A DNA stretch of 64,000 nt from Theionarchaea archaeon. GTDB lineage: Archaea > Methanobacteriota_B > Thermococci > Methanofastidiosales > SZ-28-30. Of this stretch, positions 1 to 64,000 are shown in pieces. The translations under genes were made by a program, and so were the position numbers. Under the pieces are notes generated by a model. That model was not told where the DNA came from. It ran no database searches and was given only the letters and a program-made list of their open reading frames with translations. Numbering within the stretch: the first letter of the stretch is position 1; every line of letters begins with the position of its first letter. The DNA lies in the NCBI GenBank assembly GCA_018992685.1, contig JACVGT010000001.1, positions 1 through 64,000 of the forward strand, in the 5' to 3' direction.

Positions 1-82
1 AGTCTGCAAGAAAGATCAGAGGAGGAGGAATCTTCTCCTGGTGCATCATCGAGATATTGGAAAGTTGGGAGTTGAATGACAT

Positions 83-340
83 ATGAGAGAAGAAATCCTA
101 AGAATCCTGACACAGAATACGGGAGATCTCCCAAAAAGAAGGCGACGCATGTATTCTATTCTGCATTTGCTATTTTTCAATATCCAATACATGGTCATTA
201 TATATATTGTTTTATTCTTGTCAAGGGAACATTCGTATCTCGGCATACTCGGGTTGGCCTATGCCTTTGTATTATTTGCCATGAGTGTCACTCTGGAGGT
301 AAGAAGGAATTCGGAACAGGACTCTGTACGAAACCTCTAG
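83..340 (+). CDS. small two-helix membrane protein, function unknown
   Basis: An 85-residue frame opening at ATG 83. A basic N-terminal stretch (about residues 1-24, with PKRRRR) is followed by two closely spaced hydrophobic segments (about 25-47 and 53-71) and a short polar tail, so it is probably an inner-membrane hairpin protein. I do not recognise a family. A GGAGGAGGAA stretch lies upstream but about 55 bases away, so no ribosome site decides the start. The overlapping +1 frame beginning at 76 lacks membrane-protein character and I take it as a shadow. The upstream neighbour is outside the window. Confidence 0.45.
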   Translation: MREEILRILTQNTGDLPKRRRRMYSILHLLFFNIQYMVIIYIVLFLSREHSYLGILGLAYAFVLFAMSVTLEVRRNSEQDSVRNL

Positions 341-366
341 ATGGAGCTTGGAAAATGGTATAAACT

Positions 367-575
367 ATGCCTTTGTTTGTTGAAGGCAACTGGGTCCAAA
401 TGCCTGATGGCTGGAAACCAGAGGACCTTGCTTCTGAAAACCTACCTGCCTATAAAGTGAGGAAGATCGTAAAATGGAGAAAGAACAAATGAAGAAGAAA
501 ATTTCCAAATTCTTGGCAGCTGACACTAGAGACATCCATGGGAATGGTCGCCACCTGAAACTGATGAACCTGTGA
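367..575 (+). other. short overlapping reading frames, possibly a decayed N-terminus of the next gene
   Basis: Two small frames are visible. ATG 367 to TGA 492 gives 41 residues beginning MPLFVEGNWVQMPDGWKPED. ATG 474 to TGA 575 gives 33 residues beginning MEKEQMKKKISKF and overlaps the next gene by GTGA. The frame of the next gene is also open from 530 and reads EWSPPETDEPVTIEKY across the annotated GTG start, which looks like protein sequence. These could be genuine small genes in a coupled operon, or one gene split by indels. I cannot decide between these from sequence alone. Confidence 0.25.
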
Positions 576-1111
576 CAATAGAGAAATATTCATATAGGGG
601 GAAGCAGAAAGGTGATTTTGTGAAACATTTGGTGATGATATCCTGGAATAGAGGGAATCGTACAGAAAAGATAGAGAGTATTCTGGAATCTCCTAGTCAG
701 TCAGGTCAGGCTGAGGTAGAATACTTGAAAGGGAAATCCTACTTATCCTGGCTCTTAGGAAGAGGAAAGGCGGAGCTATTACATGAGGATAATAATTGGA
801 ATCAGGTAAAAGTCTCATATAATGGGAAGTGTGCTCTAGACATTTTCGATTCAGCACTTGATGGACGTTATTTTGACAGCAGGTTTACGGAGGTTGAGAA
901 CCGGCACATTATGAATGCTCTTAAGAAAGCCGAAATTCTTACATGGCGGGACTACTACTCAGGGCATAAGCTGTTGAGACCTATTTTGTGGGTTTCAGCG
1001 ATGGCAGGGGCAATGGGGATGATCAAAGGATTGCTGGTTCATGATTTAATCAATGTTTTTCTTTTTGCTTGCATCACCATAGGTTTTGCATTTTTTATTC
1101 TTAGAAAATAA
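572..1111 (+). CDS. hypothetical protein with two C-terminal membrane helices
   Basis: This 179-residue frame uses GTG 572. The first ~130 residues are soluble and mixed in charge, with no motif I recognise. Residues about 133-155 (LRPILWVSAMAGAMGMIKGLL) and 158-177 (LINVFLFACITIGFAFFIL) are hydrophobic, giving a C-terminal hairpin anchor. The GTG overlaps the stop of a 33-residue frame (GTGA), so translation coupling is possible. The same frame remains open 42 bases upstream of the GTG, so the real N-terminus may be longer or the gene may be disrupted. No function is assigned. Confidence 0.5.
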   Translation: MTIEKYSYRGKQKGDFVKHLVMISWNRGNRTEKIESILESPSQSGQAEVEYLKGKSYLSWLLGRGKAELLHEDNNWNQVKVSYNGKCALDIFDSALDGRYFDSRFTEVENRHIMNALKKAEILTWRDYYSGHKLLRPILWVSAMAGAMGMIKGLLVHDLINVFLFACITIGFAFFILRK

Positions 1112-1321
1112 TGGCTTCATGGAGGATTTACCTTCATGGTGTAGGAATGGGAGCAACCATAATTCCGCGTCTTTTGTGTATGTAGGTATTCTCACTCTGG
1201 TTCTTGTTGCTGTTTTTTTAGGTGACTTGATTTCAAGGATGGGATATTCATGGTAGATTTTCCGTAATCATCATTGAACATAGTCTGCGCAGGCTTTTCT
1301 TTAGACTTGAGAAGGGAAGTA

Positions 1322-1331
1322 TTCTTATATC
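1322..1331 (+). promoter_or_regulatory. TATA box of racemase-like gene
   Basis: TTCTTATATC is centred 23 bases before ATG 1350, with no Shine-Dalgarno in between. The spacing implies a transcript beginning at or next to the start codon (leaderless). Confidence 0.5.
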
Positions 1332-1349
1332 CACGTACAGACTGAGAGC

Positions 1350-2042
1350 ATGACTGGTCACATTGGAATTGTTGCATGCAGTGCGGAAGGAGCAGCTTTG
1401 TGCTACCGGACTATTTGCATGGAAGGTGCAGCAGTAATGGGAACCCATTCTCATCCTGAAATTACCATGCATACCTACCCCCTCCATGAGTACATGAAAC
1501 AGGTTGAGCATAACGACTGGGAAGGCGTAGGGGCTTTGATGATTTCTTCTGTCAAAAAACTGGCGCAGGTGGGTGCAGATTTTGCCATATGCCCTGATAA
1601 CACTATCCACCAAGCCCTCGACATTGTTATAAGAGATTCTCCCATACCCTGGATGCACATAGCAGAAGAAGTTGCCAAAGAGGCTCAGAGGAAATCTTTC
1701 ACCTGTTTAGGCATTTTAGGTACAAAATATCTTATGGAAGGACCTGTGTACAAAGTAGTAGAAAACATGGGAATGCAGTACATGATCCCTGAGAAAAAGG
1801 AGAGAACAGAAATAAATAACGTCATTTTCAAGGAATTAGTATATGGAGTGTTTCGTTCAGAGTCCCGTCACTACTTTAACAACGTAATCAAGACGTTGAA
1901 AGAGAAAGGATGCGATGCAGTCGTTCTGGGATGTACTGAAATACCGTTGCTCGTCATACCCGAGGAATCTCCATTACCCGTTCTGGATTCCACCAGGCTG
2001 CTGGCACGTGCTGCCCTGAAAAAAGCAGTCCAGGAATACTAA
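1350..2042 (+). CDS. aspartate/glutamate racemase family protein
   Basis: A 230-residue protein of the Asp/Glu/hydantoin racemase superfamily, cofactor-independent enzymes that invert an alpha-carbon using two cysteines. Both are visible: Cys81 in ICPDNTIH and Cys195 in VLGCTEIPL, each at the end of one of the two pseudo-symmetric alpha/beta lobes, and the length matches the family (~230). The start is ATG 1350, with a TATA box about 23 bases upstream and no ribosome site. The substrate (Asp, Glu or another amino acid) cannot be read from sequence. The gene stands alone and converges on the iscU-like gene five bases downstream. Confidence 0.85.
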   Translation: MTGHIGIVACSAEGAALCYRTICMEGAAVMGTHSHPEITMHTYPLHEYMKQVEHNDWEGVGALMISSVKKLAQVGADFAICPDNTIHQALDIVIRDSPIPWMHIAEEVAKEAQRKSFTCLGILGTKYLMEGPVYKVVENMGMQYMIPEKKERTEINNVIFKELVYGVFRSESRHYFNNVIKTLKEKGCDAVVLGCTEIPLLVIPEESPLPVLDSTRLLARAALKKAVQEY

Positions 2043-2047
2043 CCTAC

Positions 2048-2683
2048 CTACTCCTCAAATTTCACAATGACTTCTTTCACATCCCACAGGGGTTCGATCT
2101 TATCCTTCACATCTTCTTTGATAGCTGCAGCAAATTGATGGTTCTCAGGCAGATCAACAGTAACAGTCACTCTGCCCTCTTTGACTTCTACTTTGATAAT
2201 CAACTCTGTTCTTACCACATCCAGCCCCGTCAGAGGATTCATTACGTGTCGTAATCTCTTTCTTACAATATCCTCTGTGGTGGGCACTTTTTCCTTTACT
2301 AGCCCATGTTTTTCCTCGTAGTCCTGGATGGCAGCTCTCAGGCCTTCGACAGCCAGGACAGAGCAGTGAGCCTTTATAGGGGGCAGCCCACCCAAAGCCT
2401 CTGATGCATCCTTCCAGCTCAAGTTCTTGGCTTCCTCCAGCGTCTTCCCCTTGGCCAGCTCAGTAATAATGGAACCTGTGGCAATATTGGATGCACATCC
2501 ATAGGACTCGAACTTGATATCAGTAATCCTCCTGGTCTCTTCATCCACCTTTATGTAGACAGAAACCATGTCCCCACAGGCAGGGGATCCTTCTGTGGAC
2601 TTCCCATCCGGGTCTTCTATCCTCCCCACATTCCGTGGGTTCTTGAAATGTTCAATAACCTTGTCAGTATATACTGTCTTCAT
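2048..2683 (-). CDS. IscU/NifU-type Fe-S scaffold fused to MIP18/DUF59 domain
   Basis: 211 residues in two parts. Residues 1-125 are the IscU/NifU N-terminal scaffold fold with the three cluster ligands at Cys36 (SPACGD), Cys63 (YGCAS) and Cys107 (AHCSVL). Residues ~135-211 resemble the MIP18/DUF59 domain (LRHVMNPLTGLDVV...), which is found in SufT, Cia2 and the N-terminus of some Mrp/ApbC carriers. The scaffold assembles clusters from sulfur delivered by the desulfurase encoded immediately upstream. The start is ATG 2683, four bases after the desulfurase stop, with GGAGGTTGAT overlapping that stop. The fusion probably joins assembly to transfer; that is inference. Confidence 0.9.
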   Translation of the reverse strand: MKTVYTDKVIEHFKNPRNVGRIEDPDGKSTEGSPACGDMVSVYIKVDEETRRITDIKFESYGCASNIATGSIITELAKGKTLEEAKNLSWKDASEALGGLPPIKAHCSVLAVEGLRAAIQDYEEKHGLVKEKVPTTEDIVRKRLRHVMNPLTGLDVVRTELIIKVEVKEGRVTVTVDLPENHQFAAAIKEDVKDKIEPLWDVKEVIVKFEE

Positions 2684-2687
2684 GATA

Positions 2688-3854
2688 TCAACCTCCTTTC
2701 CCCAGGGGGCTTATTTTTCTTAATGACTGGACCACATCAGATACAGCTTCCACCACAGCACCCACATCCTTTCCCGTGTTATACCTACCACAGGTAAACC
2801 GTACAGAGCCGTGAGCCCTTTCATGATCACCTCCAATGCCCATGATGACATGACTGGCTTCCAGTGACCTGCTGAAGCAGGCAGAACCCGTACTGACGGC
2901 AAATCCGCGCATGTCCAGGTGCAACGTAATGGATTCCCCTTCTACATAATGGAACGTAACATTGGCATTCTGGGGCGTTCTCTTGTGCCGGTGGCCATTC
3001 AACAGGGTATCTGGCACCTCTGCGAGGAGCCGGTCAATGAGCGTGTCCCGCATTCTCTTCAATCGTTCATTCTCCTGAGGAGTCACCAACTCCACCGCTC
3101 TGGCAAATCCCACAGCCCCGGGGATATTCTCCAGACCTGCCCTCACATCGAACTCCTGAAACCCGCCGTCCATGATCTTATCCAGAGGAGTCTCCTTCCT
3201 GATGTACAAGGCACCAATCCCTTTGGGGCCGTGAAGCGTATGGCAGCTCAAGGTGACCAGATCCACGGGTATCACAGAAACATCCAGGGGAACCCGGGTG
3301 AACGTATGGGTAGCATCAGTGTGGAAGATCACATCATGCTCCTTGCACATCTTCCCAATCTCTTTGATATCCTGGACAGTGCCGATTTCCTGGTTCGCAT
3401 GCTGGATGGACACCAGAATAGTCTCATCAGTAAAAGCATCTTCAAGAGCCTCACTTCCCACTAACCCAGTTTCATCAACCGCCAAGTACGTCACTTCAAA
3501 CCCCTGCTTCTCCAGCGTTCGTGCACTATTCAGCACTGGGAAATCCTCGATTCCAGATACAATGATGTGGTTCCCCTTCTTCTTCCTTTTCAAAGCCTGG
3601 GCACATCCCTTTACGGCAAGGTTCGAGGACTCAGTACTCCCTGACGTGAACACCAGTTCCTCACCTGCCCCATTGAGCACAGAAGCAATACTCTCCCGTG
3701 CCGCATCCAGGGCTTCCTTTGCTTCAATCCCGAGAGAATAACCAAATTCGGATGTAGCCACTGCATAGACATCAAAGAAATACGGGTTCATGGCCTGGGC
3801 CACCTTCTCATCCATGCGGGTGGCTGCTGCATTGTCCAAATAAACCAGATCCAT
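2688..3854 (-). CDS. iscS: cysteine desulfurase (IscS/NifS)
   Basis: 388-residue class V aminotransferase-fold enzyme that removes sulfur from cysteine as a protein persulfide. The PLP lysine is Lys211 in HTLHGPKGIGALY, the PLP-stacking region has H..N (QHANQEIGT, ~161), and the persulfide cysteine is Cys326 in STGSACFS. The length is normal. GAGGTGG precedes ATG 3854. It is third of four genes in a minus-strand operon (TusA-like, DsrE-like, desulfurase, scaffold), so its persulfide may feed both Fe-S assembly and sulfur carriers. Confidence 0.95.
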   Translation of the reverse strand: MDLVYLDNAAATRMDEKVAQAMNPYFFDVYAVATSEFGYSLGIEAKEALDAARESIASVLNGAGEELVFTSGSTESSNLAVKGCAQALKRKKKGNHIIVSGIEDFPVLNSARTLEKQGFEVTYLAVDETGLVGSEALEDAFTDETILVSIQHANQEIGTVQDIKEIGKMCKEHDVIFHTDATHTFTRVPLDVSVIPVDLVTLSCHTLHGPKGIGALYIRKETPLDKIMDGGFQEFDVRAGLENIPGAVGFARAVELVTPQENERLKRMRDTLIDRLLAEVPDTLLNGHRHKRTPQNANVTFHYVEGESITLHLDMRGFAVSTGSACFSRSLEASHVIMGIGGDHERAHGSVRFTCGRYNTGKDVGAVVEAVSDVVQSLRKISPLGKGG

Positions 3855-3863
3855 ACTACCACC

Positions 3864-4280
3864 TCAGATAAATAACGTTATCTCCGATTCTCTGGCTTCC
3901 TTTACATAGGTACCCACTGCACAGTATTCTGAGATCAAGTCCTGTCTCAAATCCTCCTTTCTTATGCCCATAATCTCCATGGTCATATCGCAGGCAAACA
4001 CCTTTCCACCAAGGTCGATGAAATCCTGCATCAGTCCCTCCAGAGTACGTACGTTAGCCTGTCTCATCTTCCTCTTCACCATCCACCTTCCCAGCCCCAG
4101 AAAATTCATCCGGGATAAAGAACCCGTCTCCAGTTCCCCCTTTTTCAACCGCATCAGCCCCCAGAAGGTAAAATACAGTGAGACATCCATGCCCATGGCC
4201 AGGGCACCATTCCCAATAATTAAGGCACTGTACACCTTGTCCAGGTCTCCACTGTGAACAACTATAGTTGCTTTGTTCAT
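3864..4280 (-). CDS. DsrE/DsrF-like sulfur-relay family protein
   Basis: 138 residues with the DsrE-like Rossmann-type fold: an N-terminal strand and turn (TIVVHSGDLDKVYSALIIGNG), a middle helix, and the pattern GGKVFACDMTMEIMGI near residue 95-110, where the cysteine is the position used as sulfur acceptor or disulfide former in this superfamily. The best match is the short archaeal/bacterial DsrE family often encoded with TusA. AGGAGGAGAAATC precedes ATG 4280. Position between TusA and a cysteine desulfurase supports persulfide transfer; the acceptor is unknown. Confidence 0.8.
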   Translation of the reverse strand: MNKATIVVHSGDLDKVYSALIIGNGALAMGMDVSLYFTFWGLMRLKKGELETGSLSRMNFLGLGRWMVKRKMRQANVRTLEGLMQDFIDLGGKVFACDMTMEIMGIRKEDLRQDLISEYCAVGTYVKEARESEITLFI

Positions 4281-4291
4281 GATTTCTCCTC

Positions 4292-4516
4292 CTATCTTAT
4301 TTTGATCACGATTTTCCAGGTGTCTCCCTCTTCCTTAATTTCCAGCACCTCATGTCCCTGGGCTTCTACTGCCATGGGTATTTCCTTCTTGGAAGCAGGA
4401 TGCGTCCCAGTTACCTCAATAATGTCTCCTGATGATGCTTTCCGGATTGCCTTTCGGGTTTCAACTAATGGAACAGGGCATGTCTCCCCGACACAGTCCA
4501 CTTTAATGGTCGTCAT
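4292..4516 (-). CDS. tusA: TusA/SirA-family sulfur carrier
   Basis: 74 residues with the diagnostic CPxP motif (VGETCPVPLVETRKAI, Cys about residue 12), whose cysteine carries persulfide in sulfur relays for thiolation, molybdopterin or dissimilatory sulfur metabolism. A longer frame starts at ATG 4531, but the sequence AGGAGGATTAGT places a perfect Shine-Dalgarno directly before ATG 4516, so that start is chosen. It is the first gene of the TusA-DsrE-desulfurase-scaffold operon. Tight linkage suggests the desulfurase donates sulfur to TusA, as IscS does to TusA in bacteria. Confidence 0.9.
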   Translation of the reverse strand: MTTIKVDCVGETCPVPLVETRKAIRKASSGDIIEVTGTHPASKKEIPMAVEAQGHEVLEIKEEGDTWKIVIKIR

Positions 4517-4598
4517 ACTAATCCTCCTCATTCTATGTGGGTTCGATGAATATGAACTTTTCCAGTGTTCTCACTACATCTCACATGAGAAGTGAACA

Positions 4599-4608
4599 TA
4601 CTTAAAAG
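4599..4608 (-). promoter_or_regulatory. probable TATA box of sulfur-relay operon
   Basis: Read on the minus strand this is CTTTTAAGTAT, about 85 bases before the tusA start, which predicts a leader of roughly 60 nt. A second candidate, CTTTATAAG, lies near 4645. Confidence 0.35.
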
Positions 4609-4734
4609 TGGCGGATATTTCCAAAAGGTGAATTATACAGATATCTTATAAAGAATAGACTCCCCCATGATACAACCAGTCTTAAGACCACACGGGATGT
4701 TAGTATTCCATCTTTTGCTGTTGACAGGCCCCGA

Positions 4735-5217
4735 CTACTTTCGTATGTTAACTACGCTGGCATAGGTGGCTTTTTGCAGTTCCATGGGTGATAGTCTGAT
4801 GAGAGAGGTTTCGCTCCCCCCTCCACCGTATACACTTTCCTTTTCCATGACTGCAGGATCAATGAGAACGGTGGCTCCGAACCCGAAGGGAGGAACACCA
4901 CCAGCAGGATATCCCGTTATTTCCAGCACTCCTCAGGTTTTGCCATCCGGAGGGATTCACCCGATACTCCCATTGCTTCAGCCACACGGGAGGTACTGAT
5001 TCTGTGGGTTCCCTTGACGATTGCCACAATCACGTTCCCTTCTCGATCTATCATGCACATGCTCTTGATAAAATCATCAGGAGAAGCATGTACTGCCTGT
5101 GCTGCCTCTGTGACAGAATGGCATGATTCGGAGAATCTCAGATGCTTTCCTTTGATATGGTGTTCCTTCAGGTAGGCCTTTATCTTTTCTTCACATTGAT
5201 GGTGAGTGATGCGATCA
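4735..5217 (-). pseudogene. YbaK/ProX-type aminoacyl-tRNA deacylase, frameshifted
   Basis: Two frames together give a YbaK-domain protein, a family that hydrolyses mischarged tRNA in trans. The first frame (minus strand, about 5210 to 4917) reads ...FSESCHSVTEAAQAV, then SMCMIDREGNVIVAIVKG and RMAKPEECWK-stop. The second (4929 to 4735) continues with VLEITGYPAGGVPPFG and VYGGGGS. The junction GAGGAGTGCTGG would read EEVLEITG if one G were restored, so a single-base deletion at about 4928 breaks the gene. No ATG/GTG/TTG lies in frame at the 5' end either (a nearby ATG is out of frame), so a second lesion or an unusual start is likely. Sequencing error is the alternative. Confidence 0.75.
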
Positions 5218-5219
5218 CC

Positions 5220-6032
5220 TCATAGGGACTTGCTTCTGATGGGCGTTCCCAGGTACTCTCGAATGTTGTAGATATGTTCTCTTTCATGTTCCAGGAATCG
5301 TCTCATCACTTTGCGGGCTGTCCATTTCTCGTGCGGGTGGGCTGTATATGCCTCCTCAGTGAGTATGATGTTCCCCAACTGTGGAATCATATCCTGTAGT
5401 GTCTTGCAGGATGCAGTTCTCACGGTCTGCAGCCTCTGAAACACGGGCAACGAGTCCACGGCCTCGACAGGTAGCCCTGCATGAATTTCATACAGGGTGT
5501 GTGCTTCAGGACCCATCCGGGATAGGTAGAATTCTTCAGCATTACATATGTGGTGCAGGATATCAGTGATGCTGCGCAGTTTTCCCTCTGGTTTCATGGT
5601 GAGCTGATCCTCCGGGAGGTCCTGGACAATAGTGAGGAGATCGTCCCTGTTGTAGCTCATGAGCGTGACGAAATACTGGAGGTCTTCTGGAGTCACAGGG
5701 GTCATATCATAGTGAAAGAGCGCCACCTCGCCTCCTGACTCCCCCAGCCCGGGGACATTGTGCACTTCTTCAGCAACTACAAGGGCCATCTCATTACAGA
5801 CGGGCACCTGTTCTTGATGGTTGCCCAGCCAGTCCATGTGGTAGTAAACCTCCCGTTCCAACTCTTCAAGAAGCTCCTGGTTCTCCCCTCCCCATGCAAT
5901 GGTTCCAGGGAACTCAATGCACCGTCCATACCACGTTCTGGTAGTCCCCTGTTCAATGGCGACCTCCACGTACATAGGCACTCTTTGGACAGGGCACATA
6001 TAAGGTTCACTCCAGCGCCTCCTGCGGTTCAT
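5220..6032 (-). CDS. HicB-like domain fused to DinB-like four-helix domain
   Basis: 270 residues. Residues ~19-95 (YVEVAIEQG..., RCIEFPGTIAWGGENQELLEELEREV) match the partial RNase H fold of HicB-like antitoxins and DUF1902-type proteins. Residues ~115-262 have the DinB/YfiT-like bundle, with possible metal ligands in ILHHICNAEEFYL and RRFLEHEREHIYNIREYL (His, His, Glu). DinB-fold proteins act as thiol-dependent transferases or lyases. The fusion is not a canonical toxin-antitoxin: no HicA partner is adjacent. ATG 6032 is used; ATG 5999, preceded by GGAGTGA, is a good alternative and would begin nearer the conserved domain. Confidence 0.7.
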   Translation of the reverse strand: MNRRRRWSEPYMCPVQRVPMYVEVAIEQGTTRTWYGRCIEFPGTIAWGGENQELLEELEREVYYHMDWLGNHQEQVPVCNEMALVVAEEVHNVPGLGESGGEVALFHYDMTPVTPEDLQYFVTLMSYNRDDLLTIVQDLPEDQLTMKPEGKLRSITDILHHICNAEEFYLSRMGPEAHTLYEIHAGLPVEAVDSLPVFQRLQTVRTASCKTLQDMIPQLGNIILTEEAYTAHPHEKWTARKVMRRFLEHEREHIYNIREYLGTPIRSKSL

Positions 6033-6070
6033 GAAGAGGGTCTGAGCTTACAACCTTTCTCTGCTGGAAA

Positions 6071-6081
6071 AACTTATATTC
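6071..6081. promoter_or_regulatory. shared TATA-like element between divergent genes
   Basis: AACTTATATTC reads as a TATA box on both strands and sits in the 97-base gap between the HicB-DinB gene (minus) and the 360-residue gene (plus). It would give leaders of about 20 nt leftward and about 30 nt rightward. A single bidirectional element is inferred from symmetry only. Confidence 0.4.
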
Positions 6082-6129
6082 CCTGACACCATAACAAGTG
6101 TGGAGCATGAGGTTCAGAAGGTGTGATGT

Positions 6130-7212
6130 GTGTCTTCAGAAGTTAAGGAAAGGGTGGTTTCATCTTTTTTCGGAACCAGGTATTTCACTTTGCTGGATCT
6201 AGAGATCAAGCAGCGTATCTCTGTGAATGGTCTTTGTTCCAGACAGGATTTGGGCAATAACCTTTGTCAAAAGGGATATGCAGAAGAAGATGTTGAAAAG
6301 GAACTCATAAGGCAAGGTCACTGCTCTACAATACGCTATCTTCCTGATAAGGATACTTACGTCAGCTTGGACATGGGAAAGGCCCTGTGGATGGATATTT
6401 GCCATCGTATCAATGAACAGGACCAACTGCTGGCAGGCAGCCTGTATTACAGAAAAGGATTCATCACTCTGGATGTATACCGCACAGATTTTCAGTCCCC
6501 CCAGCTGAGAAAGGCGGCCATATCTTCCGGACTGCGTCGAGCCCCTGTCATGAGGCGGACCGGCAGGTTCCAGCCAGGAGACGCTTCCCGCTGCTTAAAG
6601 GGTCTCTTGCACGTGTTGCCGGAAGCTGCCTGTGGGCCAGGAGACTATGCAGGAGTTCTCCAGAAGACAGGAGAAAAAATAGGTCGCAAACCACCAAAAA
6701 CACCGTGGGTGTGGCTGGCTGTTCACCCTGTTATAGAGGTAGATCTTCCTCCGTGGAGAAAGACTGTCTTGCGGGCGCTTTTCTCCCTAACCAATGGGCC
6801 TGCCACCTGGAGGGGAACTCCTGTCTCTCTCTACGAGCTGACTGGATATCTGGATGCCTCTCTTTCTGATATTGAGGAACCATTAACATATTTTCTGGGG
6901 ACGGGAATCATCCAGACTGCAGAGAATGATTATACTCCCACAGAGGAGGGCTATGCTTTACTGTCAGGGATTTTCAGGCCTCGTCACAGGGTCACGTTTG
7001 CAGTGACCCGCTGTGGACGACTTCTGTACCGGTTGGAGGTCAGTAGTCCCAGTTTTCTCTGTCCTGAAGTCCTGGATTTTCTTGTTGAAGCTGGTGGCTG
7101 CCCACATGAGAGCAGAGGTACACCCGTCGTCTTCTCGCCTGGCAGGAGATCCCACGTCATGGAGGTCATGGAAGGCCTCATGAAAACGATAGCGGCCATT
7201 GAGGATCGCTGA
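6130..7212 (+). CDS. uncharacterised protein with a winged-helix-like segment
   Basis: 360 residues from GTG 6130 (AAGGTGTGAT just upstream; the ATG at 6126 is out of frame). I do not recognise a named family. Residues ~225-285 (KTVLRALFSLTN..., SLYELTGYLDASLSDIEEPLTYFLGTGIIQT, YTPTEEGYALL) have the helix-turn-helix-wing pattern of a winged helix, and the N-terminal ~25-75 segment looks similar. A DNA- or RNA-binding role is plausible but unproven. The C-terminal ~70 residues are alpha/beta with two possible CxxE/H positions. It is divergent from the HicB-DinB gene. Confidence 0.55.
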   Translation: MSSEVKERVVSSFFGTRYFTLLDLEIKQRISVNGLCSRQDLGNNLCQKGYAEEDVEKELIRQGHCSTIRYLPDKDTYVSLDMGKALWMDICHRINEQDQLLAGSLYYRKGFITLDVYRTDFQSPQLRKAAISSGLRRAPVMRRTGRFQPGDASRCLKGLLHVLPEAACGPGDYAGVLQKTGEKIGRKPPKTPWVWLAVHPVIEVDLPPWRKTVLRALFSLTNGPATWRGTPVSLYELTGYLDASLSDIEEPLTYFLGTGIIQTAENDYTPTEEGYALLSGIFRPRHRVTFAVTRCGRLLYRLEVSSPSFLCPEVLDFLVEAGGCPHESRGTPVVFSPGRRSHVMEVMEGLMKTIAAIEDR

Positions 7213-7256
7213 TCATCCGCAGAATTTAAGAAGGAGAAAAGCACAACCAAGGTGCC

Positions 7257-7811
7257 ATGAAGAACGATCTCCCCCTGCACGTCAAAGGTGACCCTGATTA
7301 TGACCATCAGGATGCAACTGCGGCCGTAGCTCTGCTTTTGGCCTCCAACTCTGATCTTGAAATACTCCTTGTTGAACGCGTTAATAGTCCGGGAGATCCC
7401 TGGTCAGGACATATAGCTTTTCCCGGAGGGAAACGCAGCCCTTCCGATGCGACCTTGAAAGATACGGTAGTGAGAGAAGTAGCTGAGGAAGTTGGGATTG
7501 AGATACATGATCACGAGTTCCGTGGAGTTCTCCGCCCATTCATTTCACCACCCAAACCAGACATGAAGATCCTGCCCTTTGTCATACTCCTTGACGAAAG
7601 ACCTCAAGTTACCCTCAATAGGGAAGAACTGCAGTCCTTCATGTGGAGTTCTGTGAACCACCTCCATGAGTATGAGGGGACGACACGAACTTTTGTTGGA
7701 GAAGTCCCGGCCTTCACTATTGGTGAATATGTAGTCTGGGGGTTGACCTACAGGATTCTAACCCATTTTCTGACGGTACTGCACATGTCGGGACAGCAAC
7801 CCCGTGAATGA
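7257..7811 (+). CDS. Nudix hydrolase, CoA-diphosphatase (NudL)-like
   Basis: 184 residues. The Nudix box is visible as GGKRSPSD..., TVVREVAEEVGIEI at residues ~60-86 (G..., R-E-x2-E-E-x-G), preceded by HIAFPGGK, which with an adjacent charged segment is typical of the CoA pyrophosphatase/NudL branch (COG0494-like). It hydrolyses a nucleoside diphosphate linked to another moiety; CoA as substrate is inference from the FPGGKR context. AAGGTG precedes ATG 7257. Upstream AATTTAAGAAGG may be the TATA box. Confidence 0.85.
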   Translation: MKNDLPLHVKGDPDYDHQDATAAVALLLASNSDLEILLVERVNSPGDPWSGHIAFPGGKRSPSDATLKDTVVREVAEEVGIEIHDHEFRGVLRPFISPPKPDMKILPFVILLDERPQVTLNREELQSFMWSSVNHLHEYEGTTRTFVGEVPAFTIGEYVVWGLTYRILTHFLTVLHMSGQQPRE

Positions 7812-7919
7812 ATCCCGCCATTCCTCTTCTGGTTTGTATCTTCTGTTCTTATTTATCCACCGAGTTTCGAAAGGGTTGCTATCAGATAGGTTCTTAAGAG
7901 TGTCAAAGGTACAGGATGC

Positions 7920-8825
7920 ATGAGATTTCAGGTCCTGTATTTGATTTTGCTTTCTCCCATTGTTGCAGAGCTAGTATCAGGGTCCACGCCCTTTTTCACG
8001 TTCTTGAATCCTGTAGTGCTCATGGTGTATGTGGGATTCTATGGGATGGGCTGCCTTATTATTCGAGAGGTTGCCGCTCGTAAATCATTGTGTTATAGTT
8101 CAGTCTTACTGCTGGGAGCTGCTTTTGGTGTTCTGGAGGAAGGAATTCTCTTGAGGAGCTGGTTTGATCCTCACTGGATGGGTGCCCAGATTACGTCTCA
8201 GGCATTGAGGATCTACGGGGTGAGTGTTCTGCAGCCCTTTGCCAACGTGGTGTACCATGCTGTGGTGAGTATTGCAACTCCCATAGTCTTGATGAACGCA
8301 TTACATTCAAGAGAACCCTGGTTGTCCAGGAGGTCTCTCTTCCTGGCAGGGGTGCTCTGTGCTGGATCTGCTGTACTGCTTCATAGATTCAACGACTATC
8401 AGGTTGCGGGATGGCAGTACTTGATGGGGATTCTGTTGTTTGGGATCTTCGTGGCGTCAGGAATCAGGGGAGTCAGTATTCCGCCGGGGATAAAGAAAAG
8501 GAGCCCTCAGGTTCTCTGGGCCATGGGATCTGTCTTTGTGGTTTTGCTCTTCTTCATCTTTTACACTCTAAGCGCTGCAGGGGTATCCTGGGCAGTTATT
8601 CTGGTGTGTGCCTTCTCTCTCTATGTTGGCTATGCTGTACTGTATGCTGGAACTCGGTTCGAGCCGGCCCATTTTTTTGCCAGTGCGTCAGGGATACTCA
8701 CGGGGCTGGTCTTTATTGTGGTTGTCATGGCCAGACGTGATCCCTCCAAGATTCTCAATGTGGTGGCAGCACTCCTTTTGGTGATGTATCTGGTGGTCCT
8801 ATACAGGAGGCATTTCAAAGTATAA
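7920..8825 (+). CDS. polytopic membrane protein, function unknown
   Basis: 301 residues with about eight hydrophobic segments (near 4-20, 28-48, 59-75, 95-115, 138-155, 165-182, 198-220, 225-245, 250-270 and 280-296). An EEGILLR stretch in the third helix resembles the Glu-Glu motif of CPBP proteases, but the spacing to Arg is one residue too long and the His motifs are not evident. A TATA box TTCTTAAGAG centred 25 bases upstream of ATG 7920 indicates a leaderless message. No transporter or enzyme family is recognised. Confidence 0.6.
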   Translation: MRFQVLYLILLSPIVAELVSGSTPFFTFLNPVVLMVYVGFYGMGCLIIREVAARKSLCYSSVLLLGAAFGVLEEGILLRSWFDPHWMGAQITSQALRIYGVSVLQPFANVVYHAVVSIATPIVLMNALHSREPWLSRRSLFLAGVLCAGSAVLLHRFNDYQVAGWQYLMGILLFGIFVASGIRGVSIPPGIKKRSPQVLWAMGSVFVVLLFFIFYTLSAAGVSWAVILVCAFSLYVGYAVLYAGTRFEPAHFFASASGILTGLVFIVVVMARRDPSKILNVVAALLLVMYLVVLYRRHFKV

Positions 8826-8895
8826 GGTATTCTGGTGTCGGTAGCACGTGAATGGGAAGAGAGAAGATTTTTAAGTACTCTTGGGAAGGAGAGTC

Positions 8896-10149
8896 ATGGT
8901 CTGTATTGAGAATGTCAGGTTTCTGGATGGGTCTGTGAAGCATATCGTCACGGAGGGAACCTTTATTGAGTCAGTGGGAGAGAAGAAGGACCGTTCTGAC
9001 AGTGTTATTGATGGGACGGGGTACCTGGTGATACCCGGGCTGGTCAATACGCACACGCATCTTGCTATGACGTTATTACGAGGGCATGGTGATGATCTGC
9101 CTTTACAGGAATGGCTGGAAACGAAGGTGTGGCCTGCGGAGAAGGGGCTGACGGGAGAAGCTGTGTACTACGGCAGCTTGCTGGGCGCAATGGAGATGGT
9201 GAAATCCGGGACGACGTGTTTTGTTGATATGTACTTTTTCTGCAGAGACGTTGCGCGGGCAGTGGAGGAAATTGGCATGAGAGGGTATCTGGGATCAGGT
9301 ATTTTTGATTTTCCTTCACCTGAGTCAGATGATCCTTTTGAGACTGCAGTGAAGTTTATAGAAGAGGCTAAGGGGAAGAGTGAGCTGGTGGTCCCGGTCA
9401 TGGCCCCCCATGCGTTGTACACGTGTTCTGAGGAGACCTTTCACAAGTGTCTGGAGGTTGCGAGGAAATATGATTTGATCTTCCACACGCATGTCAGTGA
9501 GACGGAGAGGGAAGTCAGGGAATTCGTGGATCAGAAGGGGACGACACCGGTTGAATTCCTGTATGAGGGAGGGTTTCTGGACGAGAAGTTTCTTGCTGCC
9601 CACTGTGTGTGGCTGAATGACAGAGAACTGGATGTGTTTGCTGAAAAAGGAGTAAAGGTTTCTCACAATCCAGTATCAAACATGAAGATTGCTGCAGGGA
9701 TCATGCGACTACCTGACATGGTGAAGAGAGGGATTGCTGTTTCTCTGGCCACCGACGGGGCTGCCTCGAATAATAGTCTGGATATGATTGAGGTCATGAA
9801 GGTGTGTGCATTGCTGCATAAGGTTCATGCGGGTGATCCCACTGTGGTGACTGCCGGGAATGTATTGCGGATGGGCACGGTAAATGGTGCAGAATCTCTG
9901 GGATTGAAGGCAGGGGTCATTGCAGAGGGATATCTGGCTGATTTGGTGTTAGTCGACGTGAAGAAGCCAAATGCTGTTCCCTATCATGATTTTACATCCA
10001 ATATGGTGTATGCTATGCAGAGTGGGAATGTGGATACTGTGATCTGTAATGGAAAGGTTATTATGGAGAACCGACAGTTCTTGGGTGTTGATGAAGGGGA
10101 AATACTGGAAAAGGCAGAGGAAGTTGCTCAAGATATGGTTGCTGGGTGA
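8896..10149 (+). CDS. mtaD: S-adenosylhomocysteine / 5'-methylthioadenosine deaminase (amidohydrolase)
   Basis: 417 residues of the amidohydrolase TIM-barrel superfamily. Zn ligands are visible: VNTHTHLAMTLLRG (HxH), the histidines in PHALYTCSEE and FHTHVSETE, AAHCVWL and the catalytic Asp in SLATDGAASNNSLDM. These motifs, with the beta-sandwich N- and C-termini, match the SAH/MTA deaminase (MtaD/DadD) group, which recycles SAH through S-inosylhomocysteine in archaea. TTG 8881 extends the frame, but GGAAGGAGAGTC precedes ATG 8896, and the TATA box TTTTTAAGTAC (8868-8876) is about 24 bases upstream, so ATG 8896 is chosen. Confidence 0.9.
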   Translation: MVCIENVRFLDGSVKHIVTEGTFIESVGEKKDRSDSVIDGTGYLVIPGLVNTHTHLAMTLLRGHGDDLPLQEWLETKVWPAEKGLTGEAVYYGSLLGAMEMVKSGTTCFVDMYFFCRDVARAVEEIGMRGYLGSGIFDFPSPESDDPFETAVKFIEEAKGKSELVVPVMAPHALYTCSEETFHKCLEVARKYDLIFHTHVSETEREVREFVDQKGTTPVEFLYEGGFLDEKFLAAHCVWLNDRELDVFAEKGVKVSHNPVSNMKIAAGIMRLPDMVKRGIAVSLATDGAASNNSLDMIEVMKVCALLHKVHAGDPTVVTAGNVLRMGTVNGAESLGLKAGVIAEGYLADLVLVDVKKPNAVPYHDFTSNMVYAMQSGNVDTVICNGKVIMENRQFLGVDEGEILEKAEEVAQDMVAG

Positions 10150-10297
10150 ACTCTCCCTCCAGAATTGCAGACGTAGTCGACAAGAAGAAAGACAAGGACT
10201 AGCTTAATTCTTCAGGACTAAATGGTTCACAACCCATTTCTGGTTCAAGAACATTCGTAGAAAGAAACCTTTTTAAGACTGAGTGGTAAGCATCAGC

Positions 10298-10627
10298 ATG
10301 GTAAAATTGCTGAAGGACACCATGACCCTAAAAGAAATCAAGGCTCTCGATGTATACAAAGAAGTGATAGGGTTCATGGCAGTTAACGGATACTACCTTA
10401 ATCAGTCAGTGGAACCAGTTAAGATTGTGGGAAAGAAAAAGGTTGAAGCAGGAGAAGGAATTCTGGACTCTCTTTTGAGTTCCTACAAATCGGCAGAATT
10501 GCATGTGGGGTTATGGCAGCGGGGCACAGATTTGACTGTTGTACTTGATTTCACCAAAGAAGCTGCATCTGATGCAGATACCATAAAAGGAATTCTATTA
10601 CATCGGTTTGGTCAGGAAAAAACCTGA
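10298..10627 (+). CDS. hypothetical small soluble protein
   Basis: 109 residues, alpha/beta in character with no motif I recognise. A GTG at 10283 is in frame, but the TATA box CTTTTTAAGACT is centred 25 bases before ATG 10298, and that spacing recurs at several leaderless genes here, so ATG 10298 is preferred. The sequence (GYYLNQSVEPVKIVGKKKVE..., LHVGLWQRGTDLTVVLDF) suggests a compact domain with a beta sheet. It lies between the deaminase and the DUF434 gene with 148- and 28-base gaps. Confidence 0.6.
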   Translation: MVKLLKDTMTLKEIKALDVYKEVIGFMAVNGYYLNQSVEPVKIVGKKKVEAGEGILDSLLSSYKSAELHVGLWQRGTDLTVVLDFTKEAASDADTIKGILLHRFGQEKT

Positions 10628-10655
10628 ATCCGGCTGAATAGGGCCCCTTTCTGTC

Positions 10656-11255
10656 ATGTCTATCCATGAAGCAACTGATGATCTGCGGTATCTTCTAAAC
10701 CGTGGATACAGGAAATCCTATGCTCTCACCGTTGTGTGTAACCACTACCAGCTTCACAATAAAGATCGTCATTTCTTGGCCCGCACCGTCTTCTCAGATC
10801 AAGAGGCCCAGTCAATCAGACAGAAGAATATCCCCTTGGAACGTATACGGGGAAAGGATATTGCCCTCGACGGATACAATGTACTCATATCTACTGAGGC
10901 TGTTCTGACCGGTGACACACTTATTTGTGATGATTCAGTGGTCAGAGACATCAAAGGTGTCTTCGGGAAATACACCATAACAGAACTCACCTATCAAGCA
11001 CTTCAAGAAATCTTTACCGTCCTTATCCATTATTCACCCCATATGGCAACGTTCTATTTCGACCAGCAGGTACCCCATTCCGGCGACCTCTGTTCTTTCG
11101 TGAGAACGCACTTCCCCTGCACCGCCACAAAGCACGTGGACCTGGTCCTAGCACAGTTGAACCTCATTACAGCCACCTCAGATTCAATACTCATCAGAAA
11201 GCTAGACCACTTCATTGACATTCCTTTTGAGATTCTGCTTTCCAAACCCTTATAA
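10656..11255 (+). CDS. DUF434/DUF5616 domain protein
   Basis: 199 residues with the archaeal DUF434 arrangement. The N-terminal part (DDLRYLLNRGYRKSYALTVVCNHYQL) is followed by DUF5616 (ALDGYNVLISTEAVLTGDTL..DDSVVRDIKG). The second half has conserved acidic residues in DGYN and DDSVVRD that look like a metal-binding nuclease-type arrangement (PIN/NYN-like), but that is inference; no function is established that I know of. ATG 10656 follows 28 bases after the previous stop with no obvious ribosome site. Confidence 0.75.
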   Translation: MSIHEATDDLRYLLNRGYRKSYALTVVCNHYQLHNKDRHFLARTVFSDQEAQSIRQKNIPLERIRGKDIALDGYNVLISTEAVLTGDTLICDDSVVRDIKGVFGKYTITELTYQALQEIFTVLIHYSPHMATFYFDQQVPHSGDLCSFVRTHFPCTATKHVDLVLAQLNLITATSDSILIRKLDHFIDIPFEILLSKPL

Positions 11256-11277
11256 ATGTCGAACCATACACTAAAAC

Positions 11278-11979
11278 ATGGTAGAAATTGTAGAAAAAGA
11301 ACCAATCAACATTGAAGGCGGTACGGCAATTGAAGCATTCCCCGGAGTTGGACTGGTAGGGCACATTGCGGGCAGTTACATGATTAGCGCTTTGGACATG
11401 AAGCTCGTTGGATATATCAATTCAGATAGCCTTCCCCCCGTTTCCATTGTGTACGAAGGGGACATTATACCACCACTTCGCCTGTATCTTCATAAGAACA
11501 TCATCCTCTTCATCTCTGACATCCCTCTGCCACCTGAATCAGTGCATGAGATTACCAGAGAGATCTCCGGATTCCTGAAGGAGAAAAAGGTGGGGAAATC
11601 ACTCTCTCTGGCCGGAATTGGAACAGGAAAACAGGGAGAAAAAGTATATGCAGCAGCCACGGACAAGAAGCTACTGGAAGCATTGAAAATCGAGCCGCTG
11701 CAGTTGGGCAGTATTGTGGGAGCTTCAGGTTCTCTGTTGCTGGAGTGCAAGAAGCTGGGCATTCCTGGCGTTGGGCTTCTGGCCGAGACTATTGGGAATG
11801 TGCCTGATCCCCGGGCCTCTGCAAACCTTGTGACACACCTGGGAAACATACTTGGATTGAAGATAGATGTGGGGCCTCTTTTGGAAGAAGCAGAAGCAGT
11901 AGAGGAACGGTTTGAACAAATGATGGAAAATATGCGACAGAAAGAAGAAGCAGGGGAGTACGTCCCCATGTACAGGTGA
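11278..11979 (+). CDS. PAC2-family protein (proteasome assembly chaperone 2-like)
   Basis: 233 residues. The PAC2 family hallmark is at the N-terminus (TAIEAFPGVGLVGHIAGSYMI, residues ~17-37), followed by GIGTGKQGEKVYAAA, GSIVGASGSLLLECKKLGIPGVGLLAET and DPRASANLVTHLGNILGL. Archaeal PAC2 proteins are ATP-grasp-neighbour or proteasome-assembly-like proteins whose role is not settled. The C-terminal ~35 residues are a charged helix (EEAEAVEERFEQMMENMRQK). The TATA box CTTATAAAT is centred 25 bases before ATG 11278, so it is probably leaderless. Confidence 0.9.
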   Translation: MVEIVEKEPINIEGGTAIEAFPGVGLVGHIAGSYMISALDMKLVGYINSDSLPPVSIVYEGDIIPPLRLYLHKNIILFISDIPLPPESVHEITREISGFLKEKKVGKSLSLAGIGTGKQGEKVYAAATDKKLLEALKIEPLQLGSIVGASGSLLLECKKLGIPGVGLLAETIGNVPDPRASANLVTHLGNILGLKIDVGPLLEEAEAVEERFEQMMENMRQKEEAGEYVPMYR

Positions 11980-11983
11980 GAGC

Positions 11984-12415
11984 ATGGCCCGCGTAACATT
12001 TTTATCGGAACACATCGGCAGGATTATGTTCATCAGGACTGACAGCATGCCTGCAATAGCCGGCATTTCAAACAAGGTATATGACCTGCTTTTCCAGAGA
12101 TCGCTGCTTTCCTTGGAGATTAAGAGTGCTGACAATGTCAGCTCCCTCCTGTCTGCAGAAGAAGGAGTCAGCCTCTTCTTAACCCCTGTGTTAAGAGAGG
12201 ACATGCTGCCGAAAGCGGAAGGAATGATCTGTGAACTGAAGGACAAGAAGGTCACGCTCCAGAAAGTGAAAAAATGGGACGAAGCTGAAATCGTTGCGGT
12301 GCGGATTCAGGTCAAACCCCTGTGTACTGGAAGGATCAAGACAGTGGAAAGGCACCATCTGGGAGGAGGAGTGGACGTAGGAGTGGAGCGAGCAGTCCGC
12401 TGTTCCATCAGTTGA
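11984..12415 (+). CDS. DUF473 family archaeal protein
   Basis: 143 residues. From residue 22 the sequence (MPAIAGISNKVYDLLFQRSLLSLEIKSADNVSSLL, then GVSLFLTPVLREDM) fits the archaeal DUF473 family, whose function is unknown to me. ATG 11984 is preceded by AGGTGAGAGC overlapping the PAC2 stop, consistent with coupling. ATG 12026 and ATG 12047 are alternatives, and a TATA-like ACATTTTTATC lies 25 bases before 12026. The family usually begins near MPAIAGIS, so the N-terminus is uncertain. Confidence 0.7.
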   Translation: MARVTFLSEHIGRIMFIRTDSMPAIAGISNKVYDLLFQRSLLSLEIKSADNVSSLLSAEEGVSLFLTPVLREDMLPKAEGMICELKDKKVTLQKVKKWDEAEIVAVRIQVKPLCTGRIKTVERHHLGGGVDVGVERAVRCSIS

Positions 12416-12429
12416 ACGTGACTGGTACC

Positions 12430-12852
12430 ATGTCAATCTCTCTTGTCCCCATTGGTGTCGTTAGAAATGGTGTAACTGAGAGACCACTCTCTTGGAAAGA
12501 CATTGTCTCAGAAATCCATGTCAGGAAGGACCTGCAGGAAGGCCTGATGGATCTGGAGGAATTCTCTCATGTGTTGGTGGTGTTCTATCTGCACCTCTCG
12601 ATGTCGTTTCGCCTAAAGGTGCATCCCAGGGGAGATGAATCGCTGCCTGCCGTTGGAGTGTTTGGGACAAGGGCACCTGTACGCCCGAATCCCCTGGGAG
12701 TCACTGTGGTCGAGTTACTCTCACTCAAGGAAAACGTCCTGACAGTGAAAGAGCTGGATGCATTTGATGAAACGCCTGTGCTTGACATCAAGCCACACTT
12801 CGCTACGCCAGACCCTTCGAGACTTCCATCATGGGCTGAGAGGACCAGGTAA
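12430..12852 (+). CDS. trmO: TsaA/TrmO-like tRNA methyltransferase
   Basis: 140 residues, the size of the TsaA (UPF0066) domain. Visible are SLVPIGVVRNG, the helix LEEFSHVLVVFYLHLS, and the SAM-site region GVFGTRAPVRPNPLGVTVVELL with LDAFDETPVLDIKPH. In E. coli TrmO uses SAM to methylate N6 of t6A37 in tRNA-Thr. Archaeal members are standalone like this one. ATG 12430 is taken because the domain begins at its second residue; upstream in-frame sequence is low-complexity Arg/Ser-Gly and unlikely to be translated. Confidence 0.85.
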   Translation: MSISLVPIGVVRNGVTERPLSWKDIVSEIHVRKDLQEGLMDLEEFSHVLVVFYLHLSMSFRLKVHPRGDESLPAVGVFGTRAPVRPNPLGVTVVELLSLKENVLTVKELDAFDETPVLDIKPHFATPDPSRLPSWAERTR

Positions 12853-13338
12853 AGAACAGACCATACTCCCAGACCACTGGGAATACAATCAAAAAGCTGG
12901 GATTCTTTGCCACCCAAGAATGAGAAGAAGAGTGATTACTTCCATATTCTGTTTATCAGTGATTTTCGTTCTTCTTTTGACTCGAAATACTCACATTCAA
13001 TGTGTCTTGCCAGGTAATAGGCGTCATGCACTTCACAATATTTCACGTTTTCCCTTCTGTACAGGGAATCCTCGCGGTCAATAAAGTGGATACACTCTCC
13101 ACATCTATGTGGCATATAGGTAGAGAGGAGAGTTTCTATTTAAAGATTGTCCCTATCTGCTGCTACAGGATCACCGCATGCTGGCGGTTTACCTGCTGAC
13201 AGGATCTGTGTCACCCCGATTATGTGCATGGTGTATGCGATACCCACAGCGGATAGACAGAATTGAGCCAGGTACGTCAACCACTATGTCCCTTAGCGTG
13301 TTTACGAGTGACGTACCCAGCACGTTCCCCCACACACA
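12853..13338. other. gene-free stretch
   Basis: About 490 bases with no convincing coding frame on either strand. There is a TATA-like TTCTATTTAAAGA near 13134 on the plus strand with no gene behind it. I see no tRNA fold and no SRP or RNase P signature. Confidence 0.4.
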
Positions 13339-13339
13339 A

Positions 13340-13607
13340 GATATATAAAAATCTTTGCCTGTGTACTGCATGTGGGCGACAAAGAAGGATTCGGGCTTTA
13401 TCTTGAAAATTAGCCACGAGGCAATGAGCCTAAAATGGGGATTCTACCATCATCCACTGCAGAGAGGAATAGCTCCAAAGGGGTAATACGAGGGGACGGA
13501 TGTTCTGAGGTGCTCAACGTCACCTACGCTCCGGTGAAAGGGCATCACCTCTCCTACAGGGGGCTGCAGATAGAGGATTTCCGGGAGATTTCGATTTGGG
13601 AATCCGA
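13340..13607 (+). ncRNA. candidate structured RNA gene of unknown class
   Basis: A strong TATA box (GATATATAAAAAT, 13340-13352) predicts transcription from about 13371. No start codon with a ribosome site follows and the 82-codon frame beginning at 13435 has no protein character. The sequence contains nested inverted repeats: GAGGTG (about 13517) with CACCTC (about 13547) enclosing CACC/GGTG, and GGATTTCC with GGGAATCC near the end. It ends just before the TATA box of the ribosomal operon. I find neither the SRP GGAAG tetraloop region nor RNase P conserved blocks, so no class is assigned; it could also be a long alternative leader of the operon. Confidence 0.3.
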
Positions 13608-13610
13608 AAC

Positions 13611-13764
13611 CTTTATAAAGAAGAACCAGTGTAAAAATACAGGCTCGCTTCTATGCGATAATTCGGCGTTGAACAGTAGTTGAAAAAGCATTCAGTTATG
13701 TTGGAATGGGGTTAGCTTCATTCCAATTTCTGAAAATCATCACCTCTGGTTGGAGGCTATCCAC
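13611..13764 (+). promoter_or_regulatory. promoter and structured leader of the ribosomal protein operon
   Basis: The TATA box CTTTATAAAG (13611-13620) predicts a start near 13641 and a leader of about 120 nt. It contains a perfect 8-bp hairpin, TTGGAATG (13701-13708) with CATTCCAA (13719-13726). A shorter stem follows, CCTC (13743-13746) with GAGG (13753-13756), that includes the Shine-Dalgarno TGGAGG for rpl3. Such an arrangement could support autoregulation by a ribosomal protein. Confidence 0.5.
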
Positions 13765-14769
13765 ATGACTAATTTCAAGCACCGCAGACCAAGACGAGGC
13801 TCCCTTGGCTACTCTCCCCGAAAACGGGCCAAGAAGCTTGTGCCAAGGGTTTCAGCCTGGAAAGACACAGGAGAAGCAAAACTCCTAGATTATCCTGGTT
13901 ACAAGGCAGGAATGACCCATGCCTACAAGATAGATGACCGTCCCCATGCTCTGAGCAAGGGGAAAGAAGTACTGGTTCCTGCCACTGTGATTGAAACTCC
14001 ACCTGTGTATGTATTTGGCATTAGAGGGTACAAGAAGACATCCAGTGGGCTACAGGCGATAGGAGAAGTGTGGAGCGATAATGGTCACTCTCACCTGGGT
14101 AAAAGACTGGTCCTGAACAAGAAAAAAGGTAAATCAAAGAGCAAGAAAAAGAAAGTCGATTTCTCCGGGGCAGATGATATTCGATTGCTCGTTTGCACCC
14201 AGCCTCACCTCATCCACCTCAAGAAGAATCCTGACATCATGGAGTGCGGTATAGGGGGGAAAGATACAACTTCCAAACTTGAATTTGCTGAAGGAGTCCT
14301 GGGTAAGGAAATCACGGTAGATCAGGTATTCGGAGAAGGAGACTTCGTTGACGTTGTCAGCGTTACCAAAGGAAAGGGTACCCAGGGCGTCATCAAGCGG
14401 TGGGGTGTGAAAATCCAGGATCGAAAGACAGATGATGCTCGACGGCATGTGGGCTGTATTGGTCCATGGAAGCCCCATAAAACCCTGTGGAGAGTACCAT
14501 TTTCTGGTCAGATGGGCAATCACACAAGGACTGCCCTGAACAAGCGGTTACTGAAGATGGGCTCTGTCCAGGACGATGATGTTACTCCAAAAGGAGGATT
14601 TATCAACTACGGGATTTTGAGAACCAGCTATGTACTGGTGAAGGGGAGTGTAGCAGGTCCTTCCAAGAGAATCGTGAGAATGCGGCAGGCCATCAGGCCG
14701 CCCCGGCATCTACCTCCAGGAAAACCAGTGATTACTCATGTTTCATTATCCAGCAAGCAGGGTGTGTAA
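13765..14769 (+). CDS. rpl3: 50S ribosomal protein uL3
   Basis: 334 residues from ATG 13765, which is preceded at 8 bases by TGGAGG; the in-frame TTG at 13750 lies inside that ribosome site and is rejected. Archaeal/eukaryotic-type N-terminus (HRRPRRGSLGYSPRKRAKKLVPRV) and the GWTRKGHGF-equivalent region (KGTQGVIKRWGV, then GPWKPHKTLWRVPFSGQMGNHTR) near residues 210-250 identify it. uL3 binds 23S rRNA near the peptidyl-transferase centre. First gene of the long ribosomal operon. Confidence 0.97.
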   Translation: MTNFKHRRPRRGSLGYSPRKRAKKLVPRVSAWKDTGEAKLLDYPGYKAGMTHAYKIDDRPHALSKGKEVLVPATVIETPPVYVFGIRGYKKTSSGLQAIGEVWSDNGHSHLGKRLVLNKKKGKSKSKKKKVDFSGADDIRLLVCTQPHLIHLKKNPDIMECGIGGKDTTSKLEFAEGVLGKEITVDQVFGEGDFVDVVSVTKGKGTQGVIKRWGVKIQDRKTDDARRHVGCIGPWKPHKTLWRVPFSGQMGNHTRTALNKRLLKMGSVQDDDVTPKGGFINYGILRTSYVLVKGSVAGPSKRIVRMRQAIRPPRHLPPGKPVITHVSLSSKQGV

Positions 14770-15525
14770 ATGAAAGCGACTGTGTATTCAATTGAGGGCG
14801 AACCGTCAGGGAAGATAGAACTCCCATCCATCTTTGAGACAGAACACAGACCTGATCTCATCAAGAGGGCAGTTCTCTCCAGCATCAGTAACAGAATTCA
14901 GCCCAGGGGAACAAGTCCTCTGGCGGGAAAACGACGTGTTGTCCACTACATGGGGACCAACAGAGGAATCTCCCGGACACCGCGGACGGCTTCTGGAGGA
15001 AGAAGGGCAGCCTTCGTTCCTCAGGCAGTGGGGGGGCGCATAGCTCACCCTCCTAAAGTGGAAAAAATCCAGGCCGAGAAAATTAACAGGAAAGAGAAGA
15101 AACTGGCCCTTCGTTCAGCTGTCGCAATGTCTGCAGATTCTGACGTTGTGAGAAGGCGTGGCCACAGAATTGATGATGTGAAAGAGATTCCCCTGATTGT
15201 AGAAGATTCACTGGAGGATCTGGAACAAACCAAAGAAATCAGGGAGGTATTCGAAGCTCTGGGAGCATTGAAAGACGTTGAGCGAGCCCAGAATCGAAAA
15301 ATAAGAGCAGGTAAAGGTAAGATGAGAGGAAGAAAATACAAGAAAAAGAAAGGACCCCTGCTGGTGGTCACCAGACCGCTACGAAGTGCTCGGAACCTGC
15401 CGGGAGTGGATGTGGTAACAGTGGATAACCTGGGACCAGAACACTTGGCACCCGGAACGCACCCCGGGCGGTTTGTGATCTGGACCAAGTCAGCAATTGA
15501 GAACCTGGAGAGGATTGCATGGTAG
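14770..15525 (+). CDS. rpl4: 50S ribosomal protein uL4
   Basis: 251 residues, archaeal-size uL4 (formerly L4e/L1e). The rRNA-binding loop [35 protein letters not shown] lies around residues 61-96, and the globular domain ends in [23 protein letters not shown]. It lines the exit-tunnel constriction. A very basic segment near 176-196 ([14 protein letters not shown]) is typical of the family. It starts directly after the uL3 stop and overlaps the uL23 start. Confidence 0.97.
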
Positions 15526-15782
15526 ACCCGTACAGTATTGTAAGTCATCCCCTGGTAACTGAACAGACGGTTGCCTCCATGGACAGAGATAATGTCCTGG
15601 TATTCATTGTGAAGAGAACAGCGTCCAAGAGTGAGATCAAAAAGGCTATAGAGGAACTCTATGAGGTGGAACTGGTGTCAGTGAATACGCTGGTCCTGCT
15701 TGATGGAAGAAAGAAGGCCTACGTGAAACTGAGAGAGGAGTACCTGGCTGACGAAGTGGCTACCAAGATAGGAGTATTTTAG
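15519..15782 (+). CDS. rpl23: 50S ribosomal protein uL23
   Basis: 87 residues: [46 protein letters not shown] and [23 protein letters not shown] cover the whole archaeal uL23 fold. It sits at the tunnel exit and forms part of the SRP/translocon docking site. ATG 15519 overlaps the last seven bases of rpl4 (ATGGTAG), so translation is coupled. Confidence 0.97.
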
Positions 15783-15790
15783 GTGATACT

Positions 15791-16489
15791 ATGGGAAAGA
15801 GACTGATTCAGCAGGCCCGGGGAAAAGGATCTACCAAGTACAGAGCACCCAGCCACCGGTATAAATACTCGGTAAAGTACCCTGTCCGGCCCTGCAAAGG
15901 AGTTGTGCGAGCGCTGATCAATGATCCTGCTCACACTGCCGTCATTGCCAAGGTGGTATATGAAGGTGGACAGAAAGGATTCTTACTGGCTCCTGAGGGA
16001 TTGTGTGTGAACCAGAAAATCTCTGTGGGAGGTGAAGATGTGTCCCCTGGAAATGTACTGCAGTTAGGATCGATACCAGAAGGGACTCTGGTGTATAACC
16101 TTGAAAAACAGCAGTTTGACGGGGGAAAACTTGTGCGGTCATCTGGTACTTATGCGACGATCATTTCTCATGAAGATGGAAAAACAGTGGTCCAGCTCCC
16201 TTCAAAGCAGATGAAGACCTTCCCTTCCACAGCACGAGCGACGGTGGGAGTGGCCTCAGGAGGGGGAAGGACAGAAAAGCCCATGCTGAAATCGGGAAAG
16301 CGATTCCACATGCTGCAGAGCAAGGCACGCTCATATCTGAGAGTTTCTGGAGTGAGCATGAATGTGGTGGACCATCCTTTTGGTGGTGGACAGCACGACA
16401 TCAAAGGACGACCCATGACAGTGTCCAAGAACGCTTCCCCGGGAAGAAAGGTGGGTTTGATTAAAGCCAAAAGAACCGGGAGGAAGTAA
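15791..16489 (+). CDS. rpl2: 50S ribosomal protein uL2
   Basis: 232 residues of archaeal uL2. Landmarks are [21 protein letters not shown] at the N-terminus, the SH3-like middle domain, and the conserved peptidyl-transferase loop [14 protein letters not shown] followed by [23 protein letters not shown]. The histidine in GGGQH corresponds to the His implicated in peptidyl-transferase integrity in bacterial L2. TAGGTGATACT supplies the ribosome site before ATG 15791. Confidence 0.97.
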
Positions 16490-16491
16490 GT

Positions 16492-16899
16492 ATGGCAAAG
16501 AAAGAATTCACGTACAGAGGCATACCTGTGGAAGAACTCCGGAAAATGCCTATGGATAAGTTTATCTCGTTGCTGCCCTCGAGGCAGAGGAGATCATTGA
16601 AGAAAGGACTTCCTCCAGAGAAGAGAAAGCTTCTGTTGCGGCTACGAAAGGCAAAGGAAGCAGCGAAAGATGGTGAAAATGTCATTGTACGCACCCACTG
16701 CAGAGACATGATTGTCCTGCCTGAAATGGTGGGATTGACGGTGGGTATATACAATGGGAAGGAATTCAAAGTCGTGGAGATTAAGCCGGAAATGGTGGGA
16801 CATTTTTTCGGTGAGTTTGCGTTGACTCGCCGGAAGGTTGTCCATTCAGCTCCGGGTATTGGTGCAACCAAGTCTTCAATGTACGTACCTTTGAAGTAA
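16492..16899 (+). CDS. rps19: 30S ribosomal protein uS19
   Basis: 135 residues, the longer archaeal/eukaryotic form with an N-terminal helical extension ([33 protein letters not shown]). The core carries [28 protein letters not shown] and the C-terminal signature [27 protein letters not shown]. It binds 16S rRNA in the head of the small subunit with uS13. Two bases separate it from rpl2. Confidence 0.97.
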
Positions 16900-16908
16900 G
16901 GTGTAACT

Positions 16909-17367
16909 ATGGGATACTCACGAACAATTAATCAGGAAGAAGAATCCAAGATTGCAAGAGTGTGCGGACGGAATCTGAGGATCTCCCCCAAGCACTCTGT
17001 TGAGATAGCCCGGACTATCAAAGGGATGAGGGTTGATCAGGCAAAAGCATATCTGGAGCAAGTCCAGAGGAAAAAAGCAGCAGTCCCTTTCAGACGACAC
17101 AAGAAGAAAGTGGGACACAAGAGTCTATTCAAGTGGTATGCAGGACGTTATCCTGTAAAGGCTTCCAGCCACTTCTACCGGCTTCTAAAAGAAGCAGAAG
17201 CCAATGCTGAGTACAAGGGATTGGACAGCGAACGGTTGAGGATTATCCACGCTTCTGCCTACAAAGGAAGAGTGTATCAAGGATATATTCCCCGTGCCTA
17301 CGGTAGATCAAGTCCTTACAACCATGAAACAACAAACGTAGAACTAATTGTGGAAGAGGTGGGTTAA
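16909..17367 (+). CDS. rpl22: 50S ribosomal protein uL22
   Basis: 152 residues, archaeal length. Landmarks are RNLRISPKHSVEIARTIKGMRVDQAKAYLEQV and the extended hairpin AYKGRVYQGYIPRAYGRSSPYNHETTNVELIVEE, which reaches the exit tunnel. GTAAGGTGTAACT precedes ATG 16909, with the ribosome site overlapping the rps19 stop. It is followed directly by rps3. Confidence 0.97.
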   Translation: MGYSRTINQEEESKIARVCGRNLRISPKHSVEIARTIKGMRVDQAKAYLEQVQRKKAAVPFRRHKKKVGHKSLFKWYAGRYPVKASSHFYRLLKEAEANAEYKGLDSERLRIIHASAYKGRVYQGYIPRAYGRSSPYNHETTNVELIVEEVG

Positions 17368-18003
17368 ATGGCAATTGAACGACGATTCATTGAGGAAAAT
17401 GTCAAAAATGCAACGCTAAACGAGTATCTGGCCAGTTCTCTGGACCGTGCTGGATATGGTGGCATGGACCTAAAGCGCAGTCCTTTGGGAACCCGCATCA
17501 TTGTCAGGATTGAGAGACCAGGACTGGTAATCGGCAGGAAGGGAAAAAATATCAAGCGGCTCACTGAGAGGGTTGAGAGTGATTTCGGCATGGAGAACCC
17601 CCAGATTGAAGTAGAGGAAATCGGTAAACCGGAACTGAATGCAAATGTCATGGCGGGGAAGATTGCAGACTCGTTGGTGAAAGGAGTGAACTTCAGACGG
17701 GCAGCATACGGCGCTCTGAGGAGAATGATGGAAGCAGGCGCCAGAGGTGTTGAGATTGTCATTTCAGGAAAGATAACAGGCGGGAGATCCCGGTCAGTAC
17801 GGTTTGCAGATGGATACCTTAAGAAGTGTGGAGCCCCTGCCATTGAACAGGTTTCCCATGGGTATGCAGTAGCCAAGAAGAAGGTAGGAGTCCTGGGCGT
17901 TACCGTACAGATCATGCCTCCCGACGTGGTACTCCCTGACGAGATTGAGTTTATTGAAGAAGAAAATGCAGGAGAAGAATCTGAAGAACAGGAGGAGACA
18001 TAA
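17368..18003 (+). CDS. rps3: 30S ribosomal protein uS3
   Basis: 211 residues. The KH domain has its GxxG loop in LVIGRKGKNIKRLTERV (residues ~52-68), and the C-terminal domain carries SGKITGGRSRSVRF and EQVSHGYAVAKKKVGVLGVTVQIM. An acidic tail (EIEFIEEENAGEESEEQEE) ends the protein, common among archaeal uS3. It lies at the mRNA entry channel. It abuts rpl22 and rpl29 without gaps. Confidence 0.97.
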   Translation: MAIERRFIEENVKNATLNEYLASSLDRAGYGGMDLKRSPLGTRIIVRIERPGLVIGRKGKNIKRLTERVESDFGMENPQIEVEEIGKPELNANVMAGKIADSLVKGVNFRRAAYGALRRMMEAGARGVEIVISGKITGGRSRSVRFADGYLKKCGAPAIEQVSHGYAVAKKKVGVLGVTVQIMPPDVVLPDEIEFIEEENAGEESEEQEET

Positions 18004-18222
18004 GTGGCAATATTGAGAGCAGAAAGTATTCGGGATATGTCCTTTGAGGAAATGAAAGAAAAGAGGCGGGAACTACGAGCAGAATACTCCAAGGAACATG
18101 CGCTCCTGGCCACGGGTACTGCTCCTGAAAATCCGGGAAGGATACGAGCTTTGAGACGCACCATAGCTCGGTTGAATACCTTAATTTACCAGAGGGAGGA
18201 AGAAGAGAGGTTGAATAAATGA
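18004..18222 (+). CDS. rpl29: 50S ribosomal protein uL29
   Basis: 72 residues from GTG 18004, directly after the rps3 stop. [42 protein letters not shown] and [21 protein letters not shown] give the two-helix hairpin of uL29, located near the tunnel exit by uL23. The stop overlaps the ATG of the aIF1 gene by four bases (ATGA), a coupling seen repeatedly in this operon. Confidence 0.95.
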
Positions 18223-18527
18223 GTGAGATATGTTCAGTCTGCGGCTTGCCCAAGGAGCTGTGTGTATGCGAAGAGATTGCCATGGAAGAACAGCACATCC
18301 AGATATATACAACACGAAGGCGGTTCGGCAAGCTCATGACGATAATTGACGGGATTAACCGGAAGGACATCGATCTCAAAGACCTGAGCAGTCAGCTCAA
18401 AACTAAATGCGCCTGTGGTGGTACAGTGAAAGACGGGAGAATCGAACTGCAAGGAGACCAGAAAAATAGAGTGTTTGATATTCTGGTCAAGACAGGATAC
18501 AGTGAAGACATGATCGACGTCAGATGA
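18219..18527 (+). CDS. translation initiation factor aIF1 (SUI1 family)
   Basis: 102 residues. An N-terminal Cys cluster ([19 protein letters not shown]) is followed by the SUI1 fold: [47 protein letters not shown], ending in [15 protein letters not shown]. aIF1 binds the 30S P-site region and monitors start-codon recognition. Presence between uL29 and the Rpp29 gene is the usual archaeal order. It overlaps both neighbours by four bases. Confidence 0.95.
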
Positions 18528-18754
18528 CCTACAGAACCATGATAATCGGGAAGGAGCTTGAAGTTGTATTCAGTACGAACCCCACAGATCTCCACTGCAG
18601 GGGAACTGTGGTGGATGAAACACAGAACATGATTCAGATCGAGAATGAGAAGCTCAAGTGGCTTATCAAGAAGAATGTGGTTGTCCTGCTGGATGGACGC
18701 ATGATTGACGGAAGAGAACTCATAGGACGACCTGAAGACAGAATGAAAAGGTGA
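18524..18754 (+). CDS. rnp1: RNase P protein component 1 (Rpp29/Pop4)
   Basis: 76 residues with the Sm-like barrel of archaeal Rpp29: [37 protein letters not shown], then [26 protein letters not shown]. It joins the RNase P RNA and other Rpp subunits in tRNA 5' maturation. At 76 residues it is a short member, lacking the disordered tails of others. The ATG overlaps the aIF1 stop by four bases. Confidence 0.93.
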
Positions 18755-18758
18755 GAAA

Positions 18759-19049
18759 ATGGCAAAGAAGAAATGCACTGACGCAAATTGCCCTATTCAC
18801 GGGACCCTGAGTACGCGGGGACAAGTACTGGAAGGTGAGGTTGTATCAGACAAGATGCAGTCCACCATCGTGGTACGAAGGGATTACGTCAGGTATGTTC
18901 CCAAGTATGAACGGTACAAGAAATGCAGTTCCCGTATTCCTGCTCACAATCCCCCCTGCATTGCAGCGAAAATTGGAGATACGGTGAGAATAGCTGAATG
19001 CAGACCCTTATCCAAGACCAAGCACTTCGTTGTGACGGAGGTGATGTGA
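18759..19049 (+). CDS. rps17: 30S ribosomal protein uS17
   Basis: 96 residues. The archaeal N-terminus [34 protein letters not shown] and the [34 protein letters not shown] core identify uS17, an early 16S-binding protein. The stop codon TGA shares one base with the ATG of rpl14. GAAAGGTGAGAA precedes the start. Confidence 0.96.
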
Positions 19050-19474
19050 TGGGGAAGAAAGGTGCAGGAGCCACCAGGGGACGGTCCCTGGCCAGACCTA
19101 CGAGGGCTCTCACTACTGGTTCTCGCCTGGTGTGTGCTGATAATACTGGGGCAAAAGAACTGGAAATCGTCTCAGTGAGGGAATACCATGGAGTCCTGAG
19201 AAGATATCCCAAGGCGGGCGTGGGTGACATGGTTATGGCTTCTGTGAAAAAAGGGCGTCCTGACGTCAGGAAGAAAGTGGTCAATGCCGTAATTGTCAGA
19301 CAGAAGAAGGAATACAGACGGGCATCAGGAATCAGAATAAAATTCGAAGACAATGCAGCCGTCATTACTGGAGAAGATGGGGTCCCCACGGGTACAGAAA
19401 TCAGGGGCCCAGTAGCAAAAGAAGCTGTGGAAAAGTGGGTCAGACTTTCCAGTGCAGCAAATATCGTGGTGTAA
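19049..19474 (+). CDS. rpl14: 50S ribosomal protein uL14
   Basis: 141 residues. ATG 19049 overlaps the rps17 stop by one base and has GGAGGTGAT eight bases upstream; an in-frame ATG at 18998 inside rps17 is rejected. [55 protein letters not shown] and [27 protein letters not shown] are uL14 signatures. It sits at the subunit interface and is the docking site for aIF6. Confidence 0.96.
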
Positions 19475-19477
19475 CCT

Positions 19478-19870
19478 ATGAACAGGAAAACGCAACCCAA
19501 GCCGAGCTACAGGATAAAGTCCAAGCATCCCCGGAGGCAGAGAAAAGTATTATATACTGCCCCTGCGCACAGAAGACGCAGAATGATGACCGCACCTCTC
19601 TCTAAGGATCTCCAGAACCGATATGGTGTAAAAAGGCTTCCAGTTAAACTCAAAGACAAGGTGCTGGTGGCTCGCGGGGATTTTGCCTACACCGAGGGAG
19701 AAGTCGTCGAGGTAGATTTGAAAAGAATGCGTATTCACATCGATGGAGTCACCATTGAAAAAGCAGATGGGACTGAACGCTACTACGCCGTACACCCCTC
19801 AAAGGTAGTCATTACTGATCTCAATTTGAAAGATGACAGGCGTTCCAGGATCATAGAGAGAAAGGTGTAA
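19478..19870 (+). CDS. rpl24: 50S ribosomal protein uL24
   Basis: 130 residues. A basic N-terminal extension (KSKHPRRQRKVLYTAPAHRRRRMMTAPLS), typical of archaeal uL24, leads into the KOW motif (KDKVLVARGDFAYTEGEVVEVDLKRMRIHIDGV). It initiates 50S assembly on 23S rRNA. GTGTAACCT precedes ATG 19478 three bases after rpl14. Confidence 0.95.
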   Translation: MNRKTQPKPSYRIKSKHPRRQRKVLYTAPAHRRRRMMTAPLSKDLQNRYGVKRLPVKLKDKVLVARGDFAYTEGEVVEVDLKRMRIHIDGVTIEKADGTERYYAVHPSKVVITDLNLKDDRRSRIIERKV

Positions 19871-19872
19871 CC

Positions 19873-20571
19873 ATGGCGAGAAAAGGACAGAAGAAAGGAT
19901 TGAAGAGAACAAAAGCTCCCAGAGGATGGCCCATTGCCAGAAAGAGGATGAAGTGGACCATCAACCCTCACTCGGGTCCTCACAACAGAGAAGCACTCCC
20001 CCTGGCATTTATCCTCAGAGATTATCTTGGGTATGCTCGTACACTGAGAGAATCAAAGCGCATTCTCAATGAACGTAGAGTGAAAATAAATGGTAAAGTG
20101 AGAACAGACTTTAAGTTCCCGGTGGGGATTCTGGATGTTGTGGAAATACCCTTGACCAACGAGTGCTACAGGGTGCTTCCCAACCAGAAAGGAGCCTTTA
20201 TTCTGCACCCGATAACGGGTGAAGAACGGCACATGAGACTCTTGAAGATTACCGGGAAAAGGCTGGGGAAAAGCCAGAAAATCCAGCTGGGATTCCACGA
20301 TGGCACGTCTCTGCATGTAGACAGGAAGGAGTATGCTACCTTCGGAACACTGCTCTACGATTTCGAATCACAGAGTATTGCTGAGTATTTCCCCTTTGCC
20401 ACAGGCAGTTATGCTATGATAACTGCTGGAAGGAACGTTTCCAGAACAGGAAAGATCACATCGGTGCGAGACAAACTGGTGGAAATCCAGGGAGAAGAAG
20501 TGTTCAGAACGCTGAGAGACTATATTTTCGTTCTGGGTACAAAACAGAGTGCCATATCACTGGGTGATTAA
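19873..20571 (+). CDS. rps4e: 30S ribosomal protein eS4
   Basis: 232 residues, archaeal/eukaryotic-only. The sequence shows KGLKRTKAPRGWPIARKRMKWTINPHSGPHNREALPL at the N-terminus, an S4-like RNA-binding segment (RTLRESKRILNERRVKINGKVRTDFKFPVGILDVVEIP) and a KOW-like region with TAGRNVSRTGKITSVR. It binds the 5' domain of 16S rRNA. GTGTAACC precedes ATG 19873; the stop touches the rpl5 start. Confidence 0.96.
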   Translation: MARKGQKKGLKRTKAPRGWPIARKRMKWTINPHSGPHNREALPLAFILRDYLGYARTLRESKRILNERRVKINGKVRTDFKFPVGILDVVEIPLTNECYRVLPNQKGAFILHPITGEERHMRLLKITGKRLGKSQKIQLGFHDGTSLHVDRKEYATFGTLLYDFESQSIAEYFPFATGSYAMITAGRNVSRTGKITSVRDKLVEIQGEEVFRTLRDYIFVLGTKQSAISLGD

Positions 20572-21078
20572 ATGAACATCATGCGCAGGCCGAGAATCGG
20601 GAAAGTCGTTGTTAATATGGGACTGGGGGAATCCGGAGAGTTACTGGAGAAGGCAGAGAAGCTCCTTCAGCAGCTCACTGACCAGGCCCCGGTACGGACG
20701 AAGGCAAAGATCACCAACAGAGACTTTGGGATCAGGAAAGGAGAACCCATTGGGGTGAAGGTGACCTTGCGCAGTGCGAAGGCAGATTCTTTTCTGAAAA
20801 GAGCCTTGGAGGCCAAGGAGAAGACTCTGGCTGCGCGAAATTTTGATGATAAGGGGAACTTCGCTTTTGGGATTGGGGAACACATTGATCTCCCCGGTGT
20901 GAGATATGATCCATCCGTGGGTATTTTCGGGATGGACGTTGCTGTAACCTTGGAGAGATCCGGGTTCAGGATAAAGAAGAGGAAAATCCAGAAGAAACCC
21001 ATTCATCATCGCGATTATGTGACCATAGATGAAGCCAAGGAGTTTGTTATGGAGAACTTCGGGGTGAGAATTGTATGA
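20572..21078 (+). CDS. rpl5: 50S ribosomal protein uL5
   Basis: 168 residues: [42 protein letters not shown], then [17 protein letters not shown] and [38 protein letters not shown]. uL5 contacts 5S rRNA and forms an intersubunit bridge with uS13. The stop overlaps the ATG of the small rps14 gene (ATGA-type). Confidence 0.96.
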
Positions 21079-21215
21079 AGAAATTCGGAAAAGGCAGCAG
21101 AACGTGTAGACGGTGCGGGAGCCATGGGCCAGTCATCAGGGCCTACGGATTGAATATTTGCAGACAATGCTTTAGAGAATTTGCTCCCAAGATCGGATTC
21201 AAGAAATATTCATAG
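21075..21215 (+). CDS. rps14: 30S ribosomal protein uS14 (zinc type)
   Basis: A 46-residue protein easily missed for its size. ATG 21075 overlaps the rpl5 stop. It holds a CxxC...CxxC zinc ribbon, [20 protein letters not shown] followed by [19 protein letters not shown], the hallmark of the Zn-binding form of uS14 universal in archaea. It lies in the 30S head next to uS3. TAGGTGATATC follows for rps8. Confidence 0.96.
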
Positions 21216-21223
21216 GTGATATC

Positions 21224-21610
21224 ATGCTCAACGATCCCCTATCCAATACCCTGTCCAACATCAATATCCACGAAAAAGCTCGGAAGCGGTACTGCGTTGT
21301 TCCCTATTCCAAGACCATAGGGAATGTCCTGCGGGTTATGCAGAAGCACAACTACATTGGAACATTCGAGTACATCGACGACCCACAGAATGGAAAATTC
21401 AAGGCAGAACTTCTTGGGAACGTCAACAGGTGCGGGGTTATTAAGCCCAGGCATGCAGCCAAATGGAACGAGTTTGAGAAATGGGAGAGGCGGTATCTCC
21501 CTGCCAAGGGATTCGGCATCCTCATTGTGTCAACACCCAAAGGTGTCATGGACCACCTGGAAGCTGAATCGCGAGAGACGGGGGGGCGCCTGCTGGCATA
21601 CGTGTACTAG
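21224..21610 (+). CDS. rps8: 30S ribosomal protein uS8
   Basis: 128 residues. DPLSNTLSNINIHEKARKRYCVVPYSKTIGNVLRVMQKHNYIG at the N-terminus and KGFGILIVSTPKGVMDHLEAE near the C-terminus are uS8 features. It binds helix 21 of 16S rRNA. TAGGTGATATC supplies the ribosome site before ATG 21224. In bacteria S8 represses its own operon; no such site is evident here. Confidence 0.96.
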   Translation: MLNDPLSNTLSNINIHEKARKRYCVVPYSKTIGNVLRVMQKHNYIGTFEYIDDPQNGKFKAELLGNVNRCGVIKPRHAAKWNEFEKWERRYLPAKGFGILIVSTPKGVMDHLEAESRETGGRLLAYVY

Positions 21611-21618
21611 GTGATAGC

Positions 21619-22155
21619 ATGGAAGAAAAAGAAGTCCTCATACCAGATGGAGTCACCGTGGAACTTGAGGGAAAAACCCTCACTGTGAAAGGAAAAAAAG
21701 GCACACTGACCAGGACCTTCAAGGTACCCTCAGCAGCCATCCGCATAGACAGCGGGAGAATCGTGGTGTCCACACCTTCCAGCAGAAAGAATGATGTGGC
21801 GGCACTGGGTACCATTGCATCTCATGCCTCCAACATGTTGCATGGGGTACAGGAAGGGTTTGAATACAAGTTGAAAATCTTCTATGCTCACTTCCCCATG
21901 AATGTCTCTGTCACCGGGAACAGGATTAAGATAGACAATTTTCTGGGTGAGAAGTATCCCCGCTATGCAGACATTATGGGGGATGCTGAGGTCAAAATAC
22001 AGGCAGATGCAATTACTGTTACTGGCGTCAGCAAAGAAAACGTTGGTCAGACAGCAGCCAACTTGGAACAGGCCACCCGGGTAAGGCACAGGGATCCACG
22101 GGTATTTCAGGATGGTATCTACCTCATTGAAAGAGACGGGGTGAAACTGAAATGA
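21619..22155 (+). CDS. rpl6: 50S ribosomal protein uL6
   Basis: 178 residues with the duplicated uL6 fold: GVTVELEGKTLTVKGKKGTLTRTF, GVQEGFEYKLKIFYAHFPMNVSV, and the C-terminal ITVTGVSKENVGQTAANLEQATRVRHRDPRVFQDGIYL. It stabilises the sarcin-ricin loop region used by GTPase factors. TAGGTGATAGC precedes ATG 21619, and the stop overlaps the eL32 ATG by four bases. Confidence 0.96.
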   Translation: MEEKEVLIPDGVTVELEGKTLTVKGKKGTLTRTFKVPSAAIRIDSGRIVVSTPSSRKNDVAALGTIASHASNMLHGVQEGFEYKLKIFYAHFPMNVSVTGNRIKIDNFLGEKYPRYADIMGDAEVKIQADAITVTGVSKENVGQTAANLEQATRVRHRDPRVFQDGIYLIERDGVKLK

Positions 22156-22778
22156 AGGACAAGAATCGCTTATTGCGGCTGCGACGAAATATGAAGCGGA
22201 AGAGACCTGCGTTTCTGCATCAGGAGCACTGGAAGCTGAATCGGTTCAAGAAAGCTTCTTGGAGAAAACCCAGAGGGAAGAGAAGCAAGATGAGGGCCAA
22301 AGAACGAGCCAAGCCATTCTTGGTTACAGTGGGATACAGGAGCCCGAAGGCAATTCGAGGATGGCATCCTCGCGGAGCGCCAGAAATTACTGTTCACTCG
22401 CTCCAGGACATCGAGCGCCTGCCAGAGGAGAACCAGGCAGCAGAGGCAGCTCAACGTTCCAAGAGAAAACCAAAAGGAAAGTCTCAGTCAGGTCAGAAGT
22501 CCGGGAGAAAAGTCCAACCATCCTACGTTCTCCGGATTGGTTCTGGAGTGGGAAGTCGCAAGAAACTGGACCTTTTGAGAGCAGCCCAGGAAAAGAACCT
22601 GTACGTTGTAAATCCCAGGGTGAAGGCTGCAAAGATCTCATCTCTTGAAGAGCTTGAATCCCTTCTCCCGGTGAGAGATTTTATTGAATCATGGTACATA
22701 TCTGACAAGCTCACTGAAGATGAACGGGACGAGGTACTGGAACGTGCAGAAGAAGTGGGAGTCGAGGTGGTTGAATGA
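22152..22778 (+). CDS. rpl32e: 50S ribosomal protein eL32, with insert and C-terminal extension
   Basis: 208 residues. The eL32 core is split. Residues ~1-90 hold RPAFLHQEHWKLNRFKKASWRKPRGKRSKMR and KAIRGWHPRGAPEITVHSLQDIE; residues ~124-155 hold YVLRIGSGVGSRKKLDLLRAAQEKNLYVVNP. Between them lies a ~30-residue Lys/Gln/Ser-rich linker not usual for the family. After residue 158 a ~50-residue acidic helical tail (LEELESLLPVRDFIESW..., [16 protein letters not shown]) is added. Typical archaeal eL32 is about 130 residues. The overlaps with rpl6 and rpl19e (ATGA) argue that the length is real. Confidence 0.93.
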   Translation: MKDKNRLLRLRRNMKRKRPAFLHQEHWKLNRFKKASWRKPRGKRSKMRAKERAKPFLVTVGYRSPKAIRGWHPRGAPEITVHSLQDIERLPEENQAAEAAQRSKRKPKGKSQSGQKSGRKVQPSYVLRIGSGVGSRKKLDLLRAAQEKNLYVVNPRVKAAKISSLEELESLLPVRDFIESWYISDKLTEDERDEVLERAEEVGVEVVE

Positions 22779-23230
22779 ATCTCAGTGTTCAGAAACGAAT
22801 CGCATCAGATGTGATGGACTGTGGAATTAACCGGGTATGGCTGGATACAGAAAGAACAGAAGAGATTTCCATGGCTATTACGCGGGAAGACATCAGGAAG
22901 CTGGTTCACAGGGGACTCATCAAGAAGAAACCTGAGCAAGCGAATTCCCGTGTGAGAGCGAGAAAGAGAACTCTCCAGAGAAAGAAAGGCCGAAGAAAGG
23001 GCCAGGGAACAAGAAAAGGCACTTTGAACGCACGGAATCCCCGGAAAAACCGATGGATGCAGAGAATCAGACCCTTGAGACGTGAACTGAAAACCATGAG
23101 AGACACGCGTTACATCGAGCGGAACATCTACCGCAGGTTGTACCGGATGGCCAAAGGTGGAGCCTTCAGGAGTGTGGCCCACCTGCGCACATATGTTGAA
23201 GAACACAGTCTTATAAGGAAGAGGCGATAA
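22775..23230 (+). CDS. rpl19e: 50S ribosomal protein eL19
   Basis: 151 residues, the usual archaeal length. [23 protein letters not shown] and [30 protein letters not shown] are the family signature, followed by a basic linker and the long C-terminal helix [42 protein letters not shown]. It makes an intersubunit bridge. The ATG overlaps the rpl32e stop. Confidence 0.96.
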
Positions 23231-23232
23231 TC

Positions 23233-23733
23233 ATGGCTCATGGACCCCGTTACCGAGTAGCATCCAGAAGGAGACGAGAAGGAAAGACAGATTATCACCA
23301 GCGAATCACCATGGTACAATCAGGGTGGGACAGGCTCGTGGTGAGAAAGTCACTGAAGCATGTGACTGTTCAGGTTGTCAGGGCAGAAACTCAGGGTGAC
23401 AAAACACTGGCCTGTGCGCATTCTGGTGAACTCAAGAGCTTTGGATGGAACCTGGCCACCTCAAACATACCTGCAGCATATCTGACAGGGTACCTGTGTG
23501 GAGTTCGCGCCCTCAAGCACGGGATTGACAAGGCAGTTCTGGACATTGGTGTCAACCGGATTGTTCCCGGGTCCCGACTGTTTGCAGCCCTCAAGGGAGC
23601 TGCTGATGCAGGACTCGATATTCCCTACGGCGAGTCAATACTCCCGTCTGAAGACAGGACCAAGGGGGTTCACATCAAAGCTGAAGATGCAGTGGATGTA
23701 GTACTCAAGAACCTGAAGGAGGCGGCAGCATGA
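23233..23733 (+). CDS. rpl18: 50S ribosomal protein uL18
   Basis: 166 residues, archaeal-type uL18 (5S rRNA binding). [50 protein letters not shown]-like [28 protein letters not shown] and [33 protein letters not shown] are clear matches. The stop overlaps the rps5 ATG (ATGA). Confidence 0.95.
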
Positions 23734-24383
23734 ATGAATGGATTCCTCAGACCGAGCTGGGAAAGAAAGTCAAAGAAGGATCTGTAACCAGCATGTCCGA
23801 TGTATTACGCTCATCAAATAGGATCATGGAAATAGGCATCATCGATGCCTTGATGCCAGAGTTGAATGAAAAGGATTATCAGGAAGTGCTCAATGTAAAC
23901 ATGGTGCAGAGAATGACTGACTCAGGGAGGAGGGTCAAGTTCTCTGTAGTGGCCGTGGTGGGAAACAAGAATGGCTTTGTGGGGCTGGGAGAGGCAAAGG
24001 CGGGAGAAGTGGGTCCTGCCATACGGAAAGCCCTTGATAATGCCAAGATTAACCTTATTGAGGTGCGACGAGGCTGTGGGAGCTGGGAATGTGCCTGCGG
24101 GAGGCATCATTCTGTCCCCTTTAAAGTGACAGGGAAGTCTTCCAGTGTGCATGTGATCCTCAAACCAGCACCCAGAGGACTGGGACTGGCTATTGGAGAC
24201 GTCGGAAAGAAAATACTCACACTGGCAGGCGTCCGGGATGTATGGTCCTTCACAGCGGGTCAGACCCAGACAACGGTGAACTTCGCCAAGGCAGTGTTTG
24301 GTGCATTGAAGCAGACAACGACTACCAGTGTGCAGGAAGGAGCGGCCCGGCAGATTGGAGTGGTCACCGGGAAGGTGGAATAA
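23730..24383 (+). CDS. rps5: 30S ribosomal protein uS5
   Basis: 217 residues. [45 protein letters not shown] is the double-stranded-RNA-binding-type N-domain, and [67 protein letters not shown] is the archaeal C-domain with its Cys-rich insertion. It acts in decoding fidelity. The stop TAA shares one base with the rpl30 ATG. Confidence 0.96.
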
Positions 24384-24844
24384 TGAACAGGATAATCGTG
24401 GTGGCGGTTCGAAGCACATCAACAGTGAGGAAGGATATCAAAGATACCCTCAAAATGCTTAATCTGACCAGGATAAACCATGCTGTTCTTGTAGATGACA
24501 GGCCTGGCTTTCTGGGCATGCTGAACAAGGCTAAAGACTACGTAACCTATGGGGAGATCGAACAACCTGTTCTGGAAGCCCTGCTTTCCAAGTGGGCCAG
24601 ACTTCCTGGAGATGAAAAGGTAACAGAGCAGTATGTAGAGGAGACAGTAGGTCAGACCATTTCGGAGTTCGCTGCAAGTGTCATGAGGTTTGAAAAAGAG
24701 CTGGATGAGCTGGGGACCAAGCCGCTGTTCAGGCTGCACCCTCCCCGAAAAGGATATAAAGACATCAAGCGTGCCTTCTCTCAGGGAGGTTCTGTGGGAT
24801 ACAGGGGCCCAGCCATCAATGACCTGGTAAGACGGATGATCTAA
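24383..24844 (+). CDS. rpl30: 50S ribosomal protein uL30
   Basis: 153 residues, the long archaeal/eukaryotic uL30. IIVVAVRSTSTVRKDIKDTLKMLNLTRINHAVLVDD and GMLNKAKDYVTYGEI form the L30 core; the C-terminal region ends with RLHPPRKGYKDIKRAFSQGGSVGYRG. ATG 24383 overlaps the rps5 stop by one base; upstream in-frame sequence lies within rps5 and is rejected. The gene is followed ten bases later by rpl15. Confidence 0.95.
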   Translation: MNRIIVVAVRSTSTVRKDIKDTLKMLNLTRINHAVLVDDRPGFLGMLNKAKDYVTYGEIEQPVLEALLSKWARLPGDEKVTEQYVEETVGQTISEFAASVMRFEKELDELGTKPLFRLHPPRKGYKDIKRAFSQGGSVGYRGPAINDLVRRMI

Positions 24845-24854
24845 AGGTGATTGC

Positions 24855-25304
24855 GTGAGAAGAAAACGAAAGAAGATCAGGACCATGAGAGGTTCCCGGA
24901 CCTGTGGAGGCGGCAACGCCAAGAAGAGGCGGGGAGCCGGAAACAGAGGAGGCAGAGGACTGGCAGGTGGTGGAAAGAACAAGAAGACGAAATACGATTG
25001 GGTCAGACAGAATTTTCCGAATCACCTGGGCAGGAGAGGGTTCAAGCGTCCCTCAGCCGTCCTGGTCAGAGAAGAAACTATCAGCGTGCAGGAGCTGGAT
25101 CAGAACGTTGAGTACTACCTTCAGAAGGGACTGGCCCAGAAGAAGAAAGGCAGTATTTCAATCGATGTGAAAGCTCTAGGAGTGACCAAGGTTTTGGGAG
25201 GAGGGAGAGTGACCCAGAAGTTGGATATCACAGCGTCCAAGTTCTCAAAGTCTGCTATTCAGAAGATAGAGGAAAAGGGAGGAGTGTGCAATGTCACTGG
25301 CTGA
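24855..25304 (+). CDS. rpl15: 50S ribosomal protein uL15
   Basis: 149 residues from GTG 24855 (AAAGGTGATTGC precedes). KIRTMRGSRTCGGGNAKKRRGAGNRGGRGLAGG is the basic glycine-rich N-terminus, followed by GRRGFKRP and SIDVKALGVTKVLGGGRVTQKLDITASKFSKSAIQKIEEKGG. It is a late 50S assembly protein. Its last 14 bases overlap secY, a conserved arrangement. Confidence 0.95.
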   Translation: MRRKRKKIRTMRGSRTCGGGNAKKRRGAGNRGGRGLAGGGKNKKTKYDWVRQNFPNHLGRRGFKRPSAVLVREETISVQELDQNVEYYLQKGLAQKKKGSISIDVKALGVTKVLGGGRVTQKLDITASKFSKSAIQKIEEKGGVCNVTG

Positions 25305-26658
25305 AAGATTAATGCCCGTGTTTCACGTGCTCCCAGAGGTGAGTATTCCCAAAAGACATATTCCATTTAAAGAGAAGGTCACCTGGTCAGCAGTCATCTT
25401 GATAATTTACTTTGTTCTGGGGGAAATTCCTCTGTACGGCATGACAGGAACCTCGCAGGATTATTTTGGCTATTTCAAAGCAGTGCTGGCCAGCGAGCAG
25501 GGTACCCTTATCACGCTGGGTATCGGTCCTGTGGTGATGGCTGGTATTTTCATGCAGCTGTTCCAGGGAGCAGAAATTTTTAAGTTCGATCTGACTACGC
25601 ATGAAGGCAAAACTGTATTCCAGGGCCTTCAGAAAATTCTGGCTATCTTCCTCTGTTTCTTCGAATCCTTCATGTTTGTATGGGGAGGAGCCTTTGGAAG
25701 GCCGGGAACGAATGTCATGATTTTCCTCATGCTGCAGATGGCAGCGGGTGCATTTCTTGTCCTTCTCATGGATGAAGTCGTCACCAAGTGGGGATTTGGT
25801 TCTGGAATCTCCCTGTTCATTGCGGGGGGTGTTGCCAAGGACATTATCTGGAGAACGTTCAGCTTTCTGGAAGTTGAAGAATATCCTGGACAGTGGATAG
25901 GAGCTATTCCCCAGTTTGTGCGGTCAGTGATTGCAGGAACACCCACCTGGACCAGGCAGGGTCTCCCTGACATGCTGCAGGTGTCGTTCACAATTCTCAT
26001 ATTCCTGGTGGTAGTATATGCTGAATCCATGCGAGTGGAGATACCTCTCTCATATGGCAAATACAAGGGAGTGAGGGGGAGATACCCCATCAGGTTCATC
26101 TATGCCAGTGTTATCCCTGTGATTCTCACATCTGCCATGATTGGATCAGCAAACCTGGTAGCCCGCCTGCTGAACACTCGATTTGGATGGGAGTTTCTAG
26201 GGACCTTTGAAGGGTCTCAGGCAACCGGTGGGCTCATGTACTATCTGTCGCCCCCTGTGGGGCTGGACCAGGTAGCCAGTGAACCGATTCGTGCTCTTGT
26301 GTACCTCTTGATCATGGTTGGTGGGTGCATTCTGTTCGCTACCATGTGGATTGAACTGACCAACATGGGGCCGAGATCAGTAGCTGAACGGCTGCAGCAG
26401 TCAGGTATGCAGATTCCCGGCTTCAGGAGAGATCCCAGAGTTGTGGAGAAGGTACTCAATCGGTACATACCCAAGGTGACTATCATGGGAGGGGCCACAA
26501 TTGGACTTCTGGCCGCCTTTGCCACCTTCACAAATGCACTGGGAACGGGGACAGGTATATTACTGACGGTGGGTATTGTATACAGAATGTATGAAGACTT
26601 GATGAGGGAGCAGATGTCTGAGATGTTCCCCGCATTGAGGAGCTTCCTAGGAGAGTGA
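25291..26658 (+). CDS. secY: protein translocase subunit SecY
   Basis: 455 residues with about ten hydrophobic helices. The plug/TM1-TM2 region (IPFKEKVTWSAVILIIYFVLGEIPLYG, GTLITLGIGPVVMAGIFMQL) and the cytoplasmic loop MRVEIPLSYGKYKGVRGRYPIRFIYASVIPVI match Sec61alpha/SecY. It forms the membrane channel for secretory and membrane proteins such as the signal-peptide proteins encoded at 38-47 kb. ATG 25291 lies inside rpl15. In many archaea an adenylate kinase gene follows secY; here it is absent. Confidence 0.97.
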   Translation: MSLAERLMPVFHVLPEVSIPKRHIPFKEKVTWSAVILIIYFVLGEIPLYGMTGTSQDYFGYFKAVLASEQGTLITLGIGPVVMAGIFMQLFQGAEIFKFDLTTHEGKTVFQGLQKILAIFLCFFESFMFVWGGAFGRPGTNVMIFLMLQMAAGAFLVLLMDEVVTKWGFGSGISLFIAGGVAKDIIWRTFSFLEVEEYPGQWIGAIPQFVRSVIAGTPTWTRQGLPDMLQVSFTILIFLVVVYAESMRVEIPLSYGKYKGVRGRYPIRFIYASVIPVILTSAMIGSANLVARLLNTRFGWEFLGTFEGSQATGGLMYYLSPPVGLDQVASEPIRALVYLLIMVGGCILFATMWIELTNMGPRSVAERLQQSGMQIPGFRRDPRVVEKVLNRYIPKVTIMGGATIGLLAAFATFTNALGTGTGILLTVGIVYRMYEDLMREQMSEMFPALRSFLGE

Positions 26659-26662
26659 TAGA

Positions 26663-27184
26663 ATGATATTAGGAATTTGGGATACCCTCGGTGAAGTTGC
26701 AAGCTACTTTTACGGGTTCTTGGACAGTGCACTGGGGTTTATCTGGGACTGGCCTGGCGTGTACGCGGTATTCATTGTCTCTATCCTGGTGGGAGTGGTA
26801 TCTGTGGGTACGCAGTACTTCCTGGTGGACCAGGAGAAACTAAAAGTCATTCGAAAAGAGATGTCTGATTACCAGAACCGGCTGCTCCAGGCCAAAAAAA
26901 CAGGGAACAAGAAAGAACTGCGGAAACTTGAAGCCAAAGGAAAGAAAGTGAAGGAACAGCAGGCAGAAATGACAGGAATGACCATGAAACCCATGATGCT
27001 TACCATTGTTCCCATCATGGTCTTTTTTGGATGGGTGCGCAGCCAACCTGCAGCCGCCAACTTGGTGATTGATCTTCCCTTTACTCTGCCGTACTTTGGG
27101 AGTACACTGGGCTGGCTGGGCTGGTACTTTCTGTGCAGCTTCTTCTTCTCAACGGCCTTCCGCAAAGTGCTGGACATGGCGTGA
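26663..27184 (+). CDS. EMC3/TMCO1-like membrane insertase (DUF106)
   Basis: 173 residues of the archaeal DUF106 family, part of the Oxa1/YidC/EMC3/TMCO1 superfamily that inserts membrane proteins. Three hydrophobic segments are visible (residues ~30-53, ~113-130, ~148-166). Between the first and second is the characteristic charged coiled coil LKVIRKEMSDYQNRLLQAKKTGNKKELRKLEAKGKKVKEQQAEMT followed by MTMKPMMLTIVPIMVFFGWV. Its location four bases after secY matches other archaea and its role in membrane insertion. Confidence 0.9.
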   Translation: MILGIWDTLGEVASYFYGFLDSALGFIWDWPGVYAVFIVSILVGVVSVGTQYFLVDQEKLKVIRKEMSDYQNRLLQAKKTGNKKELRKLEAKGKKVKEQQAEMTGMTMKPMMLTIVPIMVFFGWVRSQPAAANLVIDLPFTLPYFGSTLGWLGWYFLCSFFFSTAFRKVLDMA

Positions 27185-27193
27185 GGTGATGAT

Positions 27194-27430
27194 ATGAGGG
27201 GAATGTACCGTTCAGGTTCAATGAAACGTAAGAAGATCAAGACTCCCAAGAGAACTGTGCTCCGGTTCAGGAGAAAGAAGGGAGGCCTGCATGCCTGTGC
27301 AGAATGCGGCGCAGTGCTCCACGGAGTCGGCACCAGGAAAGGAAAAGGCTCAACACCTTCCCGCATCTATGGTGGGTACTTGTGCCATGCCTGTGTGCGT
27401 AAGAGGTTGGTGGAGTCTGTCAGATCATGA
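27194..27430 (+). CDS. rpl34e: 50S ribosomal protein eL34
   Basis: 78 residues. RSGSMKRKKIKTPKRTVLRFRRKKGGLHACAECGAVLHGV and GGYLCHACVRKRLVESVRS show the CxxC...CxxC zinc ribbon of eL34. GTGAGGTGATGAT precedes ATG 27194. The stop overlaps the cmk ATG by four bases. Confidence 0.94.
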   Translation: MRGMYRSGSMKRKKIKTPKRTVLRFRRKKGGLHACAECGAVLHGVGTRKGKGSTPSRIYGGYLCHACVRKRLVESVRS

Positions 27431-27945
27431 TTATCACAGTGGGCGGCTATCCTGGCAGCGGCACGACCACACTGTGTCGCAGGCTGGCTGAGACCTTTGG
27501 GCTCACTCACGTGTATGCAGGACAGATTTTTAGGGAGATGGCTGCCCAGACTGGTGTGACATTAGAGGAATTTGGTGCGACTGCAGAGTCAACTGAGCGC
27601 ATTGATGTGGAAGTGGACAGAAGACAGAGAGAAGCCGCAGTGGACAACACGGTGGTTGAAGGACGGATAACGGCATTCATTGTGGACGCTGACCTGAAGA
27701 TCTGGCTCGTTGCCCCCCTGGAGGTGCGGGCACAGCGCGTGGCCAGCAGGGAGACGATCCCGATTGAAGAAGCTGTCGTCAAGATCACAGAACGGGAAGA
27801 ATCGGAAAGGAAAAGGTATAAAAAGTATTATGATATTGTGATGGAAGATCTCTCATTATATGACCTGATCATTAACACTGAGTTGTGGGACGCCGAAGGT
27901 GTCTTCGAGATCACAAAAGCAGCAATCGAGGTGAGAAAATGGTGA
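27427..27945 (+). CDS. cmk: cytidylate kinase, archaeal type
   Basis: 172 residues. The P-loop GGYPGSGTTTLCRRLAE is at residues ~6-22, followed by VYAGQIFREMAAQTG and the NMP-lid region ERIDVEVDRRQREAAVDNTVVEGRI typical of archaeal CMK. It phosphorylates CMP/dCMP with ATP. Position between eL34 and eL14 is the conserved archaeal order. A late ERKRYKKYYDI segment is also conserved. Confidence 0.94.
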   Translation: MIITVGGYPGSGTTTLCRRLAETFGLTHVYAGQIFREMAAQTGVTLEEFGATAESTERIDVEVDRRQREAAVDNTVVEGRITAFIVDADLKIWLVAPLEVRAQRVASRETIPIEEAVVKITEREESERKRYKKYYDIVMEDLSLYDLIINTELWDAEGVFEITKAAIEVRKW

Positions 27946-28172
27946 TGAAAGTAGGACGTGTCTGCACGAAACTGATGGGAAGAGAGGCTGGAGAACTGTG
28001 TGTCGTCGTTGATGTGGTGGATCGGACCTATGCTGTGGTGACAGGACCCAATGTGCGCAGAAGAAAATGCAATGTCAAACATCTGGAACCTCATGCCGCA
28101 GTGGTAGCTGTGGAGAAGGGTGCTTCAGATGAGGTTGTGACAAGAGCACTGGAAAGCGAGGGCTTGGTGTGA
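27939..28172 (+). CDS. rpl14e: 50S ribosomal protein eL14
   Basis: 77 residues. VGRVCTKLMGREAGELCVVVDVVDRTYAVVTGPNVRRRKCNVKHLEP is the KOW-containing core of eL14. GAGGTGAGAAA precedes ATG 27939 (ATG 27945 is a second in-frame option). It overlaps the cmk stop upstream and the cbf5 GTG start downstream (GTGA). Confidence 0.93.
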   Translation: MVMKVGRVCTKLMGREAGELCVVVDVVDRTYAVVTGPNVRRRKCNVKHLEPHAAVVAVEKGASDEVVTRALESEGLV

Positions 28173-29119
28173 TCTTTGAAAGGACCGAGGCAGAAACGTC
28201 AGAGAAATTCGGGAAAAAGCCTGAAGAGAGAAGTGTAGAGGAGCTCTTGTCCTTTGCAGTTATTAACCTGGATAAGCCACGTGGTCCCACCAGTCACGAG
28301 GTCGTTTCCTGGGTTAAGGGGATTTTGCATGTTGATAAGGCTGGACACAGTGGCACGCTGGATCCAAAAGTGACAGGAGTTCTCCCTGTGGCTGTCAAGA
28401 AAGCTACCAAAGCACTGCAGGTTCTCTTGTTGGGGAGCAAGGAATATGTGGGTGTCATGCATCTCCACGGAACTGTGGGTGAAAAGGAGGTCCTCAGTGT
28501 GTTTAAGGAGTTTACCACAGTCATCTATCAGAAGCCTCCGGTAAAATCTGCAGTTGCCAGGAGAGTGAGAAGGAGAAAGATTCATAAGCTCGAGCTTCTA
28601 GAAATGGATGGGAAGGACGTGCTCTTCCGCGTTTCCACACAGGCAGGAACCTATATCAGAAAGTTGTGCTATGATATGGGACTGGTGCTGGGTGTGGGAG
28701 CAAACATGGCTGAACTGAGGCGGACCAGGGTTTCCCACTTCGTTGAAGAGGAGAGCGTGTATCTGCAGGATGTCCTGGATTCATATATCTTTTACCAAGA
28801 GGAACGAGATGAGACAGAACTGCGACGATGCTTGAAGCCCGTGGAGACTGTGGTGCGGAACATTGCCAAGGTATGGATTCAGGATTCAGCCGTGGATTCA
28901 GTGTGTCATGGCGCTGAGCTGGCAGTTCCAGGGGTGGTCAGGTTGGAGCCTGTTGAAGAGCTGGGACAGACCGTAGCGGTCATGACGCTGAAGGATGAGC
29001 TGGTGGCTCTGGGACGATCGGAGATGACCACAAAAGATATATTGGAGAGGAACAAAGGTATCGCAGTGACAACAGAACGAGTGCTCATGGAACGCGGAAC
29101 CTATCCTAGAAATTGGTGA
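28169..29119 (+). CDS. cbf5: tRNA/rRNA pseudouridine synthase Cbf5
   Basis: 316 residues. The catalytic Asp is Asp65 in GHSGTLDPKVTGVLPV. A KPPVKSAVARRVRRRKI thumb-region motif and AGTYIRKLCYDMGLVLG follow, and the C-terminal PUA domain begins near residue 240 (VCHGAELAVPGVVRLE...). Cbf5 acts in archaeal H/ACA RNPs and can modify tRNA U55. The GTG start overlaps the eL14 stop. The ribosomal cluster ends here with tRNA-Ser two bases downstream. Confidence 0.95.
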   Translation: MIFERTEAETSEKFGKKPEERSVEELLSFAVINLDKPRGPTSHEVVSWVKGILHVDKAGHSGTLDPKVTGVLPVAVKKATKALQVLLLGSKEYVGVMHLHGTVGEKEVLSVFKEFTTVIYQKPPVKSAVARRVRRRKIHKLELLEMDGKDVLFRVSTQAGTYIRKLCYDMGLVLGVGANMAELRRTRVSHFVEEESVYLQDVLDSYIFYQEERDETELRRCLKPVETVVRNIAKVWIQDSAVDSVCHGAELAVPGVVRLEPVEELGQTVAVMTLKDELVALGRSEMTTKDILERNKGIAVTTERVLMERGTYPRNW

Positions 29120-29120
29120 T

Positions 29121-29209
29121 GCCGGGGTTGTCGAGTTCGGTAAGGCGCGGGCCTGGAGAGCCCGTGGGGCGCAAGCCCCGCGAGGGTTCAAATCCCTCCC
29201 CCGGCGCCA
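29121..29209 (+). tRNA. tRNA-Ser (anticodon GGA), CCA encoded
   Basis: Acceptor GCCGGGG pairs with CCCCGGC. The anticodon stem CGGGC/GCCCG holds loop CTGGAGA (GGA), the class II variable arm is GGGGC-GCAA-GCCCC, and the T arm GAGGG-TTCAAAT-CCCTC follows. Discriminator G is 29206 and CCA is encoded at 29207-29209. It lies two bases after the cbf5 stop, so it may be cotranscribed. An integrase remnant starts 59 bases downstream, the typical relation between tRNA genes and integrated elements. Confidence 0.95.
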
Positions 29210-29267
29210 GACATCCTGTCCAAATCCTAAGCCAAATGTTCATGAAGGAGAGGGTTGAAGAGGGGGT

Positions 29268-29841
29268 ATGAAGTCTGAAGAATTAGAAAGACGGGTTGAT
29301 AGTAGTTATGAGAAATATGGGTGGACTGAAGAGCAGAGAAAGGTTTTTGATAAGTTTATTGATGAACGGTATGCTAATTTCAGGAAGCCAGAGAACACAT
29401 TGCGTTCTTACCTTGACCTTTTGAACCAGGTTGTCCTGAAGATAAAGAAGCCTTTCTCAGAGATTACCTATGATGATCTCATACCTCTGTTGAGGGACTG
29501 GCAGAATCGATATGGAAAGAGTACGATGCACGGCAGGAAATGTAAGTTGAAAGCTTTTCTCCGCTGGGAAAGTGGTAACAAGCACGATCCACGGGTGGAT
29601 AGGATTCGTTCAGGGGGATATGTGTCACCAGTGACAATCCATGATCTACTGACAGATGATGAGATTATCGCCTTGAGGAATGTGGCCAAGGATGATCCTC
29701 GAGACCTTGCTTTAGTTGATTTTCATTTGCTTTGAGGTCCTCGTCCTGCAGAGAGTGCTAAATTGAAAATCAAAGATGTGCCTTAAAAAGCTCATAATAA
29801 AGAAGATTCCCTTCATCGTCAAAGAGAAAAACACTGAATAG
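29268..29841 (+). pseudogene. tyrosine recombinase (XerC/D-type integrase), truncated and frameshifted
   Basis: The open part (29268-29735, 155 residues) holds the SAM-like N-terminal DNA-binding domain (RKPENTLRSYLDLLNQVVLKIKKPFSEIT..., LKAFLRWESGNK) and the beginning of the catalytic domain (LTDDEIIALRNVAKDDPRDLALVDFHLL). After TGA 29733 the same frame continues GPRPAESAKLKIKDVP, matching the G-x-R-x-x-E-x-x-x-L-K motif that holds the first catalytic Arg. A shift then gives LKKLIIKKIPFIVKEK. At least one stop and one indel are therefore present, and the downstream R-H-R-Y residues are absent. AGGGGGT precedes the start codon. Confidence 0.75.
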
Positions 29842-29936
29842 CTGATCTTGCCTAAGAGTTGGGTATCCGGGTCCTGGTATTGTTTAGTAACCATATTCTA
29901 CAATTATATTCCCCGAACGACCATAAACATCAAGTG

Positions 29937-30164
29937 TTATGATAATCCCATGGGTAAAGTTATCTGAATTTCAATTGGAGGGGGTGGAGGGGCCGGAGGA
30001 GGGCTATCCTTTTCTTCTTGGTCATCGCCCTCATTATCATTTCCACTGCTTCCCTCTGAGCGCATGGCTTTTCCTCGCCAGTGATGACTGATCAAAGCTA
30101 CTACTGCAATTGTCATCCCCACAAACAGACAAAAGGGCAGGATAGTGACAGAGAGCAAAATCAA
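29937..30164 (-). CDS. possible small membrane protein with acidic Pro-rich tail
   Basis: 75 residues from TTG 30164. A hydrophobic segment occupies residues ~1-26 (LLSVTILPFCLFVGMTIAVVALI). Then comes a low-complexity hydrophilic tail (GSSGNDNEGDDQEEKD then SPPPAPPPPPIEIQI). The tail composition resembles the acidic linker near the end of the RHS protein encoded upstream on the same strand. No ribosome site is clear. It could be an accessory or immunity-type partner, or not a gene. Confidence 0.35.
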   Translation of the reverse strand: MILLSVTILPFCLFVGMTIAVVALISHHWRGKAMRSEGSSGNDNEGDDQEEKDSPPPAPPPPPIEIQITLPMGLS

Positions 30165-30205
30165 TCACTCTTTCTTGTACATTGATAAATATAGGTGATT
30201 TTTTA

Positions 30206-30703
30206 TCAGAAAGACTCTCCAGTTTCTTTTGACCTCGCAGCCAGTAGTAACTCATCGTATATCTTGTGTGTCTTTTCCATAGTTCCTTTCAGAATAGAGC
30301 ATGTTTCTGCCGTAAAATAGTATCTTATGCTAGAATTTTGAATCATCAACCAGTTAAATCCACCATTGGTATATAACTTCATTCCTATCCATTCTATCTT
30401 CGATTCATGCAAGTTAAATGCAAATTCGAGGATTTCTCCTGATTTTAAGTAGAAATATGTAGCTCTAGAATTTATAATCAGTAGTATTCCATCGCTGTCT
30501 GAAAAAGAAAAACGCCAAGCCTGAGAAAATCGTATTTGAGAACAATACCTGACGGGAAACCACCTTCCTTGATCCAACAAGTGAGTCCTGGCTTCTATTA
30601 TCTTTTCGCGATCTTTTCTCCTCTTTTTTGCCTCATATCGTTCTTGAAGAAACATTGAGACTGTTGCGGCTCCAACTAAGATAAGCATTATTTCAATTAG
30701 CAT
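30206..30703 (-). CDS. membrane-anchored protein downstream of RHS gene, function unknown
   Basis: 165 residues from ATG 30703, which has GAGGAGGAATATA upstream; longer in-frame starts (to 30799) are less likely. An N-terminal helix (LIEIMLILVGAATVSMFLQ, residues 2-20) anchors a basic segment (ERYEAKKRRKDREKI) and a soluble domain with many aromatic residues. No family recognised. It follows the RHS gene by 125 bases on the same strand, the position at which polymorphic-toxin systems carry an immunity gene, but no toxin domain is recognisable in the RHS C-terminus, so that role is speculative. Confidence 0.55.
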   Translation of the reverse strand: MLIEIMLILVGAATVSMFLQERYEAKKRRKDREKIIEARTHLLDQGRWFPVRYCSQIRFSQAWRFSFSDSDGILLIINSRATYFYLKSGEILEFAFNLHESKIEWIGMKLYTNGGFNWLMIQNSSIRYYFTAETCSILKGTMEKTHKIYDELLLAARSKETGESF

Positions 30704-30827
30704 TATATTCCTCCTCATGTTGTATACAGACACTCTGTCTGTTTCTATCTTCTTGGGTAAATTGGTCCAAGATATCCTGGTCACTGCAGAGATATTCAAA
30801 TCTCACATCATCTTACCTTCCTGTGAC

Positions 30828-33800
30828 TTATTTAGCTTTCGGAACAGCATTTCCTCTCCTGTCCCAAATACTTTCCATGTGCCTATAATAAATATATGAG
30901 AACACTGTGTATCCAAGTCCTGCAATGGCACCTGCGAGGCCAAAATAAGCAAAAAGTATTTTCTTTCCTATAAAGGAAAGAATACCAAGAATACCCGACG
31001 CTCCTCCAACTAGCAGCCCTCTTAGGCTGCTTTTATTTTCATACTCCAGTTCCTTGTCGTGACAAAATTCTTGGAGAGCATCGATCGCGATCGCAAAGTC
31101 TTCCGGATCGATATCATGCTTATCTAGAAATTCCATGGCTGTCTTTACGCCCACCGGTCTTTCATCTTCCACAGGGACAAAATCATCAAATGAAATGAAA
31201 ACGTAGTCTGCAATGTTGCCATCATTATCATAGTAGATGATAGCAAGTCCTTCCTGGGTATTATAGAATCCATTTTCATCTAGTGTCCACAATTCAGCCA
31301 CTGCAACGCCTACGTTCCCAGACCGCTGAACTGGAGTTCTCAGAACCAGCAATTCGTCATCTCCATAGGGAAGTGTATGTGGAGTTTCTTGCTCTCCCTC
31401 TCCTTCACCTCCTCCTCCATCATCTTCTTTCTCTTCCTCTTCCTTTTCTTCTGAATTGTATGAACTTCCAGGATTACCTATGTCATGGAGAGTTCTATCC
31501 AATCCCATGGGGTCTACATATCTCACAGGATTATTCTGGCAATATGAATATCCATTTAAACTCTGAGGATTTGAAATCATGCCTTTGAATGGATCTCTGG
31601 TGATGAACCGCCCGATCTCAGGGTCATAATAACGCGCGCCGCAATAATATAATCCAGTAATATCTCTCTCCTGTCCAGAGAACAAGTAATCTTCAGAGCC
31701 TTCCTCAATGCAAGCCTCACCAAAGGGATGATAAGTTATTGCAGCAACAATGTTTTTATCATTATCAGTTATTTGCCTTGTAGAACCAATATGATCAGTA
31801 TGGTAGTAGAAGATATTTGATTCACCCTGAATAGTGGTTCTTTTTGCTATTCTTCCAGTTGGACCGTAAATATAGGAAGCAGAACCGTTAGAATTCTCTT
31901 CATACAACACATTTGCACCAAAATATATATATCTCGTGGTGACCCCATTTTCTGCCACTTGTAGTCGCCTTCCGATTCCATCATACTTGTATTCTCCCAG
32001 TGTTGCGCTGTTTTTTTCAACTCCAGTTAGTCTATTGGCATAATCATAAGTGTAAACCCAAGAATCAGTGCTTGTTGTTCTTTCCGTCATATTCCCATTG
32101 GAATTATAGGAAAAAGAAGTATCATTTGACAACGCAGTGACCTCATTGACAGAATTGACCGTATAAGTAATCCCATCTTTTCCTATTCTATTTCCTGTTT
32201 TATCATAGGAATACGTATGAGACCAGGAAGTACAGCTAGCAGATGTCAATCGATCAAGCCCATCATAACTATAGGATTCAGTGTTAGAATGCCATGAATC
32301 ACTGGTGTCTCTCCATGCGTTGGCGAGTTGGGTGATGTTGCTATTATTATCATACGTGTAATCAAGGTCCAAGAAGAAGGTTTCACCATTCTTTAAATCA
32401 ATAGTAGATATCCTATCCCTTGAATCATAAGAGAAAGTTGCCCGCAGATCATTCCCATAATCAACTTGTGTCAACAGACTTTCCACATTGTATTGCACAT
32501 TATCAAGGATGATTTCATCATTTGAGCCATCTACATACCGCTTGACATCAGTAATCCTGTTAAGATCGTCATATGAATATGTGATTTCCATGGTGTCTGG
32601 ATAGGTCAACTTTATGAGCCGACCAGCGATATCGTACTGGTATGACACAATATATGCCTCTATTGAGATATGTCTTGTCTCAGAAATTATTCTTTCCCAA
32701 GAATCATAGGTATTTTCGGTATAGTCTCCGGTGCTTATTGCATCATCATCCATTCTCACTACATTCGAATTCAAATCATAGGTCACAGTAACGGTAGAGG
32801 TGTCCTGATACTGTACCTGCAACAGCCTATTCAAGGAATCGTACGTAATAGTGGTTTCGTTATCTTCAGCATCAGTCAGAGATGTCACATTTCCAACATT
32901 ATTGTATTGATATTCTTCCCAAGTGGAATCAGGATAGGTGATTCTTGTTACTCCGAACAAAGAGGTATAGGTATAAGAGGTGGTGTGGCTTTCCGCATCT
33001 GTGAAAGACGTCAAATTACCAACTTCGTTGTATTGATAAGTCGTGGTTGCAAAGGTATCAGCAGTGTACTCTTCTTCCACTTTCACCAATTGACCAAGCC
33101 AATTGAACCAACCGATCTTATCATATCCTCGCCCATTTGTTAAGGTGACTTTGTTGTTGCTATCATCATATGACCAAGAGACTGAAGAAGAATCTGGGTA
33201 TGAGATCTGGAGTGCACGACCCAAAAAGTCGTAGGTGTATGTTTGCATTTGATTGAGTGGATTTGTCACCGTTGATATAAGATCATTGTATAACCAGGCA
33301 TATGATACTGTAGCATAAAGTGTACCTGATCCATAAGTTCCAGTGTACCATCTAGAACTCTGCAGCCTACCCAGTCTATCGTATTCTTGCACTATATGAT
33401 GCCTCAGTTGGTCTATAATGGTGATTTTTCTATTGGTATCATCAAAGATAGCTTCTATATAAGATCTCTGGGCTTGACCAGATAGTAATGGGAACTCTTT
33501 CTTGGTCACTCTACCCAAGAGATCATATGTAAATAAGTAATCATAGCCAGATCCAATGCTAACTCCTTCAGGCTGTTGTATGGAAGTAATCCATCCCCTG
33601 TTGGAGTCATAGGTGGCTTTGCTGGTGATAGTATCCTGACCCACAGTAGCTGAGATTTCTGTCAAGTATGCATAAGAATAGGTGGCAGAATAGGTTAAAG
33701 AGAGGTTATTGGATTCAGCATCGGTAATGGACGTGACATTTCCATAGGTGTCATACTGCATACTCGTGGTGTAGGTATCTGGTGAATTATCCACAGGGAC

Positions 33801-36509
33801 ATACAGTGCCCAGGAGAACTTGGTGTTCTGTGCAGAGGATTCAGTGAAATACAAGGTATTTTCACCATTTGTCAATCCAGTAACAGCGACCTGAGCTGTG
33901 GTATTCTTCAGATTGCTGGAAATAAGTTTCCAGTTGGATTCATTTACATCATACTGGACCTGTGCAGGATACGCTTTCCAATACGCAGTTACTGAAAAGC
34001 TATGTGACTGCTGGTTACAAGAAGGATTTGTCGAACAGCCTTGATACCCCAGAGTGTTGGGGTAGTGGGTAAAAGGTCCAATGTAGGCCCAGCCCTGGTA
34101 TATAGTAACGTCGGGGAAAACACCGCATGAATAGGTATAGTATGTCTTGTAATTACTGGACTGCCAGCTACAGAGTGTCCAGGTGGCATCATGGCATCCA
34201 GTTCCGTAATTTGGAGTGTAGGAATGTACTTCTGAGTAGGTGGGATCAGAGGCTAGCCCGGTGATCTGTAATATGGCATTTCCAGCTACCGAATAGCCTG
34301 TTAAATCCACGGGGAAAGAAGTGCTGCTTGTATTCTCATTAAAGGTCCCAGAAAAGGTTTGATATGAGGTGTAATTTCCAAATAAAGAGTCAGATTCTGT
34401 GGGATGAGCCTCCCCGTCATAGGTCACATATACTTCTTTCACATAGGTACTGTCCTGCTTTTCTGCCATGCCGATCAAGGCTGTATGTACAGAGGAGGGG
34501 ACAGTGCTATTGGAGAATTTGTTGGTGAAGGTCTGTTTTATGGCACCTGTATTATCCATGAAGAACCCCGAACCATTAGTGTTAGAATACGAGAAAAACG
34601 TCTCATGGCCTTCTGCATTTTTAGTATAGGTGATGTTCCCCCAGTTATCATAAGAAAAGTAGGTAGTATAAGAAAGTGTCGATCCATCATTATATACATT
34701 TGATTGCGTAACCGCCTTTTGGGAATTATAAGTATATGTGTATTTTCTGATGGGTGTTGCTGATTCATCCTTGGTTATCTGTTCTGTGATTAATCCACTG
34801 CTGTTTATAGTGAAGTGATTAGAACCTTTCGTAGTATCTGATTCATTCTTTACGGTGGCGACAGAAGATGTGATTGCCTCTAATGTCCCTGTGTAGGAGA
34901 AAACCATGTGGCGCACCTGACTCGTCTCATATACCCTCTGGTCAGTGACATAGTACTTATAGTAATCATTATCGGAGAACCTATCATACGAGTATGTTGT
35001 ATACCCCGTGGTGGCATACGCTATCTGGGATAGCAACCAGTAGTTATATCCACTGTTGTAGTAGTAACTGGTTCTCCTATCCAGGAAATCATCCATCCAC
35101 TGCAGACACCCGTTTCCATCATATGAGTATTCTAATTCGGCACTGTTATACGTGATTTTCCATAATCGACCACTGGAGTAACTGAGGCTGAGTGTCCGTC
35201 CAATGGTGTCCGTTATAGTGGTTAAAATGCCACTCTGATAGGTAAAATCAATACTGTTCCCATCAATATCTCGGATTTGAGTCAACTTCCCGGAGGTATC
35301 AAACTCATAAACTGTACCGCTGGCCATGGTCAACGTATATGTGTTATTCCCATTCTTCACTAGGGTGAAATGAGAGCCGACATGATTTTCAAAGGTATTA
35401 CTCACCCAAGAGATCTTGTATGCTGTCCCCCCCCATAGGTGCAGGTATTTCGTCCCAACATATGGGAAGTCGAGCGACCAGCCCTTACCCAGATCTACAG
35501 GAGGAGCTTCATAATCATAGGGGCTACTTCCATAGAATACTGCAGGGGTCTGGTATACCCTACTGATGTTTACGTTTAGACTTCGTCCTGGAATCACTAA
35601 ATCCGTTTGGGTAATAGTTAGTAACCCATTGGCAGGGTTGACAAACTCCTTCAGATTCCTGAAATACTGTCCATACGGTGTCAACCCTGAAGACTCCCAA
35701 GCATCTTCAAAAGTCTGCATGGAAGGGTCAATCACTACAGGGTATTGAGCAGACCTAAGCCATTCTTGTCCTGATGCATCAATCACTTTGTGCAGTTCAT
35801 ATCCTGTTTCCGTCTCAACTAGATCATAATGGACATCAGTACAAACTGAGCCTCTATCGTCCTTCATAAACGGAGCAAGTATTTCAACTATAGGGTTCCC
35901 ATCTGAAGAGAACAGCAACGATCCAGTTTCAGTATACTCTGGTGTCATTTTATCCCAGGAAATCTCATATATGAACCATTCACTCTTTATGAACTCAGAA
36001 AGTACCAGTCTCTCTGTTAATAACGATGTGTCTACCTCATATTCCATATCTACAGAACTAAATACACCAGAGACAGAAAGTGTATTGTCCTCAGAATCAC
36101 TCTCCTCAGCCTGCACTTCCCCCGAATCACTCTCCACCAATTCCAGTTCAATCCAAGTTTCTCCAATCTCCATTCTCATGGTTTGTCCATCGAAGAATGC
36201 TGTATAATATGGAGAATTTGCCATATACTCATAATCCTGGTTGCTACTGGAGTGAACCTGCAATGGCTCATGACTGGGAGATTCTGTATATCCATAATTC
36301 TCTTCAATACCATAAACTCCATCCTGCAGCGTAACATGTCGTAACCTGTCAAGTGAACTTCCGAACACTATTTCTTCGGAAGGTATATCTGTCATTCCAG
36401 CCAAGAGTTGGACATTAAATAGGAGACCCATAAAAAGAATGGCACCAATATAAGTAACTTTTGAGATTCTGAGAACCTCATTAACTGTACCTACATCTCT
36501 CATCTTCAT
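30828..36509 (-). CDS. secreted RHS/YD-repeat protein
   Basis: 1,893 residues from ATG 36509, preceded by GGAGGTTTGGAAT (TTG 36524 is upstream in frame). An N-terminal hydrophobic segment (VTYIGAILFMGLLFNVQLLAG, ~18-38) looks like a signal. Residues ~280-480 carry an RHS-entry region (FVNPANGLLTITQTDL, DLGKGWSLDF). YD repeats (YDxxGxxxxxTDAxxxxxxYxYD) run to about residue 1560. The RHS-associated core (DHIGSTRQITD..., GLYYCGARYYDPEIGRFITRDP..., NPVRYVDPMGL) lies at ~1565-1665. An acidic EEKEEEEKEDD/GGGGEGEGE linker follows, then a ~170-residue variable tail ending in two hydrophobic helices. RHS shells encapsulate C-terminal effectors; this tail resembles no toxin I know. Base composition is more AT-rich than the ribosomal genes, consistent with transfer. 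Confidence 0.9.
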   Translation of the reverse strand: MKMRDVGTVNEVLRISKVTYIGAILFMGLLFNVQLLAGMTDIPSEEIVFGSSLDRLRHVTLQDGVYGIEENYGYTESPSHEPLQVHSSSNQDYEYMANSPYYTAFFDGQTMRMEIGETWIELELVESDSGEVQAEESDSEDNTLSVSGVFSSVDMEYEVDTSLLTERLVLSEFIKSEWFIYEISWDKMTPEYTETGSLLFSSDGNPIVEILAPFMKDDRGSVCTDVHYDLVETETGYELHKVIDASGQEWLRSAQYPVVIDPSMQTFEDAWESSGLTPYGQYFRNLKEFVNPANGLLTITQTDLVIPGRSLNVNISRVYQTPAVFYGSSPYDYEAPPVDLGKGWSLDFPYVGTKYLHLWGGTAYKISWVSNTFENHVGSHFTLVKNGNNTYTLTMASGTVYEFDTSGKLTQIRDIDGNSIDFTYQSGILTTITDTIGRTLSLSYSSGRLWKITYNSAELEYSYDGNGCLQWMDDFLDRRTSYYYNSGYNYWLLSQIAYATTGYTTYSYDRFSDNDYYKYYVTDQRVYETSQVRHMVFSYTGTLEAITSSVATVKNESDTTKGSNHFTINSSGLITEQITKDESATPIRKYTYTYNSQKAVTQSNVYNDGSTLSYTTYFSYDNWGNITYTKNAEGHETFFSYSNTNGSGFFMDNTGAIKQTFTNKFSNSTVPSSVHTALIGMAEKQDSTYVKEVYVTYDGEAHPTESDSLFGNYTSYQTFSGTFNENTSSTSFPVDLTGYSVAGNAILQITGLASDPTYSEVHSYTPNYGTGCHDATWTLCSWQSSNYKTYYTYSCGVFPDVTIYQGWAYIGPFTHYPNTLGYQGCSTNPSCNQQSHSFSVTAYWKAYPAQVQYDVNESNWKLISSNLKNTTAQVAVTGLTNGENTLYFTESSAQNTKFSWALYVPVDNSPDTYTTSMQYDTYGNVTSITDAESNNLSLTYSATYSYAYLTEISATVGQDTITSKATYDSNRGWITSIQQPEGVSIGSGYDYLFTYDLLGRVTKKEFPLLSGQAQRSYIEAIFDDTNRKITIIDQLRHHIVQEYDRLGRLQSSRWYTGTYGSGTLYATVSYAWLYNDLISTVTNPLNQMQTYTYDFLGRALQISYPDSSSVSWSYDDSNNKVTLTNGRGYDKIGWFNWLGQLVKVEEEYTADTFATTTYQYNEVGNLTSFTDAESHTTSYTYTSLFGVTRITYPDSTWEEYQYNNVGNVTSLTDAEDNETTITYDSLNRLLQVQYQDTSTVTVTYDLNSNVVRMDDDAISTGDYTENTYDSWERIISETRHISIEAYIVSYQYDIAGRLIKLTYPDTMEITYSYDDLNRITDVKRYVDGSNDEIILDNVQYNVESLLTQVDYGNDLRATFSYDSRDRISTIDLKNGETFFLDLDYTYDNNSNITQLANAWRDTSDSWHSNTESYSYDGLDRLTSASCTSWSHTYSYDKTGNRIGKDGITYTVNSVNEVTALSNDTSFSYNSNGNMTERTTSTDSWVYTYDYANRLTGVEKNSATLGEYKYDGIGRRLQVAENGVTTRYIYFGANVLYEENSNGSASYIYGPTGRIAKRTTIQGESNIFYYHTDHIGSTRQITDNDKNIVAAITYHPFGEACIEEGSEDYLFSGQERDITGLYYCGARYYDPEIGRFITRDPFKGMISNPQSLNGYSYCQNNPVRYVDPMGLDRTLHDIGNPGSSYNSEEKEEEEKEDDGGGGEGEGEQETPHTLPYGDDELLVLRTPVQRSGNVGVAVAELWTLDENGFYNTQEGLAIIYYDNDGNIADYVFISFDDFVPVEDERPVGVKTAMEFLDKHDIDPEDFAIAIDALQEFCHDKELEYENKSSLRGLLVGGASGILGILSFIGKKILFAYFGLAGAIAGLGYTVFSYIYYRHMESIWDRRGNAVPKAK

Positions 36510-36614
36510 ATTCCAAACCTCCAAAAGCTTTGCATTGACTTCGCCACCTGCATGTGCATATTCTTCAATCTGCAGGCTTTGCTGTCAATATAGCTAAGCC
36601 GTAGACATTTAGCC

Positions 36615-36642
36615 GGTACTTTATTTAAACCTTTCGGTTTAA
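36615..36642 (-). promoter_or_regulatory. RHS gene promoter with overlapping inverted repeat
   Basis: On the minus strand GGTTTAAATAAAGTACC gives a TATA box about 25 bases before a predicted start near 36600. A perfect inverted repeat TTAAACC-TTTC-GGTTTAA (36625-36642) overlaps its upstream edge, where TFB would bind, a likely operator position. Confidence 0.45.
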
Positions 36643-37080
36643 TCTGTAGGAAATGCATTCATATCTCAACAGTGTTGAGATGAATACCAGTCACATGAGT
36701 CTCAGTTTGGGCTCTTGTCTTTGATTAGATTTTCAGAATGACCTATTTCGTTATCGATATTTGAAAGAGTTATTTAGAGTAATAGAAAAATGAATCTCAT
36801 TCCCGTGTGTATCTTTAGTCAATCGGATGTTTACCTAGAGAAAGAGAGTTGCATAATCCTCGTTTCTAGGTACAATACATAGGCCTCATCAGTACGTTTG
36901 ATCAGTCTAAAGTGATCTCTCTGGTGATGCTGACGGTCTTTTCAAGTGATAGGGCAGAATAGTGGCTGGGCTTGTCATGAAGTGTCTTTTGTGTATCTAT
37001 TAGAAGGGCCTTCCACTAGAAAGAATTTGATAGTTCGATGTTTCATTCCTCGTCGATGATATCATTGATTGATAGGTAAC
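36643..37080. other. gene-free stretch
   Basis: About 440 AT-rich bases between divergent genes with no convincing frame. I see no tRNA, repeat or second promoter pair beyond those listed. Confidence 0.4.
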
Positions 37081-37081
37081 C

Positions 37082-37090
37082 CTTTATATT
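37082..37090 (+). promoter_or_regulatory. TATA box of methyltransferase gene
   Basis: CTTTATATT is centred 24 bases before ATG 37110 with no Shine-Dalgarno between, so the message is probably leaderless. Confidence 0.5.
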
Positions 37091-37109
37091 CTCACAGGTA
37101 TTTCATTCC

Positions 37110-37919
37110 ATGGTTCAAGCAAAGGACACTCGAGAGGAAGTTGACTGGTCTAAATGGTACAATTTCCAGGGTCGTATGGGTATTCCTATTATCCACTTGG
37201 GCGGGACAAGAGCAACCACAGATCTCTTGGCCCTCTGTGACCTTTCTGAAAAGAGTGAAGTGCTTGATGTGGGATGTGGCACTGGATACACGGCGTGTGA
37301 GATTGCACAAAAGTACAGTGCTCATGTTGTCGGTATCGATGTCTCTGAAGACATGATAGCAAAAGCACAGGAAAGAGCACGTCAAAACCACCTGAAATCA
37401 GTTGAATTTCAAGTTGCTGATGTATTGGAGCTCCCATTTCAGGATGAAACCTTTGACACGGTCATCATGGAATCAGTCCTCATCGTTTTACCTGGTGAAA
37501 AGCGTGACGCTCTGACTGAAATTGTGAGGGTTCTCAAACCAGGAGGAGTACTGGGCGCAAACGAGGATTTTGCACGTAGCGAAACGCCTGATGAAGTTCT
37601 GGATTGTCTCGCTACCGCATTACCCCTCATGAGCCTCTTGACTCCCCAGGATTTGAGGAAGCTCTTTGAAGACTCAGGGTTAGAAGTCATGCACTGTATA
37701 GAGAACTCATCAAAAGGTGTGATCACTCCAAGAGAAGTGGTGAACATCATCAAAACAATGGGCGTGGTTAGACTCCTATCTTACTCTCTACGGTCAGTAG
37801 TTGATCCAGAAATCCGGATGTTTGCCAGGCATTACAGGGAAGGTTCAAATATTATGATTAAACGTAAGGATACCATGGATTTCTTTGGATATGTTTTGAT
37901 TGTCGGAAGAAAATTATGA
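37110..37919 (+). CDS. class I SAM-dependent methyltransferase
   Basis: 269 residues. Motif I is VLDVGCGTGYTACEIAQ (residues ~48-64), motif II AHVVGIDVSEDMIAKAQERA, and then VEFQVADVLELPFQDETFDTVIMESVL with LTEIVRVLKPGGVLGANE. This is the UbiE/Methyltransf_11 pattern acting on a small molecule or lipid. The N-terminal ~40 residues (EEVDWSKWYNFQGRMGIPIIHLGGTRATTDLL) are shared by a group of archaeal methyltransferases of unknown substrate. Neighbours give no clear pathway. Confidence 0.85.
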   Translation: MVQAKDTREEVDWSKWYNFQGRMGIPIIHLGGTRATTDLLALCDLSEKSEVLDVGCGTGYTACEIAQKYSAHVVGIDVSEDMIAKAQERARQNHLKSVEFQVADVLELPFQDETFDTVIMESVLIVLPGEKRDALTEIVRVLKPGGVLGANEDFARSETPDEVLDCLATALPLMSLLTPQDLRKLFEDSGLEVMHCIENSSKGVITPREVVNIIKTMGVVRLLSYSLRSVVDPEIRMFARHYREGSNIMIKRKDTMDFFGYVLIVGRKL

Positions 37920-38170
37920 TACTAAAGGTTATTGACTGCTTTCAAGTGCCTTGAACAACACTTTTGGATGGGTGTGATCCAAATGAAAAAACAAGAAAGG
38001 CAGTATAGGCCAGGAGCACGAACACGAAAATGTATCCCCCTACTACACGAAAGCTTGTTGTATGTGTTGTGCATCAGGTAACTGCGATTCAGGGCATTCA
38101 TCTTTCTACTGGACGCCCGAATTTCACGGAATGACTGCTGCACCTCAAGACTAGGATTCAGATTGGTGGA
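37920..38170. other. gene-free stretch
   Basis: A 73-residue minus-strand frame (37922-38143) with a short hydrophobic patch exists but has no ribosome site and weak protein character; I do not call it. The TATA box for the next gene is CTTATAAAC near 38175. Confidence 0.35.
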
Positions 38171-38244
38171 AAGTCTTATAAACTACTACATCCCTTAATA
38201 GCTACTATAGTCGGTAGACAATTCACAGGAGAAAGGTGGAAAGA

Positions 38245-39282
38245 ATGAATGGAAAGTCATGTATCATCCCACGCAAAGTATGCTGGCTCTTACTTTTTGC
38301 CTTAATGCCATTGTGCAGCGGCAGTATTGATGGCTCAACCCCTCTGGAGACGTTATCACGAGATGTTATCATACTCAACCAGCATGCACCTGGAGAAAAG
38401 GTTGAAATCACGTTCATCAGCAATGCTGGATTCCTCATAGTCTCTGGTGATAAGAAGATCCTGGTGGATGCTCTGTGGGAGGCAAGTGCTGGAGATCAAA
38501 CTCCACAGGAAGTTCGAGAATTAGTAGGGAATGCATCGCCCCCATTTGATGATATTGACCTTGCTTTGACCACTCATGTTCATATTGACCATTTTAGTCC
38601 GTCAGTGGCCGGAGCACATCTGGAAAATGACCCACATACAATTTTCGTTTCTACAGAGGAAGTGGTACGGACTCTAAGATCATCCTTTCCCGGGTTCAGC
38701 TCAATTCAGGACAGGGTGAAAGCAGTTCAACCAGAAGAGGGAGAACGAGTTTCATTGACTCTCAATGGCATTGACATTGAAGTATTGAACCTCCATCATG
38801 GCATTGATGTTCCTGTGAGAAATAATGCCTACCTCTTCACGATTGGTGGACTGAAAATGTTTCATACAGGAGATATTGATGTGACATTCGAAGAAATTCA
38901 AGCTTACGAGCTGTTCAATGATGAAATTGATATTGCCTTCGTTCCATACTTCTTTATGGTATTCGGGGGAGAGGAAGAACGAATACTCAGGGAAAGCATC
39001 AAAGCAAACCGCATCATCCCCATACATATTCAACCTAATTCTGGTAGATACACTCTTGAGAACATAGATGAAGAATACCCTGAAGCTTGTGTGTTCTATG
39101 GAAAAATGCAGACGATCGTTGTGTCTCCCCAATTGGAAGCGATAGAAGAACACGCAGAAGATGAAGAAGAACAGGAAGAACCTGTGGAGGAAGTGCCAGA
39201 AGAAGGAGGATTTTGTCTCGGTACTCTCTTACTCTTGAGTCTGTTGGCTGCAGGTGGTATTGTTGGAAAGAGAGAAGAATAG
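38245..39282 (+). CDS. exported metallo-beta-lactamase-fold hydrolase with C-terminal anchor
   Basis: 345 residues from ATG 38245 (AAAGGTGGAAAGA upstream; GTG 38236 also in frame). A signal peptide is visible at ~9-26 (PRKVCWLLLFALMPLCSGS). The metal-binding HxHxDH is at 111-116 (THVHIDHFSP), with later His and Asp in FHTGDID and IPIHIQPNSGRY, closest to UlaG-type lactonases. An acidic linker (HAEDEEEQEEPVEEVPEE, ~297-314) precedes GGFCLGT, a hydrophobic helix and basic KREE end. The same GGxCLGT-helix-basic arrangement ends the C25-protease-related gene at 43356, suggesting a shared cell-surface sorting signal. Confidence 0.85.
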   Translation: MNGKSCIIPRKVCWLLLFALMPLCSGSIDGSTPLETLSRDVIILNQHAPGEKVEITFISNAGFLIVSGDKKILVDALWEASAGDQTPQEVRELVGNASPPFDDIDLALTTHVHIDHFSPSVAGAHLENDPHTIFVSTEEVVRTLRSSFPGFSSIQDRVKAVQPEEGERVSLTLNGIDIEVLNLHHGIDVPVRNNAYLFTIGGLKMFHTGDIDVTFEEIQAYELFNDEIDIAFVPYFFMVFGGEEERILRESIKANRIIPIHIQPNSGRYTLENIDEEYPEACVFYGKMQTIVVSPQLEAIEEHAEDEEEQEEPVEEVPEEGGFCLGTLLLLSLLAAGGIVGKREE

Positions 39283-39372
39283 ATTAATACATCGATTATT
39301 GTGACCAGGTGCTCATGTACTCCCCCTGAACTCATACTGCAGATTATGCGCTTTGGGAGTGGTACAGCTCCA

Positions 39373-40677
39373 CTAGTTTCCCTCAAAGAATATGCGATCT
39401 GTGATTTTCTTCTTCCGTGCGATTCGGAGCACTTCCTTGATGAAGTCACTGGCGCCACACACACAGAAATCGTTGAACATGGAATGGGAAAGAGCAGCAC
39501 AACGGAAGTTGCACACATCTTCAACATCGCACGTTTTACATTCTGAAAAAGAATCCTTTGTAATCTGTCTGAATGCAGTCCCACCTTTTCCATTTTCCCA
39601 GATTTCCTTAAATGATGTATCTCTCAAGTTTCCCATGCAAAATTCTTCCAGCGCTGCAGTATCAGCGCACGGGTACACATTGCCGTCAAATCTCACCCAG
39701 ACATCAGTTCTGGAACCTTCACAAGCGAGAAAAGCTTTTTGGAAAAGCTCTGGCATATCGTCCACATGGAGGGGATGAGGACCTCCATACAGTTTTCGAT
39801 CCCGTGATTTCACACGACGAATCTTGAGTTCTCTGATCCTGATGAAATCGTGTGCATCTTCCTTCCTGAGCCAGAGTTGCTTTTGATGTTCAGAAGATCT
39901 GCCAAATGGAAGTACAGGATTAAGGCTCACTTTTATCCCTCTGTTCAGCCAGTGTGCCATCAGTCGTTCTGCTTCCCCTTTGTTTATCTGGGACAGGGTG
40001 AAGTTGATCCCAAACTTTGTTTCTTCCCTCAGGAACATTTCTAAAACTTCTGTAGTCCTTGCAAATGAGCCCTTTCCCCGTATCTTGTCATGACTCTCCT
40101 CGAACCCATCAAGACTCACACCATACCTGACACTTCTTGGTAGAACCTGAAAATCATCCTCTGTCACGAGAGTGGCATTGGTGACCACGTACTGCTGGAG
40201 ACCGACCTCATCACCATAATTCAAGATTTCAACGATGTCTTCTCTCATGAAGGGCTCACCTCCTGAGATGTTTACTTTAAAGACCTTCATGTCAGCCCAT
40301 TCATCATACAGGGCTTTGATCTCCTCAGTTGTGAGCTCATCCGGATGCTTCTTCCCTGCTGCGAAAAGGCAGTGTGGACAATTCAAGTTGCAGGCATGGG
40401 TTACCTCAATGCAGGCTGTAATAGGTGCTGAAAGATGTGTACATCCATCATCAAACTCGAATGCTTTGAGCTGAAATGGAGTGTAATCCATGGATTTCTT
40501 CTCACCGGGAATCATGCCTGCATTTGTAAGATACTGCATGAGGGGGTCATCAATATCTCCCTTCTCAATACGTTGGAGAGTTTTCTCATTGATAAAGAAC
40601 ATTGAAGCATCTGCATTGATCATGAGTCCTCCAAAATGCTCTCTCCTACAAGCACAATACTTATTGAATTCGATCAT
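39373..40677 (-). CDS. radical SAM/SPASM peptide maturase with N-terminal PqqD-like domain
   Basis: 434 residues. ATG 40677 is taken (GTG 40686 in frame). Residues ~1-55 (YCACRREHFGGLMINADASMFFIN..., IEKGD) resemble a PqqD-like RiPP recognition element. The radical SAM CxxxCxxC is Cys96/100/103 (HACNLNCPHC), with ISGGEPFMREDI as the SAM-binding GGEP motif. The C-terminus (VRFDGNVYPCADTAALEEFCMGNL..., ECKTCDVEDVCNFRCAA) is a SPASM domain carrying auxiliary Fe-S clusters. Such enzymes crosslink or epimerise ribosomal peptides. The 31-residue peptide gene 36 bases upstream is the likely substrate. Confidence 0.88.
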   Translation of the reverse strand: MIEFNKYCACRREHFGGLMINADASMFFINEKTLQRIEKGDIDDPLMQYLTNAGMIPGEKKSMDYTPFQLKAFEFDDGCTHLSAPITACIEVTHACNLNCPHCLFAAGKKHPDELTTEEIKALYDEWADMKVFKVNISGGEPFMREDIVEILNYGDEVGLQQYVVTNATLVTEDDFQVLPRSVRYGVSLDGFEESHDKIRGKGSFARTTEVLEMFLREETKFGINFTLSQINKGEAERLMAHWLNRGIKVSLNPVLPFGRSSEHQKQLWLRKEDAHDFIRIRELKIRRVKSRDRKLYGGPHPLHVDDMPELFQKAFLACEGSRTDVWVRFDGNVYPCADTAALEEFCMGNLRDTSFKEIWENGKGGTAFRQITKDSFSECKTCDVEDVCNFRCAALSHSMFNDFCVCGASDFIKEVLRIARKKKITDRIFFEGN

Positions 40678-40693
40678 CAGTACCACTTGATTT

Positions 40694-40710
40694 AAAAGAA
40701 ATAAAAAAAA
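40694..40710 (-). terminator. T-run between precursor and maturase genes
   Basis: On the minus strand the stop of the short peptide is followed by CCCTTTTTTTTATTTCTTTT, a typical archaeal oligo-T terminator. Partial termination would give more precursor than maturase message. Confidence 0.5.
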
Positions 40711-40713
40711 GGG

Positions 40714-40809
40714 TTAGGGTGCCCAGACTATACCGCCCTTTGGGAACACAATTGGGTTCACACTTCCGATTACAATTGTTCTCGTCATGCGTAGAGTTAC
40801 TTTCTTCAT
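40714..40809 (-). CDS. candidate RiPP precursor peptide (system 1)
   Basis: 31 residues, shorter than most gene finders accept. ATG 40809 has a strong GGAGGTGAAAGC ribosome site, and a TATA box lies at 40843-40852. The N-terminal half (MKKVTLRMTRTIVIGS) is basic and could be the leader; the C-terminal half (NPIVFPKGGIVWAP) has Lys, Trp, Phe and Pro residues that radical SAM enzymes commonly target. There is no Cys. It lies immediately upstream of a PqqD-domain radical SAM/SPASM maturase with a T-run between, the classic arrangement for RiPP precursors. Family identity is unknown. Confidence 0.65.
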   Translation of the reverse strand: MKKVTLRMTRTIVIGSVNPIVFPKGGIVWAP

Positions 40810-40842
40810 TTGCTTTCACCTCCACTTTCAACTCCCCCGTCT

Positions 40843-40852
40843 CTATATAAAT
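40843..40852 (-). promoter_or_regulatory. TATA box of peptide/maturase unit
   Basis: Minus-strand ATTTATATAG, centred about 39 bases before the peptide ATG, predicts a 13-nt leader that contains just the GGAGGTGA ribosome site. Confidence 0.6.
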
Positions 40853-41059
40853 CTTTCTATTAGATCAATTGCCAAAAGAAAGAGACATTATCCTGTATGG
40901 AAGATATTGAGTCTTCGAGACAGAATTACTTCTCCACGAATTTAGATATTGTAGGCTAATAGCAGGTTAGTTCTTTCTGAAATCATGAAGTCTTCATGTG
41001 AGTACTTTCCTGGAGCATGTGTCCTCTCAATCTACTGCTTTCTCGTTTCCCGCAATCAA

Positions 41060-42799
41060 TTACTTCAAGTTCAATATCTTTTCTGTTTCCTCATCCCTTC
41101 CTAGATATGTCAGCTGGCTGGCTGCTCCATCTACCATCCATTCCTGCTTACAGTGTTCAGGGCTCCTGAATAGTTCTGTAATAGTAGTCACTGGATCATC
41201 AATTCTCACCCATTTCACATTATCGTACCACACATGGTCCTTTTCAAACACAACTGGAGTGCCATTGAACTCAAAGAAGAGGTTCGACACGTCTTCGTGC
41301 TGGTACAACCGTTCACTCTGATCACACTTCAAATGGAGATATCCATCATCTTCAATCTTGACTCCACAGAAGACAGGTTCAGTACCGTAAATATTCATGT
41401 GATACAACCCGGCAAATGCTTTCCACGCAGGGTTATGTGGTCCAGGAGATTCGGGTGGTCTGCCCCTGTAGTCCATGTGGAGGATTCCAGAGTTTTCTGA
41501 ATACATCTTCAAAGAGACAGGTTCCCCATCGTCGACCTGAAATACCACTCCCTTGGGAGACTCAGCACTGAAGGCTGTTTCATTGTGTGGAGTGAGCTCA
41601 ACTGCTCTGTCAGGATAATCCAGATATATTGTGCCATTCCGTACATTAACTGATACGGTGCCCCAGAACCCACTATAAACTCCTGTGAGCCGTTTCAGCA
41701 ATGCCTCATCAATCTTCACAGAAGTTTCAAATGGAAACTCAGCAGGACGTAAAGGTACCCCCTTAGCCTCCAGAACACGCCTTACAGCATTCTTTGCAAG
41801 TACGCTAATATAATCACTGTATTCCTGATTTGTAAAGACAGCCACTCCACAATCATACTCAGGCAGCCAGTACATTTCAGAACGCAGCCCAAAGCCACCC
41901 CCTGGATGATATGATAGAGAAATACCCCATTCTCTGTTCACCAGTGTTCCCAGGCCATACCATCCTTCCTTATCCACAGACCGCATGACATCAATTAACG
42001 CGGAATTCAGGACGTTATCACCTTCAACCTGCCCCCTGTTCAGGAGAAATTGCACGAATACAGCTTGCTCTTGAATAGAGAGAGAAGCTGCACCACATCC
42101 AAGTCCCACAGGATCTATCTGTGCTGCTTTGACTTCACCCAGGTATCCCTTTGCTGCATTCTGGGTATTGTACACCTCTCTTGTGTTGTAGTGGAAGTGT
42201 ATACCAAGAGGATCACCAACCACTCTCTGTACATACTCGGTGTATGATTCACCTGTGATACGCTCTAGGAGATACGTAACCAGGTCCATTCCCACGTTAG
42301 AATACGCAATTCCTTTCCCCACGGGAAATTTCAGCCATGTACCATTAATACCCTCAATGTGTTCCTCCCAGGTACAGGGTACATAATTAAAGACTCCACC
42401 CACTTTTGATTCCCGAACGAGACCAGATGTGTGTGATAACAGGTGCCTAAACGTAATCTTTTTGTACTGATCTCTACCAAACCTGCTGTTGACTTTGAAT
42501 TCAGGACAGATCTTGAATACACAATCATCAAGGGTAACTAGTCCCTCCTGGACAGCCAGCAAAAACGCAACTGTCGTGACAGTTTTTGTGGTTGATTGGA
42601 GGGAAAATAGGGTGTCTATGTTAACTGCCTGTCGTCCTGATACATCAGTAACCCCAAAACATCCGCACCATACCAACCCTTTCTTGGAGACCAGAGCTAT
42701 CGCTAGCCCTGGGATATTCTCTTTTTTCATCTTTTCAGGTATTTCTTTCTGAAAATCTTCAATTATGTCCATATAGTTACGTTTCATTTCATTTTTCAT
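41060..42799 (-). CDS. serine beta-lactamase-family (class C/esterase-like) hydrolase
   Basis: 579 residues from ATG 42799, chosen because AAAGGAGAATTGACA precedes it (TTG 42805 also in frame). The nucleophile motif SxxK is STTK at 69-72 (LFSLQSTTKTVTTV), and the YxN motif is YSN at ~166-168 (GIAYSNVGMD). A HPGGG near residue 290 (SLSYHPGGGFGLR) takes the KTG-like third position. After ~residue 370 comes a C-terminal beta-rich extension of about 200 residues, as in several DD-peptidase/esterase-like relatives. No signal peptide is visible, so it may be cytoplasmic. Substrate unknown; archaea lack peptidoglycan murein, so an esterase or peptidase role is more likely. Confidence 0.85.
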   Translation of the reverse strand: MKNEMKRNYMDIIEDFQKEIPEKMKKENIPGLAIALVSKKGLVWCGCFGVTDVSGRQAVNIDTLFSLQSTTKTVTTVAFLLAVQEGLVTLDDCVFKICPEFKVNSRFGRDQYKKITFRHLLSHTSGLVRESKVGGVFNYVPCTWEEHIEGINGTWLKFPVGKGIAYSNVGMDLVTYLLERITGESYTEYVQRVVGDPLGIHFHYNTREVYNTQNAAKGYLGEVKAAQIDPVGLGCGAASLSIQEQAVFVQFLLNRGQVEGDNVLNSALIDVMRSVDKEGWYGLGTLVNREWGISLSYHPGGGFGLRSEMYWLPEYDCGVAVFTNQEYSDYISVLAKNAVRRVLEAKGVPLRPAEFPFETSVKIDEALLKRLTGVYSGFWGTVSVNVRNGTIYLDYPDRAVELTPHNETAFSAESPKGVVFQVDDGEPVSLKMYSENSGILHMDYRGRPPESPGPHNPAWKAFAGLYHMNIYGTEPVFCGVKIEDDGYLHLKCDQSERLYQHEDVSNLFFEFNGTPVVFEKDHVWYDNVKWVRIDDPVTTITELFRSPEHCKQEWMVDGAASQLTYLGRDEETEKILNLK

Positions 42800-43320
42800 T
42801 GTCAATTCTCCTTTTCCATTTTAACTACGTCAGTTCTACCTCCAAGATTCCCACTTCCAGATCGTTGATGAGTCTGTCCAGAATGGATTGTCGGGCAGAA
42901 TCTGAAGCACTGAGTACTAGCCTCTCTCAATGAGCTCACTAATGAACTATGCACCTTCTCAGGAATCTTGCTTGCCTTCAGCTACATCTCTTATCGCAGT
43001 AGCTGCTTTTGTGTCCTCCACAAAGGACACTTTGAGGCTTTTCTTAGATCATATAAAAGTTTTCGGGTTCTCGTCATGTGTTGTGGGCCAGCCACGACCC
43101 CGAAATCACAGCACTCTCAAGTCCTTAGAGGTGAAGAATCCGAGATCATCATCTCTAGGGTGAATGACAGTGGAGCCCAAGAATTCTCATGTGGAATTTG
43201 ATAGTGAACAGCGCTCTGACACGGTCCAAGAGACTCGTGGAGAAGAGGTCAACCTGACCCTCGGGAGACCCTGAAAAGTAGAATAGTAAAGGATATGAGG
43301 AAGATTGTGACCTCAAAATC
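42800..43320. other. gene-free stretch
   Basis: About 520 bases with no convincing frame. A plus-strand TATA-like CATATAAAAG at about 43048 has no gene behind it; a small RNA start is possible but unsupported. Confidence 0.35.
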
Positions 43321-43321
43321 C

Positions 43322-43354
43322 AAAATAGAAAATTAAAAAAAGAGAGAAAATAAA
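43322..43354 (-). terminator. T-rich terminator after C25-protease region
   Basis: The minus strand after the stop at 43356 reads as runs of T broken by C and A (TTTATTTTCTCTCTTTTTTT), an archaeal-type intrinsic terminator. Confidence 0.45.
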
Positions 43355-43355
43355 T

Positions 43356-44219
43356 TTAGCGTCTTCTGTATAGTGCTGCAGATCCAAACAATACGAGCAT
43401 GAAAACAAGGGTAGTTCCTAAACAGGATCCACCGTTGTCAACTTCGCAGGTGACTGTGTCCTGAGCTTCCGGTGTGCTTGACGCGTATCCCTCAGCCAGT
43501 ATGGTGTGGTTGCCGTCAGAATAGTCAGTCGTATCCCAGCTGTACTGGAAGGGTGCTGTGTAGTCAGTTCCCACGAGCGAGCCATCAATATAGAACCTTA
43601 CCTCTTCACAGTTGGTGTCTGTAGTTATTGTAACAGTATCAGACACAACCTCACCATCAGATGGGTTGGTGATGGTAAGATAGTATTCGATGACATTGTC
43701 CACGGTGACGGTAACAGAGTCGGTGTCTTCCAAGGTACCAGATACGTATCCCTCAACCATTATGGTGTGGTTACCATCAGGGTAGGCTGTCGTGTCCCAG
43801 GTGTACTGGAAGGGTGACGATGTATCATCATACACGAAAGTGCCATCAATGTAGAACCTCACTTCATCGCAGTTGGTGTCTACTGTAATGATGACAGTTC
43901 CTGAAACTGTTGACCCATTGGGTGGATTGGTAATGGTAATGTAGTACGTGATGTTTTCCACCGTGACGGTAACAGAATCACTGTCTTCCAAGGTACCTGA
44001 TACGTATCCCTCAGCCAGTATGGTGTGGGTTCCATTGGAATATCCAGTGGTGTCCCAGGTGTAATCGAATGGTGATGCTGTATCATCCTTCACCAGAGTG
44101 CCGTCAATGTAGAACTTCACTTCATCGCAGTTGGTGTCTGTGGTAACGCTGACTGTTCCAGAAACAGTGGACCCGTTGGCTGGATTCGTAATGGTAACGT
44201 AGTAGCTGATGTTGTCCAC
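43356..44219 (-). pseudogene. C-terminal part of the C25-protease gene: Ig-like repeats and membrane anchor
   Basis: A 287-residue open frame with three ~85-residue Ig-like repeats (xxITNPANGSTVSGTV..., CDEVKFYIDGTLVKDDT, SPFDYTWDTTGYSNGTHTILAEGYVSGTLEDSDSVTVTV). They are followed by DNGGSCLGT, a hydrophobic helix and RRR. In the intact gene this would be the surface-anchoring end of the protease encoded upstream. It is separated from that frame by two small deletions, so it is not translated as part of it unless the assembly is wrong. No ribosome site or signal sequence precedes its first Met. Confidence 0.6.
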
Positions 44220-44900
44220 GGTGACGGTAACAGAGTCAGTGTCTTATGGTGTGGGTTCCATCAGAGTACGCTGTGGTGTCCCAGGTGTAATCGAATGGTG
44301 ATGCTGTATCATCCTTCACCAGAGTCCCGTCAATGTAGAACTTCACTTCATCGCAGTTGGTGTCTGTGGTAACGCTGACTGTTCCAGAAACAGTGGACCC
44401 GTTGGCTGGATTCGTAATGGTAACGTAGTAGCTGATGTTGTCCACGGTGACGGTAACAGAGTCAGTGTCTGAGCCAGAATGGTGTGGCTGCCGTTGGAAT
44501 ATCCAGTGGTGTCCCAGGTGTAATCGAATGGTGATGCTGTATCATCCTTCACCAGGGTGCCGTCAATGTAGAATTTCACTTCATCGCAGTTGGTGTTTGT
44601 GGTAACGCTGACTGTTCCAGCAACAGTTTCTCCTTCTGAGGGGTTCGTAATGGTAACGTAGTAGACGACATTATCCACGGTGACAGTAACAGAATCACTG
44701 TCTTTCAATATACCTGACACGTATCCCTCAGCCAGTATGGTGTGGTTCCCATTGGAATATCCAGTGGTGTCCCAGGTGTAATCGAATGGTGATGATGTAT
44801 CATCCTTCACCAGGGTGCCGTCAATGTAGAACTTCACTTCATTGATTGATCCTGTTGTGTACGTGGTAACGCTAACTGTTCCAGATACAACTTCCCCTTC
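43590..44900 (-). repeat. tandem ~225-270 bp repeats encoding Ig-like domains
   Basis: Six near-identical units spanning the protease C-terminus. The unit shows NPxxGxxVSGTV, CDEVKFYIDGTLV, SPFDYTWDTTGYS and HTILAEGYVSGTLEDSDSVTVTV. Two consecutive units lack part of the last segment (see 44241 and 44470). High identity between units makes the array prone to slippage and to assembly error. Confidence 0.8.
44220..44445 (-). pseudogene. stranded single Ig-like repeat of the C25-protease gene
   Basis: One repeat (MDNISYYVTITNPANGSTV..., WDTTAYSDGTHTIRH) sits in a third frame between two deletions. Compared with intact copies, 25 bases are missing at about 44466-44472 and 32 bases at about 44241, both inside the AEGYVSGTLED segment. 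The total of 57 is a multiple of three, so the outer two frames agree and only this repeat is out of register. Confidence 0.6.
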
Positions 44901-46676
44901 GTTCGGGCTCGTAATGGTCACTGTGTCCTGTACTCCTCTCTTGGTCAGACAGGGGGTCTCTGGGTCTCCCATGAGATTTCTTTCATAGAAGCACCACCTG
45001 TAGTATGTGTCGCTCTGAGCTGAGGCTGCCATGTAGTATCGTGACCTGTTCAGAATGTCACCCAGCTTCTGATAGCCATCGCCCCAACAAGCTCTTACCT
45101 CCATCTCGCAGAATTCTCCACTCAGTGCGCATGCGTCATTCGTCATGTACCAGCCGTAGTTGTCATTGTAGAGGGCACCAATAGCCCCACAGTCGTCTTT
45201 AACGTAAAACTCAGCCAGACAGTCAGAAGCCTCAAATTCACCGGTAATGCAGGCAACACTGGTGGTCCAGGGATAGAAGGTGTTGTTCAAACTGGCTACA
45301 TCTGTCGTGTACCAGCTCACGGTGCCACCCACTTCGTAGTTGATGTAGTACACAGTCGTATTTCCATGTCCAATGTGGACTACCGCTATGGGGTTAGCAG
45401 CCCATGCAGCTATCCAATCGCTCTTTGTCACCGTGCCGTCTTCTTCGAAGAGATATTCGATGGTGTAACTGCTAGGGATGTAATCATCACAGTTCCAAGC
45501 CAGACAGCGGGCATCTGGACTGTTGTTGCTGCCCACTCGAGATTCGTGCAGGCAGACTCTCTCCGGCTTATCCATCTGCTCGTAGGCAATGACCTTGTTG
45601 ACAAATATCTGGGCTTCCGTAGTGTTATCCACAGGTGCTCGACCTACTGCAACCTCCGCATAGAAGTCGACATTATCATTGGTCTCACCGTAGTAGCTGT
45701 CACCATCCGAGTTGTGACTGCCGTCCAGGTGAGCGTAATACATGTCTGCTGCCATGTCACTGTCAGTATATCCACCTGTGCTGACGTAAAATCCTCTATA
45801 GGGGACAACGCCAGTATCACCACCAAGTAGGACGTATAGTGTACCGTTGTTGGTGTACTTGTCAATGATGAAGTTTCGGATCTTCATCTGGTTGTCAGTA
45901 CCACTGTAGTTGGATGTAATCCAGGACACTGTGTAAACGGAAGCGCCGTCCACGAAGCCAGCTTTCCAGTCTGCTAAGTCCTGGAATGTGGACTGCAATG
46001 TGTCGTTGGTGATGATGATGTACTCTTCTGTCGCCAGTGGAACAGGTTCACTCTCATAGGTACTCAGTGTGTCAATGTTATCTACAATGTCAGCGACTGC
46101 AACTTTGTCCTTTTCCAACCCTCTATACAGCTTGTTCTTCATGCCATTACCAAACTGTACCTCAACAGTCAACCTCTGATAGAAGTGGACTGTGCCAGAC
46201 TTTGGCTGGTACTGCACAGGGAACAAGAGTAGGTTCAGGATGTCGTATCCTCTGAACGATTCTATGCCCACGACTTGGAACAGTGTCTTGGGGTATAGAC
46301 TGTTGGAGTTGTATGTCTCTTCATTTCTGCCAACCATCACAGGTGTATCGCTGAATGTGCAGGGGGGGTGACCCCATGGCAGGTCAAAGCCTGTCAGGAT
46401 AGTGGGGTTGCCATGCTTTACCTTCACGTCCTTCACCTCTACACCCTGAGGCAGGAGAATCGAGGCAGTTCTGTAGGGCACTAGCGGCTCTCCCGGGACA
46501 GAATAAATCTGGGTATCCTCAATCAGATAGCTGCCGCATCCACCACACAGACCATCTACCATGACTGGCGTGAATGTGTAGTCTACACCGAAATTGTCGT
46601 TCTTAGAAAAAGCTGTTGGAATACTCATGCAAAGCATTAGTACCAATGCTAGTATTGTCACTTTTCTACCTTTCAA
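44343..46676 (-). CDS. gingipain-like C25 cysteine protease, C-terminus frameshifted
   Basis: 777 residues from TTG 46676 (GGAGGTGAAAGGA upstream; GTG 46685 overlaps that site). A signal peptide occupies ~5-24 (KVTILALVLMLCMSIPTAFS). A propeptide-like region leads to the C25 domain (~215-620): FYAEVAVGRAPVD, the catalytic His in AVVHIGHGNTT (~434-437) and catalytic Cys476 in SVACITGEFEAS, then DCGAIGALYNDNYGWYM. Two Ig-like repeats follow (~620-750), after which a 25-base deletion shifts the frame to a nonsense tail (LLPSPWTTSATTLPLR...). The protease domain itself is intact, so a secreted but unanchored protein may still be made. Confidence 0.85.
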   Translation of the reverse strand: MKGRKVTILALVLMLCMSIPTAFSKNDNFGVDYTFTPVMVDGLCGGCGSYLIEDTQIYSVPGEPLVPYRTASILLPQGVEVKDVKVKHGNPTILTGFDLPWGHPPCTFSDTPVMVGRNEETYNSNSLYPKTLFQVVGIESFRGYDILNLLLFPVQYQPKSGTVHFYQRLTVEVQFGNGMKNKLYRGLEKDKVAVADIVDNIDTLSTYESEPVPLATEEYIIITNDTLQSTFQDLADWKAGFVDGASVYTVSWITSNYSGTDNQMKIRNFIIDKYTNNGTLYVLLGGDTGVVPYRGFYVSTGGYTDSDMAADMYYAHLDGSHNSDGDSYYGETNDNVDFYAEVAVGRAPVDNTTEAQIFVNKVIAYEQMDKPERVCLHESRVGSNNSPDARCLAWNCDDYIPSSYTIEYLFEEDGTVTKSDWIAAWAANPIAVVHIGHGNTTVYYINYEVGGTVSWYTTDVASLNNTFYPWTTSVACITGEFEASDCLAEFYVKDDCGAIGALYNDNYGWYMTNDACALSGEFCEMEVRACWGDGYQKLGDILNRSRYYMAASAQSDTYYRWCFYERNLMGDPETPCLTKRGVQDTVTITSPNEGEVVSGTVSVTTYTTGSINEVKFYIDGTLVKDDTSSPFDYTWDTTGYSNGNHTILAEGYVSGILKDSDSVTVTVDNVVYYVTITNPSEGETVAGTVSVTTNTNCDEVKFYIDGTLVKDDTASPFDYTWDTTGYSNGSHTILAQTLTLLPSPWTTSATTLPLRIQPTGPLFLEQSALPQTPTAMK

Positions 46677-46722
46677 TCCTTTCACCTCCTTTAGGATTTT
46701 ATGAGCCTCTATTTGAATACTA

Positions 46723-46733
46723 GCTTATATAGT
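46723..46733 (-). promoter_or_regulatory. TATA box of C25 protease gene
   Basis: Minus-strand ACTATATAAGC lies about 50 bases before TTG 46676 and predicts a ~25-nt leader holding GGAGGTGA. Confidence 0.5.
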
Positions 46734-47041
46734 TTTTGGTAGTCTGGAATTATTGAGATTTGTGCTTTAAATTCATAGAGTTCTGGATGGAGGTCTCGCT
46801 TCATTAAGAGACGAATGAGCCGTGGATTTCCAAAAAGACACCCTAAGAATTCCATTTATGAGGTTCATAGAAAAGCCAGAGATGAGGCATGACCTTGAAA
46901 ACATGGTTTCATGTTTGAGATTTGACTGGGATTGGACAGTCTGATGTGAGATTTGCCAGTCTGATAATTCCGGTTTGTAGTGAAAAGGCAAACCCAACGC
47001 TTATATGTGTGTGATCCCTTCCTGAAAAAGGAGGTAATGGT

Positions 47042-47302
47042 ATGGCAAAGCTGAATGTAGAGGGACCGCTTCCGTCTAACTGGAAGAAAGCAGTCAGCTG
47101 GCGAGTTGTGTACGAACCCAATTCTGGCAAGTTTAGAGTGTGCATTTGGGTTGAAGGCGTACAGCAGTGCTTCGTGTGGGATAACCTGTCTGCGGATACA
47201 GTCCATGTTATCATCTACTTGCTAGGTCTCGATGGGCGCAGATGGGGAGACCCAAGTTCAAGAGTGGTGCAGGTAGAAGGCGGAGTAGGCAAATGGACAT
47301 GA
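47042..47302 (+). CDS. small uncharacterised soluble protein
   Basis: 86 residues with excellent signals: TATA box CGCTTATATG near 47000, ribosome site AAAAAGGAGGTAATGGT directly before ATG 47042, and a T-rich terminator behind it. The sequence (NWKKAVSWRVVYEPNSGKFRVCIWVEGVQQCFVWDNLSADTVHVIIYLLGLDGRRWGD) suggests a small beta-rich domain with several Trp residues. No family recognised. It is transcribed alone between the protease and rps13 and is the last gene of the inserted block. Confidence 0.65.
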   Translation: MAKLNVEGPLPSNWKKAVSWRVVYEPNSGKFRVCIWVEGVQQCFVWDNLSADTVHVIIYLLGLDGRRWGDPSSRVVQVEGGVGKWT

Positions 47303-47339
47303 TGCCCAAAGTCCAAGGGCAGAGCACAGGAGTTCTTAC

Positions 47340-47372
47340 GTTCTATTCTCTTTTTTCTTTTCTCTTTCTAGT
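47340..47372 (+). terminator. T-rich terminator after the 86-residue gene
   Basis: TTCTATTCTCTTTTTTCTTTTCTCTTTCT, a pyrimidine tract with T-runs about 40 bases after the stop. Confidence 0.5.
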
Positions 47373-47812
47373 TAGTTTTTGAAAGGAGATCACGCTGGAA
47401 CGAACAAGAAATGGAAAGTCAGTAGGTTCTCCCTATGAAAGTGAAAATCGTTTCAACTGAACAGAGGTAAGATGCTGAGAGACAAACTCTGAAAGGAACA
47501 TAACGTGGGACCTCATTGACTGGTTGAGCGCCCTCTCAAAGAGTGTAATATTTCGAAGGTACTCTCCAACAAACCTCTGAGGAATGTCTCATGAAAATGA
47601 GCAGGAATAATCATCCATGTAGCAATGCCTGGTACTGTGCTGATAACGCACGCCTTCACGGAAACATTTAAAAGCACATGAAGTATAAAGCTTCTGTGAC
47701 CTCAAAGGTCTCTCTTGTGAGCGATTTGAGCACATCATACTGCGCCATTTCTCAGGCGTCTTAGAAAGAAATCAAGATTATTAACCATAAAGAAAGATAT
47801 GGAGATGTGACT
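47373..47812 (+). promoter_or_regulatory. gene-free stretch ending in rps13 promoter and leader
   Basis: No coding frame is convincing. The TATA box ACATTTAAAAG (47664-47674) predicts a start near 47695 and a ~118-nt leader, with a second TATA-like AGTATAAAGC at 47681. The leader contains a GACC-TCAAA-GGTC hairpin at about 47698-47710. I searched for a copy of the tRNA-Ser 3' end (a right attachment site) here and found none. Confidence 0.4.
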
Positions 47813-48274
47813 ATGTCTGAATTCAAGGGTATCGTGCGTATACATGGCACTGATCTCAAAGGAGATAGAAATCTGGAGTTAGCCCTCACAGGTATCAGGG
47901 GGATCGGCACCATGATGGCGAGAGGTATAGCCAACACAATCAATATCGATCCCAGAGAAAAACTGGGAAATCTCTCTGATGAAAAGATTGAGGAAATTGA
48001 AGAAGTCCTCAGAAATCCTTCAGAACATGGGATTCCACGCTGGATGCTTAACAGAAGACGAGATTACTATTCCGGGGAAGATTCTCACCTGGTGGGCGCT
48101 GACCTCATTATGATTCTCAGGGAAGATCTGAACAGACTCAGGAAGACTCGATCATACCGTGGAATTCGCCATGAGTCAGGGCTGCCGGTAAGAGGACAAC
48201 GAACCAAGTCCAGCTTCCGTACAGGGAGAACTATTGGCGTGAGCCGGAAGAGGGCCAAGGAGAAGAAGAGGTGA
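47813..48274 (+). CDS. rps13: 30S ribosomal protein uS13
   Basis: 153 residues from ATG 47813 (ATGGAGATG upstream; GTG 47807 also in frame). KGIVRIHGTDLKGDRNLELALTGIRGIGTMMARGIA is the helix-hairpin-helix N-domain and SYRGIRHESGLPVRGQRTKSSFRTGRTIGVSRKRAKEKKR the basic tail reaching the decoding centre. First gene of the rps13-rps4-rps11-rpoD unit, normally found directly after cbf5/tRNA-Ser but here 18.6 kb away. Confidence 0.96.
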   Translation: MSEFKGIVRIHGTDLKGDRNLELALTGIRGIGTMMARGIANTINIDPREKLGNLSDEKIEEIEEVLRNPSEHGIPRWMLNRRRDYYSGEDSHLVGADLIMILREDLNRLRKTRSYRGIRHESGLPVRGQRTKSSFRTGRTIGVSRKRAKEKKR

Positions 48275-48278
48275 TTGT

Positions 48279-48755
48279 ATGGGAGATCCCAAGAAACCAA
48301 GAAAATCCTATGACACACCTTCTCACCCCTGGAGAAAGGAGAGAATAGAACTGGAAAAGGAGATGGCCAGAAAATACGGGCTCAAGAACAAGAGAGACAT
48401 ATGGAAGGCTGAATCCAAATTGAGGAGTATCAGGAGACTGGCCAGAAACCTTCTCGGTTCACATGGGGAACAGGCAGAACAGGAAGAAGAAAAGCTCATG
48501 GCCAAACTGCAGAAACTGGGACTGTTGAAAGGAGATTCTGACCTTGATTCGGTCCTGGGATTGACCATAGAAGACATCCTGGAGCGCCGTCTTCAATCAC
48601 TGGTGCACAGGAAAGGCCTTGCCCAGAGCCCCAAACATGCCAGGCAGATGGTAGTACACGGTCATGTCCGGGTGGGGGGCAGGCGCATTACGTCTCCCAG
48701 TTATCTCGTCCCTGTGGAACAGGAAGAGACGATTGTTAGTGAGGTGTTTTCATGA
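48279..48755 (+). CDS. rps4: 30S ribosomal protein uS4
   Basis: 158 residues, the short archaeal form. [36 protein letters not shown] at the N-terminus and the S4 RNA-binding motif LEDRRLQ-like [45 protein letters not shown] define it. GGTGATTGT precedes ATG 48279. The stop overlaps the rps11 ATG by four bases. Confidence 0.95.
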
Positions 48756-49141
48756 AGAAAGAAGGATGGGGCGTTGCCCATATTTTTGCATCATTCAACA
48801 ACACCATAGTCCATATTACTGATTTGACAGGTGCAGAAACCATTGCCATGGTATCTGGTGGCATGATTGTCAAGTCTGACCGGGAGGAGTCCTCTCCCTA
48901 TGCAGCAATGAAGGCTGCATTCCAGGCTGCCGATCAGGCGCTGGAGAAGGGCATTGTAGGTGTCCACATAAAAGTGAGAGCTCCAGGCGGAAGCAGAATG
49001 AAGAACCCAGGACCGGGAGCCCAGGCGGCAATTCGTGCTCTCTCCAGGGCCCGGCTCAAAATAGGGTCCATAGAAGATGTCACACCAATCCCTCACGATG
49101 GTACAAAGCCCAAAGGAGGAAAGCGCGGAAGAAGGGTCTAA
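48752..49141 (+). CDS. rps11: 30S ribosomal protein uS11
   Basis: 129 residues. [45 protein letters not shown]-like [16 protein letters not shown] and [43 protein letters not shown] are family hallmarks. It forms part of the platform near the E site. Start overlaps rps4 stop. Confidence 0.96.
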
Positions 49142-49143
49142 CC

Positions 49144-49926
49144 ATGGAACTACGTGTACTGCACCGCGGAGAAGACAAGATCCGATTTGTTGTCGAAGGA
49201 GTGAATGCTGCCTTTGTTAATGCGCTGCGCAGGACATTCATCAGCGGAATTCCCACCTTCGCCATAGACTACGTCGTATTCTACTCCAACATCTCTCCAT
49301 TATTTGACGAGATCATTGCTCATCGTCTGGGAATGGTCCCCTTGACCACCGAGACCACCCGCTATATTCCCAGAGATCAGTGCTGTCAGGATGGGTGTGA
49401 GAAATGCTCTGTCACCCTGAGCCTCTCCAAGGAGGGTCCCTGCACGGTGATGTCGGGAGATCTGATTAGCGAAGACTCGGATGTTGTCCCTGTCTATGAG
49501 AATATCCCGCTGGTGAAATTAGGCCCAGATCAGAAGCTGACTCTCAATGCCATTGCACGCATAGGATATGCCAGGCATCATGCTAAGTGGCAGGCAGCTC
49601 TAGCCTCTTTCCAGCATGTAGCTCGAATTTCGGTGGATACTGACATGTGTGATCTGGGAGGAGCCTGCATCAGAGAATGCCCCCGGGGTGTCCTGGACAT
49701 CATGGGAGACGAGCTGGTTCCAAAATATCTGTATAACTGCACTCTGTGCAAGGCGTGCACCGATGTGTGCGATTTCGATGCCATAAAGGTAGAGCCACTC
49801 GATGACAGCTTCATTTTTACTCTGGAATCATATGGGAACGTGCCTGTGGAAGTTTTAGTCCAGGAAGTAGTCCGTATCTTCAACGGAAAGGCTGATTCGC
49901 TATTGGAAGAAACAGAAAAACTCTAG
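49144..49926 (+). CDS. rpoD: DNA-directed RNA polymerase subunit D with ferredoxin-like domain
   Basis: 260 residues. RFVVEGVNAAFVNALRRTFISGIPTFAIDYVVFYSN and DEIIAHRLGMVPLTTE are the dimerisation domain shared with Rpb3/alpha. Residues ~160-215 hold a ferredoxin-like insert: CxxxxxCxxxC in CDLGGACIRECPRGV and CxxCxxCxxxCD in NCTLCKACTDVCDF. The second set could ligate one [4Fe-4S]; the first keeps only three Cys with altered spacing, so a second cluster is doubtful. The family varies in the number of clusters. It ends the operon: uL18e, uL13, uS9 and RpoN, which often follow, are missing. Confidence 0.95.
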   Translation: MELRVLHRGEDKIRFVVEGVNAAFVNALRRTFISGIPTFAIDYVVFYSNISPLFDEIIAHRLGMVPLTTETTRYIPRDQCCQDGCEKCSVTLSLSKEGPCTVMSGDLISEDSDVVPVYENIPLVKLGPDQKLTLNAIARIGYARHHAKWQAALASFQHVARISVDTDMCDLGGACIRECPRGVLDIMGDELVPKYLYNCTLCKACTDVCDFDAIKVEPLDDSFIFTLESYGNVPVEVLVQEVVRIFNGKADSLLEETEKL

Positions 49927-50122
49927 ATACTGGAGATCAGAGATTCCAGCTTGTCTAGTGTTCATGTGGTCACGTGATTAGTTCTCTCTGCAAATGGGTG
50001 TACTGAAATTCAAGAGATTTTTATTCCCATCCCCTTCTCTCTTTGACATTTCTACCTTTAGCACCTGTATCAGTGACTGTATTTGAAGAAGATAATGACT
50101 GTCTGCTCATGACAAAGGAAAG

Positions 50123-50133
50123 ACTTATATTGG
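50123..50133 (+). promoter_or_regulatory. TATA box of 163-residue gene
   Basis: ACTTATATTGG is centred about 25 bases before ATG 50153; probable leaderless message. The preceding 49927-50122 stretch holds no gene. Confidence 0.5.
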
Positions 50134-50152
50134 AGTAATCACCCTTTTCTGC

Positions 50153-50644
50153 ATGGAGAAAGATGTGGAATACGACCTGGATGAGTTTATTAGAAAGGCC
50201 AGGAGACGTTCAGCTGAGTACGAGGAACAGCCCTACGACGAGACAACATTCAGAAACTACAGAAGGTTTTCCAATCTAGAGGAACACGAGGATTATTACC
50301 AGCAAATAAAGGTTTGCAAGGCCATTCTAAATGATATCAGATCCAGATCCCACTTTTTGTCTAAGATGGAGAAGTATTCTCCAGGTATTAGTTCACTCTC
50401 CATAGAGGATGTAGCAAAGATCAGGTACAGTTCAGAGAATGAATCATACATTGTTTATGCAGATGGAACTGAGTTCGACATTTACGAGGACGACATGAAA
50501 TTCATTTACCCCTCAATTGTCGACATTCCTGATTCATATGAGTTTGAGGTCGTCATCGAGGACTCTTCAGTGTACGTGTACAACAAGTTTACTGCAGATC
50601 AGCCCTTCAGGGTGTTCGGGGCAGCTGAGGCGGCTGAAGAGTAG
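50153..50644 (+). CDS. hypothetical acidic protein
   Basis: 163 residues. The N-terminal half is helical and charged (YDLDEFIRKARRRSAEYEEQPYDETTFRNYRRF..., HEDYYQQIKVCKAILNDI), and the C-terminal half beta-rich (YIVYADGTEFDIYEDDMKFIYPSIVDIPDSYEFEVVIEDSSVYVYNKF). No family recognised. Its end overlaps the convergent BPL_N-like gene by 38 bases, so antisense interference is possible. Confidence 0.6.
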   Translation: MEKDVEYDLDEFIRKARRRSAEYEEQPYDETTFRNYRRFSNLEEHEDYYQQIKVCKAILNDIRSRSHFLSKMEKYSPGISSLSIEDVAKIRYSSENESYIVYADGTEFDIYEDDMKFIYPSIVDIPDSYEFEVVIEDSSVYVYNKFTADQPFRVFGAAEAAEE

Positions 50645-51722
50645 AGAAATACAGTGAATACAAGTCACTGGTGAGAGTTTTGATGCCTTCCAGAAGTATT
50701 TCGGCCTGGGCAGCATCTGGCCCCAGGTTTCGCACCTGCAGGGTCAAGGTTCTGGCACGTTCAGGAATGTCGGGAATGGCTCTAATCGACTGTTGAAGTT
50801 CAAGAAAGCTGACCAGCTTGAAGCAGGCCTGGAAAAAGTAGGCCAGTCGCTCGGGGTCATACATTTTCTCTCCAATTTTCCACTGATAGTTCTGCAGGCC
50901 AAAAGCAGCCAGTCTGCCATTGGATACCCACCGTTTCACTTCCTTAATCCAAGTTCGCTTTTCATTTCCTTTGATCTGGGAGCCCGTGGGTTCCACGTGA
51001 TATCCTCTGTGAGGTATCTTCGAAAGCAGGGCTATCAGTTCTCGGTTAGCGTCTGGGAAGTGAGGATGTTCAAAATGAGGTCCAAATAAGTAGAGACACC
51101 CTCTCGAAACCTTCTTGGTTATCAGGGCTCTCTTCCCAAGGAGAGCCTGTCGTGCTTCCTCTTTCCCGCAGAGGAACATGGTCTTGGGAGTGAACTGGGA
51201 GTAGGACGCCAGAGGTTCAGCGTTTGCAGAGAGGATTCCCGGACCTCCATATAACGGTGCCTGTATGGTGTATCCATTGTATTCCAGAGTTACAGCCTCC
51301 CTTACGGGGTGGAATACGAACCCGTCTCTGTATTTTACCAGATACTTGTGAGGCATTCGTATGTTGGGAGGGGGTTCAATTGCGAAGTTTGAAATCTCCC
51401 CGTCCACTAGGTTGAGCCAGGGATAGGGATTCTCATGGAACCGGAGGGCAAAGTATGTCCCAGCACAGATCCCAATATAAGTTCCCCCCTTCTCAATGAA
51501 AGACCGTATCCGGGAAACGCCATGCTTCCCGATATGAGAAAAGAGGGCAAAAGGATCACCTCCCGAAACTACCAGGACATCTGCTGCAATATCCCCGGTA
51601 TCGGTGATGAATTCAATGGTGTTGATCCCGTGGGAACTCAGGGTATCAACGAACCAGATCCATGAATGGGAAGCTCCCTTGCCAGTGTATAACGCAATTT
51701 TCAGCGGTAATTCTGCAGTCAT
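50607..51722 (-). CDS. BPL_N/class I glutamine-amidotransferase-like protein
   Basis: 371 residues. Residues ~5-235 match the biotin-protein-ligase N-terminal (BPL_N) type: IALYTGKGASHSWIWFVDTL, DVLVVSGGDPFALFSHIGKHGV, FIEKGGTYIGICAGTYFAL with nucleophile Cys in GICAG (~86), and RGCLYLFGPHFEHP for the catalytic His. The C-terminal ~130 residues are helical and unassigned. Such proteins are unlikely to hydrolyse glutamine without partner and their role is unknown. The ATG overlaps the AOR-like stop by four bases, so it belongs to the ferredoxin-AOR operon. Confidence 0.8.
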   Translation of the reverse strand: MTAELPLKIALYTGKGASHSWIWFVDTLSSHGINTIEFITDTGDIAADVLVVSGGDPFALFSHIGKHGVSRIRSFIEKGGTYIGICAGTYFALRFHENPYPWLNLVDGEISNFAIEPPPNIRMPHKYLVKYRDGFVFHPVREAVTLEYNGYTIQAPLYGGPGILSANAEPLASYSQFTPKTMFLCGKEEARQALLGKRALITKKVSRGCLYLFGPHFEHPHFPDANRELIALLSKIPHRGYHVEPTGSQIKGNEKRTWIKEVKRWVSNGRLAAFGLQNYQWKIGEKMYDPERLAYFFQACFKLVSFLELQQSIRAIPDIPERARTLTLQVRNLGPDAAQAEILLEGIKTLTSDLYSLYFSTLQPPQLPRTP

Positions 51723-52807
51723 AGACGAGACACAATATCGTCCAGGGTATCAGCAGAGATTTCCAGTCCTGTGCCTGCCGTAATGGCTCGAACGGCAGCT
51801 TCTTCATCAATGCCAAACTGGTCCAGTATGGGGCATACACCAAGAGTGTAGTACCATCCTTCCTTGTCTTCCAGGGGCTGAGCAGGTTGTGATCCCATGG
51901 TGGTTAATGCGTTGGGATCTTTTCCATACTTGGGATTGACACCCAGCTGGTAGCAGGTCTGAAGGGTTTCTGCAGCCTTCTTGACATCGAGACCATGTGC
52001 CATCAGATCTTTCAAATGTCTCTCAAAGATGACCACACCCTCATTCTCGCCTGTCTCTACGAAATTCCTGCAGGCATAGGGACAGTTGAAACATGCATCA
52101 AACCGCTGTGTAATGGCTTCCAACCCTTCAACAGGAGCACCTTTCTTCTGTATCTTTGACTTCAGCCCAGTCAGGACCTCTTCGGCTGCCGAGATGAACT
52201 CTTCAGGTTCTGAGATTTCTACTTCACCCATTCCTCTCATGGCCACAGCCTTGACGTTTTTCTCTCCCAGTACTGCAGCAAGCCCGTTCCTATCGTCAGT
52301 TCCCCAGTAATTATTCACCAGGAGGGCTGCTCCGGATTTCTTCTCTCCTCCTTCGCCAATGACCAGAGTTTGTATCCGGTTCTCACCTAGTTCTTCTCTC
52401 AAGTAGGCTGTCGTTTCCCAGGTGTTCTTCCCCCACAGATCAGTGGATTCAATGTCAGCAATTTCATCGTGCAGCCACAGATAGACCGGATTCTCAGCCT
52501 TGCCTTTTAGCACCACAAAGCTGAACCCCGATAGTTTCAGTTCCGGTCCTGAGAACCAGTTGAAGGCTGAATGACACACTGTTCCATTTTTCTTTGCTGT
52601 CACAACACCCAGAGCCGATCCCGGGAAGAGTGTCCCTGTCAAGACACCTGTTCCCAGTATGACAGAATCAGGATATTGGGATAATAACGCATTGTTAGCA
52701 CAGGCTCCACCAATATTTTTCTCAATAAAATCCTCTTCAATATCTACTTCTTCTACTTCGCCTGCATCCAGATCTACAACCGCAATTAAATCAGTGTACA
52801 ATTCCAT
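51719..52807 (-). CDS. short aldehyde ferredoxin oxidoreductase-like protein
   Basis: 362 residues from ATG 52807 (AGAGGTGTGAGC). The AOR N-domain is clear (DLDAGEVEEVDIEEDFIEKNIGGACANNALL..., LTGTLFPGSALGVVTAKK, WFSGPELKLSGFSFVVLKG). It is followed by VIGEGGEKKSGAALLVNNYWGTDDRNGLAAVLGEKNVKAVAMRG and the Fe-S cysteines (CxxCxxxC, DACFNCPYACRNF). Full AOR proteins are ~600 residues; here most of domains 2-3 are missing, with only a remnant ending TAGTGLEISADTLDDIVSRL and a fourth Cys in LGVCPIL. It may bind tungstopterin poorly or serve as an electron carrier. Not obviously a decayed gene, as the frame is clean. Confidence 0.8.
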   Translation of the reverse strand: MELYTDLIAVVDLDAGEVEEVDIEEDFIEKNIGGACANNALLSQYPDSVILGTGVLTGTLFPGSALGVVTAKKNGTVCHSAFNWFSGPELKLSGFSFVVLKGKAENPVYLWLHDEIADIESTDLWGKNTWETTAYLREELGENRIQTLVIGEGGEKKSGAALLVNNYWGTDDRNGLAAVLGEKNVKAVAMRGMGEVEISEPEEFISAAEEVLTGLKSKIQKKGAPVEGLEAITQRFDACFNCPYACRNFVETGENEGVVIFERHLKDLMAHGLDVKKAAETLQTCYQLGVNPKYGKDPNALTTMGSQPAQPLEDKEGWYYTLGVCPILDQFGIDEEAAVRAITAGTGLEISADTLDDIVSRL

Positions 52808-52809
52808 GC

Positions 52810-53136
52810 TCACACCTCTTTAAGACACCCTGTTGGGCAGAATCGAACGCACATGGCATCGGTGCAGTTGTCACAGGGTTCTCTTAGCAAAATGGGTTTT
52901 CCTCCGCCACCAGTATCACTTGATTCTCCTTCTTTCATCACTTCGACACCTTCTGGCCTTCCCAGGAGGACTTCTCCCTCCCGTTTGAGCATGACACCGT
53001 AGTAGTTCTTTCTCTCCTCTCTGTGCAGAATGATGCTGGATCGCATAGTGGTGAATACTTCTTCTTCTCTGTATAAACTGCATGCCACTTCACAGGCACC
53101 ACATGCTGTACAGATTTGGGGATCGATTTCTATCAT
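52810..53136 (-). CDS. 4Fe-4S ferredoxin partner of the AOR-like protein
   Basis: 108 residues from ATG 53136 (CAGGTGATTACA upstream; in-frame upstream ATG 53244 is rejected). CTACGACEVACSL near residue 9-21 provides one cluster set and CDNCTDAMCVRFCPTGCL near the C-terminus the second, resembling the ferredoxin-like subunits (AorB/CooF type) encoded beside AOR enzymes. A ~50-residue Gly/Glu-rich linker separates them. Stop overlaps the AOR start region. Confidence 0.85.
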   Translation of the reverse strand: MIEIDPQICTACGACEVACSLYREEEVFTTMRSSIILHREERKNYYGVMLKREGEVLLGRPEGVEVMKEGESSDTGGGGKPILLREPCDNCTDAMCVRFCPTGCLKEV

Positions 53137-53168
53137 TGTAATCACCTGACATGACAGACCTATGACAT

Positions 53169-53177
53169 AATATAAAG
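53169..53177 (-). promoter_or_regulatory. TATA box of ferredoxin-AOR operon
   Basis: Minus-strand TTTATATTA about 37 bases before ATG 53136; predicted leader of ~12 nt carrying AGGTGAT. Confidence 0.5.
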
Positions 53178-53298
53178 GTTTTCCATCTTCTTTTGGGTAG
53201 GTTGTGATAGCAGATAGAGTCAAGAATGATCTGGAATCAACCATTGAGAAAAGAAGGGCGAAATTACGGGGTTGCTGCAGCCTCTACAATTCGAAAGA

Positions 53299-53307
53299 TT
53301 TATATAG
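53299..53307 (+). promoter_or_regulatory. TATA box of tRNA-Tyr
   Basis: TTTATATAG is centred about 26 bases before the first base of mature tRNA-Tyr, predicting a very short 5' leader. Confidence 0.6.
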
Positions 53308-53328
53308 CCACACCCACTCCATAGGGTA

Positions 53329-53402
53329 CCCGGCGTAGTTCAATCTGGCAGAACGGCGGACTGTAGATCCGCATGTTGGTGGTTCAAATCCGCCCGCCGG
53401 GA
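53329..53402 (+). tRNA. tRNA-Tyr (anticodon GTA)
   Basis: Acceptor CCCGGCG pairs with CGCCGGG, discriminator A at 53402. The anticodon stem GCGGA/TCCGC holds loop CTGTAGA (GTA). T arm GGCGG-type stem with TTCAAAT loop. No CCA is encoded, unlike the tRNA-Ser in this window. The C1-G72 acceptor end is the archaeal tyrosine identity pair. Confidence 0.95.
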
Positions 53403-53476
53403 TTATTTTGGTGCATCAGCAACAGGTGAAGTGTCAATGTCTCAGATCACAGCCTTTGAGTTCCTGTCCAGGCATG

Positions 53477-53855
53477 CTATCCCATTTTCTGCGATAACCG
53501 CAAGATTTCTATCCATGTATGAACAAACTGATGAAAAGGGTAACTCAAAGGTATGTTTCCCTTAGCAGTGTAGTTCCACAGAGTTTTTCTCGTTTTGCTG
53601 TGTATACAGGTCATTGTTCTTAAGTTCGCTACAAAGATGAACCCGTCCACTAGCATCGGATCTCCTAAATAGTATCCCACGTCCCTTTTCCACCTCACGT
53701 GACGTATTCCAGCCTTCCCTTCAGGTGAGATTGCAGGTTCACTGTAGGGAAAATAAGGGGAAAAGTCCTTGTCAAGGTAATATTCCGGTGCCATGGGCGA
53801 ATAACACCCCCAGCGAGCTATCTTACCACCATCTTGTATACCATTGTTTCTCTAG
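53477..53855 (-). pseudogene. fragment of PQQ-like beta-propeller protein
   Basis: A 105-residue frame (ATG 53794 to 53477), open 60 bases further upstream without a start codon (GIQDGGKIARWGCYSP). GDPMLVDGFIFVANLRTMTCIHSKTRKTLWNYTAKG matches one blade of a PQQ/WD-type propeller. The expected other blades are absent and the end loses propeller character, so a remnant is the best explanation. Confidence 0.45.
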
Positions 53856-54370
53856 TGATCATCTAATTCTATTAGAATCTTAAAAAGGGCAGAAGGTATC
53901 TTTCCGTTGAATTGTACGAATTTCTTCCCACAGAAATCAATGTCCCAGGGAATAAAACAGTGAAACCCGGAATGTGAATAAGGCATAATCTTCCCTTCTG
54001 TTGAGGTAATGGTGACTTCAATATGAGGATAATAGTCGAATCTGATGAAGTCATTATAGGATGGTTCGGGAACTTCAACTTCATAGAAATCAGTAAAATT
54101 CGCCATCAGATTATCAATGAGTTCTGGATCAATATTCTTACCCGTATCGGAGAAATATCCTGCATTTTTGCGTGTTATTGTATAGTACTTATCATCCTTC
54201 CCCGGAAAGTACACAACTCCATAATATATTTCAATCTTCTCAACAGTAGCAAGCTCTTCTCTAATTTTTGTCACAGGGAAGAATGATCCTTGTTGAATCA
54301 GAGAGAGCACCACAATAACTGCAATACATGCCCTGAGAGCATTCGTACAACAAGTAAAATACCCTGGCAT
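53852..54370 (-). CDS. hypothetical exported or membrane-anchored protein
   Basis: 172 residues from ATG 54370. The frame continues 288 bases upstream, but that part is antisense to the peptide gene at 54555 and has no protein character, so it is rejected. An N-terminal hydrophobic stretch (ALRACIAVIVVLSLIQQ, ~10-27) precedes a soluble domain (YYGVVYFPGKDDKYYTITRKNAGYFSDTGKNIDPELIDNLMANF..., PHIEVTITSTEG). No family recognised and no clear ribosome site. It is divergent from RiPP system 2. Confidence 0.5.
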   Translation of the reverse strand: MPGYFTCCTNALRACIAVIVVLSLIQQGSFFPVTKIREELATVEKIEIYYGVVYFPGKDDKYYTITRKNAGYFSDTGKNIDPELIDNLMANFTDFYEVEVPEPSYNDFIRFDYYPHIEVTITSTEGKIMPYSHSGFHCFIPWDIDFCGKKFVQFNGKIPSALFKILIELDDH

Positions 54371-54490
54371 AAAAGGACTTTCTGAAGAACTTAAGGATAT
54401 GTGAGTCTGTGACAGATTCTGTAAACCGTATCTCCCCTTACTTCTACTACTAATCTCGCTACCTATTACATCACAATGTGGACAGAAAGA

Positions 54491-54498
54491 TTTATAAG
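54491..54498 (+). promoter_or_regulatory. TATA box of RiPP system 2
   Basis: TTTATAAG predicts a start near 54520 and a ~35-nt leader to the precursor ATG. Confidence 0.55.
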
Positions 54499-54554
54499 CA
54501 CGCGAAAAGAGAGGTAAGTATTTCTGAATAGGACATAGACAAAGAGGTGATAAA

Positions 54555-54665
54555 ATGATGAAAACGTGGATAGATCCGTTAGCCCAAAAGATGGAAGGAG
54601 CAGAAATTGATCCATTGGGAGTCTCAAAGTGTTCATGCGGTTGTGACCCCACGCTCATTCCATAG
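54555..54665 (+). CDS. candidate RiPP precursor peptide (system 2), Cys-rich core
   Basis: 36 residues, with an own promoter and AAAGAGGTGATAAA directly before ATG 54555 (a second ATG follows in frame). The N-terminal part (MMKTWIDPLAQKMEGAEID) is leader-like, with an acidic amphipathic segment. The C-terminal part (PLGVSKCSCGCDPTLIP) holds three cysteines in a CxCxC pattern, a natural site for thioether, thioamide or heterocycle formation. It is followed at 26 bases by a T-run and then, on the same strand, by an alpha/alpha-toroid protein, two radical SAM enzymes and a PqqD-like protein. Start of the mature peptide is unknown. Confidence 0.75.
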   Translation: MMKTWIDPLAQKMEGAEIDPLGVSKCSCGCDPTLIP

Positions 54666-54690
54666 GAATATTTCTCGCAGAACTATTTCA

Positions 54691-54706
54691 TTTTTTTTAT
54701 TTTTTT
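54691..54706 (+). terminator. T-run between precursor and biosynthetic genes
   Basis: TTTTTTTTATTTTTTT, about 26 bases after the precursor stop, an archaeal-type terminator. Read-through would lower expression of the enzymes relative to the peptide, as in system 1. Confidence 0.5.
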
Positions 54707-54722
54707 GTGGGAAGGGAATACT

Positions 54723-55694
54723 ATGAATGGAAGTAACAAGAAAATAGACGTTCGGGAGATAGTCATTGCTCTGAGAAGAGCAAAGATTTTTATTGCGAGG
54801 ATAATCTATACTCACAGGAATCTCCTAGAGTATTACCCTGCACACATTTCAGCGCTATTTTGTTATGCAAGACTATTGGACATCGTAGTACCGCGCGATA
54901 TAGACGAAAGCTTCGAAAAATTCATGCTTGAGAATCTCAACCGTAACTATGAGAGAATGTCTTTCTTGGACATTTTTTGGGGAATTTCCTACTTCAGTTT
55001 AAAAGGATATGGGTCCGGGAAATTGAGTGAATTCATTGAGCAGATTTTTTCTTTTCAAAATGAGAATGGTGGAATCGGATCTCACAGAGGAGATATAGGC
55101 AGAATTCCTCACACAGGAAGATTCTTGACCGCACTTCTTTCTACAGAATATGAGAGTGAAGATCTTTTCAAGTCCCATGAACAAAAAATCTTGAAGGCAT
55201 GTGATTTTCTAATTACTGAATGGAGCAAGGACGTTTCATCAGGAAATGCCCTGTCTCACAAGGGTGCAGCGGTATTGAGTGGTCTCTCCAAGTGTTCAGA
55301 AGTGAATCTGGGAATACAGGGGTTAGACCAACAAATAGTGGATACGATAAGAGTGCTTCTGGATCTGCAGATTCAAAACGGTGCCTGGACATTTCTCACG
55401 AAACAGACTGATGACAGGATTTCACTGGAATTGTCAGCCCCTAACATAACTGCTATGGTAGTGCGCTCGCTAAGCGAGGCATACCTTAAGGAAAAAGGTA
55501 ATGAAGCGCCCAAAATGAGTGAAGAACTCTCAAGGGATGTACTCCTGGCAATTGAGAGAGGGAGCAAGTACCTTTGTGAAACTCAAAGCGAATTTGGGTT
55601 TTGGCCTGCTAGTAACAGTGGAGATCTATCCGTTTTTGCCGGGGAGAGCGCATTGGCGTTGAAACCGGCTTTGGAGGTTCTTGAAGATGGGTAG
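54723..55694 (+). CDS. alpha/alpha-toroid protein (prenyltransferase/squalene cyclase-like repeats)
   Basis: 323 residues from ATG 54723, chosen over TTG 54705 since GGGAAGGGAATACT precedes it. Three repeats show the QW-like Gly/Trp pattern: FSFQNENGGIGSHRGD (~110-125), LLDLQIQNGAWTF (~220-232) and YLCETQSEFGFWPASNSGD (~285-303), each after a pair of helices. The fold is shared by terpene cyclases, protein prenyltransferase beta subunits and LanC-like cyclases. I see neither a DCTAE cyclase motif nor LanC zinc ligands. The role in the cluster (cyclase, scaffold or peptide binding) is unknown. It overlaps the next gene by eight bases. Confidence 0.75.
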   Translation: MNGSNKKIDVREIVIALRRAKIFIARIIYTHRNLLEYYPAHISALFCYARLLDIVVPRDIDESFEKFMLENLNRNYERMSFLDIFWGISYFSLKGYGSGKLSEFIEQIFSFQNENGGIGSHRGDIGRIPHTGRFLTALLSTEYESEDLFKSHEQKILKACDFLITEWSKDVSSGNALSHKGAAVLSGLSKCSEVNLGIQGLDQQIVDTIRVLLDLQIQNGAWTFLTKQTDDRISLELSAPNITAMVVRSLSEAYLKEKGNEAPKMSEELSRDVLLAIERGSKYLCETQSEFGFWPASNSGDLSVFAGESALALKPALEVLEDG

Positions 55695-56895
55695 TAGAGT
55701 ATCTGAATATGAAAAGGCCATATCCAGTATCGTGGAAAGGAAATATGAGGATAAGAGAGTTTTTTCTGTGCAGTGGCATATAACTGATCATTGCAACCTG
55801 GCATGCAAGCACTGCTATTCCAGCAACAATTCGATAAGGGATCTACCATTGAATGTACTCAAGGCTATCTTTGATAAGTATCTGAAAGCCATACTCAAAT
55901 GGGGTGTGGAAGGGTATCTTAGCCTGACCGGAGGAGAGGCAATTCTGCGGAGTGATTTCTTTGAACTTCTTGACTTCATACATGCAAGATGGGAAGAACA
56001 CCCAGTTTTTGTTGTGAGCTTGATGTCAAATGGGACTCTTATCGATGAAGAACGTGTCTCTCATCTGAAAGAGTACTTGCCCATGTTGTCGCATGTTCAA
56101 ATCAGTCTGGATGGTGTTAACGAAGAGACACACGACTTCTTACGAGGAGAAGGGTCCTTTTCGAGAAGCAAGAAGGGCTTTTCCTTGTTGCGTGAGGGTG
56201 GGTTCACCACTGCATTGCACTATGTGGTGCACAAAGGAAATTACAGAGATGCTTTCAACATACTGGAGCTGGGAGATGAACTCAAAGTAATCAGGGTCAC
56301 CTTATCAAGGCTGGTCCCCGAGGGCGGAGGGAAAACTTTGGAAATGCTAGCACCTTCCGAACTAAGGGATTTATGGGACTATCTGGGCAGCAGATGTTTG
56401 GATTACTACCCAAAGGGAGTCTTCTTGGCAAGGGGCAGGTGTGATCTGTGGCACCTCCCAGACATAGCTTCTGCCTTATACTCCCTGAAGTTGAACTCAC
56501 AGGGAAATGCATTTCCTGCACTATACAGGGTTGGTCAGAGATGTCCTGTAGGGCTCAATGGACTCGCCGTGGATACGGACGGGACCGTCTATCCTTGCAG
56601 AAGACTGCCCATTTCAGTAGGGAACATCGTCCAGGATACATTTTTCAAAATATGGTATAGCTCCAGACTTCTATGGAAATTCAGGCACAAGGAAGAATAC
56701 ATGAAAGGAAAGTGCCGTGATTGCCCGTTTCTCACTGATACACAGTTGAGAACCTTGTGTGCTGGAGGCAGTCCCTGCATTTCCTATGGTAATTGTGGAG
56801 ATTGCTTTGAGCCCGATCCGCAATGCTGGTTTGATCCGTACTCGGAGGAACAGAGAGAGGAGGTGGAAAAATGGAGAAAAAGGATCCTAGAATGA
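55687..56895 (+). CDS. radical SAM/SPASM peptide-modifying enzyme
   Basis: 402 residues from ATG 55687 (GGAGGTTCTTGAAG upstream; TTG 55681 also in frame). CxxxCxxC is Cys36/40/43 (HCNLACKHCYS), the GGE motif is LTGGEAILRSDF (~79-90), and the SPASM-type tail has GQRCPVGLNGLAVDTDGTVYPCRRLPISVGNI, GKCRDCPFL and CAGGSPCISYGNCGDCFEPDPQCWFD. The number of C-terminal Cys suggests two auxiliary clusters. Such enzymes form thioether or C-C crosslinks on precursor peptides; the CxCxC core here offers obvious targets. The following PqqD-like gene overlaps its end, supporting a two-part RRE-dependent enzyme. Confidence 0.88.
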   Translation: MGSRVSEYEKAISSIVERKYEDKRVFSVQWHITDHCNLACKHCYSSNNSIRDLPLNVLKAIFDKYLKAILKWGVEGYLSLTGGEAILRSDFFELLDFIHARWEEHPVFVVSLMSNGTLIDEERVSHLKEYLPMLSHVQISLDGVNEETHDFLRGEGSFSRSKKGFSLLREGGFTTALHYVVHKGNYRDAFNILELGDELKVIRVTLSRLVPEGGGKTLEMLAPSELRDLWDYLGSRCLDYYPKGVFLARGRCDLWHLPDIASALYSLKLNSQGNAFPALYRVGQRCPVGLNGLAVDTDGTVYPCRRLPISVGNIVQDTFFKIWYSSRLLWKFRHKEEYMKGKCRDCPFLTDTQLRTLCAGGSPCISYGNCGDCFEPDPQCWFDPYSEEQREEVEKWRKRILE

Positions 56896-57140
56896 GAGAG
56901 AACTTGTTCGTTATAAACGAAGAAGGAAGATACGTAGTCTTCGATCCAGAAGAGGGAGATCAGTGGAAACTGAACGAAACAGGAGCCCTGATTGTGGATT
57001 GCCTGATGCAAGGAGCCTCAATGGAAGACATAAAAAGTAAAATAATGGAAGAATATGATATAGATTCGGAAAAAGCGGAGGAATCGTTGAACAAATATAT
57101 AGAAGTGCTCAAGAAAGAGGGAATTATTCTGGAGGATTGA
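56871..57140 (+). CDS. PqqD-like RiPP recognition element protein
   Basis: 89 residues. The winged-helix pattern NLFVINEEGRYVVFDPEEGDQWKLNETGALIVDCLMQGASMEDIKSKIMEEYDIDSEKAEESLNKYIEVLKKEGIIL matches PqqD-type RREs, which bind precursor leaders and hand them to radical SAM partners. AGAGAGGAGGTGGAAAA precedes ATG 56871, which lies within the end of the preceding radical SAM gene. Either radical SAM enzyme in the cluster could be the partner. Confidence 0.87.
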   Translation: MEKKDPRMRENLFVINEEGRYVVFDPEEGDQWKLNETGALIVDCLMQGASMEDIKSKIMEEYDIDSEKAEESLNKYIEVLKKEGIILED

Positions 57141-57175
57141 ATGAAGGTGTTTGAAAGGAGGGATGGTACATTAGA

Positions 57176-58810
57176 TTGGCTAGAATTGAGGTAGATTCTC
57201 CATGTAATAACCGCTGTATTCACTGTCTCACCGGAAGGAGAGAGCAGAAAGACGTCATAGGATGTGAAGAACAGATCAAGAGGGCTCACAATGAAAAAAA
57301 AGATGGGATCGTCATATTGGGGGGAGAACCAACCCTGAGAGGGGATATTCTTGATATCGTCTCCTGTGCCAGAGAGATCGGGTTCAAGAGAATAAACCTC
57401 ATAACGAATGCGAGGACCCTTTCAAACAGGGAGTTTGCCGGTAACCTGATACGCGTAGGAATTTCTGATTTTGTGGTAAAACTGTGGGGAGCCAGAAGGG
57501 AGGTTCATGACAAGATAACTGGAGCGAAAGGGAGTTTTGAACAAACAGTGAGCGGAATAAAGAATATTGTGTCCCTCAAGGGTGAAGGAGTTATTATGGG
57601 ATATTCAGGAATACTCATGGAGAATTACGTGTCGTTAGCTGAGCTGATACAGCTTTTTGCCGATCTCCGTGTAAGATGGGTACGGTTGAGGCTGCCCCCA
57701 GTGGAAGATGCACTCATCCCTCTGACCCAGGAAACCATGAAGTACATCTACAGTGCCATAGAGACTGCCAACAGACTGAATGTTGGTCTGGAGATAGAGA
57801 ACATTCCCTTCTGTTTCATGAGAGGCTATGAAGATTATGTATACATTTCCACAACGCGCAAAGACAGACTGGAAGATTGTGATTTCTTGGACTTTGTCAA
57901 GGTCGAACAACACGATGGCAAAACAAAAGTGCCCGAGTGCAACCAATGCAAGTACTCTTTTCTTTGTGGCGGAGTTTGGAACAAGTATCTGGAAAAAGAC
58001 TCTGTATGTGAAGTCAATCCAGTTGAAAACATGGGAGAATCGAGAATGCTCCAGAGAATTGATGACCTGATAGGTAAAGAAGGGCTGTTTCATCCACTGG
58101 TGGAGAGCGGAGAAGTGCCCGAAGGACTTCGAGCAGATGCTATTGTCCACTTCAGCGGCGGCATTGATTCTACAGTAGCAGCAGGAATATATGCCAGCAG
58201 AAACAAGGAGAGAAAAGTGGTGCTCGTTACATATTGTCATCAAGGTCTGCTGAATGTAAATAGCTCGAGAGTCAACGGCTCATATCTCATGGAGAAATAC
58301 CCCAATATAGTGGCACACCTCCACATCTCTCTCCTGCAGGAGCTGTATGTTCCCCTTTGCTTTGGCAGGGATTACAAAGAACACGCCATGAGGCTGTCGG
58401 GAAATTACGGATGCATAGCCTGCAAGCTCCTGATGTATGCTTACTCTGTATTTCTGCAAACTGCTTACTTCAAGGGAGACACCATTATTTCCGGAAATAA
58501 CCTAACCATAATTCCAGACAGAGGGGGTCACCCGATACCACAGATGCCGGAGGTAGTGACCCTCATCAAGGACTTTGTAGGTGAGTATGGCATGGCATGT
58601 GTCAATCCTGTCTACGCTGTGTCGAGCAAGCAAAGGATTGTACTCTTGGCAGAAACGATGGGCCTTCCGGCCACCAGCATGTTTCAATCCAAGTGCATCC
58701 TGGGGGTTCCAATTCTCTGTAAGGATATGGAACCCGTGGTTCAATTCTTAAGAGAGAGAATTCTGCCGATTCTTCGAAATGTATTGACAGCCAACATGAA
58801 GAGGCTGTAG
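57176..58810 (+). CDS. radical SAM/SPASM enzyme fused to PP-loop ATP pyrophosphatase
   Basis: 544 residues. Radical SAM part: CxxxCxxC at Cys10/14/17 (SPCNNRCIHC), ILGGEPTLRGDI (~47-58) and a SPASM-like Cys set (CDFLDF, CNQCKYSFLCGGVWNKY, C278). After residue ~320 a PP-loop domain begins: HFSGGIDSTVAAGIYA (SGGxDS, 327-332), VVLVTYCHQ, then YGCIACKLLMYAYSVF with CxxC 413-416, IISGNNL, and C-terminal Cys in QSKCILGVPILC. PP-loop enzymes adenylate a carbonyl or oxo group, often for sulfur insertion. Start is uncertain: TTG 57176 (AAAGGAGGGATGG upstream); a frame from ATG 57141 would read MKVFERRDGTLDW, which fits if one base were added. Confidence 0.85.
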   Translation: MARIEVDSPCNNRCIHCLTGRREQKDVIGCEEQIKRAHNEKKDGIVILGGEPTLRGDILDIVSCAREIGFKRINLITNARTLSNREFAGNLIRVGISDFVVKLWGARREVHDKITGAKGSFEQTVSGIKNIVSLKGEGVIMGYSGILMENYVSLAELIQLFADLRVRWVRLRLPPVEDALIPLTQETMKYIYSAIETANRLNVGLEIENIPFCFMRGYEDYVYISTTRKDRLEDCDFLDFVKVEQHDGKTKVPECNQCKYSFLCGGVWNKYLEKDSVCEVNPVENMGESRMLQRIDDLIGKEGLFHPLVESGEVPEGLRADAIVHFSGGIDSTVAAGIYASRNKERKVVLVTYCHQGLLNVNSSRVNGSYLMEKYPNIVAHLHISLLQELYVPLCFGRDYKEHAMRLSGNYGCIACKLLMYAYSVFLQTAYFKGDTIISGNNLTIIPDRGGHPIPQMPEVVTLIKDFVGEYGMACVNPVYAVSSKQRIVLLAETMGLPATSMFQSKCILGVPILCKDMEPVVQFLRERILPILRNVLTANMKRL

Positions 58811-58868
58811 AACCAGTCATAGTGGGAGAAGAGGCTGTTGCTGATAGTGGTAGTTCCTCAGGAGCGAG

Positions 58869-60695
58869 TCAGATTCTCTGATCCTGAGGAGCAAGTTCCC
58901 TTCTCCATGCTTCTACTATTGAAATAATAGTGTGCATATCCTTGTCATAGTACACCAGTCCGGCTTCTCTTAGGGTGTTGAGTGTTTCAAGAAGATCTTC
59001 TTCTTTCTTGTGCTTGAATTTCTGTTTTACTTGGCGCAAGGTCTTAATTGAATCGCAAAAAACCAGAAGGTCTGTCTCGTCGCGGTCCAGCACATATGTA
59101 CAGGTGCTCGATCCCTTTTCCTCAATGAAAGAACCATCCTCATACTCAATCCAGATATAAGAGCAATTCTCTTGTACATAAGATTTCATCATCATTTCAA
59201 AGTCATCCCACAGGGCATGATGAGGTCTTTCCCTGTGAAAACCGGAGAACTCAAATCTATCAGAGACTGGCACGAGACCAGTGGGATGGATTTCAGCCCA
59301 GAATTGGTCGAAATTCCAATCTTTTCTCTCTTCTTCTGACATCTCATCATAAAATACAGATCCTTTGTATAGGACAAAAGGAATCAGATTGAGAGCATGA
59401 GTCCTGAGGAGAAATCGCAAGAACCTGAGATTGACGCAGCTTTCCAAGATATCCTCTTCCGTCTCTGTGGGAATTCCCTGCAATATGTTGAGATAGTCAA
59501 TTCTCAAATTATACTGACTGCCAAGTTTCAATGCCTGGATATTGTGAGCAAACCTGTGGCGTTTCTCCATTTTTCTTAGGAGTGAATCCGTGAGCGCCTC
59601 AAACCCAATCTGTAATGAGGTGAATGATGCAAAGCGAATGTACCTCCCTGTCTCGGAATCCAAGAAGATGGGAGATATTTCGCCGAAAAAATGGTACGGC
59701 TCTCTTCGACTTGCCGAAAGCTTTGATAAGGCTTTCAATAGGATTCTGAACCTTTTCTTATTCCCGGGAAATTCGTTATCCACAAAGATGAATGAATCAA
59801 TGTGGTGTCTATTTGATTGAAACCGTATTTCCTCAATGACATTCTCAGGCGATCGCGCATGATATGAATACTCTTCATTCAGGACACAGAATTTGCATTT
59901 GTTCCACGGACAAGACCTGCTTCCCCAGATAGGGATGAGAATTCGCATTTCGCGGGGTAAATATGTCCTCAGTGTACTAAAGTAGTCAGAATGATCTGCG
60001 AAAGGATACAAATCCAAATCAAGAAATTCACTGTTTTTCTGCGTAGAATGGGCAGTTGTGTCCTTCCGGTAGATGAGTTGTGGCACATCTCTGATGTCCG
60101 TGTTTTCTTCCAACGCCCTGGTCAGATAAAGGAGTGGAAATTCGCCTTCCCCCCAGATGGCAAAATCAGCCAGAGGGAAGAGGTTCATGAAAGAGTATCC
60201 CTGTGACTCGCTGCGGATTCCTCCAACAAGTATCTTGATCTCAGGATTCATTTCTTTCAGCCGGTGAATCAAATAGTAACTCATCATCCACTGTCGGGTC
60301 TTCAGGGTGAATCCAGCAAGAGTCGCCTTGTGGAGATTATTATCTCCAATATATTGGTCAATCTTGTCTTCAATTGAGGTTACGAGCTCTTCGATTTTCC
60401 CTTTGGGAAAAAAAGATGAGAAAAATACATCAAGTGGCGTTTTGTTGAAATTCCAATTATCTTTTATCAGCAAATGCTTGCATATGAGTACGGTGAAAAC
60501 ATAGAAAGGAGGTAATTTCGAGAGCATTGGAAGATCTTTCATTATTCTTCCATATTTCATTATTTCTTGGAACAAGATTAGGTTCCAGTACACATTCTGC
60601 ACGTTGATTCCTTTTGCTTCAAGAAATCCTTTTAGGTATCCTAGTGCGGGATTCGAAATGTCCCATCTATATGGAGGCATGCAATTCAAAATCAC
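58869..60695 (-). CDS. B12-binding radical SAM enzyme, RiPP-maturase type
   Basis: 608 residues from GTG 60695 (TTAGGAGGGTTCCAC upstream). An N-terminal Rossmann-like B12 region (~1-190) leads to LVGGIRSESQGYSFMNLFPLADFAIWGEGEFPLLYL, then the radical SAM core with cysteines at 262/267/270 in GSRSCPWNKCKFCVLN. This CxxxxCxxC spacing differs from both canonical CxxxCxxC and the longer loop of typical RiPP B12 C-methyltransferases, but surrounding sequence (SYHARSPENVIEEI, GEISPIF, IGFEALTDSLLRKMEK) matches that family. The C-terminal ~100 residues look like a winged helix. It converges on the fusion gene, so it likely belongs to the cluster. Confidence 0.82.
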   Translation of the reverse strand: MILNCMPPYRWDISNPALGYLKGFLEAKGINVQNVYWNLILFQEIMKYGRIMKDLPMLSKLPPFYVFTVLICKHLLIKDNWNFNKTPLDVFFSSFFPKGKIEELVTSIEDKIDQYIGDNNLHKATLAGFTLKTRQWMMSYYLIHRLKEMNPEIKILVGGIRSESQGYSFMNLFPLADFAIWGEGEFPLLYLTRALEENTDIRDVPQLIYRKDTTAHSTQKNSEFLDLDLYPFADHSDYFSTLRTYLPREMRILIPIWGSRSCPWNKCKFCVLNEEYSYHARSPENVIEEIRFQSNRHHIDSFIFVDNEFPGNKKRFRILLKALSKLSASRREPYHFFGEISPIFLDSETGRYIRFASFTSLQIGFEALTDSLLRKMEKRHRFAHNIQALKLGSQYNLRIDYLNILQGIPTETEEDILESCVNLRFLRFLLRTHALNLIPFVLYKGSVFYDEMSEEERKDWNFDQFWAEIHPTGLVPVSDRFEFSGFHRERPHHALWDDFEMMMKSYVQENCSYIWIEYEDGSFIEEKGSSTCTYVLDRDETDLLVFCDSIKTLRQVKQKFKHKKEEDLLETLNTLREAGLVYYDKDMHTIISIVEAWRRELAPQDQRI

Positions 60696-60730
60696 GTGGA
60701 ACCCTCCTAAGTAGCTGGAGTTCCCTTTCT

Positions 60731-60739
60731 CTTATAAAG
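60731..60739 (-). promoter_or_regulatory. TATA box of B12 radical SAM gene
   Basis: CTTTATAAG on the minus strand about 40 bases before GTG 60695; it also reads as a TATA box rightward. Confidence 0.45.
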
Positions 60740-60843
60740 CTTTGTTCTATAGAAGTACTTCTGATTCTAAGGGAATGCTTTGAAGAAGTGGCTTGTCAGT
60801 CTGCTAGCCCAATAATCCTGCGCAAGGGAATTTTCTCTGGGAG

Positions 60844-61287
60844 ATGAACCCGCACCTTACTGCAAAGCAGCTGGCCTCCTGGAAGAGGGTATATTCGGGT
60901 CTTTTGTATTCCATGCTGCTTTTTGGTTCTCGAAGAATCTCTCGTATGCTTGAATCGTTTGTTGCAGGAGATGAAGGCTTCATTATTGCCATCAATGTCA
61001 CGAGGATGAAACCTACAGAGAAGTGTGTAGATGCGAAACCAGGATTTCATGAAGTGTCAGTTATTCGAAATGTGATCAATGCTTTCTTTTGTGTGGGGTG
61101 TGCATACAGGGCTTTCATAGGGGTGATCATCTGCGAGATGGGGTATTTTCTCTTTGCGAATAAAAGGTTTTCGTCGACAACTATCCCGGAACTGGATAGT
61201 CATTCCTCCTGCTCTCTTGTTGATGGTTTCTTTTGTGGAGACATTCACGTTAGATATTCTGTTCAGGCCGTTGAATTGCTGAAGTAA
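60844..61287 (+). CDS. doubtful reading frame
   Basis: 147 codons from ATG 60844. No family, weak composition and several Cys/Phe-rich stretches (VINAFFCVGCAYRAFIGVIICEMGYFLF). A minus-strand frame covers 60796-61050 with equally poor character. It might be decayed coding sequence. No ribosome site beyond GGGAG. Listed for completeness. Confidence 0.25.
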   Translation: MNPHLTAKQLASWKRVYSGLLYSMLLFGSRRISRMLESFVAGDEGFIIAINVTRMKPTEKCVDAKPGFHEVSVIRNVINAFFCVGCAYRAFIGVIICEMGYFLFANKRFSSTTIPELDSHSSCSLVDGFFCGDIHVRYSVQAVELLK

Positions 61288-61353
61288 AGTGTGTGATGAC
61301 TTTTCATATGTCGGCTACCTGATAGGAAGATTTTTTTTGGAAGGTGTGAGTTC

Positions 61354-61440
61354 ATGGTATACATTGTAGTGATTCAGGTTGACCCTTCACCATGTGAGGG
61401 AGATGCAACGGGTACCATACCACAACCAGAAACATTTTAA
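61354..61440 (+). CDS. possible 28-residue peptide gene
   Basis: ATG 61354 to TAA 61440, with TTGGAAGGTGTGAGTTC upstream as a plausible ribosome site and a T-run just before it. The peptide (VIQVDPSPCEGDATGTIPQP in its body) has one Cys and several Pro/Thr. It lies 660 bases from the B12 radical SAM start. A TATA-like box for iorA overlaps its end. Weak support. Confidence 0.25.
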   Translation: MVYIVVIQVDPSPCEGDATGTIPQPETF

Positions 61441-61473
61441 AGAGCAGTCTCTCAGTCCACCTGGTGATCATCA

Positions 61474-63213
61474 ATGAAAGAACTGCTCATGGGAAATGAA
61501 GCAATTGCCAGAGGCGCTGTTGAAGCTGGCGTGAAAGTCGTTGCAGCGTATCCTGGCACTCCTTCCTCTGAAATTCCCAACACCATCTCAAAGATAGCCA
61601 AAAAGCATGGCATCTACTTTGAATGGTCTACTAATGAAAAAGTCGCATACGAAGTTGCCTTTGCAGGGGCTTTAACAGGACTGCGTTCCATGGTGACCAT
61701 GAAGCACGTTGGGCTGAATGTAGCCTCAGATGCGTTTATGGCTTCTGCGCAAGTGGGTGTAGAAGGAGGATACGTGGTCGTTTCTGCAGATGATCCTTCT
61801 TTACATTCTTCCCAGAATGAACAGGATAACAGGTACTATGCCCGACTGGCCAATATCCCCTGTATTGAGCCTGTTTCCCCACAAGAAGCCAAAGATTATA
61901 CTATTAAGGCATTTGAAATCAGCGAACAATACAAGATCCCTGTCATGTTGAGGACAACCACCAGGGTCAACCATACTCGAGGTGACGTAGAACTGGGTGA
62001 CATCCTTTCACTGGGGCGCACTCCGGAGTTTGAGAAGAATCCCCGCCGTTACGTTACTGTCCCCACTAATGCACGAGTCTTGAGAGAGAACATCATCAAG
62101 AAGATGGACTCGCTCAAATCAGACCTGGATACTGTAGAAGGAAAGGGGTCTTTAGGAGTCATTGCTTCAGGGATTGCCTACAACTACGTGAAAGAGACAC
62201 TCATGCTACTCGACATTGAAGCAGAGATTTACAAGGTTGCGGTCACTCATCCTCTCAGCAGTGCTATCATCGACTTTCTCAACCGGCATGATGAAGTCAT
62301 TGTGGTAGAGGAACTCGAACCCATCGTAGAGACAGATGTACGTTTCATGGCTCAGAGAGAGAACATACCAGTGACGATCTATGGAAAAGACATTGTCCCC
62401 AGGGCCTTCGAGTTAAATACTACCAGAGTGGCCAATGCTTTCAGGCAATACAAGAACCTTCCTTTGGAAGAAGTCCAGGAATTTGGCATACCCGCGCGAC
62501 CTCCTATTCTATGTCCAGGGTGTCCTCACCGAGCTTCTTTCTATGCCATCAGAAAAGCAGCTCCCAAAGGTATCTATCCCTCTGGGATCGGGTGTTACAC
62601 ATTGGGATTTGTTCCTCCTCTCGGCGCTGTAGACACCTGCTTCTGTATGGGTGCTTCCATTGGGGTTTCCTGCGGATTGTCTGAATTTGTCTCCGATCCC
62701 ATCATCTGTACCATCGGAGATTCCAGTTTCTTTCATGCAGGTATCCCTCCCTTGCTGGATGCCGTGTATAACCAGCACAGGTTTGTGGTAGTGATCCTGG
62801 ACAATGAAACCACTGCCATGACAGGCCATCAACCCCACCCGGGAACAGGTGTCACTGGCATGGGAGATAGCGTGACTAAGATCTACCCAGAGAGACTCAC
62901 TGAAGCGATGGGTATCACCACAGAGGTGGTGGATCCGCATGACGTCAAGAAGACCATTGACGTGCTCAAAGAGGCGGTTGCATCTAAGGAATTGCGCGTA
63001 GTCATTGCACGCAGACCGTGTATTTTCCTGGAGAGTGCAGAAAGAAACCCTCCATACACAGTCACAGATGAGTGCACAGGATGTAAATTATGTCTGAATC
63101 AGCTGGGATGTCCCGCCATGGACATGGTGGAAGGAAAAGCAGTCATTAATGAGTTATGCAATGGATGCGGCGTTTGTGCCCAGATTTGTCCTGCAAAAGC
63201 TATTACGGGGTGA
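61474..63213 (+). CDS. iorA: indolepyruvate ferredoxin oxidoreductase, alpha subunit
   Basis: 579 residues. The pyrimidine-binding part starts AIARGAVEAGVKVVAAYPGTPSSEIPNTI and the ThDP-binding part holds CPGCPHRASFYAI, GIGCYTLG and TICTIGDSSFFHAGIPPLLDAVYNQHRFVVVILDNETTAMTGHQPHPG (GDS...N motif). The C-terminus has two [4Fe-4S] motifs: CTGCKLCLNQLGC and CNGCGVCAQICPAKAI (one slightly irregular). It oxidises aryl pyruvates from aromatic amino acids to acyl-CoA with ferredoxin. CCTGGTGATCATCA precedes ATG 61474. Confidence 0.95.
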   Translation: MKELLMGNEAIARGAVEAGVKVVAAYPGTPSSEIPNTISKIAKKHGIYFEWSTNEKVAYEVAFAGALTGLRSMVTMKHVGLNVASDAFMASAQVGVEGGYVVVSADDPSLHSSQNEQDNRYYARLANIPCIEPVSPQEAKDYTIKAFEISEQYKIPVMLRTTTRVNHTRGDVELGDILSLGRTPEFEKNPRRYVTVPTNARVLRENIIKKMDSLKSDLDTVEGKGSLGVIASGIAYNYVKETLMLLDIEAEIYKVAVTHPLSSAIIDFLNRHDEVIVVEELEPIVETDVRFMAQRENIPVTIYGKDIVPRAFELNTTRVANAFRQYKNLPLEEVQEFGIPARPPILCPGCPHRASFYAIRKAAPKGIYPSGIGCYTLGFVPPLGAVDTCFCMGASIGVSCGLSEFVSDPIICTIGDSSFFHAGIPPLLDAVYNQHRFVVVILDNETTAMTGHQPHPGTGVTGMGDSVTKIYPERLTEAMGITTEVVDPHDVKKTIDVLKEAVASKELRVVIARRPCIFLESAERNPPYTVTDECTGCKLCLNQLGCPAMDMVEGKAVINELCNGCGVCAQICPAKAITG

Positions 63214-63217
63214 TCAG

Positions 63218-63775
63218 ATGAAATATGACATTGTATTGGGTGGTGTTGGGGGCCAAGGCATCTTGCTGGCCTCCCAGGTTGTGGCTCAGGCAGCTATGAA
63301 GAAAGGGTTGAAGGTGATGATGGCGGAAACCCATGGAATGGCCCAGAGAGGGGGGTCAGTGATTTCCCACGTCAGACTGGGTGATATCTACGGTGCACTG
63401 GTCCCTGAAGGTCATGCTGATCTGGTGGTGGGATTTGAGTTCATGGAGGCATTCAGGCAGCTGAAATTCCTGGCAAAGGGAAAGAAGTTGATTATAAACA
63501 CTCACAGAATAAAACCTGTAACACTGGAGACATACCCCGAGATGGATTACGATCTCAGTGACTATGATGTGTTGAAGCTTGATGCTTCAAGAATTGCTTT
63601 CAGGCTGGGAAATGCTATTGTAACCAACATGGTCATTCTGGGTGCCATGTCTGAGTTTGCTGAACTCCCTGCTTCGAAGGCAGAGATGCAGGATGCAATC
63701 CGAGAAAGTGTGCCCCCCAGATTTGCCGAGATTGACTTGAAGGCTTTTGAAGAAGGTGTTAAGGCAGCGCAATAA
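63218..63775 (+). CDS. iorB: indolepyruvate ferredoxin oxidoreductase, beta subunit
   Basis: 185 residues from ATG 63218 (GGGGTGATCAG upstream, overlapping the iorA stop region). YDIVLGGVGGQGILLASQVVAQAAMKKGLKVMMAETHGMAQRGGSVISHVRLG is the gamma/beta-type domain of 2-oxoacid ferredoxin oxidoreductases. It pairs with IorA. Its last 17 bases overlap the convergent decarboxylase gene. Confidence 0.95.
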   Translation: MKYDIVLGGVGGQGILLASQVVAQAAMKKGLKVMMAETHGMAQRGGSVISHVRLGDIYGALVPEGHADLVVGFEFMEAFRQLKFLAKGKKLIINTHRIKPVTLETYPEMDYDLSDYDVLKLDASRIAFRLGNAIVTNMVILGAMSEFAELPASKAEMQDAIRESVPPRFAEIDLKAFEEGVKAAQ

Positions 63776-64000
63776 CACTTTCCCCCGCCTTCACCTGATC
63801 TCCTTCCTCCGCTGTAATCTGGAATTGCTGAGACAGAATAATGACGACCTGAGAACCGAGTACAATTCTCCCTATCCTTTCCCCTTTCTCGATGCAATCC
63901 CCCTCCTTCACAAAACACTGGATTCTCCTCACGAATTTCCCTGCAATCTGGATGACAATCATCCGGGTTTTCTCCCCATTATCTATGACAACAATATTCC
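63759..64000 (-). CDS. phosphatidyl-/archaetidylserine decarboxylase, C-terminal part (cut by window edge)
   Basis: About 80 residues of the C-terminus. NGEKTRMIVIQIAGKFVRRIQCFVKEGDCIEKGERIGRIVLGSQVVIIL and ITAEEGDQVKAGESVIA match the end of Psd/Asd proenzymes, including the GS at which the chain self-cleaves to form the pyruvoyl cofactor (here LGSQ; LGST or FGSR are usual). It makes ethanolamine head groups of membrane lipids. The frame is open to base 64000. Confidence 0.8.
   Translation of the reverse strand, partial: NIVVIDNGEKTRMIVIQIAGKFVRRIQCFVKEGDCIEKGERIGRIVLGSQVVIILSQQFQITAEEGDQVKAGESVIALP

Follow-up and report, generated by a model that had tools for sequence, protein, structure and literature searches.

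We consider it likely that a gene cluster of an uncultured Theionarchaea archaeon is a RiPP biosynthetic locus working by the scheme proposed below, and its gene set very probably makes a chemically altered Cys-rich peptide. The genes of this cluster, their domains and motifs and the genomic context in which they recur are observed directly. The 64-kb stretch of DNA that was analysed (the window) is part of contig C7 of the 3.03-Mb genome, and all six components listed for the cluster in the first-pass annotation are present in it. The plus-strand run of genes spans positions 54555-58810 and comprises, in this order, a 36-aa Cys-rich peptide, a T-rich tract, a toroid-like protein, a SPASM radical SAM enzyme, a PqqD-type protein and a radical SAM/PP-loop fusion; a B12-binding radical SAM enzyme is encoded on the minus strand.

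Cluster layout and candidate precursor peptide

The cluster had been described as a run of overlapping genes, which holds for the toroid and SPASM genes (8 nt of overlap) and for the SPASM and PqqD genes (25 nt), but not for the PqqD and fusion genes, which are separated by a gap of about 30-35 nt. The B12 radical SAM gene also lies outside the overlapping run, since it is on the minus strand and converges with the plus-strand genes, from which it is separated by a 58-bp gap, and it has a TATA-like element of its own. The cluster contains no recognisable protease or exporter, and the genomes searched yielded paralogous loci but no orthologue of the locus as a whole.

The candidate RiPP precursor (54555..54665, plus strand; MMKTWIDPLAQKMEGAEIDPLGVSKCSCGCDPTLIP) is a 36-aa peptide with a leader that begins MMKTWIDPLA and a Cys tail, SKCSCGCDPTLIP, carrying a CxCxC motif. 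It is preceded by a well-spaced Shine-Dalgarno (SD) site, GAGGTGAT, and by a BRE/TATA-like promoter element, AAAGATTTATAA (54486..54497, plus strand), whose pattern AAAGATWTWWAW occurs five times in the 64-kb window against 0.21 expected. Other candidate precursor genes in the genus are preceded by comparable AT-rich elements. Downstream of the peptide stop codon there is a T-rich tract (about 54684..54704, plus strand; ends approximate), which is possibly an archaeal terminator that would set the precursor transcript apart, and T-tracts also follow several other candidate precursors in the genus. The arrangement is the one typical of RiPP pathways, a short precursor gene adjoining modifying enzymes, here a 36-aa Cys-rich ORF with SD site and TATA-like box.

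To place the motifs of the peptide in context, we used 1405 SD-preceded ORFs of 25-70 aa from the searched loci as a comparison set. CxCxC occurs in six of these 1405 ORFs, three of which adjoin RiPP-type genes, and the motif W..P.[LVIFA] is found within the first 20 residues in seven of the 1405, odds that are indicative only, since the literature on this motif was consulted once the peptide was already known. The leader of the window peptide carries W-I-D-P-L-A, a WxxPxA match, and lasso-type RREs have been described to bind the leader motif [Y/W]xxPx[L/V/I/F/A] (PMC13381572). Assignment of the window peptide to the NKKxW family of candidate precursors, described below, was rejected, because the NKKxW profile fails to find it and only K-T-W is held in common.

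Several other ORFs of the window were noted. A minus-strand ORF (53852-54658) overlaps the peptide gene in its longest form only; if the internal ATG at 54370 were its start, the protein would have a hydrophobic, signal-like N-terminus and the peptide region would be left free. A short minus-strand ORF (53477-53794) shows weak similarity to PQQ repeats and is possibly the remnant of a beta-propeller gene, and farther upstream a 1898-aa ORF (30828-36524, minus strand) is flanked by blocks of ribosomal-protein genes.

Predicted modifying enzymes

The radical SAM/SPASM enzyme (55687..56895, plus strand) matches Pfam Radical_SAM (1.6e-22) and SPASM (2e-11). Its top NCBIfam model is that of the ACGX-system radical SAM enzyme (TIGR04340, 7e-44), with 150.4 bits against a curated cut-off of 400, and its second-line matches are the heme-pathway AhbD/NirJ models (1e-34 to 1e-38). 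The adjoining gene (56871..57140, plus strand) encodes a discrete PqqD-type RRE of 89 aa (Pfam PqqD, 6e-16), a leader-binding domain of the kind expected in RiPP pathways. The top NCBIfam model for this protein is the lasso-type PqqD chaperone, at 52.4 bits (cut-off 70), against 19.2 bits for the PqqD model of PQQ synthesis, and it is alone among ten PqqD proteins of the genus in showing a clear preference for the lasso-type model.

The last gene of the plus-strand run (57176..58810) encodes a fusion of an HxsC-like radical SAM domain (Radical_SAM 1.4e-15, HxsC4 5.9e-33) to a ThiI-like PP-loop domain; its start codon may be TTG at 57176 or ATT at 57170, the latter with better SD spacing. The C-terminal part alone reaches 20.7 bits with Pfam ThiI, marginally above the gathering cut-off of 20.5, and the score within the whole protein is 18.0 bits, below that cut-off. 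The PP-loop part also shows a weak match to QueC and contains the motifs SGGIDS, GCIACK and KCILG. Single-sequence AlphaFold prediction on this half gave no usable model (pLDDT 34).

No full-length relative of the fusion was found in about 1,385 genomes, a partial sampling covered by single-sequence searches, and the sister genome lacks it. Of these genomes, 115 belong to the phylum of the window genome, and the others are samples of 398, 344, 227 and 301 genomes from the phyla of a Bathyarchaeota, an ANME-1, a Thorarchaeota and an Anaerolineae genome, respectively; at E<=1e-20 or 1e-22 all of these searches returned either nothing or matches confined to the radical SAM half. Viral contigs contained no relative of the fusion, and on plasmids the matches were confined to HxsC-type radical SAM halves. 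Searched for by itself, the PP-loop half was not found in 28 further genomes, and it was present in none of the HxsC-like relatives that were fetched. A pattern scan of contigs, for which rows 2-5 of the alignment were artificial and made to steer the patterns to conserved motifs, does not probe the PP-loop half fairly, since both patterns lay in the radical SAM half and the result covers only the matches listed. A role in defence was considered and rejected, as there was only generic, viperin-like radical SAM similarity. Contigs of Nanohaloarchaea/DPANN (loci L059, L060 and L061) carry comparable arrays of radical SAM genes, HxsC-like ones among them, which by eye suggest an Hxs-like system in these archaea with tiny genomes.

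The B12-binding radical SAM enzyme (58869..60695, minus strand) resembles RiPP C-methyltransferases. It aligns with TIGR03975 over the whole length (1.6e-51), with 175.6 bits against the curated cut-off of 281.85. The family has five copies in the genome of the window and nine across two Theionarchaea genomes, and the radical SAM Cys motif is retained in four aligned copies.

The toroid-like protein (54723..55694, plus strand; 323 aa) contains Q..NGG/NGAW repeats, and the first-pass annotation of it as a toroid is weak: it resembles, at the 1e-4 level (3e-4), proteins of relatives that Pfam assigns to squalene-hopene-cyclase families, but has no direct Pfam match, Prenyltrans and SQHop_cyclase included, even at E 10. 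No full-length relative was found in its phylum. The single-sequence AlphaFold model (pLDDT 54.6) is too poor to judge the fold, and with this poor model Foldseek returned no significant match; the similarity of the protein to AprG in the PDB (E 0.25) is not significant either.

From these components we infer the modification of the peptide itself, the order of the steps, the types of bond, the product and its role. The 36-aa peptide would be produced from its own short transcript, and the PqqD-type RRE would bind its WIDPLA leader and deliver the peptide to the SPASM enzyme. This radical SAM enzyme would oxidatively link residues in the Cys tail, most likely through a C-C bond or a Cys thioether. 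With ATP, the fusion may activate a carbonyl and make a further change, possibly the insertion of sulfur or nitrogen; C-methylation of one residue would fall to the B12 enzyme, and the toroid protein could act in substrate holding or cyclisation. Sulfur transfer by the PP-loop part is a fair guess, given its cysteines and its likeness to ThiI. Action of PP-loop-superfamily enzymes on RiPPs has precedents in the lasso cyclases and in PesC, which leads to a C-terminal nitrile (PMC13060819). We tentatively put forward, as a possibility somewhat short of probable, that the fusion is a new type of RiPP enzyme in which the activation of a carbonyl by ATP, for the insertion of sulfur or nitrogen, is coupled to radical chemistry on the same peptide; the product would belong to an undescribed class, and this archaeal genus would make RiPPs of about a dozen kinds.

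Paralogous loci and alternative explanations

Two Theionarchaea genomes (G000 and G020) contain 14 and 15 PqqD matches, respectively, and no other genome of the phylum contains more than four, so that the genus is unusually rich in RREs for an archaeal one; each Theionarchaea genome appears to hold a dozen or more RRE/radical SAM peptide loci. Paralogues of the SPASM enzyme (37-41% identity) and of the B12 radical SAM enzyme (36-58% identity) are found in the two genomes, repeatedly next to PqqD genes and to short peptides that are rich in Cys and preceded by good SD sites. Locus L036 has the closest B12 paralogue and a close SPASM paralogue. There, one polypeptide (5874-7652, plus strand) consists of PqqD domain(s) and, after them, a SPASM radical SAM domain, combining functions that the window encodes in two genes, and a short Cys-rich peptide with a strong SD (1463-1654, plus strand), bearing CACGC, lies upstream. 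Beside PqqD/radical SAM genes at L041 (5212-5352, plus strand), L049 (944-1093, minus strand) and L053 (1442-1585, plus strand) there are more short Cys-rich ORFs, likewise with strong SD sites but with differing leaders.

Another set of candidate precursors forms a family with a common NKKxW leader and CGCGG/CC-rich tails, for which no NCBIfam model matched where tested. Its members lie beside paralogous enzymes at L044 (6233-6355, plus strand) and L045 (10037-10177, plus strand), twice at L049 (3108-3272 and 9242-9409, plus strand), a locus with three copies of a short Cys-rich peptide, and beside radical-SAM-type ORFs at L147 (1501-1659, minus strand) and L153 (1501-1653, plus strand). The L147 and L153 peptides are orthologous, one in each genome, and the differences between their genes are distributed over codon positions as 11/4/20, mostly at the third.

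A RiPP function had been said to be refuted if homologous loci carried the enzymes but never a short peptide. Peptides are present at L036, L041, L044, L045 and L049, but simple ORF criteria found no such short Cys-rich peptide at L034, L174/L175 and L177. The peptides at paralogous loci favour RiPP function, at the level of paralogues and not of orthologues, and the original RiPP interpretation stands to the extent that the enzymes recur in two genomes beside PqqD and Cys-rich peptides, with some loci where no peptide was found.

Another reading is that the substrate of the enzymes is a small molecule, a cofactor or a larger protein and that the 36-aa ORF plays no part. The SPASM paralogues at L034 and L048 lie near ORFs that by eye are nitroreductase-like, no peptide being found there, and the AhbD/NirJ matches of the SPASM enzyme point in the same direction. 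Its top match, however, is a RiPP model, a PqqD-type RRE and a RiPP-type B12 enzyme are present in the cluster, and peptides accompany several paralogous loci, and we regard such an alternative substrate as improbable. Still less credit is due to the suggestion that the cluster is a degenerate or chance assembly, a non-working recombined remnant of several RiPP loci: the fusion is missing from the sister genome and from every genome sampled, and there is a PQQ-repeat-like fragment upstream, but the frames are all intact and tightly packed, SD sites are present and the radical SAM Cys motifs are kept.

A less distant alternative, although in our judgement an unlikely one, is that the RiPP pathway comprises the plus-strand genes only, from the peptide to the fusion, and that the B12 radical SAM enzyme serves another peptide or substrate. 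The opposite orientation, the promoter-like element and the convergent gap of its gene, together with the five copies of its family in the genome, are all compatible with this, and because the gene is not co-directional with the others, its membership in the pathway rests on paralogue context. At both L041 and L044, however, a B12 paralogue follows PqqD and radical SAM genes, downstream and in the same orientation, and each locus also has a Cys-rich peptide; at L036 a B12 paralogue is found near the PqqD-SPASM fusion. We therefore retain the B12 enzyme in the proposed RiPP pathway.

Comparison with known RiPP systems

To our knowledge, archaeal RiPPs are hardly charted beyond a few classes, and a search at the level of titles and abstracts found no publication on RiPPs of Theionarchaea. 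The nearest systems in composition are ACGX (TIGR04340) and GeoRSP (TIGR04303), which, like the window, combine a SPASM radical SAM enzyme, a separate PqqD-type RRE and a short precursor bearing Cys residues or repeats; compared with these, the window adds the toroid-like protein, the radical SAM/PP-loop fusion and the B12 enzyme, and its SPASM enzyme scores under the ACGX cut-off. Lasso clusters have a discrete RRE (B1) and a [Y/W]xxP leader, and the window RRE is nearest to the lasso-type model, with a score under its cut-off, and is accompanied by a W-x-x-P-x-A leader, but radical SAM enzymes take the place of the cyclase/protease pair: neither an asparagine-synthetase-like cyclase nor a transglutaminase-like B2 leader protease gave a Pfam or NCBIfam match in the cluster genes and the two upstream ORFs. 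The cluster genes likewise gave no match to YcaO or TfuA, the enzymes of thioamidated RiPPs.

With regard to the individual enzymes, the B12 protein aligns with the TIGR03975 C-methyltransferases over their whole length and forms a Theionarchaea subgroup below the cut-off, and HxsC4, from the His-Xaa-Ser (Hxs) systems, is the top-scoring model for the radical SAM half of the fusion. We know of no Hxs protein with a PP-loop half. The lasso cyclases and PesC, a nitrile synthetase, set a precedent for activating a carbonyl of a ribosomal peptide with ATP; they are asparagine-synthetase-like, whereas the PP-loop domain of the cluster resembles ThiI/QueC and shares its polypeptide with a radical SAM domain.

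The locus was originally proposed as a new pathway, and its gene combination is indeed new, although it still falls within the radical SAM RiPPs; the novelty is in this combination and in the fusion, and no new principle is involved. What the window locus contributes is an enzyme fusion unseen in the sampled genomes and a candidate leader/RRE pair, and, should the fusion act as suggested, a single short Cys-rich peptide would be edited by both ATP-driven and radical chemistry.
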